51,116 nt of DNA, taken from contig JAHBMJ010004305.1 of NCBI GenBank assembly GCA_018398765.1, positions 30,681 to 81,796 on the forward strand, read 5' to 3'. The notes under the pieces are model-generated. The model ran no database searches and was not told where the DNA came from. It worked only from the letters and a program-made list of their open reading frames with translations. The translations under genes and the position numbers were made by a program. Positions 1-51,116 of the stretch are shown here, piece after piece. The DNA comes from Chromera velia (lineage: Eukaryota > Sar > Chromeraceae). Numbering within the stretch: position 1 is the stretch's first letter; every line of letters starts with the position of its first letter.

Positions 1-548
1 GGGGGGGGGGGGGTGTGTGTATGTGTGTGTGTGTGTGTGTGTGACGGAGAGGAGAGAAGAGAAGAGAAGAGAAAGTGTGTCTCTGTCCGTCACCTCGAGT
101 ACATTTTAGCAGGAGAAGACAAAAACCAAATTGTCGCGCCCTCCCTTTGTCCGCCCACCCCACCCCACGCGTCGTTCCGTTAACCGCCGAGAGCGCAAAC
201 AGGCGGCTTGACTTTTCTGTCGTGGGACACGCAGAAGACCTGTCTCGCTCTCGTCGCCAGATGGGAGCGGGGAGTCTTCCCGTCTGTCTGGCTTCGTTGA
301 TGCATGGGGTGTGTGAGAGAGGGGATGGATGAGGCGAGGGCTCTTGTCGTCGTTCGTCAACTCGCTCAAGTCACACTCTGGCCCTCTGACAGACGGACAT
401 GTGAGAAAGCTAGCTCGTCATGCATAAGCCATTTCACTCTCTCACCTTTCCGACATATCTTCTTCTCTTCTTTCTTCCATTTGCTATCTCCGTATGAACT
501 TTCCTTCCTTCCTCCCTGAACCCGCCCATCTGTCGTCTGTGTATGCAG
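1..548. repeat. Intronic or intergenic DNA with a G run and a (GT)n tract
   Basis: The window opens with 13 G followed by a GT-rich tract to about 43 and a GAGAAGA repeat to about 72. No exon is convincing before the acceptor at 545-548. The rest is pyrimidine-rich and looks like the intron preceding the first visible RPC6 exon. Confidence 0.5.
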
Positions 549-817
549 TTCATCAAATGGCCCAGCGGCCCCCTGGACGCCCTGACGGAGATCCCCTGCG
601 CGTCCTGTCCTGTGTGGCAGGAGTGCTCTTACCATGAGGGGGCGCGGGTCTCTCCGTCGAACTGCGAGTACCTCAGCAAGTGGCTCCATCTCAGCTTTGA
701 GGTCGGTTTGAGAAATCGATGAAGCTATAAATACCCGTTTGTTTGTTGTGCACCCCTTTGTTCCTTGCCTGTCATTTTTCTTTGCTTTCTTGTGAAGGCC
801 TCCCTCCCTCCCAGCAG

Positions 818-854
<37 letters not shown>

Positions 855-1456
855 TTTCTTTCTTCTTTTGTCCTTCTCTATTTCCTTTCTTCGATTTCCT
901 TTCTTTTGCGTTTCCTTCCTGTCGTCGATTGCCTTCTGCTCTTCGTCTCTCTGCCCAAGTGGAACAGTCGACTAGTCACGAGAAAGACACAACAAACAAA
1001 TCGTGCGCAGATCAAAATTTCAGACATGTTTCAACCTCTTGCAGGTCCCTCCGCGCTGTTGCATGAATGTGTGCATTTTTAAATGCATCCGGTATCTTTT
1101 CTTCAAATCAATGTACTCTTCTATACTAACTAATTAACGAACTGTTTTATACTGCTCTCGTGCAGGTGCCCCCCCACCACTACGGGGACAGCGGCCATCC
1201 TCTCCTCTCAGGGGACAGGCAAAGAGGGGCCGGGGCCCTGCAGCTTGCCGGGGCCTCTTCAGGCTCTCAACTTGGGCCCGCGGGCAGGGGAGCTGGGGGG
1301 GTCGCTGCCGCAGCTGCTTCTGGTGGCCCGCCGGGCCCGGGCGCCTCGAGTGTGACGCTTGTCCACCGAAACATTCCGGGGGGAGACCAGCAGCCTGGAG
1401 ATCAGACAGGAGCCAACAGCCGGCACTCGAATGATCATATAGCATCAATGTTCTGA
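549..1456 (+). CDS. RPC6: RNA polymerase III subunit RPC6 (RPC34/POLR3F), C-terminal exons; 5' part outside the window
   Basis: Two exons, 549-701 and 1166-1456, join in phase 0 through a gtcggt donor and a gtgcag acceptor; the first exon also follows a TGCAG acceptor. The first exon reads CASCPVWQEC and then SPSNCEYLSKWL. This is the C-terminal cysteine cluster of RPC34-type subunits, which holds an iron-sulfur cluster and ends a winged-helix protein of the Pol III initiation subcomplex (known family biology). The protein acts in the nucleus at tRNA and 5S genes. In yeast and human it ends soon after this cluster. Here a tail of about 96 residues rich in Gly, Ala, Ser and Pro follows, ending NDHIASMF at a TGA. 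The tail sits on one open exon in the right phase, so it is probably real, but a donor missed inside it would shorten the protein. The cluster identification is firm. Confidence 0.82.
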
Positions 1457-2468
1457 GAGTATATGTAAAAACTGGCCAATAAGTTCTGTATGAGTCTTTG
1501 CATGAGTACATCACTGGCATGCAGAGTACTCAGTGCCACTCTGCAAGTTTGAGTAATTTAGATGAGTAATTCAAAGTAATTTAGCTTAGTAATTTAAAGT
1601 AATTTACAGTGATTTAGAATAGTAAACTAAGGTAATTTGGAAAGCCAAATTACTAATTTAGATCAATTTAAAGATCAAAATTATCAAATTTTGGAGGTCG
1701 ATTTCTTGTGAAGTAAAAAGAGTCTCATACACTATAAAAGTTTTACTAAATATGACTAAATATGAATAAATATTATAATATTTTAAAAATATAACACAAA
1801 TATGAGTAAAATATAAATATTTTTTTTTTGTGAACTATAAAGCGTGCAGAGCCGAAAAGTGGTTTGTATGGTTCAGTTTTGATCAGAGAACACGTTTAGC
1901 TACCCAGATTGGTCGTATACAATATAAAAAAATTTTTTAGAGTGCGATAAGTGATAAGTGATAAGTGATTTAGTGGTGCCCTTAAGCATTGTTGCCGTTT
2001 TGTCTTAATTGTAGAGGTCGCCCCCGCAAACGGCAGGGGGGTGTGCCCTCTCACTGAGGCTCAGACCACACCCCGTAGCCCGCCTGGAATTTCTTCCAGG
2101 CCGTTTTTAATCAACCTTTTTGTTGTACACACGCGGCTTCAGCCTTTGTATGTGACGTTCTTTACACTTTACGTTTCTTTGTTCACCAGAAAAGGCACGA
2201 TCGTCGATTTATTATCAGTCACATGACAAGATCAAGATCAAAAACCCCTTGATAGTTGCTTTTTTGCTGACTTAACAAAATTTTAATGGGATAAAAAAAA
2301 GAATAGATGAACATCAGGAAAGTAAGAGAAACGAGATTGAAAGATTTAGTTTCTTTTGTTTGTCTATCTGTTTTCCATCCATCTGAGCGGGTCGATTTTT
2401 CTTTGTTCCTTTCTTTTAAAAGAGCGATGGGCTTTGATACTCCTCTCTCTTCTCATTGGGTCAGACTC
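1457..2468. other. AT-rich intergenic DNA with degenerate TAATTTA repeats
   Basis: No gene is visible. Positions about 1549-1650 hold a degenerate repeat of (G/A)TAATTTA-like units. Positions about 1733-1790 hold an inverted copy of sequence found at 4445-4508. Positions 1948-1968 hold three copies of GTGATAA. Confidence 0.5.
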
Positions 2469-3743
2469 TAGTGACCATGTTTGATTTGATTTGATTTGAT
2501 TTGAGGTAGGGCTTAAGCTCAAATCAAATATCCAGTCAGGGAGGACCGGACCTAGTGTTTAAAGACCTATCAAATACGATCAAATATTTGATCAATATGA
2601 CTTTCAACCTCAAATATGAAGGTCCCGAAAAAACTTTTGCAAGTACTAATCCGTCATGCATGCTGATTCAAATGAAAAAACCTAAATCTTGATGGTTTGC
2701 TCTCAAAAAAAAAACGTTTTGAGCTGCACTGAAATTGACGTTTCACCCCTTTTTACTTCATGCAGAGGTAAACCGATCAGTTGAACGTTTTCCCGAACAG
2801 CTGTGTTAACTTTTCTGGTGCTGGAACATCTTTTACGGCCCCCTTTTTGAGCGTCTGCAAACATTTAATTTACACCCCGTAAAGACATGTCATACAATCC
2901 AGGAGGATCAATTTGAAACCAAAGGAGACGGTCGCAGACGTAAATGCTGAGAAGGCTGGGGGGAAACTTCCCCCTCCTGAGAAAGTCATCACTCTGGGTG
3001 AGGAAGGCTACCGACCTCTTTATATTCACCTCCAACACAAGGGGCTTATTGTCGGCCCTGGCGCGGCATAGAGGGTAACCGAACTTACCAACTCTGGATG
3101 CTTAGCTGCCCAGAAACAGGACGGTTCCAACACTAACAGCAATAGTAAACGTGTGCGCGGTTCTCCGTCTCACCCCGTTGTCATCTCTCCGCAACCGAAT
3201 AGAAGCCCAGGAGCACCTACTCCTGGAAAGCTGAAAAGCCAGAAAAAAAGCTCTCAGCAGCTCCCACCACCGATCGATTCGATTCATATTGAAGAAAGGG
3301 ATCATAAAGAAGAGGAAAAGGAAGTGCCATAAAGCTGAGTGATTGTCACCTCAATTTTGGTACGTGCTCTAACTTTATCGTATCAACAAAAAGTCATATG
3401 TAATTTTAAATCTATCAATTTTACGTTCTTAATCTCTATTAGTACTAGAGTGAGTCTCAGTGACTAGTGTATATACACTGCCACACAGGCATATTTTTTT
3501 TACGGAACTGATAAGTTATAATTTTATATATATTTTTTTAAATTTTTGAAACACACATCAGAAATGTTCTGATAACTATTATCATGAGAAAAATGATCAG
3601 AGTGACAGTAAGTCAGTGACTCAGTGAGGAACGCTAAGAGGTTAACCTCAAATCTTACCTCAAATATCAAATATTTGAAGTTGAAGCTCAAATCAAATCA
3701 AATCAAATCAAATCAAATATAATCAAATCAAACATGGTCACTA
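2469..3743. mobile_element. hAT-like DNA transposon, non-autonomous or decayed, with an 8-bp target duplication
   Basis: The left end reads TAGTGACCATGTTTGATTTG and the right end is its reverse complement, followed inward by arrays of the five-base unit TTTGA/TCAAA. TCAGACTC flanks the element directly on both sides (2461-2468 and 3744-3751), a perfect 8-bp target-site duplication. Eight-base duplications and termini of the TAGNG type are typical of hAT elements. The interior has no transposase of usual size. It carries the decayed reading frame listed separately. A deleted derivative of a larger element is the simplest reading. Confidence 0.8.
2883..3332 (+). pseudogene. Decayed reading frame inside the hAT-like element
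   Basis: One frame is open from 2883 to a TAG at 3069-3071, then open again in the same frame to a TAA at 3330-3332. The first half has coding-like composition with segments such as GEEGYRPLYIHLQHKG. The second half is basic and polar and ends KEEEKEVP. Codon use and length suggest a former protein broken by one stop. I do not recognise the family. It may be a fragment of an accessory protein of the parent transposon. Confidence 0.4.
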
Positions 3744-4228
3744 TCAGACTCCCTGCTTTTTCGAAGTTGGGTCGGACTCCCGGATAGATTTTTTACTAGA
3801 TTTTTTAGTGAAGCAACTCGTAAATGTCTATTCACTATTTTTTTCTTAAGTAATTTTTTATGACTAAATTATGACTAAATATGACTGAACTTAAAATATT
3901 TTTTTTTGTATATTTTTAGATAAAAGATGTCAAATGAGTCTGTTAACTACCATCTCTAACGAGAGAAGTATTTTATGATTTTTTTGAAAATGGCATACTC
4001 CTTATATATGCAAACATATAAACATATGAAGAAACATATATGTATATGTTGGGCCTGCCCATCGCGTGACCGGAACCGGGGCATGCGCATGAGCGCGGCT
4101 TCCTGCGAATGAATATATTGATTGAATGAATGGGAGTCAGTTCATTCAACTTGTGAGTGTAGACTTGTGTAGCATTTTTTATTTGTCCGTGTACAATATA
4201 TAGAAAAAAATATAAACTCATAAAAAAA

Positions 4229-4439
4229 CTAGGCTCCCCATATGCATAAAAAATTAAAAAAGTTAATTGCCAAAAATGACTTTTATTTTTTATTTTTTTA
4301 TTTATTTTTTTGAAGCAGATACTTCATGTTCAAAGCTCAAAGCCCAGCTGACACAGAAAAATAAAAAAATAAAAAACCTAATTCATGGTACGTTAAGCCG
4401 AAATTTATTTATTTATTTTTTTACGTATGGGGAGCCTAG
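4229..4439. mobile_element. 211-bp MITE with CTAGGCTCCCCATA termini
   Basis: The termini are perfect inverted repeats of 14 bp (CTAGGCTCCCCATA at 4229-4242 and its complement ending at 4439). The direct flanks are TAAAAAAA on both sides (4221-4228 and 4440-4447). This would be an 8-bp target duplication, although an A-run makes it weaker evidence. The interior is made of T-rich and A-rich halves that can fold on each other. It is non-coding. Confidence 0.65.
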
Positions 4440-4447
4440 TAAAAAAA

Positions 4448-6129
4448 AAGTAAAATATGACTTAAATTTTATAATATTTAGTCATATATGTACTAAAAGT
4501 TTTATAGGGTAGACATTCAAGTTCAAACTAACAGTGCTTATCTATATGTTCACACTAATAGTGCTAAGCTGAGGCGGCTTGCTCCTTTTCTTTATACAAG
4601 TTACAACTGCATGCATGGGTTGTCTTGCATTCGTCTCTGGTTTCGGGGATTCAATCGATCTAGGCTAAAATTCGCTAAAGCGCAATTATAAGTAAGTATT
4701 AAAGTAGTATAAACGTCTCACTGCGGTAGCTAGATACACATATGTATATAAACACAAAATATAAACATGTCAAATCAGAAAATGCGCTGTGCTAGGCGCT
4801 GTCGCCGCTGTGTATATAGCCTGAGGCCCTGAGCTCAATCTAGAGCTCAATGTATGTCTTTGTTGTTTGTGTCTTGGCCTAGGTCTTGGCATGAAATTAA
4901 TTAAGAATTAAATTCAATTAATGCATATACGAGCAAAGACCTCATGATCCTGGTCACTGGCATGATCATATTCCAGCCGCTGTCTTCCAAGACTTTCAAT
5001 TAAGCCACTCCACCTCATCTGCCAACAAGCAAGCCGAATCAATCGGCACCCAAACTCCAAAGCCGAAAACCAAAAAAGAAGGAACAAGGGAACGCAAAGG
5101 AAGGTATGTCGGAAGGAAGGACGGGAAGAAGCAGGAACGGATCTCTACAGATGAGCGAAAGGGTCCAAAGGATAAGAGGAGGAGAAAGTTGACATTGACA
5201 ATGTCATCGCTTCTCTTTCTCTGGCTGTCGCACAACGCATTTGAAATGAAGTTGGATGCGGAAGGGGCGAATTTCTCGCTGCGCGTATGTGCATTCTTTA
5301 TTCAGTCTCCTCCAGACAACGGGGGGGTTGGAGGGGGTCGACGGAATGGCTAGCGAGAAAGGGGGAAAGAGGAATGCAATGAATGAGTGGACGAGTGAAA
5401 CAAGAAGCACAGATCAAAACACAAAAGAAGGGAGGCCTCAACAGGAACTTTCCCGCCAAGATTGAATTCTTCATCGATTGGAAGTTAAATCGAATGGTGG
5501 ATGGGTGGGTGAGTGAGATTGTTACAAGGAGAGTGGGGGAAGGCGGGAGAAGAATGTGCGTGGAGAGGATGAGTGCATGATTGACTAGCTGTGCGACTGG
5601 ACTTGGCACGCTTGCAACCATACGCGAAAAGACAGACGCTCCTTCTGTCTGTGCCTGTGTGCCCGTCTGCTGCCGTTCATTCATGCAAATGCAAAAAAGA
5701 AGAGAGAGAAGACGAAAAAGGAAGAAACACAGATCGATCGAAGGAAAGGCGACAGCTACGAAGCAACTCTCTTCATTCCTTTCAGGGTAACTTCCTTGAC
5801 GCACTAGAAGGCTCCTTATTCTCCTTTCCCCATTCCCTTTCTTCCTTGCCCTTTAATCCCCTTCCGTCGCGCCCCCCCCCCCCTTCCCGCGCACGTTCTT
5901 TCCCCTTCTTCCTCCACTATCCACACACAAGGGTCTGAAAGAACGCAGGAAGGAAGACCAACTATCCACATTGGGGGGGTGCTCGCTGTATGGAGGGAGA
6001 GGAATAGAGGGACAAAGAGAATTCCTGTCCTTTCCTCTAGCTCCCTTCCTTCCATTCCCTTCCCTTCCCCTCCTTCCCTCAAGGCTCCTGGCTGTTCAGA
6101 GGTTCTACCTCAGGGAGGTGCTGGCCCTC

Positions 6130-6170
<41 letters not shown>

Positions 6171-6173
6171 CAC

Positions 6174-6207
<34 letters not shown>

Positions 6208-6224
6208 CACACAGAGAGATACAC

Positions 6225-6263
<39 letters not shown>

Positions 6264-6273
6264 ACACAGAGAG

Positions 6274-6336
<63 letters not shown>

Positions 6337-6448
6337 CCAGATGTAGACGGGAAGAACTGATGAGCGAATACATGAGTGAGCGAGTGAAATTTTAGACTTC
6401 AATGATAGTTAAAAACAGACAAACACTCAATCAATATTTGATTGCAGG
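4448..6448. other. Intergenic DNA without a supported gene; CA/GA microsatellites at 6133-6335
   Basis: The stretch to about 4990 is AT-rich. From 5000 it is a purine/pyrimidine-skewed mixture without a consistent coding frame. A dense block of (CA)n with short interruptions, two CACAGAGAGATACACA units and a terminal (GA)n fills 6133-6335. A TGCAG-type acceptor at 6448 precedes an open plus-strand stretch (6449 to about 6560) that could be an isolated exon. No partner exon was found. Confidence 0.4.
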
Positions 6449-6601
6449 TATTGAAAGAAGCCCTCAAGGATTGTGAAAGCAGACATACAAAGCACAAATG
6501 GAAGAAGGGGATGAAGAGAAGAGAGAAAAGTGCTGTCTCCCTCCTCTTCACACTCCTCTCTTATTCGTACCAGCAGTTCTTATTGCGGGTGCCATTAGGA
6601 T

Positions 6602-7170
6602 CATTAGGGGAGAGGAAGCCATGCAGAGGATCATTAGGGAGAGGAAGCCATGCAGAGGATCATTAGGGGAGAGGAAGCCATGCAGAGGATCATTAGGGGA
6701 GAGGAAGCCATGCAGAGGATCATTAGGGGAGAGGAAGCCATGCAGAGGATCATTAGGGGAGAGGAAGCCATGCAGAGGATCATTAGGGGAGAGGAAGCCA
6801 TGCAGAGGATCATTAGGGGAGAGGAAGCCATGCAGAGGATCATTAGGGGAGAGGAAGCCATGCAGAGGATCATTAGGGGAGAGGAAGCCATGCAGAGGAT
6901 CATTAGGGGAGAGGAAGCCATGCAGAGGATCATTAGGGGAGAGGAAGCCATGCAGAGGATCATTAGGGGAGAGGAAGCCATGCAGAGGATCATTAGGGGA
7001 GAGGAAGCCATGCAGAGGATCATTAGGGGAGAGGAAGCCATGCAGAGGATCATTAGGGGAGAGGAAGCCATGCAGAGGATCATTAGGGGAGAGGAAGCCA
7101 TGCAGAGGATCATTAGGGGAGAGGAAGCCATGCAGAGGATCATTAGGGGAGAGGAAGCCATGCAGAGGAT
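6602..7170. repeat. 30-bp minisatellite, 19 units
   Basis: The unit CATTAGGGGAGAGGAAGCCA plus TGCAGAGGAT repeats 19 times head to tail. Every unit is identical except the second (6632-6660), which lacks one G and is 29 bp. Such uniformity indicates recent expansion or gene conversion. Because 30 is a multiple of three, the array is open in several frames. On the minus strand it would encode the ten-residue unit DPLHGFLSPN. It abuts the 3' end of the membrane protein gene at 7170-10293. Confidence 0.95.
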
Positions 7171-8285
7171 CAGAAAGGGCCCGCCCAATCCCCTCCTCCA
7201 ATGATGGTGATCTGAAAAGATTCTTTCCACTTCCATCGATCCACCACGCTCCTTTCTCTCTCCCTCTCTCATCGAAAGGTTCCCCGGTTCCCCCCCCNAT
7301 GGTCCGTTCCAAAGCCCCCCTCCCCTGCATCCTCGCCCCCCCCCACATTCTTCATTCAGAAATGCATTACTCACCTGAGCATCCGACTGCCTCTCCCTCT
7401 CCGCTTTTCGTTTCACGTATTCTCCGTGAAGGTAGAATATCAACAGCCCCCCAAGAATCACTGCAAACATACATATATAAACACACAGCGGGAGAGGGAG
7501 AGAGAGAGAGAGAGAATTCACCAAAACGGTCCGAGAGCCTTCATCTGAACGCGACCCGCCTAAAATTTTCGCGCAAACGTTTCTGGATAGAAAACGAAGA
7601 CGAGGGTAGAGAGGACCAATTGAAAGGAGACAAAAGGGAAAAAACACAAACAGAAAATTACAAGCACCAGTGGGGGGAAGACAGAACTTTCATAGGTGCG
7701 CGTAAGAAACCACACCAACAAACAAGCCACACACTGATCACAAACCCCACTCAAGGAGACAAGGAGCACCCAATTGCGCAGATAAACGACAAACTGAGCA
7801 AACAGACACATACCGAAATGCTACTTACCACAAAGAATTGTTAGAACCACATACACAAAGATGTGACTTGACGTCTCCGTGACCCCTCCCGAACAGTCAA
7901 TCTGCTCTCACGTGGACACACACACACACACACACACATACACATACAACAAGAATATGATTTTTCCACCTTCAGAACGCACGCACGTGAGAGAAAGAAG
8001 GGAGGAAGACGAAAAGGAGAGAGACTACTTACCACTCCCGCACTCCCGAAAGAGACAAAGCGAGACAGGCAGGGGCCCTCAGAAGTTCCAAGGGACGATC
8101 AAGAAAGAATTGAAGGGATGCAAGGGAGCGAGGACCCGTCTCTCTCTGTCTGATTTGGTTTCTCCCTTCAGTTTACGCACAACCTTTCTGCCAATTGTTT
8201 CTCTCTACACTTTCTTTGGACTATCAGAGGACTTCTTCCTCTTTGCGGCTGCTGCCTCTGAGAGAGAGCGAGAGAGAGAGAGAGG

Positions 8286-8320
<35 letters not shown>

Positions 8321-10293
8321 TATATGTTTCTTCTTCTCCCTTTTTTCTTACACACACAGACAGACAGACAGACAGACAGACTGTCGCAGAGGAAAGAGAC
8401 AAAGAAGAGAACCACCACGAGGCCCAGAGTCGGTCACGATGGCAGCAATGGAAGGTTCAGCAGGAAACCCAAAGAGAGCGGGAGGGAGACAGGGCGCCCC
8501 CCCCCCCCTGCCCTGCCCTGCCCAGTGAATGAAAAGGTTTGACTGACCTTCGCATTCACTCCCCGAAATCCCCGCGTAATTGTGTTGTTTGCGTATCTGT
8601 GTTGGTACAGTTCGTACCATGTGCCTGAGGGGGGTACTTCGTTGCTTCTGCATACACAAAGAAAAGCTCGGAAGGGCTCAGCTTGACCTTTGCCGTGGCT
8701 TCGATCTTTCTTTTCTGACACACGCTGAAATATTTGGAGCTTTATGGCCCGTCCGTCCCAATCAAAATGAAGTGAAAGCAAATGCCGATTCGGAAGAGTG
8801 CGGATTTCGTCTGGAGAGAAGAAAGAGGCGAAAAGAACGAGATCTGTCGGGCAAAAGAACAAAGAAAAAAGAGAGGGACGGTCGAAAAGAGGAACCGAAC
8901 AGAAGACAAGAAGAAGCAGACGAACAAAAGAACACGAATCGTACCGAGACGGAGTGGCAGAAGGATCCAAAAAGACGAACAACATGCAAATAGGTTTCGG
9001 TAGATGCAGGCACAACGTCAGTCAGTCACAGTCAGTCAGACAGAAGGACACACAAACAGACAGATTACATGTCGCTACAAAAATGACTCACGCTCGTTTC
9101 CATGCGTATACCTGCAGGCAGGCAGGCAGGCAGGCAGTAGTTGTGAGTGTGTGTGTCTGTGAGGCTGGCAACAATTGAAGAAGAGGGAAAGCCGACGAGA
9201 GAGGAAACTCAGAAGCCAGACTGCAGAGAAGAGAAAAGAGATAGATCCCTTTCTTTCGTGCCATCTGAAGAATTCTCTGATTTCTCTCTTGCCCGCCTAG
9301 CTGCCCGACCACCCCACCNCCCCCCCACACACACAGACACACAGTGCCAGGCAAAAAGCGAGGAGCCGGAAGACAGCAAGAGGAAGAGAGAGTGGGAACA
9401 TTCGCTTTTTTTCTGCTTTCAGACGCGCATGCTGACGTGTTCAGGGTTCAGGTCGTTGTCGATCACCCACTGGTCTGGCGACTCCCCGAAGTAGATATGG
9501 ATCCCCGAGGAGCTCTCGTAGTGATCTCTGTTCGTCACGCGGTTTCTGCAAGCAAGAGGGGAGACGAACAAAAACGATCTCAAAGGACGGGGGACAGACG
9601 GGAGAATGGGCAGTTGAGACAGAAAGATGTGGGGGGAAGGGAAAGAGGCTAGGAAGGAGGGGGGGGGGGGGATAAAAAAGCTCTGTTGCTGGTTTTCACA
9701 TCCATCTATTCCTTCTCTCCCCCAACTGACGTCCACTCATTCAACTGAAAAATTAATCGCGAAGGAACGAAAGGAAACAAGAGAACCCCCCTGACTCACT
9801 TGGCATCATACACGTCATTCAGCTTGGGGTTGTAGAAACCAGAGACCGTCAACTTCAGACAGCTCGCTGCAGAGAGGGAAAAGGCAGGATTGAGGTAGAT
9901 GGCATGATCAGCTCGTGCCACATCTTTCTCTAACTCTATACTGCGCCAATCTGGGAGAGATAGAGGGAGACTGCAGTGCAGTCACAGAGGAGACGGGAAG
10001 GTCCACAGAGGGCGGGGCAGGCAGACAGAGCACCTTTCTCAGGGGAAGGAAAAAGAAGATCCAGGCAAAGCAGCTCCGCAACGGACATAAGTGGAGGTCG
10101 ATTCGGTCTATCAGACACCAAGCACACCAAGCAAAATGTAAGAAGGTACAGGAAAGGCCCTAACAGGATAGGAGAAAAGCAGAAGAGCCCCTGTAATTCA
10201 GAGAGAAATATGAAGCTTACGTGTTGAGTCAGTTTTTCTCGTTAATGATAGAAGAAGTAGAAGGAAGAGAGACAATCCTCCGCAGCTCCACAT
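7170..10293 (-). CDS. Small type I membrane protein with an N-terminal secreted module; family unknown
   Basis: Exons in transcript order: 10293-10221, 9866-9800, 9545-9425 (or to 9437), 9111-9092, 8647-8548, 8077-8033, 7901-7829, 7460-7375 and 7211-7170; all phases join. The protein is about 208 residues. A signal peptide (MWSC then an FLLLLLSL core) starts it. The ectodomain reads GFYNPKLNDVY...IHIYFGES..QWVIDN...VYAWKRA...SGTWYELY. This looks like a repeated Tyr/Trp module of the kind G-x-Y-N...N-x-x-Y...W-x-I, but I cannot name the family. A single membrane span (about IFVYVVLTILCVILGGLLIFYL) and a charged cytoplasmic tail (EYVKRKAERERQ) follow. The exon at 8077-8033 has a weak TGAG acceptor and the third donor is ambiguous. 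The 3' end is uncertain: a TTTCAG acceptor gives a stop at the minisatellite edge, whereas a GCAG acceptor at 7325 would read into the repeat. Placement of the span next to a distant signal peptide supports the overall model. Confidence 0.62.
8280..8382. repeat. Intronic (GACA)n tracts
   Basis: Two runs of GACA (8286-8320 and 8359-8381) separated by about 40 bp, preceded by a (GA)n run, within the longest intron of the small membrane protein gene. Confidence 0.9.
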
Positions 10294-12374
10294 GACGCCC
10301 TCCCAAAAAAGGAACACTCGCGGACTTGCAGTCAGAGGTTCGCAATGGTACGTCCTTCTGCTCCTACGTAGTGTATCTAGTGCCTCCTTCTCTCTTATCT
10401 TCTGACCAGTCTATTATTTTTTTTTTGCTCACCGAAGGAACAGGACAAAGCGCTAAGCAGAAGTCTCTTTCGTGTGCGTTTGTTCAAGCTGAGGCTTGTG
10501 TATGAATACTGCCGACTTGATCATCAACGTTTTCAGTGCATTGTCAGAATTTGTCAGATAGTGTGCTCATGTGTACTCAGAGAAGTTTTTTCGATCCGTG
10601 TGCGTCGCCGGCGGGGTCGGTCGGATTTTCGATTTTCGGGCGGCCCGGCCGCGGGCCGCGGCGGCTTTCATGCACTGCATCACCATGGTACATGGTTTTG
10701 TATGCCTCGCTCAGCGTAGCTGAGTATAGCTGAGGGTGTATGAAGGTGCCTGAGGGACATATCGCATGAGACAGCAGGGGGATTGACGGCTGCCTAAGCG
10801 CCGGAGGAGGATTCTTGGAGGAAGGCGACTGGGTATCTGATAGTACCTGGACCTCCCTGAACCTGGCTACCACTTGAAAGTTCAAACCACATTTTTGGAT
10901 AAGCCTGAAAGTCCGCGCCACAGGCGCGGATCATTTACGGTATCTTGAAAGCCAAAGCCGCATACCTGGACGGTGTATTGACTATCTACGTCGTAAGCGT
11001 GGATAGTCTCTTGAAAAATGATGCCGCAGATACAGATTATCTTGATTATATTTTTTTAAGTGGCACTTAGGTTGATAATAGCACTCCGGTGGGTAGGAAA
11101 GGCTTTAAAAGAGACAAGAAACGAAGCGGTCGGGCAAATAATCCTCACATGCCTGAGAGAGGGGGTAGAAAATGAAATGGGGGGGGGGAGAGGAATGTAT
11201 CCTTCTCATCTTTTCCCTCATCTGAAGCAATGTGCACAGGCACTTATGAAGCGTGGCCGAAGGCTCGCATTTGTATAGTGCAGGGTACAGACGGGAGCAA
11301 TCCACTATCTTTAGTTAAGGTCTGGGGAGGCGTGAGTTAGGCAGAGCAAGCTAGAACCCTTTATCTCTTAACACACAGTGCGTTTCACATAAGATAGCGG
11401 GCGGCGGAGCCTACCGCGCGCAGCACTGTAAGGCCGGGGCACGCCGCTATGTTAGCGGCCCCGCAAAGCATGCATATGCACGCAAAGCAATGAAATTGGC
11501 AATCTCTAAAAAATAGAGTCGCTCCAAGGTTTCAAAAACGGCAAATCAGTTCAAGTCAAGGAGAGACTTCGTGGGGTTTGTTTGCACCAGGCGGCCTACT
11601 CATTCAAATATTTTTCAAGCCATACGAACTTGGGCCCTCTTCATCTGGCTTCGCGGTCCATAGGTATTTCCTTTTACCCTCCCTCTCCACCCTATATGTT
11701 TTGACGATTGTTGCAGACATATATACCAAAGGTCTTGTTTATTGGTAGTTCTACTAATAAGGCTCTGGTGATAACCATATAACTAAAATATGTTAAACCT
11801 ATACTAGTAGTACCCCAACTCTATTCTTAGCTCTATTCCCCCTTTACACCGAGCTTACACGAGGTAGGCTGTAAAGGTCCGAATATGAATTAAACATTAG
11901 GGGGTATATTACAGTCGCCTAAGGACCGCCAATAAGATAGAGATGTCAGCGATTGCTATACAGCAACGGAGCCTTGGGAGGAAACAGGGTCGAGTCGCTC
12001 TGGGCTACTCACAACTGTTTCAGCGGCTCACGCACCCAGTCTTCCATACGCAGGGCGCCTCTGTATAATAGACTAACATCCTTCTTATAGTCCCTTCTTC
12101 TCTCCTTACCTCCTTCTCACAAAGTAGATAAGGATAAACGACTGCATAAAAATTATTACCCCTAGGCTATTAGCCTAGGTTAGCAATATACTCCTTCCTC
12201 GGAGACGAGGAAGTCTCCAGATACAACTAAACAGTGGTAACTGCTTAAATCTGTGCTACACAGATAGAGGAATGCACCCTTTTATAAAAAAAAGACTAAA
12301 AGGAAGCGCAGCATAAAGAGGAACACAGATAGTTAACGATAGTTAACGAGAGAGGAGACGGGATAGAGAGATGA
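10294..12374. other. Non-coding region rich in short perfect hairpins
   Basis: No gene is visible. Short perfect inverted repeats recur: TCCGCGCC-ACA-GGCGCGGA near 10913-10931, GACTATC/GATAGTC near 10980-11008, TTGCT-ATAC-AGCAA near 11953-11967, CCTAGGCT-ATT-AGCCTAGG near 12161-12179, and CTTCCTCG-GAGA-CGAGGAAG near 12193-12212. The part near 10620-10665 is very GC-rich. It may be the 5' part of a decayed transposon or inserted organellar DNA. Neither could be shown. Confidence 0.4.
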
Positions 12375-13223
12375 CTGCTGAAGCGAATAAAAAATGAGCT
12401 AGACGAGAAAAAGAGAGAGACGTTTGCACATAGAATAGAAAGAAACATAAGAGAGAAGAACAGTCAGGAGAAGGCAGAACTGACAAGAGTGATGATGGCT
12501 GACGTGCACAGAAAGGTCTCAAACGGAAACCGTCTCCACTTTTCTTTGTTTGAAGACAGAGCAGGTAGAAAGGTTGGCTCGACAATGAAAATAGACAGAA
12601 AGAGAATAGGGAGAGCCCCTTTTTACTATACGAGAGTGGCACCGCGATCGGAACACAGGAGGAGAGCAACATGTAGGGTGGGAGACAGGGCTATGGCTGC
12701 GACTCAGGAAAAAATTCTGGTAAGGGAAGGAGAGAAGGTGCCGTTACAGAAAAGGACGTGCCAGTTCTGTCGAGGATGGTTGGGAATCAAGGTAGTGGAA
12801 GACAAAATCCATCTGGTAACAGAATGTCCTGTTTTTAATAGAGAGAGAGCAGAGATGTTCAGGAAGATAGAAGAGAAATGGGACAATAAGATGGAAAAAA
12901 GAGCCAGAAAGGCAGCCACAGAAAGAGAGGGGCTCAACAGAGAAGAGGGAAAAAGAGATAACTCGACACTTTTCTGCTTTCTGTTGAATGAATGTCATAC
13001 CACAGTAGATAAGTTTTTGGGATGAGCGTTATTCAGACGGAGGGTGTTTGAGGAGTGTCCAGGATGGTACAGATATATAGAGGGAGACGCTCTGGCGGCC
13101 AGACATGCAGGAATCACCGGAAAGCAGCAGGCGATCGAGAGACTAACAAAAGAATATGAGGAGACGATTGATAACTTAGAGACGACCGAAGCAGCATTAG
13201 GGTGGGGAAGGAGGGAGCTGTAG
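12375..13223 (+). pseudogene. 3' end of a non-LTR (LINE-type) retrotransposon ORF2
   Basis: The frame is open from 12375 to a TGA at 13023-13025 and continues in the same frame to a TAG at 13221-13223. The C-terminal half reads RTCQFC...VVEDKIHLVTECPVFNRERAEMF. This C-x2-C...H-x4-C arrangement with CP and a following Arg is the cysteine finger found after the reverse transcriptase in many LINE ORF2 proteins. The upstream part (LTRVMMADVHRKVSNGN) has the usual basic, helical linker character. No reverse transcriptase core lies upstream, so the copy is 5' truncated, as LINE insertions commonly are. The tail region ends in ATCAATCAACCAATCAATCAA at about 13488-13510, like a short-repeat LINE 3' end. 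Confidence 0.65.
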
Positions 13224-14796
13224 AAGAAGATTAATAAAGCGAACAAGAAGAGCGAGGAAGCCCAAATCGCATGCCATTCAAAGTTTCAGATCGATTTTCA
13301 GGCCGGAAAGCCAACACGGATCCAGAGCCGTGGCTCGAACAACGAACAATTATGCAGCAGCGGCCAGGGTAACAAACTCTGGCGGGCCTCGAGGACGGGG
13401 TCTGATACCCCAGCTTAGGCTGGGGAACGCCCCGCCCTGCTAGCTCTGGCGACAGATAGACATAGCGGGAAGGCCCTAGGGCAGAACATATCAATCAACC
13501 AATCAATCAAATCAGGTTCAAGGAGGTTAGTACCCGATCGTACCAGACAATCTAGTCCAATAATGTCTAACAGTCAAGTTCATCCGAACTTCATCGACAG
13601 ATGTAGTCTCCAGTAGTTTCACTAAGTTTAACTATATAACTTTGATATCAAACATAGCTTAACACAGCTTAATGATTAAATTCTAATAAATTTTAACTCT
13701 CCCAAACTTTACTCTAATTCTTAAGCCAGTTCCTAACTTTGAATCCTAAGTCTTTGCAAGACAGTCTAAGTCAGTCTTCACCGGTGGCTATTGATGATCA
13801 GCTCATGATACGTACTTGATAATATTGATGATATTCAGCTGATCCTGACTATCAATTACCATTAATCATAAGGAGTGATATACAGTGATTAGTAGTGATT
13901 AGCAGTAATCATTAACTACTATTAACCACCAACCAAAATCACACTTTCTATGATTAGCAGTAATCATCAATCAGTTGATAACCACCGACCAAAACTGGGA
14001 CCAAAATCATACTTTCTATTAAAAAGTTTCTAAGTACAATTTACAATATACAAATCTAATTGTAGACGCAGTTATAGACTGCGTCATGCAATTTCAACAT
14101 TGTTTTATCTACTGTTTTACTAGGTGTTTTATTCCATATTTTGTTTTAGTCTCGATATTATAATGAATAAAAGAGATCGAATTATATTTGTTCTGACGTT
14201 ACAGTGACGTAAAGCATTCATCCGCTGCAGGCGGGGAGCAGGAGAGTGAAAAGGGCCCACGGCAGTCACCAACCCAACACGCAACCCGAAATACATGCAC
14301 CGACAACACAGCACGTCATCAAGTCTCTAATTCTTCTTCACACCTTTGTACGTGCAGTACCACACACATGCCCTCCCTTAACATGGATTTAGTAAGACGA
14401 AACGACGCGTTGATTCATCAAACACACACGGAAAAACGTTCACGGCATCCTCGCGGAAAATCCCCAAAACCCACTTCAATCACTCATCTGAGAGAAAGCA
14501 TCGGATTCTGTACTTGAATACCGAAGGGATCCACGCGCATGCAACTACACCATGAATGCACCACGGCACAGCGAGAGACAGACACAAGGATTACACGAAA
14601 GAAACAAACAGAACACCACGCCTACATGGAGACACACACTTTCGACCGATGAATGCTCTGGACCCTCTTCACTGCCTAAACTCTCCCGAAGAATACTGCA
14701 GCATCACTCTCTCATTCATTCTCTCATTCATTCACCCATCTCTTTTTTCCTCTGCGTTCTGGCCTTTTACTCTCTCACAAAAGAGACAACACGAAA
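13224..14796. other. LINE 3' tail and AT-rich intergenic DNA with a local direct duplication
   Basis: The LINE 3' untranslated part runs to about 13515. Beyond it the DNA is AT-rich. A sequence containing ATTAGCAGTAATCAT and ACCACC(A/G)ACCAAAA...ACTTTCTAT occurs twice in tandem between about 13888 and 14020. A perfect hairpin GACGCAGT-TATAG-ACTGCGTC sits at about 14065-14085. No gene is supported between 14130 and 14796, which is the 3' flank of the next minus-strand gene. Confidence 0.45.
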
Positions 14797-16344
14797 TTAC
14801 GAAAAGATGTCATCCTCCAAAATGAGAGGCTCAGCTGTGTTTGAAATTCCCAGCTCTTCAAGAAACTCTGCATCCAGAACAGTAACCCCCCCTCTCTCTG
14901 CCTCAGTCTCATAAGTCCACCTTCCTGCAGAGTCAGGTGACTCCTTCTCCATCACCTCGGTCGAGTTTGCCCTCTCCACCTGCGCCTCTGAGATGAGACG
15001 GAGGAAGGAGCGCTTCACCAAAGACTCGGAAAGATCGCTCTTCCCAGGCGAGCAAACCTCACCATCCTGGTCACCTGCCGGAAGAGGAGTGGGCACAGCG
15101 GTGGGAGCAGGGGCACCCTGCTGCTGCTGCTGCTGCAACTGCTGCTGCTTGCGCTCTGACTTCATCCTTCTGGCGGCTGGCACTCTTTTGATTCCAGGGG
15201 CAGTGGGGGGTGCAGGGGGAGAAAGAGAGTCGAGGGACGATGCAGTGGACATGTCTGCCTCAAAGCTCTCATCGTCAAATTCTCCCTGGTGCACAGCCAC
15301 GGCACCGGAATCGGGCTTGGAAGGCTTCCCTGGTGTCGTGTACACGAAACCAATGGAGACGTCCTCCTCGGGCTCCGTCTCCTCTGCCATCTTCTTTTCC
15401 TTCTCTGCTCTCTTCTGCTTGTTGGAGACAGAACTCTCCCCCTTCTCCTTCTTCACCCTCTCCTTGACTTCGACGGGGGAAGCTGCAGTCTCTGCTGACC
15501 CCGTCTCGCTCTCCTTTGCCTCAACGCCTTCCTTCTTCTTCTTTGACACCCCACAGCACAGCATCTTTGCAAAGGTCTCCCCAATGCAGGTAAAGGGGTT
15601 CGCGCTGTTTCGTCTCTTCTGCTGCGTCTCTGTCTTCTCCTTCTCTGAAGTAGGCGAGGCGGGGAGAGAAGAAGTACGGGGAACGGCAACGTCAACCCTG
15701 GTGGTGGTCTGCGTGCGTCGGACTGCCGGTGTAGGCTCCCGGTCCCTCCTACCCCTGCTGGACTGCATCGACTGTGAAGATGACACCCCGCTGTCATCAT
15801 CTCTGTCTCTGTTCCGAGACGACTTTCCCCCCTCCAGTGCTGCTGCGATGCTCTTCGATCTGTTCTTGCTCATTCGCTTCTTGGAATCCCTGAAGGACTG
15901 GTTGGAACTGGAACGCTCTCCCTTGTCGTCTTCGGAACGACGGCGCGAAGAACGACGGGAGGAAGAGGAACGCCCACCAGAGGGTGTGGCATCATCCCAA
16001 GGACTGAAGGCATCAGAGTTTTTGTCGCGTTGAGACGGGGTGCCTGATCGGGACCTTGACCTGCGCTTCTTCCTCTCAATGCTCACATTTCCCGCACTGT
16101 ACACAAAAGAGTCGTCTGCAGACCTGGACCTTGCGCTCTGCCTCATGTGCGTCCGACGCACAGAGCGCTCCCCTCCCATTTGGCACATAGCATCAGGATC
16201 GTCTTCGTTCTCTGCCTCATAGATGACAGGAAGGGAATTCCTTCTCTCCAAGTAACTCTCAGGAAGAGGGGGGGGATTCAAAGCACTGCCAAGAAGAGTT
16301 CTGAGGGTCTGAACGGGAACATCGTCAGTGGTTCGGGCAGGCAT
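14797..16344 (-). CDS. Disordered, Ser/Arg/Lys/Glu-rich protein of 515 residues, single exon
   Basis: One uninterrupted frame starts at the ATG on 16344 (MPARTTDDVP). In-frame codons upstream contain no other ATG. It is the only long single-exon gene in the window. Composition is low-complexity and probably mostly disordered: an RS-like basic stretch (KKRRSRSRSG), Ser/Arg blocks, a run of Lys/Glu, and a Gln-rich tract near residues 400-409. Two short ordered-looking pieces stand out. One is NPFTCIGETFAKMLCCGV followed by KKKK near residues 250-270, a Cys-Cys pair next to a basic patch that could be S-acylated for membrane attachment (inference). The other is the acidic, hydrophobic C-terminus (AEFLEELGIS...LILEDDIF). 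No enzyme motif is visible and I do not recognise the family. It lies head-to-head with the J-domain gene. Confidence 0.72.
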   Translation of the reverse strand: MPARTTDDVPVQTLRTLLGSALNPPPLPESYLERRNSLPVIYEAENEDDPDAMCQMGGERSVRRTHMRQSARSRSADDSFVYSAGNVSIERKKRRSRSRSGTPSQRDKNSDAFSPWDDATPSGGRSSSSRRSSRRRSEDDKGERSSSNQSFRDSKKRMSKNRSKSIAAALEGGKSSRNRDRDDDSGVSSSQSMQSSRGRRDREPTPAVRRTQTTTRVDVAVPRTSSLPASPTSEKEKTETQQKRRNSANPFTCIGETFAKMLCCGVSKKKKEGVEAKESETGSAETAASPVEVKERVKKEKGESSVSNKQKRAEKEKKMAEETEPEEDVSIGFVYTTPGKPSKPDSGAVAVHQGEFDDESFEADMSTASSLDSLSPPAPPTAPGIKRVPAARRMKSERKQQQLQQQQQQGAPAPTAVPTPLPAGDQDGEVCSPGKSDLSESLVKRSFLRLISEAQVERANSTEVMEKESPDSAGRWTYETEAERGGVTVLDAEFLEELGISNTAEPLILEDDIFS

Positions 16345-16982
16345 CGTGAAGCAATTCGGTGAACAACTGTTGTTAGAGTCAGTGAACAAAAGACACCCCG
16401 CGCGGTTTCGGTTTCACTCCCGACCCGAAGGCCAGTGCACGGACGGTATTGCTTCAGACGAATCGATAAGGTTGGAAGTGATACACGCAATACAGGGTTT
16501 TGTATAGTGTCGGAAAGGGTACTCACACTACCTGGAATTAAGACAAGAATGCATGTGATAGTTGTTACTGGTAATTGAAGATTTAAAAAATCGGTTTTTT
16601 TTGAACAGCCGATTTTCGTGAAAACGCGACATCAGCAGCCTTCGAACGCGCGGCCCCGGAAAGCGCGTCCATGCGCATGCATGCAGGCATAAAGTTTTTA
16701 AGTGCCCCTCCAATTAAGTGTCTGTTTTCCGGGGCCACGTACACACAACGTCGCTTTGTGGGCCGGTCCCGACATCACTGAGTTTGAGTGGCCCCCATGC
16801 CGTCTCCCCCAAAACATCGTCTCCTTGGTGTTCCTTTCTCTTTCTCGATACCGTAGCTGCGTCAGACAGGGTCAATTTGCATCACTCTTCATCTTCATAA
16901 GAGGGTAGAGCAGGCTTCACCGAAGATGACGCGGCAATTGATCGCCCACTCCCTCGTTGCGGGGTGTGGCGTGAGGGCGTGC
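16345..16982. promoter_or_regulatory. Divergent intergenic (likely bidirectional promoter) region
   Basis: About 640 bp separate the two divergent start codons. It contains an imperfect inverted repeat AAATCGG/CCGATTT at about 16586-16616 and a GC-rich stretch rich in GCGC and CATGCATGCA near 16640-16690. No TATA box can be assigned with confidence. Function as a shared promoter is inferred from gene layout only. Confidence 0.35.
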
Positions 16983-18386
16983 ATGACTTTCGAGCAAAAG
17001 TTTCCGAGATTGGGTCAGTCCGTGGGTGTAGTGGTCTGCTTCGCCTCGCCGCGCGTCCCTGGCCGCTTTCATTTAGTTCCTATGTTTGCATGCATGTCTG
17101 TGCAGCGAAAGTGGTCGCTCTCCTTCTGGTTCTTTCTTTGGCATACAGAGAGGTCGGTTAGATCGGCAGGAGACGGGCGGTCTTGTGTTTCTTGGATTTT
17201 GCTTCCGTTTTCTGGCTGAGCATCTCTGCAGCCCCTACGCCCTGCTTTCTCTTTCCCCTCCCTCCTGTCTATGTCTGTGTGTCTCTTGATGCGTGCGTAC
17301 CTTTGGACACCTGGGTGTAAGCCCTCTGTGTGTGTGTGTGTGTGAGTGTGCAGTATGTGTCCCGGCCCCCGAACTTCTTTGAGATCCTGGAAGTCGACTA
17401 CGAGGCGGGGCCGACAGAACTGAAGACGGCCTACAGGGCGGCTGCCAAGAAGGCACACCCTGTAAGTGAGAGTGGACCTAAGTGAACAAATTGATCCATT
17501 CCACTTGTCTCTCCTTCCTATCTCACCCTCCTGCCTACTCTTCTATTTTGTTGCTTGTCAGGTCTATCCATCCTCTTGCACATCCGTACATCCATCCGTT
17601 TGATCACCTCATGAAGGAAGGCTTTTCCCGACAACTGCCTGCCTGCCTGCATCCAAAAACAAACGATGAGAAAATCAATGGCTGGATAGCTGACTAAATG
17701 AACGAATCGAATGAGTGACTGCAGGACAAGAATCTGGACGGTGATGATGCTGTGGACGATTTTCTTGAGATCAAGAAGGTCAGTCAGCGAAGAGAAGGAA
17801 AGGGAGCCGCGCAAAAATACACAGAGGCAGACACAAGAAGAATGGGGGGGTGGGAGTTTGTCCCGCCCGCCCCCAGGCTTCTTTTTCTTAGACGTGTTTC
17901 AGAGACACATGCACGTAGATGCACCTATAATGCGCTCATCTATTTCTTCGGTTCTTTCCCACTGTGCATAATGGCCGTCCACGGACCTTCCCTTCGCTGT
18001 TGCTGCAGACTCTCGTGCGTGCCTGTACTCTTGCGAAAGTAATTTTTTTGATTGACTGACAGTTTTTTTTTTTGCTTCCATGGGCTAATCTGATCCATTT
18101 CTTTGTTTCTCTCACTCTGCTCACCATCTTTCTATCTGCCTTTCTGTTGCAGGCCCATGACGTTCTGTCTCATGAGGAAGCCCGCAGCACTTATGCGCGG
18201 TTTGGAGACTTCGGAGAGGGTCTGTTCGTTTTTTGGAAGGTTTTTCTTTCTGTTTTTCTTTTTTTACTTGATTTTCTGTTGTGGGTCTTTCCCCTCATCA
18301 ACCGACGTGTTTCTTCGGGTGAATTTTGCTTCCTTCATTTTTCCTGTGAGTGTGAAGGGTAAGCCGTAGGGCTCTTCCCTCCCTCC

Positions 18387-18432
<46 letters not shown>

Positions 18433-20673
18433 CCAATCTTTTAGACGGAGTGCCTCTCTCTGTGGACGTATGTCTATCTATTTACCTCTCTCCCTCACCC
18501 TCTCCCTCTGTGTGTGTGAGGGTGGGTGTGTGAGTGTGTGTGTGTGTGTGATCGTTTTGTCTGTGGGTGCTTTCCGGCAGTCTCCACCTATCCATTCTTC
18601 TTCGCATCCTTTCTTCCTTCCTCCTCTCCCCCCTGCCTGCAGAGAGAGTGGCGAAGCTGACTCCCACCGACGTTGTCTGTCACACCCTCGTCTTCTGGGG
18701 CATGGCGGCAGTTATCGGGGGCCTCCTGACGCTCCCCCGGCCGTATAGAGAGGCGCGGCAGTACCTCCTTGTGTACATCCTCGTGTGCGCGTGCGGGGAG
18801 ATGCACTTGAGGTTCACAGAGGACCCTGTGTTGGAGTTTGTGCCGCAGTTCGGGTCTCTTTTGGCGTTTGAGAAAGTGGAGGTGGGTTCGTGTTCTCTGC
18901 TTTTCGTGGTTTCGTTTGTCTTTGTGCCTCACTTTCGGTCGGACGTTTTTCTTGGGTTGAAGAAGAGACAGAGAATCGGACGTCAGAATAGGGTTCTGTT
19001 GCCTATCTTCTTCAGTACTTGCCTTTTTTTGTGACAGCAGCAGTTATCGCTTTTCTACTGCGGAAGATCTGAAAGTGATTGTCGAGCGTCGAGCAGAAGA
19101 TTTTTCGGTTCCACCGAATGCATTGCACAAGTCATCAACTGGTCTCTTAAAGAAAAGCCGGGTGTAAATTGCACTACAACGAAAAAAAAACAAAAAGAGC
19201 AGAGAACCCTTTTTCCTTGTTCCTTTCTGGTGTTTCGCCTTTTTCTGTGATTTTGGTATCCTTACGCGTATTCGTACATGCGGGCTGTCTGTGCTTACAC
19301 TTGGACGCCGTGATTGTCTTTTCTTTTTCCATACCACCCACGTACGTACTTGCCTTTTCTTGCGCCGTCTTCAGCAGGTGTCTTCAGCATGCATGTGTTT
19401 CAGTCTGTATGCATGTAGTTTTCCATCGTCACTGTGCATATTTCTCTTGGTGCTGCATGCAGACGCTTCGACGTCTATTCCCTGCCGTCCTGGGCGCGTG
19501 CGCTCTCCTCTCGTACATCGTGTACGGGTGTCACATGGAGACGCTGACCTACCTGCTCAGGAACGTGCAGGAGAGCAACAACCTGATCATCAGAAAAGCA
19601 ACTGAAGCGCAGGAGAAACTCGGTCGGTCCGACTATGGGTAGACAGATAGATAGAGAAGCAGAATCGTCCAGGCAGGTGCAGAAAGAGGGACAAGACGGG
19701 AGTTCTTTGTTTTTTTTTGTTGGGAAGACAAACAAGTTGAGGGCTGGGGAGACAGACACAGTGGTACAGGTTCATTTGAGTGAACTAATTTTAGTTGCTG
19801 GTAGATTAAAAAATGAACACCAGGGAAGCTTTAATGCACGGGGAAGTCGTGGCCCGAAAACAGAAAGCCATCTGAAGAAAAAGAAAAACAGTATTTTCCT
19901 GTTTTGTCGGCTTCTTCCCCTGTTAACGAAACAGATGTGAGCAACCGTTCAGCGCTCCTCCTTTCTTTTCTCGTGCTCCGTTCTGTAGCCTCCAGATAGT
20001 TCAGCCTTCTCTGTGAGTGATGACTATCACTATCTTGCTGCGCTTCTCATTGCGTCTGGTTGGGAGTGTGGGGTGCGAGGCCCAGTACCTGAAGATATCG
20101 TCATCGTATTGTTTCGTCTCTCTCTTTCTCTTTCTGTGCAGCTGGGGGATCCGCTGCGGGCGCCCTTGGGGGTCCTTCGGGTCGCCCCTCCTCTGGGAAG
20201 GAGAGGGGTGGTGGGGGAGGGGGGCGTGTGATGATTCGCTCTGCTGCGGTTGGTCTTGCATTGTATGTTCAGCAGTTGTTTTCTTCGTTCGTCGACTGTC
20301 ATCTCCCTTTCCATAATTTACTTGCTTTGTTTCTCCTTGTTGCTCCGCCCCTCTCTCTTTCTCTCTCTCTCTCGCGCGCGCGTGTGTGTGTGTGTGCGTG
20401 CGTGTGTGCGACTCTACCCCTCTTTTTTTCTCTTTCTGGAGAAGCTTGCACGTGAATTGCGACAGAAAGACAAGGGGAACAATCCGTTTCTTGACTGCCT
20501 TCAACGTTGTTCGTTTGCAGCAAGAAATCCAGATGGTGGCGTCGGGACAGAAGCAGCTCGGGGAGGAGCACTCGAAGGAACCTGTCGCACTCTTCACAGA
20601 GCTCCTTTTGTCTCTGGACTCGGATCAGAGGAAGGTCCTCAAGGAGAGGTTCATCTCCAGAGTGAGTCGGGAT

Positions 20674-20741
<68 letters not shown>

Positions 20742-20763
20742 TGTGTCTTTCTCTCTCTCTCTC

Positions 20764-20803
<40 letters not shown>

Positions 20804-20826
20804 CCTCTCTCTGTCTTCCCTCTCTC

Positions 20827-20865
<39 letters not shown>

Positions 20866-20880
20866 CTCTCTATTTCTCTC

Positions 20881-20916
<36 letters not shown>

Positions 20917-21146
20917 GGTGTGTGTGTGTGTGTGTTTGTGTGTGTGTGTCATCAGCGCAGGTCTTGGAGGAGAGATTTATCGCCACAACCATCCCCTCTC
21001 TCCCACCCGCCATCTCTCTCTCTGTCTGTCTCGCTCTGATTTGCATGCCTTCTTTCTGAACTGGCCGCATATATGTGGGCCGATGGCGATGACGTATGAC
21101 GACGACTATTCTTGAGGACCGCGAATCAAGACGCTGTGTATATCGA

Positions 21147-21185
<39 letters not shown>

Positions 21186-21384
21186 CTGAATGCAGATCGA
21201 CCAGATTCACAAAAACCGTTTGGAGGCAGCAAGCAGGGGGGCACAAGGCGATTCCTCCTCTCAACCCGCAGGGAGCGGGGTTGGGGAAGGAGCCACTGCA
21301 TCGTCTTCCTCTGTGGGAGGAGGGGGTGTTGCTGCTGCTGCTTCAAGTGGAGGCGAATCTGGAGGACTCAGGAAGCGGCGATGA
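16983..21384 (+). CDS. J-domain (Hsp40/DnaJ) membrane protein, probably ER
   Basis: Ten exons (16983-17013, 17106-17152, 17354-17461, 17725-17778, 18153-18219, 18643-18881, 19463-19622, 20142-20290, 20521-20661, 21196-21384) join in phase to 394 residues. A short hydrophobic segment (KVVALLLVLSLAY, residues 12-24) acts as signal or anchor. A J domain follows (about residues 28-100): FFEILEVDYEAGPTELKTAY, then an HPD motif at residues 61-63 that spans an exon junction, then FLEIKKAHDVLSHEEAR. HPD stimulates Hsp70 ATPase. Three hydrophobic segments follow (about 113-131, 142-160, 187-207), then a charged region and a Gly/Ser/Ala-rich tail ending LRKRR. The order signal-J-membrane resembles ER J-proteins such as Erj5 or DNAJC25, so the J domain would face the lumen and recruit BiP (inference). 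The exact orthologue is unknown. The exon 8 donor (gtcgac) is the weakest. Confidence 0.8.
20676..20950. repeat. Intronic (CT)n and (GT)n tracts
   Basis: Alternating CT and TG dinucleotide blocks fill most of the last intron of the J-domain gene. A second (GT)n block lies at 21148-21181, just upstream of the final acceptor. Confidence 0.9.
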
Positions 21385-21413
21385 GTGTATAACTAATGAT
21401 GGAAAATCATAGA

Positions 21414-22560
21414 CCGGGGCGCTTCCCCGCCAAGTATTACCCTCGACTTCTGTAGTCGCACTTCTGTAGTCGCCCCTCACCGCCGCCTAGCATTACCGCC
21501 CCCGATCGCCCGGGGCGCTTCCCCGCCAAGTATTACCCTCGACTTCTGTAGTCGCACTTCTGTAGTCGCCCCTCACCGCCGCCTTGCATTACCGCCCCCG
21601 ACCGCCTGGGGCGTTTCCCCGCCAAGTATTACCCTCGACTTCTGTAGTCACCCCTCACCGCCGCCTAGCATTGCCGCCCCCGACGGTCACCGCCCGGGGC
21701 GTTTCCCTGGCAAGTATTACCCTCGACTTCTGTAGTCGCACTTCTGTAGTCGCCCCTCACCGCCGCCTAGCATTGCCGCCCCCGACCGCCCGGGGCGCTT
21801 CCCCGCCAAGTATTACCCTCGACTTCTGTAGTCGCACTTCTGTAGTCGCCCCTTACCGCCGCCTACCATTGCCGCCCCCGACCGCCCGGGGCGCTTCCCC
21901 GCCAAGTATTACCCTCGACTTCTGTAGTTGCCCCTCACCGCCGCCTAGCATTGCCGCCCCCGACCGCCCGGGACGCTTCCCCGCTAAGTATTACCCTCGA
22001 GAGTCTCACTTCTATAGTCGCACTTCTGTAGTCGCCCCTCACCGCCGTCTAGCATTGCCGCCCCCGACCGCCCGGGGCGCTTCCCCGCCAAGTATTACCC
22101 TCGACTTCTGTAGTCGCACTTCTGTAGTCACGCCTCACCGCCGCCTAGCATTGCCGCCCCCGACCGCCCGGGGCGCTTCCCCACCAAGTATTACCCTCGA
22201 CTTCTGTAGTCGCACTTCTGTAGTCGCCCCTCACTGCCGTCTAGCATTGCCGCCCCCGACCGCCCGGGGCGCTTCCCCGCCAAGTATTACCCTCGACTTC
22301 TGTAGTCGCCCGTCACCGCCGCACCGCCGCTTAGCATTGCCGCCCCCGACCGCCCGGGGCGCTTCCCCGCTAAGTATTACCCTCGACTTCTGTAGTCGCA
22401 CTTCTGTAGTCACGCCTCACCGCCGCCTAGCATTGCCGCCCCCGACCGCCCGGGGCGCTTCCCCGCCAAGTATTACCCTCGACTTCTGCAGTCGCACTTC
22501 TGTAGTCACGCCTCACCGCCGCCTAGCATTGCCGCCCCCGACCGCTCGGGGCGCTTCCCG
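21414..22560. repeat. Satellite of about 96-bp units, 12 full copies and one partial
   Basis: Units start near 21414, 21510, 21605, 21693, 21790, 21886, 21968, 22072, 22168, 22264, 22352 and 22450, with a partial unit at about 22545. Spacing is mostly 95-98 bp, with shorter (82-88) and longer (104) variants caused by gain or loss of a CTTCTGTAGTCGCA subrepeat. A typical unit begins CGGGGCGCTTCCCCGCC, then AAGTATTAC, then CCTCGACTTCTGTAGTCG. All 12 full units keep AAGTATTAC exactly. The array begins 30 bp after the J-domain stop codon and ends about 50 bp before the Rep-like pseudogene. It stays open in one frame for about 1 kb because it lacks stops, not because it codes. Confidence 0.93.
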
Positions 22561-22875
22561 GCCAAATGTTACTAAGAAACGAAATATGATTTATCAAATT
22601 CTCCCAGTTATTTATTCTTTAGTATAATCTACTGCTACATCAAAGCGACGAAGCAGCTGGTTATTACATTCATTGGAAACTCCGTGGTAAGCCGTCTCTG
22701 GAGGAAACGCTGATATTAGAATAATGATCCACGGTCGAAACTGTCTAGAACCTCCTTTGAATTCAACTTTCGTCTTTTTTTTTTCTTATAGCGATCAAGT
22801 AGATCCAAAGCATCAGTGAAAGACCACCAAGATCCACGAAAATAATCAAGAATGACTCCTTGGTGAGCATTATAA

Positions 22876-23982
22876 CTAGGGGAGTCGACTTAAATTATTA
22901 TACGTAGACTTCATGACATAATATATAGAGTACCATACCTTTATAAATCACCTATACATCTAAAAGCTAGTTTTTTAGAATCTTTAGCTTTAATTACTTC
23001 CAACAAAGTCTACTTTATGTTGAGATGTTTTATATTACTGACGCAAATAATTATCAAAGATCAGTTGCCTCACATCATTAGAAAATAACTCATAATTGCG
23101 TAATCCGTAATAAATAACGTTTCTAGAGTGAACAGCCATAAACCCCGACCTTATCCTCCGCTACCCCCTCTGTATACATTTTTAACGAAGAATAGAATGT
23201 TATAGATTGGAGTGCTTACTTCGGATGTAAAAAGTATCCTTACAGATATGAGATCAACGGGCATATGACTCGCAAGGAGTCTACAAAAGTCTAGAAGGCG
23301 GGGGATTTCGCCAGAAAAATCCGTTGGAGAGGTATAGGGGCCCTCGCTATGAATACTTTTGAAGGAGATCATCTCCTAAAGGTTCATGGACGGGATGAGG
23401 TTGTCGCAGACAATGCAGCTGCAAAGGCATTTGTAACAGAGAAAGAGGGGGAAAAGGAGGAAGAGGAGGAAGAGGCGGATGAAGAGGAAGAGACGGAGGA
23501 AGAGGATGAGGAGTAAGAGGAGTGAAGAAAGGACATTAGGGAAGAATAAAGAGTATAGCAGGCTAGCATCGGCTAGCATTCGGAGCAGACTGCTTGTCTG
23601 TTATCCACCTGCCTACGTCCGCCTCCCTGCTTCTGTCTGCTGTCTGTCTGCCTGCATCTGCCTGCCTGTGTCTAGTAGAGTGTACCTGCATCTACCTGCC
23701 TGTCATATTCCCACCGGCTATCTTCATTGATCCCAGCTTTCAACTTTAAAATATGTCCGTAATCGTGTAATCTATAATTAATGAGAAGTGACATCATGTT
23801 TAAGGGGGGTTATCTCTAAATAATTTGAAGTAATCATCACCAAAACCGTCATAAAACAGCTTTACTAGCTCCACTTAACACTTTTGATATGATAATTAGC
23901 GAGTAAACAAGTTTTTTTTAGTGGTTTACTATTTTTTCATATTGGGATATAGGATCGTAATTTATTAAGTCAATCCCCCTAG
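22876..23982. mobile_element. 1.1-kb DNA transposon inserted in the Rep pseudogene
   Basis: The ends are inverted repeats: CTAGGGGAGTCGACTTAA at the left and CTAGGGGGATTGACTTAA (complement strand) at the right, 15 of 18 matching. The flanks GCATTATAA (22867-22875) and GCATCATAA (23983-23991) are a 9-bp target duplication with one difference. Removing the element and one flank brings the two Rep blocks into the same order with no gap, so the insertion is directly visible. A 9-bp duplication fits Mutator-like or Merlin-like elements. The interior has no recognised transposase, so it is non-autonomous or decayed. Confidence 0.85.
23295..23516 (+). CDS. Short acidic reading frame inside the 1.1-kb transposon, possible gene fragment
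   Basis: A 74-codon frame opens after a TAG at 23292-23294 and ends at a TAA at 23514-23516. The ATG inside it is at 23349, giving 55 residues. It reads GDHLLKVHGRDEVVADNAAAK and then an almost pure Glu/Asp tail. Composition looks coding rather than random, but no family is recognised and a splice acceptor is not obvious. It may be the remnant of a transposon protein or a captured exon. Confidence 0.3.
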   Translation, partial: KAGDFARKIRWRGIGALAMNTFEGDHLLKVHGRDEVVADNAAAKAFVTEKEGEKEEEEEEADEEEETEEEDEE

Positions 23983-24770
23983 GCATCATAACCGTCCCAC
24001 CATCTCGTTCCACGCGATTTCCGATAATAATTGTCACCAAACAAGAACTGCATCACCAAATCAGCTGTCCGACTTTTCCCAGTACCAGTCGCCCCATGAA
24101 AACAAAGAACAATAGGTTTCCATTTCCTGGGAGGTTCGTGATGGTCAAGAAAACGTTTGGCAACCTTGATCTGCTGATGGTTCCCTATCCGCGAGACTGC
24201 ACGCAAACCACTATCTAGAGCAAGCTGTCGATTGTGATCTAAATCTGACCGGTTTCCTTGCTTAAAAGAATCCCCTTGCTCCACGAAGTCACCTGATCTA
24301 GCACCTGACTTCTTGCAGTACTGGATAGCCTGTTGCGCTGTGCCTGCTCTGTGTTTAATGTGGGCAGAGTTGGTGAGACGTCTCTTCAGGCTTTCAAACT
24401 TGCTTGGATGTTTCAACTCGCAGTACCCTTGTAAATGAGGTGTCCCACGATCAGAAATCTCCTTTCCAAAGACAATGTAAGAAAACGGAAGGTTCTGTAG
24501 CCGCTTGACGTCCTCGTCTGTCCAGTTATTAATGGTGAAACAGAAGTTTCAGAGTTGAAGTTGTGGCATTGTTACGATGGTTCTTTTTTATAAGGAGACG
24601 GCTTCTCTTTAAGCTGATTTGATTATAGTTATGCGATCATCCCAGGCGTCCACACGGGGGGGGTATATGAGGGTTGCCGGCGGCGGGGTGGCATACAATC
24701 CTGGGAACCCCCCCCTGGGTCCGATTCGGACGGCGGCGGGATGGCTTCACGCAGCCGAGACCCCCCCCAG

Positions 24771-24817
24771 CCGTCTCCATGCCGTCTTCGACACTCTTGG
24801 AGACGGCATGGAGACGG
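24771..24817. repeat. Perfect 16-bp inverted repeat with a 15-nt loop
   Basis: CCGTCTCCATGCCGTC at 24771-24786 pairs perfectly with 24802-24817. The loop is TTCGACACTCTTGGA. It lies about 200 bp upstream of the Rep pseudogene start and about 230 bp before the next plus-strand start codon. The loop does not contain the NANTATTAC nonanucleotide of CRESS virus origins, so an origin role is not supported directly. Confidence 0.8.
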
Positions 24818-25044
24818 TAAGGAACCTCAAAACCTTCTGCTGTCAATCAATGAATCACATGGTCTCGCACAGCAATGCAGTTGATATCAGACCAATGTCC
24901 ATGATCAGCACAATTCATTGTTCTCGCGATTTGTTCATACGATGATCATACAGTATGTCAGTTTCAGGTGTTTGCATTGAACTCTTTGTTTCATTTTGTC
25001 AGCCTATCGTCAGCCTTAACTCTCTTTGGCCGTTTCATTTGAAG

Positions 25045-28000
25045 ATGGCCTCTCGCAAGGCAAAGTCTGCCTGGACTGAAGCAGACCAGCAGACTCTTAC
25101 AGAGCAGAATGGCACACCTGCGGCGGACGGGCAGTCTATTGACTGTGATGTATGCCACGTCAAGATCAAATTGAAGAACGCCTTCCACCTCCATGAATTC
25201 TATCACACAAAGGAGACAGTCATTCAGAAACCGAAAGGAGACGGCGAGGGGGGAGAAGGTAAAGAAGAGGGAAAGGACGATGCAGAGATGGGAGGAGTGG
25301 AAGAGAGAGATGATGGGGATAAAGTGATGGATGACTCAGAAACTCAGACAATCGTCACGATCCATGGACACTGTAGCACCGATAAGCACAAAGCCGGTCT
25401 TGTAGCAAAGAAGTCTGGGAAGAAGCAGAAAACTCTGTCTCAAGCCTGGGGTACGCCAGTGAGCGTGAAAAAGAAGTCCCGATCAGAGCAGCCTGACTCA
25501 ACCGCAGCCTCAGCTTCAGCTTCAGCCTCAGCTTCAGCCCCAGCTTCAGTCTCAGGTTCAGCCTCAGCTTCAGCCTCAGCAGCAGCGAGTTCTGCAAAAT
25601 CCGCCCCCTCCCAATCGTCCGGGCCCCCCCCCTGTTTGGGAATCCAGTACCTTTCCGCTTTAACAACCCATCATTCTTCATAATTGAAGAACAAACAACA
25701 TATTTCGCGCTGGCATTGAAGTATTCCAAAGACGGAGAGCTTTCTCAGTTTGAAGGAAAGGTTTCTACTATGGGTGTTTTGAAAGGGCTCACGTCTCTTC
25801 ATACGGCAAGGTGTGCAAATGAGGGGTCGACGAGGACATGCCAGTTGGTCTCTTCCTCCAGGATTGGAGATAACCGGTTGGAAGCAGCCGGCTTTCAGGC
25901 AGGCGCACAGTTCCGTTGGACCCAGTGTCATTCTTGTTATGACAAGAACAAGAATATAACCTTCGCAAAGTCCCCCATGGGTCTGAAGAAGCCATGGCTG
26001 AAGAAGATACAGACTGTCGAAGACATCTGCAAATGAGGGGTCGGTCTGACTCAGAATGAGAGAGACACAGCGGGGGGGAGGGAGGGAGAGAGAGAGGGAG
26101 GGATGAAGGGAAAGAGCAGAGAGGGAAAGAGGAAGGGAGGGAGGGAAGGTTTGAGGTTTTGGCTCAAGCCTTCTTTTTGAAAGTTATTCATTTCGATGTG
26201 TGTTTGTTCGTTTGTTTCTTTTTATGTTTGTAGGTGTATACACATGAAAAGGAGCTGCACGTTCTCAATATGAAACTCGCATGGAGGGAAGAGGATGGAA
26301 CTCTGTCAAACGAGGAGAGAGCAGAGATTGTGAAGCGTATCACAGAACTCTAGCCTCTTCATGAAGTCAGTCAAATCTGATCAAGATCTCACCCATGTTC
26401 CCCCTCTTTCTTTTTGTACTGCCCCCCCCCCCCTTCCCTTTCCACCCCTTTCTCTTCCTCTTTATGAATCGAAATCACCCCTCTCAGCCTAAGAGCCCTC
26501 TAAAGTCTGGTGTCCTCAAGTTTTTATTTGACATGCATAATGGATTTAACACTGTTGGTCCTTCTCTCCCGTTTTCTTTTCTTTCTTTATGCAGGCTGAA
26601 CAACGTGCTGTTGAAGTGTGGGTTGAGGCGAACAGCGGGACAAAGGGAAACGCAGCAAAGGCGGTGAATCCTGAGAAGTGGGGGGAGTTAGAGAAGAGGG
26701 TGAAGAACTTCAAAGATCGTCGCACCAACGTTAAGCATCTGAAGCTTTTAGACTTTTTAGAGACAGACGACTTCATGAAGAAGGTGATTCCGCTCTACAA
26801 AGAGGGGAAACTGGATGGAACCCCATGGTTGGATCTCTCTCGTGCCTTTGTCAACAGGTATTTGGGGTGGAAAAACGTCCCTCTGGGGGAGCAAGGCTCC
26901 GCGCTGGTACATGCTCTGTGTCTTGCGGGGGGTGAGGCGGTTCGAAATGATCTCTCGACTTACTTGGTCGGAATCAGCGAGAGATGGTGGAGACGATCGA
27001 AATCGAAATATGAGGGGGGGGTTGAAAACATCTACGACATTGAGCCTCCAGATCTAGCAAAACACTTAGAGACGGGAATGAAACGGGCCCCTGCAGCCTG
27101 GAGGAAGGACGGAAAGTACGGTGCAACTCTCTGCATGGATGGAACAAAGATCACGAGGAAGCACGTCTACTACCTACGGTTAGTCATTCTCTCTCTTCTC
27201 TTTCTTCCTGTTTCTTTTTCTCTATTTCTTTATTTCTCTCTCTCTCTTGAGTTTCTCTCGTATTCTTTTTTTTGTTTTTCTTTTCCCTCTCTGCCATTTC
27301 TTCTGTCGTTTTCTCTGATTCTTTATTCACTCTGTGTGGCTAACTAACTGCATGCGACTGCATGCAGGGTTTGTCAATGGATTGGAGGCTGCTACCCGAA
27401 GCAGTGTCTGTCAGGTGAGGACTACGACCCCTCTCACAACCCTCTCCAGATCAACGAGCTTGCGGAATACGTCACAACAGGGTTGCTTGTCCTCCACGAC
27501 GTGCGTCTCACCGTTATCGTTCTTGGCGCGAAGCTGCACAAAGAGCTCCTCTTGAATGATGAGGGAAAATTCAGGGATGACCTTATTGAGTGTGTTCTCA
27601 ACTACCCGTCGATCAAGCTGCTCAACGTCTGCTTTGACGGTGACACCGTGCAAGGCCCGTGGGTTGTGAAACACATCGAGAAGTTCCTGAGCGGTGAGAT
27701 TTCCTACATCGCTTCCAGTTGTACACCGCATGTCAGAAAGTGCATCCACCGTGCGGTGGTAATGGGATCCTGCCTCCTCTCGATTGGCCCTTTCCCCATT
27801 GATGCAGGCCTCTTTCCTTTTCTCCCCTCTGTTCCAGTCCGCGTGTAGAGGCCAAAAGATCACACCTCTGACTTTACGACCTGGCTGTTTTCTTCCCCAG
27901 CGGCAATCAAAGACGTGGCTGAGTATGAAAACATTCATCCATTCATGAAGGCGGGTGTTCTCCTCATTTAGATTGCTCTCCGAATCAATTGTCATCTCTC

Positions 28001-28898
28001 TCTTTCGAACAAAGGATTAGACCGAACAAGTCAGAATGCGGCTGAGGAAAACGTTCGAGCCAGGTGGATTTCTGGCACGTTGACTGAAAGTGTGGAGGGG
28101 TATGCAGAGGCCACCCGCAGGAATCACCGTTCAGCGTGGATTGGATCCACAGTTACATATGCACAGACTTCGACCCCTCAGCGAGAGAACAACAGCCCCA
28201 TCGAACATCACCATGGCGGTGTTCGCTTTCTTTCTTCCTCGCGTGAGTGTTCAGCAGCAGGCTACTTAGACCTGTGCCGCAAACGAACTTTAAAGGAAGA
28301 GACGCGGGCAAAATTGGAGAGGGGGAAGGCAGAGAGAGAAAAAAGAGAGGAAACAAAAGGAGATTTAGGGATGGACGAGTCAGTCGACGCTGCACCTGTG
28401 CGTGTCGAAGGGGCAAGCAGGTACAGAGAGCTCGCGCTTGACACAAGAGAGACAGCAAAACTGCTAACGTTTCTTTCAGAAGAGGTCACTTGTTTTGTTG
28501 TGAGCAAACAAGCAACAAAGAGTGTGGGAGTGGTACTTGAAAAGCTTGGCATTCCTGTTCCCAGGTTTGCTAGTCAAAAGTATCAGAATTTCAAAGAGAT
28601 GGCAGTTGTGTGGAAAGAAGTGACGGGAACTGCAAGAGGTGGTAGAGGGGGGGGTCAGACTTCTACTGCTGCTGCTGCGACCGTCATGGCCGTAGAAACG
28701 ACGGCAGACGCCATTATCAGAGAGAAAGAAGTGAGGCCTGCCGACTTTAACAGAGATGGCGACGACTTGTCAGACAATGACGGCTGTAAACATGATCTTG
28801 CAGAGGAGATGAGGGGGGTTGAGGGAAAGGATGATCTTAAGGTTGATGAGGAGATCAATCTTGATGAAATCCAGAGGCTTTTGGAAGAGCATTTATGA
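25045..28898 (+). CDS. Large zinc-finger protein of unknown function, possibly transposase-derived; one-base lesion in exon 1
   Basis: Proposed exons are 25045-26015, 26234-26329, 26595-27178, 27368-27693, 27901-27954 and 28015-28898. All junctions are phase-consistent, giving about 971 residues if one base is added to a C run at 25624-25632, where the frame breaks. A classical C2H2 finger (C-x2-C-x12-H-x3-H) occupies residues 34-54. Basic KKSGKKQKTLSQAW and a Ser/Ala repeat follow. Exon 3 encodes a conserved-looking globular region (VEVWVEANSG...SRAFVNRYLG...LCMDGTKITRK), continued by exon 4 (VCQWIGGCYPKQC...LLNVCFDGDTV). The two Asp-containing strands could be part of a DDE-type catalytic core, but the third acidic residue cannot be placed and no known transposase family is matched with confidence. 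No terminal inverted repeats flank it. The first donor (gtcgaa) and second donor (gtgaag) are weak. The C-terminus is acidic and ends LDEIQRLLEEHL. Confidence 0.55.
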
Positions 28899-29229
28899 GA
28901 AACGAATGCTGTAGATCAGTTTGCCGAAGAAGGGAAGTTGCAAAACAGTGATGCAGAGGTAAATGTGTTAGGGCAGACCAAACAGAGAGAGGCCAATTTG
29001 GAGGTGGTGACAGACTTTTTGATGCAGGAAGACACTCTTTTGGACTGTATTTTAATAAGCCAGAAAGAGTAAGTAGAAGGGAAGGCAAGCTAGCAAGGAA
29101 AGAGCATAACTGGGTCATTAACTTAATAGGTAGGCTGAGTAACCATTTGCCCCCGTCTTTGTGTTTTTTCCGTCAGAAGAGAAAAATAGTTATTTTAAGA
29201 AAATTCGGGTTTAGGGTTTAGAGGTGCCG
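28899..29229. other. 3' flank with a short TTTAGGG-like repeat
   Basis: No gene is visible. At 29207-29220 two adjacent TTTAGGG-type units (GGGTTTAGGGTTTAG) occur, the telomere unit of plants and several algae. Two copies are too few to claim a telomere remnant. Confidence 0.35.
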
Positions 29230-29749
29230 ATACCTTGGACATTAATTTGTGTCCATTTGTATGGTTTGACTTTCTTTTTCTTTTCTGCGGGCCTTCATAC
29301 AGGACCTGGGCCGGCCCCGACTAACGAGTATGCGCCGTGGAGGGGGGGGGACGCCGCCGCCGCCTGGCACCCTCTGTATACGTGGATGCAGAGAATGTAC
29401 ACACTCATTCATGCATTGTTAATCTGCATACTCTTTTTCTTTCATGCTCCATACGGACTGACTGACTGACCATATCTAACTATGGTGCCTGGACTTCTGT
29501 CAATCCATGCAACACTCTGGTAGTAAGAAAGTGTGTGTAAGAGATAAGTAGAAAAGCTATTAGAAAACAAAGCAACGAGTAAACGGATAGGTAGTAACAG
29601 CATGTGTTGTTTGCTCTTGCTTGGCTAAGGCCGGAGACGCCCCCACCTCATGCTCAGGCGGGATGGTCAGTGAAAGGGAGAGATAGTCTTAGATTGGTCT
29701 TGCCCACCTAGGCATGCATAGAATGGACACAAATTAATGTCCAGGGTAT
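29230..29749. mobile_element. 520-bp inverted-repeat element (MITE-like)
   Basis: The ends are 28-bp inverted repeats with one mismatch: ATACCTTGGACATTAATTTG at 29230-29249, continuing TGTCCATT, and its complement at 29722-29749. The interior is non-coding and includes a GC-rich stretch near 29310-29370. No clear target duplication is seen, so the exact ends may be a few bases off. Confidence 0.65.
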
Positions 29750-30183
29750 ACGTATATTATTATGAAGCCAAAAAAAAATGTGTGTGCGCATATACATGCA
29801 TTTATATATGGACCACGTATGTTTCACATCGGCATGCATGCACCTTGCCCATGCATGCAGAGGCATTTTGGGCCTGATAGCATCTTGATAGTCTATACTA
29901 AAGAAGAAATGATAGCCTATAGGATAATTTTTTTTCACAAATGAGTGGTGCTTCCATATAAAGAGTAGTCTCGAAGCTCAGGAGGCATACATGCATGGCA
30001 TGCCTCAGTGGAGGTAACACTGTACCACCAGAAGAGTAGCTCAGCATAATATCCAAGCATTCTTCAATCTAACCTAAAGGGAAGAAGAAGTCGTCAGCCT
30101 TCCGGGTAGACGGCCAGATTGGTACCCTGCAGAAAGGAGAAAACTTAAGAAAACTGTACATATAGAGAAAGGAGCATGCAGGG
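29750..30183. other. Intergenic DNA without a supported gene
   Basis: AT-rich sequence with several ATGCATGC words. Positions 30179-30183 (CAGGG) are the left target duplication of the adjoining LTR element. Nothing else is supported. Confidence 0.5.
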
Positions 30184-31096
30184 TGTTGTGAACCAACCTG
30201 AAGTCAGTCAATGAGCCGAGATGACAGAAAGCATGCGTGCGTCGGCGTGAGTCCTTACGTATGTTAAACAGCGAATGCGATCTAATTAGATGCATATAAG
30301 TACATGCTTTTCAGTTGTCAATGATTGAAGCATGTAAGTAGAAGATCGATTAATGAAGACAGTTTGAAGTCAAGTAGCGAATTGCCTTGTTGAATGAACA
30401 ACAAACATAAACAATAAATTCTGTGCACCTTGAGATACTTCAACTCCTGCATAGATCTTCACTGGTCTGTAGGAATTGGGGCTTTTCATTGTAGCAGATT
30501 GGTTCGATTCAGTTTTTCTTCTTCATTTGACTTCCCGTAACCGTTTTGGCGTGGGGAAGAGAAAGAACCGACTCAGAGGTAAGAATGGTCATTTCCTCCC
30601 GGCCTCTTTTATCCCCTCAGAAGAGAATGTGGCCGATCCGTTGACCAAGCCTATGTCCATCTCTTTACTCCTTCCTTTCTTCACCAATTTATCCTCTCGT
30701 CCTTCTTATAACCCTTCCCTTGGTTCGAGTGCCATTATGTTATAATTTAATTTTTCCACATGCATGAAAGAAAAGAAAAGAAAAAGAAAAGAATGTGTGT
30801 TGTAAACTAACCTGAAGTCAGTCAATGAGCCGAGATGACAGAAAGCATGCGTGCGTCGGTATGAGTCCTTGCGTGCGTTAAACAGCGAATGCGATCTAAT
30901 TAGATGCATGCAAGTACATGCTTTTCAGTTGATTGAAGCATGTAAGTAGAAGATCGATCAGTGAAGACAATTTGAAGTCAAATAGCGAATTGTCTTGTTG
31001 AATAAACAACGAACACATACAATAAATTCTGTGTACCTTGAGATACCTCAACTCCTGCATAGATCTTCACTGGTCTGTAGGAATTAGGGTTTTTCA
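30184..31096 (+). mobile_element. Internally deleted Ty1/copia LTR retrotransposon
   Basis: Two direct repeats of about 300 bp (30184-30488 and 30798-31096, roughly 90 percent alike by eye) begin TGTTGT and end TTTTCA. Both flanks are CAGGG (30179-30183 and 31097-31101), a perfect 5-bp target duplication. The 309-bp interior keeps the very end of a reverse transcriptase/RNase H polyprotein, including the copia-type signature SEENVADPLTKPM, and a purine tract (GAAAGAAAAGAAAAG) just before the 3' LTR. Gag, protease, integrase and most of the polymerase are gone. Orientation is plus. LTR divergence points to an old insertion. Confidence 0.93.
30489..30745 (+). pseudogene. 3' remnant of a copia polyprotein (RNase H end)
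   Basis: The frame reads FIPSEENVADPLTKPM and then a short Ser/Leu-rich tail to a TAA. The ADPLTKP element is the end of the RNase H region in Ty1/copia polyproteins. Only this end survives between the LTRs. Confidence 0.8.
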
Positions 31097-31101
31097 CAGG
31101 G

Positions 31102-31996
31102 AGACAAATGGGCAATTCTTTCAGTTCTCTTTACTCCAGTAAAAATTTTACTTCAGAGGCTCTTACCTAGACCCTTGTGACCTCAAACATGTAATCTGCA
31201 ACTTCGGAGACCTCCATTTGGTTGAAGAAGGTGTGACCCGAGATCTGCCCCTACCAATCCCCCTACCTCGACTTTTGACAATCTCTCAAGCCAGAAAAGA
31301 GACGGCAGACAAATGTATGTACCTAGGTATGCATGGGCGGCCCCCGCCGGGGGTGTGAAAGTGGGCAAGATGATGTGAACTTGGGGATATAAAACTGGTT
31401 GGGGGCGGTTATAATCGGCCCAGCAAAGCGCCTATAGCTTCGTAAGAGAATGATTCTTTCTAATTCTTTCACAGAAATGTGTGAATAAACTAATGTATGC
31501 ACGAAGCTCTATGCCTCATACTAAGTCTTGTTATGTCACAAATATTTGTGACTGTCACAAATATTTGTGACATAATATATTTTAAAAATTTGAATTATGA
31601 CAAACTACAGTTTTGGTGTAAATCTAATATAATTCATGCAGAAAAAGAAATTAAAAAAACATTTTTCACATGGTTTTTCTCATGTTTTAATAACTTTTTA
31701 GGCCTTACTGTTTTAAAAATTAAACGATTTTTTTAAATTTTTAAAAAAATAGAAAAAATTAAAGGACTAGAATATCTTTTTTAGCCTGTATCATACGGCT
31801 TCTCATACAATCAAATCACATTTATGCCGGGCATTGCCAGCATTTTTCCACACCATCCCATATCATGGTTTACAGACTGCATATGCGTTTTCCTGTTCAG
31901 AATTTATGGGGCCGCCGGCGCGCCGCCTACCGCGACTGTCAAGTTGTCAACTTTGCCGTTACTTTGGAGGTGGGCCCCGGTAGGCCCGTACGTAGG
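31102..31996. repeat. AT-rich DNA with two adjacent 18-bp palindromes at 31535-31571
   Basis: GTCACAAATATTTGTGAC occurs twice, at 31535-31552 and 31554-31571, separated by one T. Each copy is a perfect palindrome and the pair is itself symmetric from TTAT (31531) to ATAA (31575). The remainder is A/T-rich. Positions 31989-31996 are a target duplication (next entry). No gene is seen. Confidence 0.75.
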
Positions 31997-32470
31997 CTAG
32001 GCGACGCACAGTGGTAAAAAAAAAAAATCTGAAAACGTCTATTCTTTTTTTTTTTATTTATTTAAAATTTTATTGTATATGTAAAAAAAAATAAAGGTTA
32101 AATGACTAGCTTCAACTAGAGTTTGAATCATAGACACAGCAAAGAGAAGAGAGAAAAGTCTGGTAACAGTGCAGTTGAACAAGGAAAAAAAGATCGGTTG
32201 GTTCGTGTTCAACAAAGTTGATAATGGAATGGTGAAGACACTAGTAGAGACAAATGTTAAGACTAGAACTAGGGTTGAAACTAGGATTGAAAGATGTTGA
32301 AAACTTTGAGTTGAGTAATAAGTTTGCGAGGAAGTTAGTTTAAAAGTACTTCTAAAAGGTGCTCCTCTAGGTGCTCCTAGAGGTGCTCTAGGAAATCGTT
32401 CGTAGAAAAAAAGAAAAAAAAAATTGGAAAGGTCTTTTTTTTTTTTTTTTTACTACTGTGCGTCGCCTAG
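31997..32470. mobile_element. 474-bp MITE with CTAGGCGACGCACAGT termini and an 8-bp target duplication
   Basis: The left end is CTAGGCGACGCACAGTGGTA followed by an A run. The right end is its complement with one change. TACGTAGG flanks both sides exactly (31989-31996 and 32471-32478). The interior is non-coding and A-rich. An 8-bp duplication suggests mobilisation by a hAT-type transposase. Confidence 0.9.
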
Positions 32471-32478
32471 TACGTAGG

Positions 32479-32982
32479 TACGAATCATATAATTCGCATC
32501 TAAAGCCAGCCGTCCCCCTTTACGGGACTCGTTCCATTCGATTAATCAAACAGTCAGACAGCTATGAAAACAACCATCTGATGGAAATTGTAGTTCGACA
32601 GTAGTAAGCTTCCCGTCTAGCTTCCGTCTTTGAGTCTCTCTGTGTTTGCTTTCCCGCGTAAGTTTCCGCTACGCACGGCCCCTGAGTGACGTTTAGGCCT
32701 ATACAGAGACTCTTACAGACTCGATCCTGCCCGGGCTCTTACGGATCTGTTCCTATTATCATCTTTATACTTTCTATTTTTCCCTTTCTTTCACTACTTT
32801 ATGAACGTTTTGTCTTTCAGTCGGTAATTCGCGACTTTTATCAAAGTTTTTGCTCTTATTCCACGAGAACCTGCAATTTCTTTTTCTGGCGCTCTTATGT
32901 GGTTCCTCTTCAGAACTGACTTTCTGTATCTAGTTCTGTACTTCCGCTTCCGAATGGCATGAGTCTCGCTTAATCCATGCAC
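32479..32982. other. Intergenic, 3' flank of the DUF885 gene
   Basis: Mixed-composition sequence between a MITE and the stop codon of the minus-strand DUF885 gene. No exon is supported. Confidence 0.5.
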
Positions 32983-33161
32983 CTATGCGGAGGAAGAGGT
33001 GACTGCCCTCCGCAGAACTTTCGGGAGAACCTCTAAAGGGAGGCCGCAGGTCATCAGAAGGGAGTCGTGGAAGAGCACCTGCGTTCATGGAGACGTGCAT
33101 GTCTATATGCGCGCGCGCGCACACGCGCACATACACACACACACGGGGAGGGAGAGAGAGG

Positions 33162-33230
<69 letters not shown>

Positions 33231-34517
33231 TGAGAGGGGGAGGGAGAGAGAAAGAGAGAGATAGAGACAGAGAGAAAAAGAGAGGCAGAGGCAGACGCAG
33301 AGAGAGACAGAGAGAGGATGGAAGAGGCGGGGGGCAGGAGGAGAGAAGAAGGAAGGACTAGAACAAAAATAGACCGGCAGACCGAGATAGAGACGTGCGA
33401 AAAAATGCCACGACAAAGAAAGTCAACAATTAAATAGACAGACCTCCGATCCTCCCGATTCTTTGAACTCCGCCTTTGCCTTCTCGACAGCCAGCTTTCC
33501 GAGGTAATACCCACACGCCTGCGCTGGCATGATGATGTACCTGCAGCAGAGGAAGAAAGAAGAATGCAATCAAATATACACAACACAGCATCAACATACA
33601 CACACGACGCTAGAAGCTCAGAAGAGCATTCTATGCAGGGGGCTTCCATTGTTTGAAAAAAGCACTCAGCGTATCTGTAAGTGGAGTATATGCCTTCCTG
33701 GGCTGGTGTTACACCGCAGCCACTGTGTTTTCCTTTTTGACTTCCGTTGTTGTCAGACAAAGAGAATGCCTGAAGCGAGGAAATTGAAAGGAAGAAAGGC
33801 CGAAAGGAATGACAGAAAACTGAAGTGGAAATACGAAGGACAAAAAAACAGGTTGAAAAAAAGGAACAAGGAGACCGGACACACTCAAGAGGCCCACCTG
33901 TCGATCTCCACGTCCACCTCCTTCTCTGAGCACATCGTGTTGGTCCTCATGAAATCCACGCACTGCTCCCGCGTCCAGGGTTCCTCAAGACCGTGGAGGG
34001 CCGTGTCGACAACCAGACGCGCAGCCCTGCATGAGGGTGGGTGTGCACTCATTTACATGTACGTATGTGTTGAACTCATCCTTGTGTGTTTTGCACGAAG
34101 ACACCGAAAGGCATGCACACACCATGCTGGTCAAGGGGTCAGCGAGGAGACGGGCTGCCCACAGGGTTTAACAAATGATCAAAAAGGACGCGCAATTATA
34201 CGAGCAACAAGTTTTGGCACCAACCGATCCGGCCCACATACACAGCTAGACGGAGGGATGCTCTCTGTGGTAATCGCTGACTTTGTCAAGCAATTTTCGT
34301 TCGCCATTCTACAAGGGCCACACAAAAAACAAGGAAAACAAGAAAGACGCCCTCCCTTACGTGAAGGAGGACCGACGTGTCCATGCACCGACCTGAACAG
34401 CGCATCTCCGTAGTGCCCCAGAAGGTCATGGGGGTCAGAGTCGTAGTACCCGCATTCTCCTGCATGCATCCATGCATCTCGTCATTCAAGGGAATTAAGG
34501 GAGATTGCCGCAGAGAT

Positions 34518-34550
<33 letters not shown>

Positions 34551-37500
34551 TACACACACAGACACACACACACACACACAGACAGAGAGAGAGGGAGAGA
34601 GAGAGAGAGAGAGAAGGCGGGGGGGCGGGAGACAAAGAAACAAGAGTCTGTGCTAACAAGTAAGGGAACAGACATAGAGGAAAGTGGTGGACCTGATCGA
34701 TCGATCGACCACTAAGTGAGAGGGTGAGTAAGAATACAAGGGACGGCTCTCCATGCGGGGCTGTCTTAGAGGAATTAATTCCTTCTTGTTTTTTATTGAA
34801 TCATCGTTTGACAAACCAACTGAATACCCTGCCCGAAGGACAGCTGAACGCACAGAGCCACTTCAATTCGACCACATTTTCTCTTCCTCACCATTCCCCC
34901 GGACGAGGACGCCCAGCGACCCACCCACCGTCTCCCTCACGCACCTGCCAACTTCTCTGCGTACAGAGCCCAGCCCTCCCAGAAGGCGTTCAAGTTGACT
35001 GTGGAATCCAGACGCCTCACCTGCAAGAAAGCACGTCAAACGGAACAGTCAAAGTAACGAGCCTTTTCAACGTGCACGGTAGTTTCCCGCAAGAAAGTTG
35101 AGACGTGGGACATCCATAATTCTTTTCCTTCTTCGTCTCGCTCCTTTCCTTCATTCCTTCCTTTCTTCAGCAGTCACAACGTCATCCTCGCAAAGCCACC
35201 CACCCGCTTAGCCAAAGAAGCCACTACTGGCAGCGAACAGATTTACAATCCGATTTTCCTTCACTTTGCAAGAAGCCGACAAACGCACCCACCATATGGA
35301 GCGATTTATTCTCTGCCGCGAGCGCGAGTTGGAAGTGGTGACCCGGCACGGCTTCGTGTGCCGTCAGCGTTCTCATCTCAAATTTTTGGATCATCTTCAC
35401 ATCGTGGACGTTCGCGAAGAAGGCGCCGTCCCGACTGCCGTCGAGGGCCGGGGGCCAGTAGAAGGCGGCGGGGGCTCCCGCAGCCATGTGCTCCTGTACA
35501 GGCTTCACCTGCAGAACGAAAAGCGTTTTGGGACAAAAGTCACGTGCACAGAAAGACGAAATGCATGCACAGTTTCGGAAGCAGTCTCAGACATGTACTT
35601 CTGCAGAGGTTTTAACTGAATGAAAACTAATTAGGTTCTTTTGTTTTGCTTTTCTTCCGTCAGCACTGTCGCAAGAACTCTTCTTGGGCTTTTCTATTTT
35701 CATCAAGTCGGCTGTGTGCATGGCAAGTTATTCCTTTCTCGTTCTGTGGTCGTCCTTTTCTCACGAACAAGAAGACGGCTGGGATCACACTGTAGGAGGG
35801 GTCGGGGCCTACCGCTCTTGGCCGAGAAGGTCTGAAAGAAGACATCTCCAGACTAAAGAAGAGGAGCTGATGAGATCAGAAAGATCGCTTAGACTCTTAC
35901 TCGCAACATTGATTCAGAAGCGGGGTGAATCAATGGCACATTTAGAAACGTATCTATGCATGCATGAACGGACATGCATGCGTACACCTTCCCATTATTC
36001 AACCGACCTGACAGGGTTGCTTGGGGAGGATGTTGAACCTGGGTTTAGTGAGTGCGTTGAGGTCCGAGACCATTTTTTCGAAGTCTGCCAGAGCCTTATC
36101 CTTCTCGTCCGAGCCGTAAAAGAACCTGAGAGAGAGCAGATGTTCGTCTTCGGTTTTGTTTGTGTGGGAGGATCCGTGAATGAATCAATGAATGGATGGA
36201 TAGATGGATGGAGAGAATGAAGGAAAAAATCAACCAATGAAAGAAGAAGTAAGCGGATGGGAAGGATCAATGCCCATCCGTCTGCATACCCAGACTCCTC
36301 TCTCTAGCCCCCCCCCACCCAACTCGCCACCCCCCACCCCCCCTCACACACACAGACAAAGAAAGAACGAGAGGAAGAGAGAGGCCGAGATCCCCACCTG
36401 CTATCCTCCTTCAATTCGTTCACTCTCTGCAGATACGCGACGGCGTCTTCACCTTTCTCTCCAAGGTTGTGCTTTCTGCAGAAAGAAAATCGGTGGGAAG
36501 ACACACATGCCTACTACTGAGGGCATGAGAGCGAGAAGGACAAAAAAAAAACAAACTTGGACGTCAAACACGCATAAAGCAAGAGTGTACGCTGACACGC
36601 CAGAAACTTCTCGTGTCCTCGCCTGAGTGCACGTGCGACTCTCTGCATGTGAGGACAAAAAAAACGCCTCGAAGAAACAACCCAAGCAACCGTGTGATAT
36701 CACGTGATGCTGTGCCTCCTTCCTTTTGTCCAGATCAGGCAAATCATTACGCCTCCGAGAGTTACACGAAAGCAGAAAGGAAGAAATTGCGCACCACAGT
36801 AGACCAGTCCTCTTGCATACAAGTGCAGTATGTTCATGTTCCTTCCCTCTCACTGACTTGACGACTTCGTCCATGGCGTCTCTGATCTCTCGCACTGCGC
36901 GCAGTCCCGTTTCGTGAATTTCCTGCAAAGAGACCGGCGCATGGTTGCGACTGTCTGTCTGTGCATAACCGGTTCTCGCGTAGACGGGCTCCCACACTCC
37001 TTCGAACAAGCCAGCGAATCAACTCCTGCCTCCCTCCCCCACCCCTCTCTCTCCCTCTCACGAACAGAAGTAGGGAAACGGAGAGACAAACAAAGACACG
37101 ATCGAGCCTTTTGGGTTGCCCAATACTTTTTTGTTCTGCTCGCGCCACTATAGTGTGCACACTCTTTTCAAACCGACTTGAGGTGTGAGTGCCAACGTTG
37201 TCTGCTGTCTGAGCGTCGCCTTGTAGTACTGAATGCCGCGCTTGCCGAGCCGTGCTAGGCCTGGGGGCTTTCCGGGGGCAGATCCTTTGGGTTTGCTCTC
37301 TTCCACAGCAGCCACGAGGTCGGCGTAGGCGGGTGTGAGGTTGTCCTTGATGATCTGCAAGCGGGGGGGGGATGGACTGGTATGTCTCTCTCTCCTCTGT
37401 ACATGCTCTCCCTTTTTTTTCACTCGGCAGGGAGCAGTCGGAAAGTAGAGCAGTGGAGACAAAAAAGGCGAGAAAGGAGCAGAACGAAAGACAGGAAGGT

Positions 37501-39415
37501 TTGGGGGGGGGGAGAAAGGACGAGAGAAGAGGAGAGAAGAGAAGAGAAGAGAAGAAAAGAGGGGATAGGAAGAGCAGGGAGCGAAGGGAAGGGAAGAAAG
37601 TAGAGTGGACGGCACAGAAAAATATAGAAGAGAGGGAGGAGTAGGCAGACTGTTTTCGTTCTCCTAGCTGACCTGTATTGCTTCTTTCTTTTCTTCTTCG
37701 CAGTCAAAGCTTGCAGCCTCAAGCCCCGCCAGATAGGGGCTCTTTTCTGGTTCCGCCTCCACAAATGACTTCTTCAAGTTCGTTGTGACTTTGTCGCACA
37801 AATGCTGCGGCATCGCAAGGTCTTTGGCGGTCTGGACCCGCACGTATTTGGCGATGTCAGCAATATCCTCGGCAGCCTGACGGAGACGGGACACGTAAGT
37901 CTCCGCATCCTCCTTTTTCTCCATTGGGTGGATCTCTGCGGATGCAACAGTTATAAACAGATTGATTTCATTGAACTCTTTTTGCATAAGAATCCTTCCT
38001 GTGTTTTGTTGCGTTTTTCCACGGGTGGGTTTGATCTCCGCAAGACTTTCGATGGTACTAGTGTGACTTCTTTTCTGAGTGTCACTGAGATTCATCATCG
38101 GTCTTCGATGCGGTATGCTTGCTTTTTCGTTTCGTCGAGCGGCACCGTGAGGGAAGAGCCGGGTTCAGGAAAGGCCGTCTCGGAGTTTATGAAAACGAAT
38201 GGATGACTGGCAAGAGTGCTCGACGTCAGTCCGTACATAAAGTATGTGCTGTGTGTATACAAACTCACTAACCTGAGAATATCATCGGGTTCATGAACGG
38301 CCGTCCGAACATCTGGTTGGCCGGAAATTCGCAGAAGAAGCAGTCCTCCTTCTCAAACTCCAACGCTGTCTGCGCACTGAAACGAATCACCTGCGTAGGC
38401 ATGCAGAAACTTTGTCTCATCGCAGATACATACAGACATACATACACTTTCTACAGAGATGGTGTTCTTGCTCACGCGAAGGCGTACCCGCTCTGCACTC
38501 AGACAAACCCAGTGACGTCCATACGAAAACCAAGCAGAAAAAATCAAATGCCGTCTCTCTAGTGCATTGAACAAAGAGGCTGCATGGATGCACAAACGTT
38601 GCCGAATGCTGAGCAGAAGGAGACGCAGTCAGGATTCTGACGATATCTATTTCTCTTTTTTTCTGCCAAGGCGTCTCTGCACAAAACGGACAAAAAGTCT
38701 GCCGTCACCCGTCCCTCCTCTGTGTTTTCAAGCTTGATGGCAGCTTAAGCTTGAAAAAAGAAAAAATGAGGAAAATTTCAGCGTCGACAGACCTCTGCAG
38801 TCTCCTCCTCCTCTGCGCTCTCTGGTTTGGTCGGTATGGCTTTCAGTTCGTCCAAATGGATTCTCGCGAGGGCGAACTGCCGTCTCCAGTGCTCCTCTGT
38901 AAAGCTTTTCAAATCCAAAAAAGCGTTGTAAGACGTGATGCCAAAGGGAGACAGCACACGCTTGTCAGTCAACATCTCGGGAGAATTGGCCAGACTGCGC
39001 AGTGCCACTCGGTCAAAGAAGTCCTTGTAGGTCGGAGGGGGGGGCAGAGGAGTTGCGCCTTCAGTTTCTGCAAGGGCAAAAGCGTGCACCCGCGGGGCAG
39101 CAAGAAGATCTTGTCACACGGATAAGAATGAGAAGAAGATAGCGGAATTCCGTCATCAAACCCACCTGGAGCCACGAGAGAAGCCGCTACTTTGGAGACG
39201 GCTCCAACGCCTCCCTTTCCCGTCTCCTCAATGCAGAGGCCTGACACCTCGGCCACATGCGGAAAGTCGGCAGGCACCAGCTCCGACCCTGCCTTGAATT
39301 TGGCCACACACGGGGGCGCTCTGGAGGATCCTCGAATGGCGCTAATCAGCGCCTCCACGAACACAGCTGTGGGCGTTCCGTAGAGGCGCTCGGCAATGGC
39401 AAAAGCGGCCAGCAT
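32983..39415 (-). CDS. DUF885-family putative metallopeptidase, complete, 14 exons
   Basis: Exons in transcript order: 39415-39166, 39067-38793, 38390-38273, 37935-37673, 37354-37178, 36922-36858, 36475-36398, 36125-36008, 35508-35293, 35020-34945, 34459-34393, 34026-33898, 33540-33444, 33078-32983. All 13 junctions are phase-consistent and sum to 674 codons plus TAG. Family signatures lie in order in the C-terminal half: HEAVPGHHFQ near residue 499, FWEGWALYAEKL near 535, RLVVDTALH near 571-578, then RYIIMPAQACGYYLGKL and a final FHDSLL...GLPLEVL. In this family (known mainly from bacteria, also in algae and oomycetes) the HE...HH helix resembles a zinc-binding site and the proteins are treated as peptidase-like; the substrate is unknown. 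No signal peptide is seen, so it is probably cytosolic. The start ATG follows an in-frame stop, but an upstream exon cannot be excluded. It is head-to-head with the phosphatase gene. Confidence 0.9.
33156..33230. repeat. Intronic (GA)n followed by (GACA)n
   Basis: A (GA)n tract followed by (CAGA)n lies in the last intron of the DUF885 gene; on the transcript strand this is a long CT-rich stretch upstream of the final acceptor. A (CA)n block at about 34519-34581 occupies another intron of the same gene. Confidence 0.9.
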
Positions 39416-39928
39416 CGGGCGCGATCAGAATTAAAAGACCAGCTGGTGGAAGGGATACGCGAGCAGGCAAAACTGCGGAGCTCTATGTGAAAGCGACCAC
39501 TCAGAATGACTTCTTGAGCTCAATTTGAAACACTCTCAGCATCATGGGTGGGTGCTAGCTGCAGTTTACAGACAAACTCAGTCGGGTCGAATTAATTGAG
39601 AGGATTCAAGTCTGCATGAGACTCGAGAGACGAGCGCGAGCAAAAATTTCGAGGAGACGGCCGGGTGCATGGAAACGGCACGAGACGGATAAACGTCCAT
39701 GCTCTCACAGAGACCTGCTCTGCTCATCTCAGCCGCTGTCCTAAGTTTCTCTGTGGAGCCAGTCTTCTAGCTGGCAGAAGAGGGGCTGAGTGAGAACCCA
39801 GAATCTCTGCAGAAGGCAATCAGCGGGACGAATCAAATAGTAATAGGGTGTCATTTTTTTTTCGCGGTCGTTTTTAATCTGTTTTGAAGGAGATTTTCTT
39901 CGACGTCTTGCTCTTTGTTTGAACAATC
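39416..39928. promoter_or_regulatory. Divergent region between the DUF885 and phosphatase genes
   Basis: 513 bp separate the two start codons. It holds scattered GAGACGG and AAACGGCACGAGACGG-like words around 39650-39690 and no clear TATA box. A shared bidirectional promoter is inferred from the layout. Confidence 0.4.
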
Positions 39929-41671
39929 ATGGGCTTCTCTGGCTTCAGACACTTCCTCGTGCTCCTCTTCGTCAAGGCTGCACTAAGCTCTCCCCCCATC
40001 TCCTTCTCCTCCCCCAATGAAGAGATTCAAACAAGGCGAGAAGAAGGAGACGGCAGCTTTCCTTTCGGGAGAACGTCTGAGAGCGCTGTCTCCTCCCACC
40101 AGGTTCGCCTGCTAGACTCTCCTCCCACTCTTCTGAATAAACTTTTCCCACTTTTTTCAATCTTGTCCCACCTGATTATTCTCTATGTATGTGTCTGCAG
40201 GTCCACTTGACTCTCCACCCCTCTCCGGACCGCCTCGTTGCCACCTGGACGTCTTTTGGCAGGTCAGTCTGGCCCTCATGTGCATTTACGGGTACATGCG
40301 TGCATATGGGTAATTCACCTAGGATAGACACACAACCTGCATGTGTCAGCTTCTTCCTACCTGAACTTTCATTGGGTATTGCTCATGCATGTGGAAAGAA
40401 TTTTCCTTTCCCTCGGTTCTCGGAGAAGGCTCTTGCCTTTTCGGCTTTGTCAAGTGAAGTTGAAAGACATCACCGACGAAGGAGGAGCACATGGGTGAGA
40501 GGAACACCGTGCATAATGAAAGACTTCCCGGAAAAGGCTCTTTAGACATGTACGCCAAGTGTCCCCGGAATGGACGTTAAGGCCCCTTTTCGCTCGGTCT
40601 GCAGGAACCCCACGGCAGTGCTGCGGTTTGGATTCGAGAAGGACGGCCTCGACGGGGTGGTCAACGGGGAGGTGGACAGCTACAAAGGTTGGTGCAGAAA
40701 TCAATCAATCAAGCAATTTTTCATGGACATGATGCATACAGAAACTGACTTCATATGGGCTTCGTACACTGTACATGAAAAAGCAGGCTGGTTTCTTTTG
40801 ATTGAGAATGAGGGGCATGCTCTGACATATCGATCCCTGATTCTCGAATGGCACCTGAATTTGCATTTCTGTCTGTGGGTTGGTTCCCTCCCTATAGGCA
40901 TGGACTGTCCCTACGACTTTCCTCTTTCTCGCTATATTCTTTGAGCACATGCAGTATTGACCCTGAAAAGAGCAAAATGAAGAATTCATGCAGTCTGATT
41001 GCTTGCATGAGCCGTGTGGGTACTGCTAATTAAATTTAGTGCGTTGCTCCAAGAAAGAGAATCGAGTCATCCATCATGGGTTGCACGAGGCTGAATGTAT
41101 CTGCATGCACCGTACTTTGAAAACTGAAGGGCCGGAGAAGACCTGATCGGAGCAGTAATGCGTCCGATATTCCATACGTCTGTAAAGAGAAACAGGACAA
41201 GACAATTCGTGCTGTCTGTCTGGATATCTCGGAACTGATTCAGAATTGAATGAAATTCCGAAGCAGGAGCGGAATTTTGCTTCTGCGTCTTCGTATGTAA
41301 TGAGCTGGTTTTCTTTCATGCTTGCAGCTGAAAAATGTTCGAAGGAAAAATGGCGCACTATTCACACCGCCATCTTTCCAGTGAGCGGTTCGAAATCAAC
41401 TTTCTACTCCGTGTCTTCCGATGGCGTCACCTGGAGCGACACCTTCGAGGCCCTTCCTGTCGAACATCAGAAAGTTCCCATGACCGTCTCTCTGTTCGGA
41501 GATATGGGAGTGAGTCGACATTCATTGGCTTTACTGTTTTTCTTTGGTTCCTTTCGCTCCCTTCCCACTAAGTGAGGTTTCTCTTGGTGCTTTTGTCGGC
41601 CGCCTTTTCTGCCTTCCCGTCCGTCATCTCTGTCTCTCTTTGTCTATCTGACTGACTGACTTCCTTCCCTA

Positions 41672-41710
<39 letters not shown>

Positions 41711-43382
41711 TCCTGCTTTCTTTCTTTCTTTCTCTGCGTCATTCTTTTGTTCAATCTTCACTTCTTGCTTGCTTGCTTGCTTGCTTGCTTGCTGTCTGTC
41801 TTTCCGCTTGCCTGTCCGCTTGTCTGTCCGCTTGCCTGTCCGCTTGCCTGTCCGCTTGTCTGTCTGTCTGTCTGTCTATCTATCTGTTTGTCTGTCTGTC
41901 TATTTGTCTGTCTGCTTGTCTGTGTGTCTGTCTTTCTTTGATTAAATGTTTTTGCCTACTTGATTCTGATTGTTTTGAGGTCCATTCCTGCCAGAAAAAA
42001 AAATCTGCAAACGCGTTGCCCTTCTGTCCTTCCTGCAGATTCTCTGTGAGACCTCCTCAGTGCCTGCACTCGTGAACGCGACCCGGAAGAGAGAGCACAC
42101 GGCGGTGGTGCACTTCGGTGACTCTGCGTACAACATGGAGGACGACTGCGCAGGGGTCGGGGACGCGTTCCTGGAGGCCACTCAGGGCTATGCGGCCTCG
42201 ACCCCTGTGCTGTGGGGGAACGGGAACCACGAGAGAGGAAGCAAGGACACGTATGTAGAGTATGTAAGGAGACTGGCAGGGGGGCAGGGGGCACTGACAA
42301 AAGCCAGTGGATCCGGTAACAGACGGTGGTATAGTTTTCGTCTGGGTTTGATGAAGGTTGTGATGATTGACACCGATGTGTGGATTTATTTGGGCTCGAT
42401 GCGGTACCTGGAAGAGCAGTGGCGGTGGATGGATGAGGAACTCGGACGGACCAACAGGACAGAGACGCCGTGGGTGGTGGTGATAGGCCACAGGGCTATG
42501 TACTGCACAAAGACGAAAGATGGGGAATGTAATGGAGAGGCAAAGAGAATTCGAGATGGCATGTTTTTCGGCAGGTGAGCTTGCGGCATGCAGTTGTTTT
42601 CAAAGCCGTCCCTCTCGCGAACGACTGATCCTTTGCTTTTTGACTTGTGTTTGCTCTCTTGACGTTCTGTGTGTCGGCCACTACGTTGTTTGACACTTGT
42701 TTTCTTGTGCAGAATTTCAGCAATGCAGTTTTTCCCCCCCCCAACACACACATTGCCCGTGCTCCCCTTGTGCAGGTGGGCTGTCGAGCCCCTCCTCCTG
42801 AAACACGGCGTGGACCTCTATTTCTCTGGACACACGCACCACTACGAAGTGACCTGGCCTGTGAGGGGTCTGAAGGCTCTCCAGTTTGACTACCAGAAAC
42901 CGATGGGGCCTGTGCATGTGCAGTCGGGCATTGCGGGGGTGGATCCTCCCTTCGATCCTTTCGATGTCCCTCAGGAGAAGTGGGAAAGGATTCGAGACAC
43001 TTCGTTTTCTGTGTCGTTTTCCCAAATGACGATCCACAACCGGACCCACGTGACGATCAGACAACTGGACGCAGCCAACAGTACCGCGTTTGATGAATTC
43101 ACAGTGTTCCAACCTGACCACGGACCTTTCAAAGAGACAGAGACAGAGAGTCGATCTGAGTTTTCAGAGAAAAACGGGAACGCGAAGAGAGTCCCGCAGA
43201 CACTCCCACGTCAGCAGATTCCGCACGCGCCAGCCATTCACACCTATCTCCGGGGTGAGAGCAGCACCCTGAACCCAATAGGCGAAGAAGTTGGCGTCCT
43301 GCCAAATGGGGGGGAGGAGGAGGAGACCGAACGACATAGAAAAGAGAGAAAGGAAGGGGAGGAGAAAGTCTTGATAAGCTGA
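39929..43382 (+). CDS. Purple acid phosphatase (metallophosphoesterase), secreted, complete, six exons
   Basis: Exons 39929-40102, 40201-40262, 40605-40687, 41328-41509, 42039-42574 and 42776-43382 join in phase to 547 residues. A signal peptide (FRHFLVLLFVKAALS) starts it. An N-terminal fibronectin-like part (VHLTLHPSPDRLVATWTSFG) precedes the catalytic domain. All five metal-binding blocks are present: GDMG (about 164-167), GDSAY (194-198), GNHE (229-232), VIGH (to His 318) and GHTH (364-367). These bind the di-metal centre that hydrolyses phosphate monoesters at acid pH (family knowledge). The C-terminus is a charged, low-complexity tail of about 90 residues (EEEETERHRKERKE) not needed for catalysis in relatives. 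It would work in the secretory pathway, vacuole or outside the cell, scavenging phosphate. Introns 3 and 4 carry simple repeats. Confidence 0.94.
41676..41940. repeat. Intronic tetranucleotide repeats (TTTC)n, (TTGC)n, (TGTC)n
   Basis: Within phosphatase intron 4, CTTT units (41676-41733), CTTG units (41762-41792) and TGTC/TGCC units (to about 41937) follow each other. Such chains of related tetranucleotides recur in introns across this window. Confidence 0.9.
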
Positions 43383-46300
43383 AAACGACAGGCTGCGGTG
43401 TATCTTCGCGCCATATCTTGTGTGTATCAATCATCGGACAGGCAGACATAACGAGAGAGAAAAAGGGCGCTCATCGAGAGAGAAAAAGGCCGCTCGCTAA
43501 TAAGACAGACATCAGGAATGGGGTTGAATTCTGCCAGCCGATTACGCTTGCTTGATTGTTCCCATGAGTCTTCCCTGTTTTCCTGTGAGCATTGTACGCG
43601 TGTTGTCTTCCCGATTCCTATACTACTTTGCTTCAGCTGATTCGCAAATGTTCTCAAGTTGAGGAGACCTCGGAAGGGACCTGCTGTTTCGTTCTTCGGT
43701 TTCTTCATTTTATTCCTTCTTTGACGGAGAGACAGAGAGAAGTCATTTTGTACAATAGAAGTGTGGGGATTCTCGTTTGTAAAAAGGCGGACACTAACCC
43801 GCCGGACGGACAGACAGACAGATAGACAAACAGGCAGACAGACACACAGACAGGCAGCTGCACGTCCTTGGGCCAGGCCTTTTTCGGCATTGTCCTGAAG
43901 TCGGCCTCCATCTTAGACCCCGCCGGCGGTACAGTTGCTCCACTGCTACGGCAACTGTGGCACCACGCCGATACCGGATCGATCGAAGCTCCCACAGCTC
44001 GATTCATCCGGACAGAGCAGAGAAGAAGCGGGTCAAGGCAATCTCGACAGCGTCCATAGACAAGAAAGATTCGTACTAGGATTCGTACGGACGCATACAG
44101 AAACGCAATTCGGCTTTATGTCAGAGGAGGTTTACGTACTGTACTATGTGCATCTGTTTCCTTCATGGATCCCATTCGTGACTGCCACGGTTCTCTGGGG
44201 ATAGTCTGAGCACGTCGCGCTCTCCAGGGGAGGAAAACTTGGCCTTGTGTGCCTACGTGTTCCTCTATATTGGTGTGCACGTATTTCTATATGCATGCAT
44301 TTTTGTACTCTGTAAAAACGACATTTTGCTAAGCAGTACGACCTAGACTAGGACCTAGAGTACGACAAGTGTGTTCAACTTTTTTTTCTAGTTTTTGTTT
44401 TTACCCCTAGCTAGCGCCATGACAGTAAACGCGTCGGCGGCGTCGCTCCATGAGCTTTCAGTAGAGCTTTCAGATCATCTTTCAATATGATCCCCAAAGT
44501 TGCGAATGAAACGTATACAACGTGCTAGACAGTAGCCTGGAGCCTAGCAATAAGCTAAACTTGCCGACTTAAAGACCGATAAACATGGTACTACACAGCG
44601 CTAACTACCGTACAAGTACTAAGGAATTTAGAAAAATTTAGACAGGATTTGTCACAAGAATTTAGAGGCAATTTATTTTATAATAGGATTTATGATCGAG
44701 GTAACCATCACTCATAGATCAAATTTAATTAAATTAGAGTATGGGCCTAGTAGTATATCGATGTTCAGGCTAGTGTTAAGGTATATACGCATATATAATC
44801 GAAAATCTAGTCGAAACCTTCAGATTTTTTTTAATTAAATTTATTTCACTTGTTCATGCACTGCTAAAAACTTCACCTGTTCACCATTCAATCTATTTAA
44901 GACTACTTTTAAATTTAAGTCTGAAATTAATTTCTACTGTCAAAAATCTTCCCTATAAAAGTGTATCTGAAAAGTGTACTAAAAATTGACATCGACCCAC
45001 TGTAATAAAACATTACTTTACCAATGGACTCGTGCATTGCATGATGACTAGCATGATGACCTATATATATAGACCATTAAATAAAAATGATGGCATTATT
45101 ATGATGCTACAGACCACCCAATCATTAATGACGATGATGATGATGATGATGCGTGGTTTTGGTAGAAGTGAGATGCATTGGACGATCGACTGTATTGATT
45201 ATGAGCAGTCAAAAACAAAGCTATATACAGATGCGATGACCTTCGATCAGTTCTTAAAAGAGACCACTGAATTGATCGATCGATCAAATCAGAACGAGGG
45301 GCACTGCTAGGGGCCACTGGCAGGCCGGGCACTCAACTAATCGAATCCGACAAAACAATCGACAAGCAAACGAGCATTATGCATGTGCAACCATGGCAAG
45401 AACTCATTCCGTGTGGGATCGAGTCAACAGAAAAAGGAAAAGAAACCAAAACGGAGCGATTCATTCAAGCTTTCTTTCGATCCTTTCATTACTGGGCAGC
45501 CTGAGGCCGTCATTCCAATCCCGCCAACCGCCTGCCTTTCTGATCCTGCACCATGTGAGTACGTACATCGATGCGCATCACAGAAGGATGAACGGTGTAC
45601 ATGACTCTTCTTGGAGTGTTCCACCTCTTTTGTCAAGATGCTGCGCAGCTGTTTTTTAGTGTTACTTGGGTGAAGAGGTGAATGATCACCGTGCAGAGTC
45701 CGTTTTTTTTCGCATTTCTCTTTTATTTCTTGTTTTCATCTGCAGCTTCTCTCAACGAATCTTTCTCTTTTGTCAGTCGGCTGATCGACTTCTCTTTCCT
45801 CATTTTCTTTCATCGCCCCGAATCTCTGTCTGCCTGCATCGTATGACTTCCGTATCTTCCATGTGCCTACCATTCGTTCTTCTCCTTCTCGGTACCCTCT
45901 TTCCTTTGCTGCCTTTGTTGATCCCTCAATCGGTTATCGCTCATTTAAATAACCAACCGATCTATTCTGTCGCCCTGCCGGCAGTCTTTTGAATTCAGTT
46001 CTACTAGCTATCTACCATTGAGAGGACAGGCAGGCTGCCTGTGCCTTCCCCTCTATGTGTCTCATCTCCCCCCCATTGACTTGCTTTTCTACAAAGGTGC
46101 ACCTGCCAATCCCACCTCCGGCCAAGCTGGACCTTCTCCCTTGACTGCTGGATCAGCCTGACCAGCTGTGCTGCGCCTCACTGGCGCATCGTGCTGCTCC
46201 CATGAGATCTCTTTTTCTTCCCTATACCTGTGCCAGCGCTTTCTCGACAAAAGAAAAAGAAAAGACGAGGCGAATGAGACTCATCTTTTCCTTTTTTGTT

Positions 46301-47773
46301 ATTCATTTGAAGAGACGAAGAAGCACTCTTAGGAAAGAAAAGCAAGCAATGAAGAATCAAAAGCGGGAACAAAAAACAGAACTTGCGCATGATGAATGCA
46401 GGATGGATAAGCAAAGGGGTACATGGATGACCGGGGACTACCAGAGAGAGACTCAAAAGGAGATGGGAAAGGGGGGCGAAGAAAGGGTAGGCACAAAAGA
46501 CAGAAAGGATCCATCCGACTCTTCAACAAAGACATACATCCAAACAAGCACCATGAGTCCTTTTTTCTGCTTGCACCCTAGACCCTTCGGTCTGACTGCC
46601 TTTCCTTCTCCCTCCCTGCACGCTTTCTTCCCTTTTGAGCTCTTTTCATGCCTCCCCCTGCTCTCAACTATGCAAGCATACCCGCGGCCGTCTAACGTTT
46701 CTTCCCACTGCCGCCCTTCACACACATTGCCCCCCCCAGACGCCGCTTTCCTTTCTTCTTAGTCCATTGTTTCCCTGTCTCTCTTTGAGGATTTCCCTTC
46801 CCCCCTCAATCAGCCTTGGGTGATGACGGCGCGCTGTTTTAATTGAAAGAGTCGCGACGAGAAACGGAGAGGGCGGACAAAGGGGTACAAGTTAAATTAA
46901 AGGCAAACAATGGGGGCAAGCTTAATTGGTAAATGATACCAACCACTTACTCTGTCATTCATTCGCCTGAATGAATCACCGTGCGATTAGCATGTCCGCG
47001 GGAATACACGCATCGATCTATCGAAGGCATGCATGCAATACAACGGCATGAAAAGAAACAAAATGAATTCTTCCCTCTGCATGCATGCATCGCTTCTCTT
47101 CATAAAATCGATTACACAGATGCGCATTCGCTGTATCGACTACGTCATCTCAAAGGATGCCTTGCTATGACCACTGTAGTGCTACCACACACCCCTATCT
47201 TCCCTGAGTGCTTCTTCTTTTTTAGTCTGGAGGGAGCGCGTAATTAGGTGGGTTCGTTTAAGGGGGCATGCAGTTGGTGTTTGGGTTCATTCTGACTCAT
47301 GTCATTGTTTTTTTATGTCCATCAGCTGGCGTGAGAAAAAAAAAAGAGACCACACATTCAAACCCAGGGAGAGCCGATTATGAAGAATATTCGGCCCCGC
47401 GGGTTTCCCACCTGCCTCCTCTTTGCAAGCCACGCGCTCCTGAATTCCTTTTCTGCTTTCGCCCTCTTGTGTTGCAGTGTCCGAAAAAACATTCGTACGT
47501 GCTCAATCAATCAATCAATCAGTCAATCATTGAATCATGGTTCATCAACACCGTCGCGTTGTCAGTCAGTGCCTTCCGCTGCATACACGCACATACGCAG
47601 ACACACGGTTGGGAGATGGATAGAGATAGATAAAGGAAGAGAGAGCAGGGCCTAGCTGATTGTGTGGTGAGCAGCGCAAAGGGAAACTAGAGACGATGGC
47701 ACCACAAGGGAGATGCCTCTTTGCCCTTCAGTCCTGTCTCTACCTCTCTAAGATGATCTGTATGTACGTGTGT

Positions 47774-47819
<46 letters not shown>

Positions 47820-48037
47820 GTGTGTGCGTGTGTGTGTGTCTGCGTGTGTCTGCGTGCGTCCTTCCGTGAGTATGTGCACCTATTTACTCACTTATGAATT
47901 TGGCATAATGAATTTTCAGTATGCCGCTCACGCAGAGACAGGAGATGCTGATCGCAGCCTCAGAAAAAGAGACCTCGCGTCCTTTGAAGTGTGCCTTCAT
48001 ATCGTTGCTTCAAATGCACAACACGAAAACTAATTAC
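43383..48037. other. Long region without a supported gene
   Basis: 43383-44230 is mixed sequence with GACA repeats. A 63-codon open stretch at 43868-44059 and its antisense are both open and neither is convincing. 44230-45330 is AT-rich. 45330-48037 is mostly polypyrimidine or polypurine sequence. A possible minus-strand exon near 46198-46092 has a purine-rich acceptor context and was not called. A (GT)n tract fills about 47770-47855. Confidence 0.4.
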
Positions 48038-49152
48038 CTCTTCTGGGCAGGCGGCACTATGGCGAGGTAGGTCAGCGGATGGGACGGTCCGTATCCTCTG
48101 CAGGGGAAGGAAGGGAAAAAGAATCACACTACGTGGGTTTTGTTTTTCACTGCAGAAAAAAAGTCCGCATCCTCTGCCTCAGCAGGAAAACGGAGGCTGC
48201 ATATGCATAAATGACTCTCGTTAGCCGATTCATTTCTGTCTCGAGTCCTTGGAATTTGTCGCGTCGCCTCACTGACTTTCACGTCCGCCAGAACAATACT
48301 CAACCGGCCACCCGAACACTGACGCATGCATAAAGCCTCCAGCAGCGCCCGCTTCTTCTTTTAATATGTTCTTCCTAGTGCTTTGCTGTTTACACACTGC
48401 CTCTGAGAGAGCCCAAGATTTCATCACCAACATAAAGAAAGAAACACAAAAAAGGACCCAACGTATTGACCCACTTTGACGCTCTCATGCCCTTTGCGTT
48501 CCCTTTTGACGCTCCCTTCACCTGCAAACACGGTGATAGGTCGGGCGTTTCGTTTCGGATATTCTCATGCAAGCACTCACACAAAATGAGACGTAGGCAG
48601 TCAGACAGACAGATAGACAGAACGACCCAGAATCGGATTTTCAGACAGACAGATGGACAGACGGACGGACAGACACACGACATGTTTTTCTTTTTCTTTC
48701 TTGCCTTTCCTCTCTTTTGACTTCTGGAGAAAGCAGACAGACAGATAGACAGACAGACAGACAGTCCGGCAGACGGACAGATGGACGGAGGTACAGCAAG
48801 GTGAACAGATGAAAGACCCCAGCAAAAAAAGCAGAGGCAGTAATTCTTTCTCGATGAATCCTTTCAGTGTTTTTTCTCTCTCTACTTGACGTCAAACTGG
48901 GCTCTCTCTCTCTCTTGCATCTCCCTCAGCATCCAGCCAACACTCATGCACCAACACTCTCAGTGTCCACCAACCAACATCCCGCCTCAATTGGAGGGGG
49001 GGGGGTTAGGTGAATAACATTGCTACTGAACTCCCCCAATCCTACCTTATCGCCTATTCACGCCTCTTTGACTTCATAACGAATTGGCCCACATCTCTTG
49101 ATCCAGAGACTTTCTTACCAGGTGCGAGTACACAATTTGATGTTTGTGGACG

Positions 49153-49202
<50 letters not shown>

Positions 49203-49237
49203 CTCTCTGTTTCTCTGTTTCTCTCTCTCTGTCTCTC

Positions 49238-49283
<46 letters not shown>

Positions 49284-50827
49284 GGCGCTGCTGAGCGCAC
49301 GCGCGCCCGTGTTTGTGTGCGTGTGTCGATATGCGGGCCCCTCGGTGTATACACGTATGTTCCTCCCTGCACTCCCTCCCGAGACTCCGACTCACTGACT
49401 GTCGCTGGCCTCACACTCCCTCCATAGGCCTCCGGAACCCCATAGCTGTACTCCCCTCCCATGTACATTCCCCCGCCTGCTGATGCCATGGGGCCCGTTC
49501 TGCACGCCGCAGTCAAGGTACACGCAGAAGAATCAAAACGCATGCATGTGTGCATAACGAATAGAAGCCCTGGAATGCAATACCACAATGCACACGCAAC
49601 ATCACTTCAGGAACAAAACTGGCCAACTTCCACAGACAGGCATATGTCGTTTGCAAGAACCAGGACTGATGCAGCAAACTCAGTTCGTCGGCACCGCAGG
49701 CAAACACCAGACAGGCCATGACAAGGGCAGAGAGAAGGTGATTCGGGCAGACAAGGCCCCTTCCGTAGAACAAATCACACAGCTGAAATTGCTACAGTAG
49801 AGAAGAAGGAATCTGGAGTCGAGAACATCCGTGCACAAAACACCAGTAGAGCAAGACCGAGATGAGGCAGGTATCCTTTCGTCCCTTCCCTTTGCAGACT
49901 CTCGGAAAAAAGGAGTGTGCCAAGATCGAAGACTGTAAGTGCACACCCACCCGCCGCAATTTCTCTGCTGTACAGATGATGAGGATCCCCCCCTATGCAC
50001 CCACCCAGGCCGAATACGTACCCCTTGACAGTGCCTGTCATCACTTTGGCGTATCTTGACTGCATATCCCTCCGAAAGGAAGGGGACGTTTTCAACAGGT
50101 TGACGGTGTCAGGCAACGATGGGTCGGTTGGCAAAGCGCGTGGTCTGCCCGTCGCGTGGGGCACTACTGGAGACGTCTGCGTGGCGGTTCCTCCCCCTCC
50201 GATCTGCAAGAGCAAATAAAGCGACAAGTCCTTGTCAAAAATGACTCTCTTCCTCTACGAGCCTCAGGCAGGTCCATTTCATTCTTCGTCTGCTTCTTTT
50301 TTGACTACTTCTATTGTCTCAAGTGGGGCAGATAAGGGAAAAAGAAAGACAACCAGCTGGGCAGACGTCCATCTAGAGACTCGCAAACAGACCCACGACC
50401 CCCGCTGTTGTTCCGGAAAAACGTCCACAATCAATGCATGCACGAACACAGAGTGCTTTGCTTGCATACCCACCCGTTTCGGATAGACGTCGCATGAAGT
50501 CACACGAAAGGACCTGCAGGAAAACGGGGAAAAAGAAAGCAGATGATCCAATAGTTGAAAAAAAAGGATCTCAAGCAACGACAAAGGAAAGAAAAAAACA
50601 CTCAACAGTGAAACAATCCCGCGACAGAAACTTCTTGGCTGTCGTTGAACCTCTCCAATCGCATATGTGTGTGGCACCCTGCTAGCTTTGTGACGTGCAC
50701 GCGAACTACTTGAACAATGCAACAACTCTAGCAACAACCGACTCACTTCTTGGTCAACGGAGCGGGGTCATACAACGTGTACCCAGCTCTGTGCTCCAGA
50801 CAGGGAAAGAAGACAGGCTCCACGGGC
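48038..50827 (-). CDS. Unknown protein, internal exons; gene runs off the right end
   Basis: Five exons in transcript order, 50827-50747, 50513-50474, 50203-50022, 49499-49400 and 48097-48038, join in consistent phase and all follow GCAG acceptors. The first begins after an acceptor, so the 5' end lies outside the window. The readable protein runs PVEPVFFPCLEHRAGYTLYD..., then FRVTSCDVYPKR, a Gly/Thr/Pro-rich linker, SFRRDMQSRYAKVMTG, and a Gly/Tyr-rich piece (GGGMYMGGEYSYGVPEAYGG). No signal peptide, membrane span or known domain is visible. The last exon (60 nt) is weaker because it stands 1.3 kb away, beyond a CT/CA repeat region. The 3' end was not found. I do not recognise the family. 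Confidence 0.5.
48600..48785. repeat. (CAGA)n tracts
   Basis: Several CAGA-rich runs (48600-48620, 48643-48673, 48735-48785) lie in the proposed intron between the last two exons of the right-hand gene. A (CT)n/(CTAT)n block lies at 49155-49280, and a (CT)n block at about 50987-51021 closes the window before a final C run. Confidence 0.9.
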
Positions 50828-50985
50828 CTGCGCGCATTTCGAGAGAAAGTAGGAAGAAGTCAAGAGATGAAAAAGGGTCATGCAAAAGGAAGACGCAGAC
50901 GAGCACGGGAACTTGCACATACGTACCGGCACCTCTCTCCCCTCTCTCCTCTCTCCTCTCCTTCTTTCTCTCTATCACACACACA

Positions 50986-51026
<41 letters not shown>

Positions 51027-51116
51027 TCCCGCTCTCCCTCTTCCACTCCCCCTGTCCCGCTCTCCCTCTTCCGCTCTCCCTCTTCCACTCCCCCTCTCCC
51101 GCTCCCCCCCCCCCCC

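What the first reader, a model, noticed from the sequence alone, without database searches (positions are those of the whole stretch)
22612..24569. Endogenous CRESS-DNA-virus Rep gene in an algal or protist chromosome
All Rep landmarks lie in order on one strand: HUH motifs I-III, Walker A, a Walker B-like segment, the DRY/KGG region and the C-terminal arginine motif, over about 280 codons. It is embedded among host intron-bearing genes and carries three independent breaks, so it is a fossil. It records contact between this lineage and a circular single-stranded DNA virus or a Rep-bearing plasmid.
Basis: partly seen in the sequence, partly recalled or inferred. Interest (0 to 1): 0.88.

Follow-up and report, generated by a model that had tools for sequence, protein, structure and literature searches.

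The report
Rep-carrying mobile element in Chromera
The broken virus-type replication gene in this chromerid alga is real, and it belongs to a small repeated family of mobile elements whose ends are inverted tandem arrays of a short sequence that looks like the enzyme's own cutting site.

Summary
The Rep is real. Its open N-terminal piece (window 23979-24548, minus) matches Viral_Rep at 2e-15 and is about 49% identical to Reps on 1.65-2.04-kb CRESS-type contigs. It is broken by an early stop, a 1.1-kb inserted repeat and a frame change. The host is Chromera velia, where Rep relics were already reported (Kinsella 2023).

The surroundings look new. All four Rep copies found in the held genome abut the same 96-bp tandem array (window 21414-22572). 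In 5 of 5 contigs with two main arrays, these face each other and bound an element. In three of them Rep lies with a AAA-type ATPase gene (only a piece in C2348) and a chromodomain gene. The array unit carries AAGTATTAC, a CRESS-type nonanucleotide, and 14 of 21 independent outer ends lie within 4 nt of the expected nick AAGTATT|AC. Two of two testable sites show no target duplication. Rep evolved under purifying selection (dN/dS 0.105-0.152) between two lineages.

Best reading: an inverted-array mobile element carrying a CRESS Rep, which probably processes its ends; the window copy is dead and truncated. Against: the nonanucleotide is not in a hairpin loop, 7 of 21 ends lie elsewhere, and a recently duplicated copy lacks Rep. 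A truffle element (Liu 2011) is the precedent.

The parts
21414..22572 (+). Tandem array, about 12.3 copies of a 96-bp unit, most carrying AAGTATTACC; proposed array of Rep origins and one end of the element. Its outer border here is not at the proposed nick (phase -25)
   Evidence: TRF; genome-wide pattern searches; array map; border phase
22612..22785 (-). Rep, C-terminal piece (KGG region and arginine motif)
   Evidence: ORF list, aligned by eye with homologues; no Pfam hit alone
22716..22889 (-). Rep, Walker B region and LLDRY piece, in another frame
   Evidence: ORF list; finds the other three Rep contigs; no Rep hit in Pfam alone
22876..23982 (.). 1.1-kb mobile repeat inserted in Rep: inverted ends CTAGGGG, 9-bp flanking direct repeat with one mismatch (22867-22875 and 23983-23991)
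   Evidence: Inverted repeat I1; uninterrupted site in 3 of 3 other copies; relatives elsewhere
23979..24548 (-). Rep, open N-terminal piece: HUH motifs I-III and Walker A
   Evidence: Viral_Rep 2.2e-15; 397 homologues at E <= 1e-3; PCV2-type Rep 6e-17
24549..24568 (-). Start codon region of Rep, followed by the early in-frame stop
   Evidence: Sequence
24570..24623 (-). Last stretch shared with the other Rep copies, 5' of Rep; the rest of the element (ATPase, chromodomain gene, second array) is missing here
   Evidence: Homology ends; no match of the two other genes on this contig

Best explanation
The window holds a dead, truncated copy of a repeated mobile element of Chromera velia. The fuller form (C3426, C3521 and, with only a piece of the ATPase, C2348) reads: tandem array, Rep, AAA/ATPase_2 gene, chromodomain gene with a possible GIY-YIG-like N-terminus, inverted tandem array. 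Shown: this structure, one shared array/Rep junction, outer ends concentrated at one point of the array unit, no target duplication at the two testable sites, and past purifying selection on Rep. Inferred: each array unit is a Rep origin; Rep nicks AAGTATT|AC on opposite strands at the two inverted arrays and stays bound to the new 5' ends (5'-ACCC...); these ends are joined to broken target DNA, which leaves no target duplication; the chromodomain protein helps to choose or open the target. Tandem arrays would grow and shrink by nicking and rejoining at neighbouring origins.
For: 4 of 4 Rep copies found abut the same array within 1-2 bp of the same point. In 5 of 5 contigs with two main arrays these are convergent inverted pairs. 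14 of 21 independent outer ends lie within 4 nt of the proposed nick, against 2.0 expected under a uniform phase, P 2.5e-10 (one of the 14 assigned by eye). AAGTATTAC fits NAGNATTNC, one of the published CRESS origin search terms (PMC9973303, passages); chance of NANTATTAC at a fixed position 8e-6, or 1.5e-3 anywhere in the unit on either strand, by base composition. No target duplication at 2 of 2 sites with an uninterrupted relative. Rep dN/dS 0.105-0.152 at dS 0.96-1.10 in 4 of 4 between-lineage pairs.
Against: The nonanucleotide is unpaired between two short hairpins, not in a hairpin loop, in 4 of 4 flank lengths folded. 7 of 21 ends, the window's included, lie elsewhere. The nonanucleotide is the most conserved 9-mer of the unit (65 units, rank 1 of 88), but only rank 16 of 88 once base class is allowed for. 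C3114, 99.2% identical to C1667 over 1,160 bp, has no Rep; C1667's contig ends before the place where Rep would be. C1710 has two arrays and the other two genes but no Rep; C3596 has two arrays and none of the three genes. About 78 distant matches of the chromodomain protein exist in contigs without Rep. All four Reps found are broken. A transposon with fixed ends and another enzyme would also give ends at one phase.
Confidence: 0.5

Rival explanations
1. Rep is cargo. The element is an inverted-repeat (foldback-like) transposon moved by the chromodomain protein, with or without the ATPase. Its long tandem-repeat ends contain a nonanucleotide by chance. Rep came in from a virus and was carried along.
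For: C3114 lacks Rep although nearly identical to C1667. The chromodomain gene is the one found in most copies, and some 78 distant matches lie in contigs without Rep. No stem-loop around the nonanucleotide.
Against: Rep was under purifying selection across both lineages, which dead cargo is not. No target duplication at 2 of 2 sites, unusual for a DDE transposon (general knowledge). The ends fall at the expected nick. Two distant relatives looked at (C1089, C1735) carry no array.
Confidence: 0.28
2. The element is an extrachromosomal replicon (virus or plasmid of the alga) with Rep and inverted origins, and the genomic copies are accidental integrations of forms opened at the nick.
For: No target duplication and no target preference by eye; ends at the nick; exchange between lineages in the right half; closest Reps sit on contigs of CRESS-genome size.
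Against: No capsid gene recognised among the core ORFs scanned. A chromodomain suggests a chromatin-directed genomic element (inference). The two core proteins searched match only Chromera velia entries. One viral-contig relative only, 31% identical.
Confidence: 0.15
3. Plain viral fossils: independent insertions of a draupnirvirus Rep, with the arrays as unrelated neighbours.
For: Rep relics of C. velia were reported as draupnirvirus endogenous elements (PMC10193959, passages). All four copies found are broken.
Against: Same array/Rep junction in 4 of 4 copies; inverted arrays on both sides in 5 of 5 two-array contigs; uninterrupted sites for two whole elements.
Confidence: 0.05

Closest known systems
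Geminivirus-like transposon of Tuber melanosporum (Liu et al. 2011, PMC3198968; passages and section 8 read)
   Same: Repeated element in a eukaryote genome with a Rep gene, partner ORFs, a simple repeat, terminal inverted repeats (37 bp) and no obvious target duplications
   Different: There the Rep is geminivirus-like, the partners are called transposases and, in the text read, ends are not linked to a Rep origin ('nonanucleotide' and 'tandem' occur 0 times). Here the Rep is circovirus-like, the partners are an ATPase and a chromodomain gene, and the ends are inverted tandem arrays with the nonanucleotide
Draupnirviridae-type Rep relics in Chromera velia and Polymyxa betae (Kinsella et al. 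2023, PMC10193959; abstract and passages read)
   Same: CRESS Rep relics in the same species; some of their sequences are probably these loci
   Different: The main text speaks of endogenous viral elements; 'transpos', 'nonanucleotide' and 'stem-loop' occur 0 times in it. Their supplement was not seen
Helitrons (PMC6668415 and PMC10741241, passages)
   Same: HUH enzyme, no target duplication
   Different: Helitrons lack inverted ends and insert between A and T; their Reps do not cluster with CRESS Reps
Replitrons (PMC10741241, passages; the original paper was not read)
   Same: Eukaryotic transposons with an HUH endonuclease
   Different: No inverted ends, short direct terminal repeats, target duplications of 2-8 bp
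Foldback elements of Drosophila (recalled, no call)
   Same: Long inverted ends made of tandem repeats
   Different: As recalled they make 9-bp target duplications and carry no Rep

Membership tests
CRESS-DNA virus Rep | HUH endonuclease motifs I-III plus superfamily-3 helicase motifs in one protein | tested here: met
   the helicase end only in separate pieces
CRESS-DNA virus Rep | Groups with CRESS Reps rather than plasmid or Helitron Reps | tested here: inconclusive
   Nearest 120 proteins are Viral_Rep proteins on contigs mostly of 1-3 kb and a quick tree nests the window piece among them; no labelled plasmid or Helitron outgroup was included
Draupnirviridae | Rep inside the Draupnirviridae clade | not tested
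   No labelled references at hand; assignment of C. velia relics rests on PMC10193959
CRESS origin of replication | Nonanucleotide of the CRESS type | tested here: met
   AAGTATTAC in the unit; 70 exact copies in the mapped arrays; fits NAGNATTNC
[quoted passage not shown]
   Unpaired between two short hairpins in 4 of 4 folds
ssDNA-virus-like transposon (kind of Liu 2011) | Repeated unit with Rep inside inverted terminal repeats, no target duplication | tested here: met
   3 of 5 two-array elements hold Rep; no duplication at 2 of 2 testable sites
Helitron | RepHel protein, no inverted ends, insertion between A and T | tested here: not met
   Inverted ends; Viral_Rep type enzyme; flanks vary
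Replitron | Short direct terminal repeats, 2-8 bp target duplication | tested here: not met
   Inverted arrays and no duplication seen
GIY-YIG nuclease (partner gene) | GIY-YIG / T5orf172 domain | tested here: inconclusive
   T5orf172 E 0.028 and 0.069, below cut-off; not seen in the two distant relatives; PDB profile search finds only chromodomain-type chains
Chromodomain protein (partner gene) | Chromo domain above Pfam cut-off | tested here: met
   3.3e-10 and 2.9e-10; profile against PDB 7e-11

The most novel reading that the evidence does not exclude
A self-mobile eukaryotic transposon driven by a CRESS-virus-type Rep: two inverted tandem arrays of the Rep's own origin form the ends, Rep nicks both at AAGTATT|AC on opposite strands, and the bound 5' ends insert without target duplication, helped by a chromodomain partner. 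It would be a third type of eukaryotic HUH transposon beside Helitrons and Replitrons.
Probability: 0.37. Interest if true: 0.88.

Novelty: new variant of a known kind. Interest (0 to 1): 0.68.

Why it matters
Whether replicases of ssDNA viruses can become transposon enzymes in eukaryotes is open. Liu 2011 offered inverted-repeat elements with a Rep, but, in the text read, no link between the Rep and the element's ends. Here Rep, nonanucleotide and ends coincide, which makes the idea testable in a culturable alga related to the apicomplexans. It also warns that Rep counts in protist genomes need not count infections: the four C. velia Rep copies found here are members of one mobile family.

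Tried and rejected
Insert in Rep as an intron: rejected; it has inverted ends, a 9-bp flanking repeat and relatives elsewhere. Capsid gene in the core: none recognised among the ORFs scanned. Sequence outside the arrays of C1188, C1710 and C937, also seen in C3114, as part of the element: rejected for the stretch tested, whose parts match many contigs. Conservation of the nonanucleotide as independent proof: rejected after allowing for base class. Close viral relatives: none in IMG/VR with the window piece; one genome, 31% identical, with the profile. It has AGTATTAC about 85 bp upstream of its Rep match, but 8 of 200 shuffles reach its three motif matches. The careful tree did not finish; only the quick tree is used. 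The 18S search failed three times and was dropped once named C. velia.

Literature (open PMC papers only): listings. No paper held 'Chromera' with 'rolling-circle' and 'transposon', or 'CRESS' with 'transposable element', 'nonanucleotide' and 'endogenous'; of 11 papers found none concerns this by title. That this element is undescribed rests on these searches only; the TE supplement of the Chromera genome paper (PMC4501334, passages) was not seen.

Row choices: 22 ends were aligned. C3700 repeats C3114 and was not given to it. C2348 right and C3432 share a flank and count once, giving 21. C3117 is left out because its contig ends in the array. For contigs with one array, 'outer' is read from the orientation seen in the two-array contigs. 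itself puts 12 of 22 within 3 nt; C3426 left and C3521 right lie at 4 nt; C3596 right was moved by eye from +21 to 0 because its first unit has an internal gap. A 74-bp array fragment at C2348 1614-1687 was not counted as an end. The joins were set a few bases off the final borders, so the absence of a duplication is read by eye.

Full report
What is there. The minus strand of 22612-24569 holds a CRESS-type Rep in pieces. The open 189-aa piece 23979-24548 matches Viral_Rep at 2.2e-15, a PCV2-type Rep chain at 6e-17 and 397 of 423 candidate proteins at E <= 1e-3, of which 120 were listed. The best twelve are 46-49% identical over 99-100% of the piece and lie on contigs of 1.65-2.04 kb, the size of complete CRESS genomes. 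The helicase part follows in two overlapping frames, 22716-22889 and 22612-22785. An in-frame stop follows the start codon closely. A 1.1-kb repeat (22876-23982) sits between Walker A and the Walker B region. It has inverted ends, a 9-bp flanking repeat with one mismatch, an uninterrupted site in 3 of 3 other copies and relatives elsewhere.

Host. The window lies in a 177.8-Mb, 4040-contig assembly. The two core proteins of the element that I searched match only entries named Chromera velia CCMP2878: one at 88%, and four at 82-100% over 23-59% of the query. The published assembly has 193.66 Mb in 5953 scaffolds (PMC4501334, passages), so part is missing here.

Four copies, one junction. Six-frame search finds Rep in four contigs: C3527 (the window), C3521, C2348 and C3426; two further matches have E 0.8-1 and are chance level. 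The C-terminal piece finds the same four, plus C380 at E 3.3. In 4 of 4 the Rep 3' side abuts the same 96-bp tandem array within 1-2 bp of the same point.

Element anatomy. Arrays were mapped in eleven contigs. Five hold two main arrays, and in 5 of 5 these are convergent inverted pairs: C1710, C2348, C3426, C3521 and C3596, 3.8 to 15 kb from outer edge to outer edge. C3426 and C3521 hold array, Rep, AAA/ATPase_2 gene (opposite strand to Rep), chromodomain gene (same strand as Rep), array; C2348 has the same order with only a piece of the ATPase. C1710 has the ATPase and chromodomain genes, interrupted by an assembly gap, but no Rep. C3596 has none of the three. The window copy has one array and Rep. 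The chromodomain is clear (3.3e-10 and 2.9e-10; profile 7e-11). A GIY-YIG-like N-terminus is only suggested (E 0.028 and 0.069, below cut-off).

Ends. Most units contain AAGTATTACC; the mapped arrays hold 70 exact AAGTATTAC. A study of circovirus Rep speaks of a nonanucleotide cleavage motif in a hairpin loop, uses a TATTATTACC substrate and searches CRESS genomes with terms of which NAGNATTNC fits this one (PMC9973303, passages). The exact cut (TATT|AC) is recalled. Of 21 independent outer ends, 14 begin within 4 nt of it: seven read ACCCTCGAC exactly, three with one substitution, four more loosely. Seven lie elsewhere: C1710 left, C198, C2348 left, C3426 right, the window, C3597 and C1667. 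Expected under a uniform phase: 2.0; P 2.5e-10. A transposon with fixed ends and another enzyme would also cluster, so the weight lies in the coincidence with the motif: 8e-6 at a fixed position, or 1.5e-3 anywhere in the unit times about 9/96 for the end.

Insertion. For C3521 an uninterrupted relative of the site exists in C198, and for C3596 one in C3527, at 75-83% identity. Neither shows a target duplication; one or two bases are lost or shared. At that divergence a duplication of 1-2 bp cannot be excluded.

Selection. Between lineage I (C3527, C3426) and II (C3521, C2348) Rep has dS 0.96-1.10 and dN/dS 0.105-0.152 in 4 of 4 pairs; within lineages dS 0.165 and 0.196, dN/dS 0.41 and 0.48. 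The ATPase of C3521 differs from four others at dS 1.8-2.8 and dN/dS 0.19-0.30; those four differ among themselves at dS 0.22-0.42 and dN/dS 0.44-0.61. The chromodomain gene differs at dS 0.13-0.38 and dN/dS 0.22-0.52 over 15 of 15 pairs of six copies. I infer that the left half is old and that the right half was exchanged between lineages. The counts pool separate matches, and the large dS values are rough.

Mobility. C3114 and C1667 are 99.2% identical over 1,160 bp with different outer flanks, so the element was duplicated or moved recently. C3114 has no Rep; C1667's contig ends before the place where Rep would be. All nine contigs with a closely related chromodomain gene (78% or more; C3700 is the C3114 locus) carry array units beside it: C1710, C1667, C3114, C3426, C2348, C3597, C3521, C3117, C1188. 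C1647 (61-74%) was not read. Of 94 matches to this protein about 78 are more distant; two of their contigs (C1089, C1735) were looked at in part and showed no array.

Placement. A quick tree of 122 rows puts the window piece with the other open C. velia piece at 100%, among the CRESS Reps. Assignment to Draupnirviridae rests on Kinsella 2023, who report nine Rep-like sequences from C. velia and Polymyxa betae together.

Judgement. A repeated inverted-array element that carries Rep is well supported (about 0.9). That Rep processes its ends is the best reading but not shown (about 0.5): the missing stem-loop, the seven off-phase ends and the Rep-less copies count against it. The kind has a precedent in the truffle geminivirus-like transposon (PMC3198968, section 8); origin-like arrays as ends and the partner genes make this a new variant.

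Noticed in passing
window 24946-28898 (+): A multi-exon gene beside the Rep, at least 22 matches of one exon in the genome (best other copy 92%); by eye a BED-like zinc finger and acidic motifs of a transposase, but no Pfam match. Probably another mobile element that borders the truncated copy.
   Followed up: partly
window 22876-23982: The 1.1-kb repeat inserted in Rep belongs to a family with a 9-bp flanking repeat (Mutator-like by that sign); one near-complete relative in C2078 and partial ones in other contigs.
   Followed up: partly
C1735 16703-17242 and 18484-19410; C1089 17873-18850: Distant relatives of the chromodomain gene lie in other contigs; in C1735 one is 1.2 kb from an ORF that by eye resembles a viral primase-helicase (no Pfam hit). 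They may mark another mobile or viral element family.
   Followed up: partly
C198 41395-45748, C3521 7888-8412 and 20693-23986, C297 35859-39628: A second multi-kb repeat that hosts or borders three of the array loci; not classified.
   Followed up: partly
window 6597-7172: A 30-bp tandem repeat, 19.2 copies at 99% match, open in one frame over all copies (GEEAMQRIIR repeated), next to an assembly gap.
   Followed up: no
65 array units in 12 arrays: In the decayed arrays G and C positions agree with the unit at 92% on average and A and T positions at 99%, as if C-to-T type changes dominate; this could reflect cytosine methylation of repeats.
   Followed up: no
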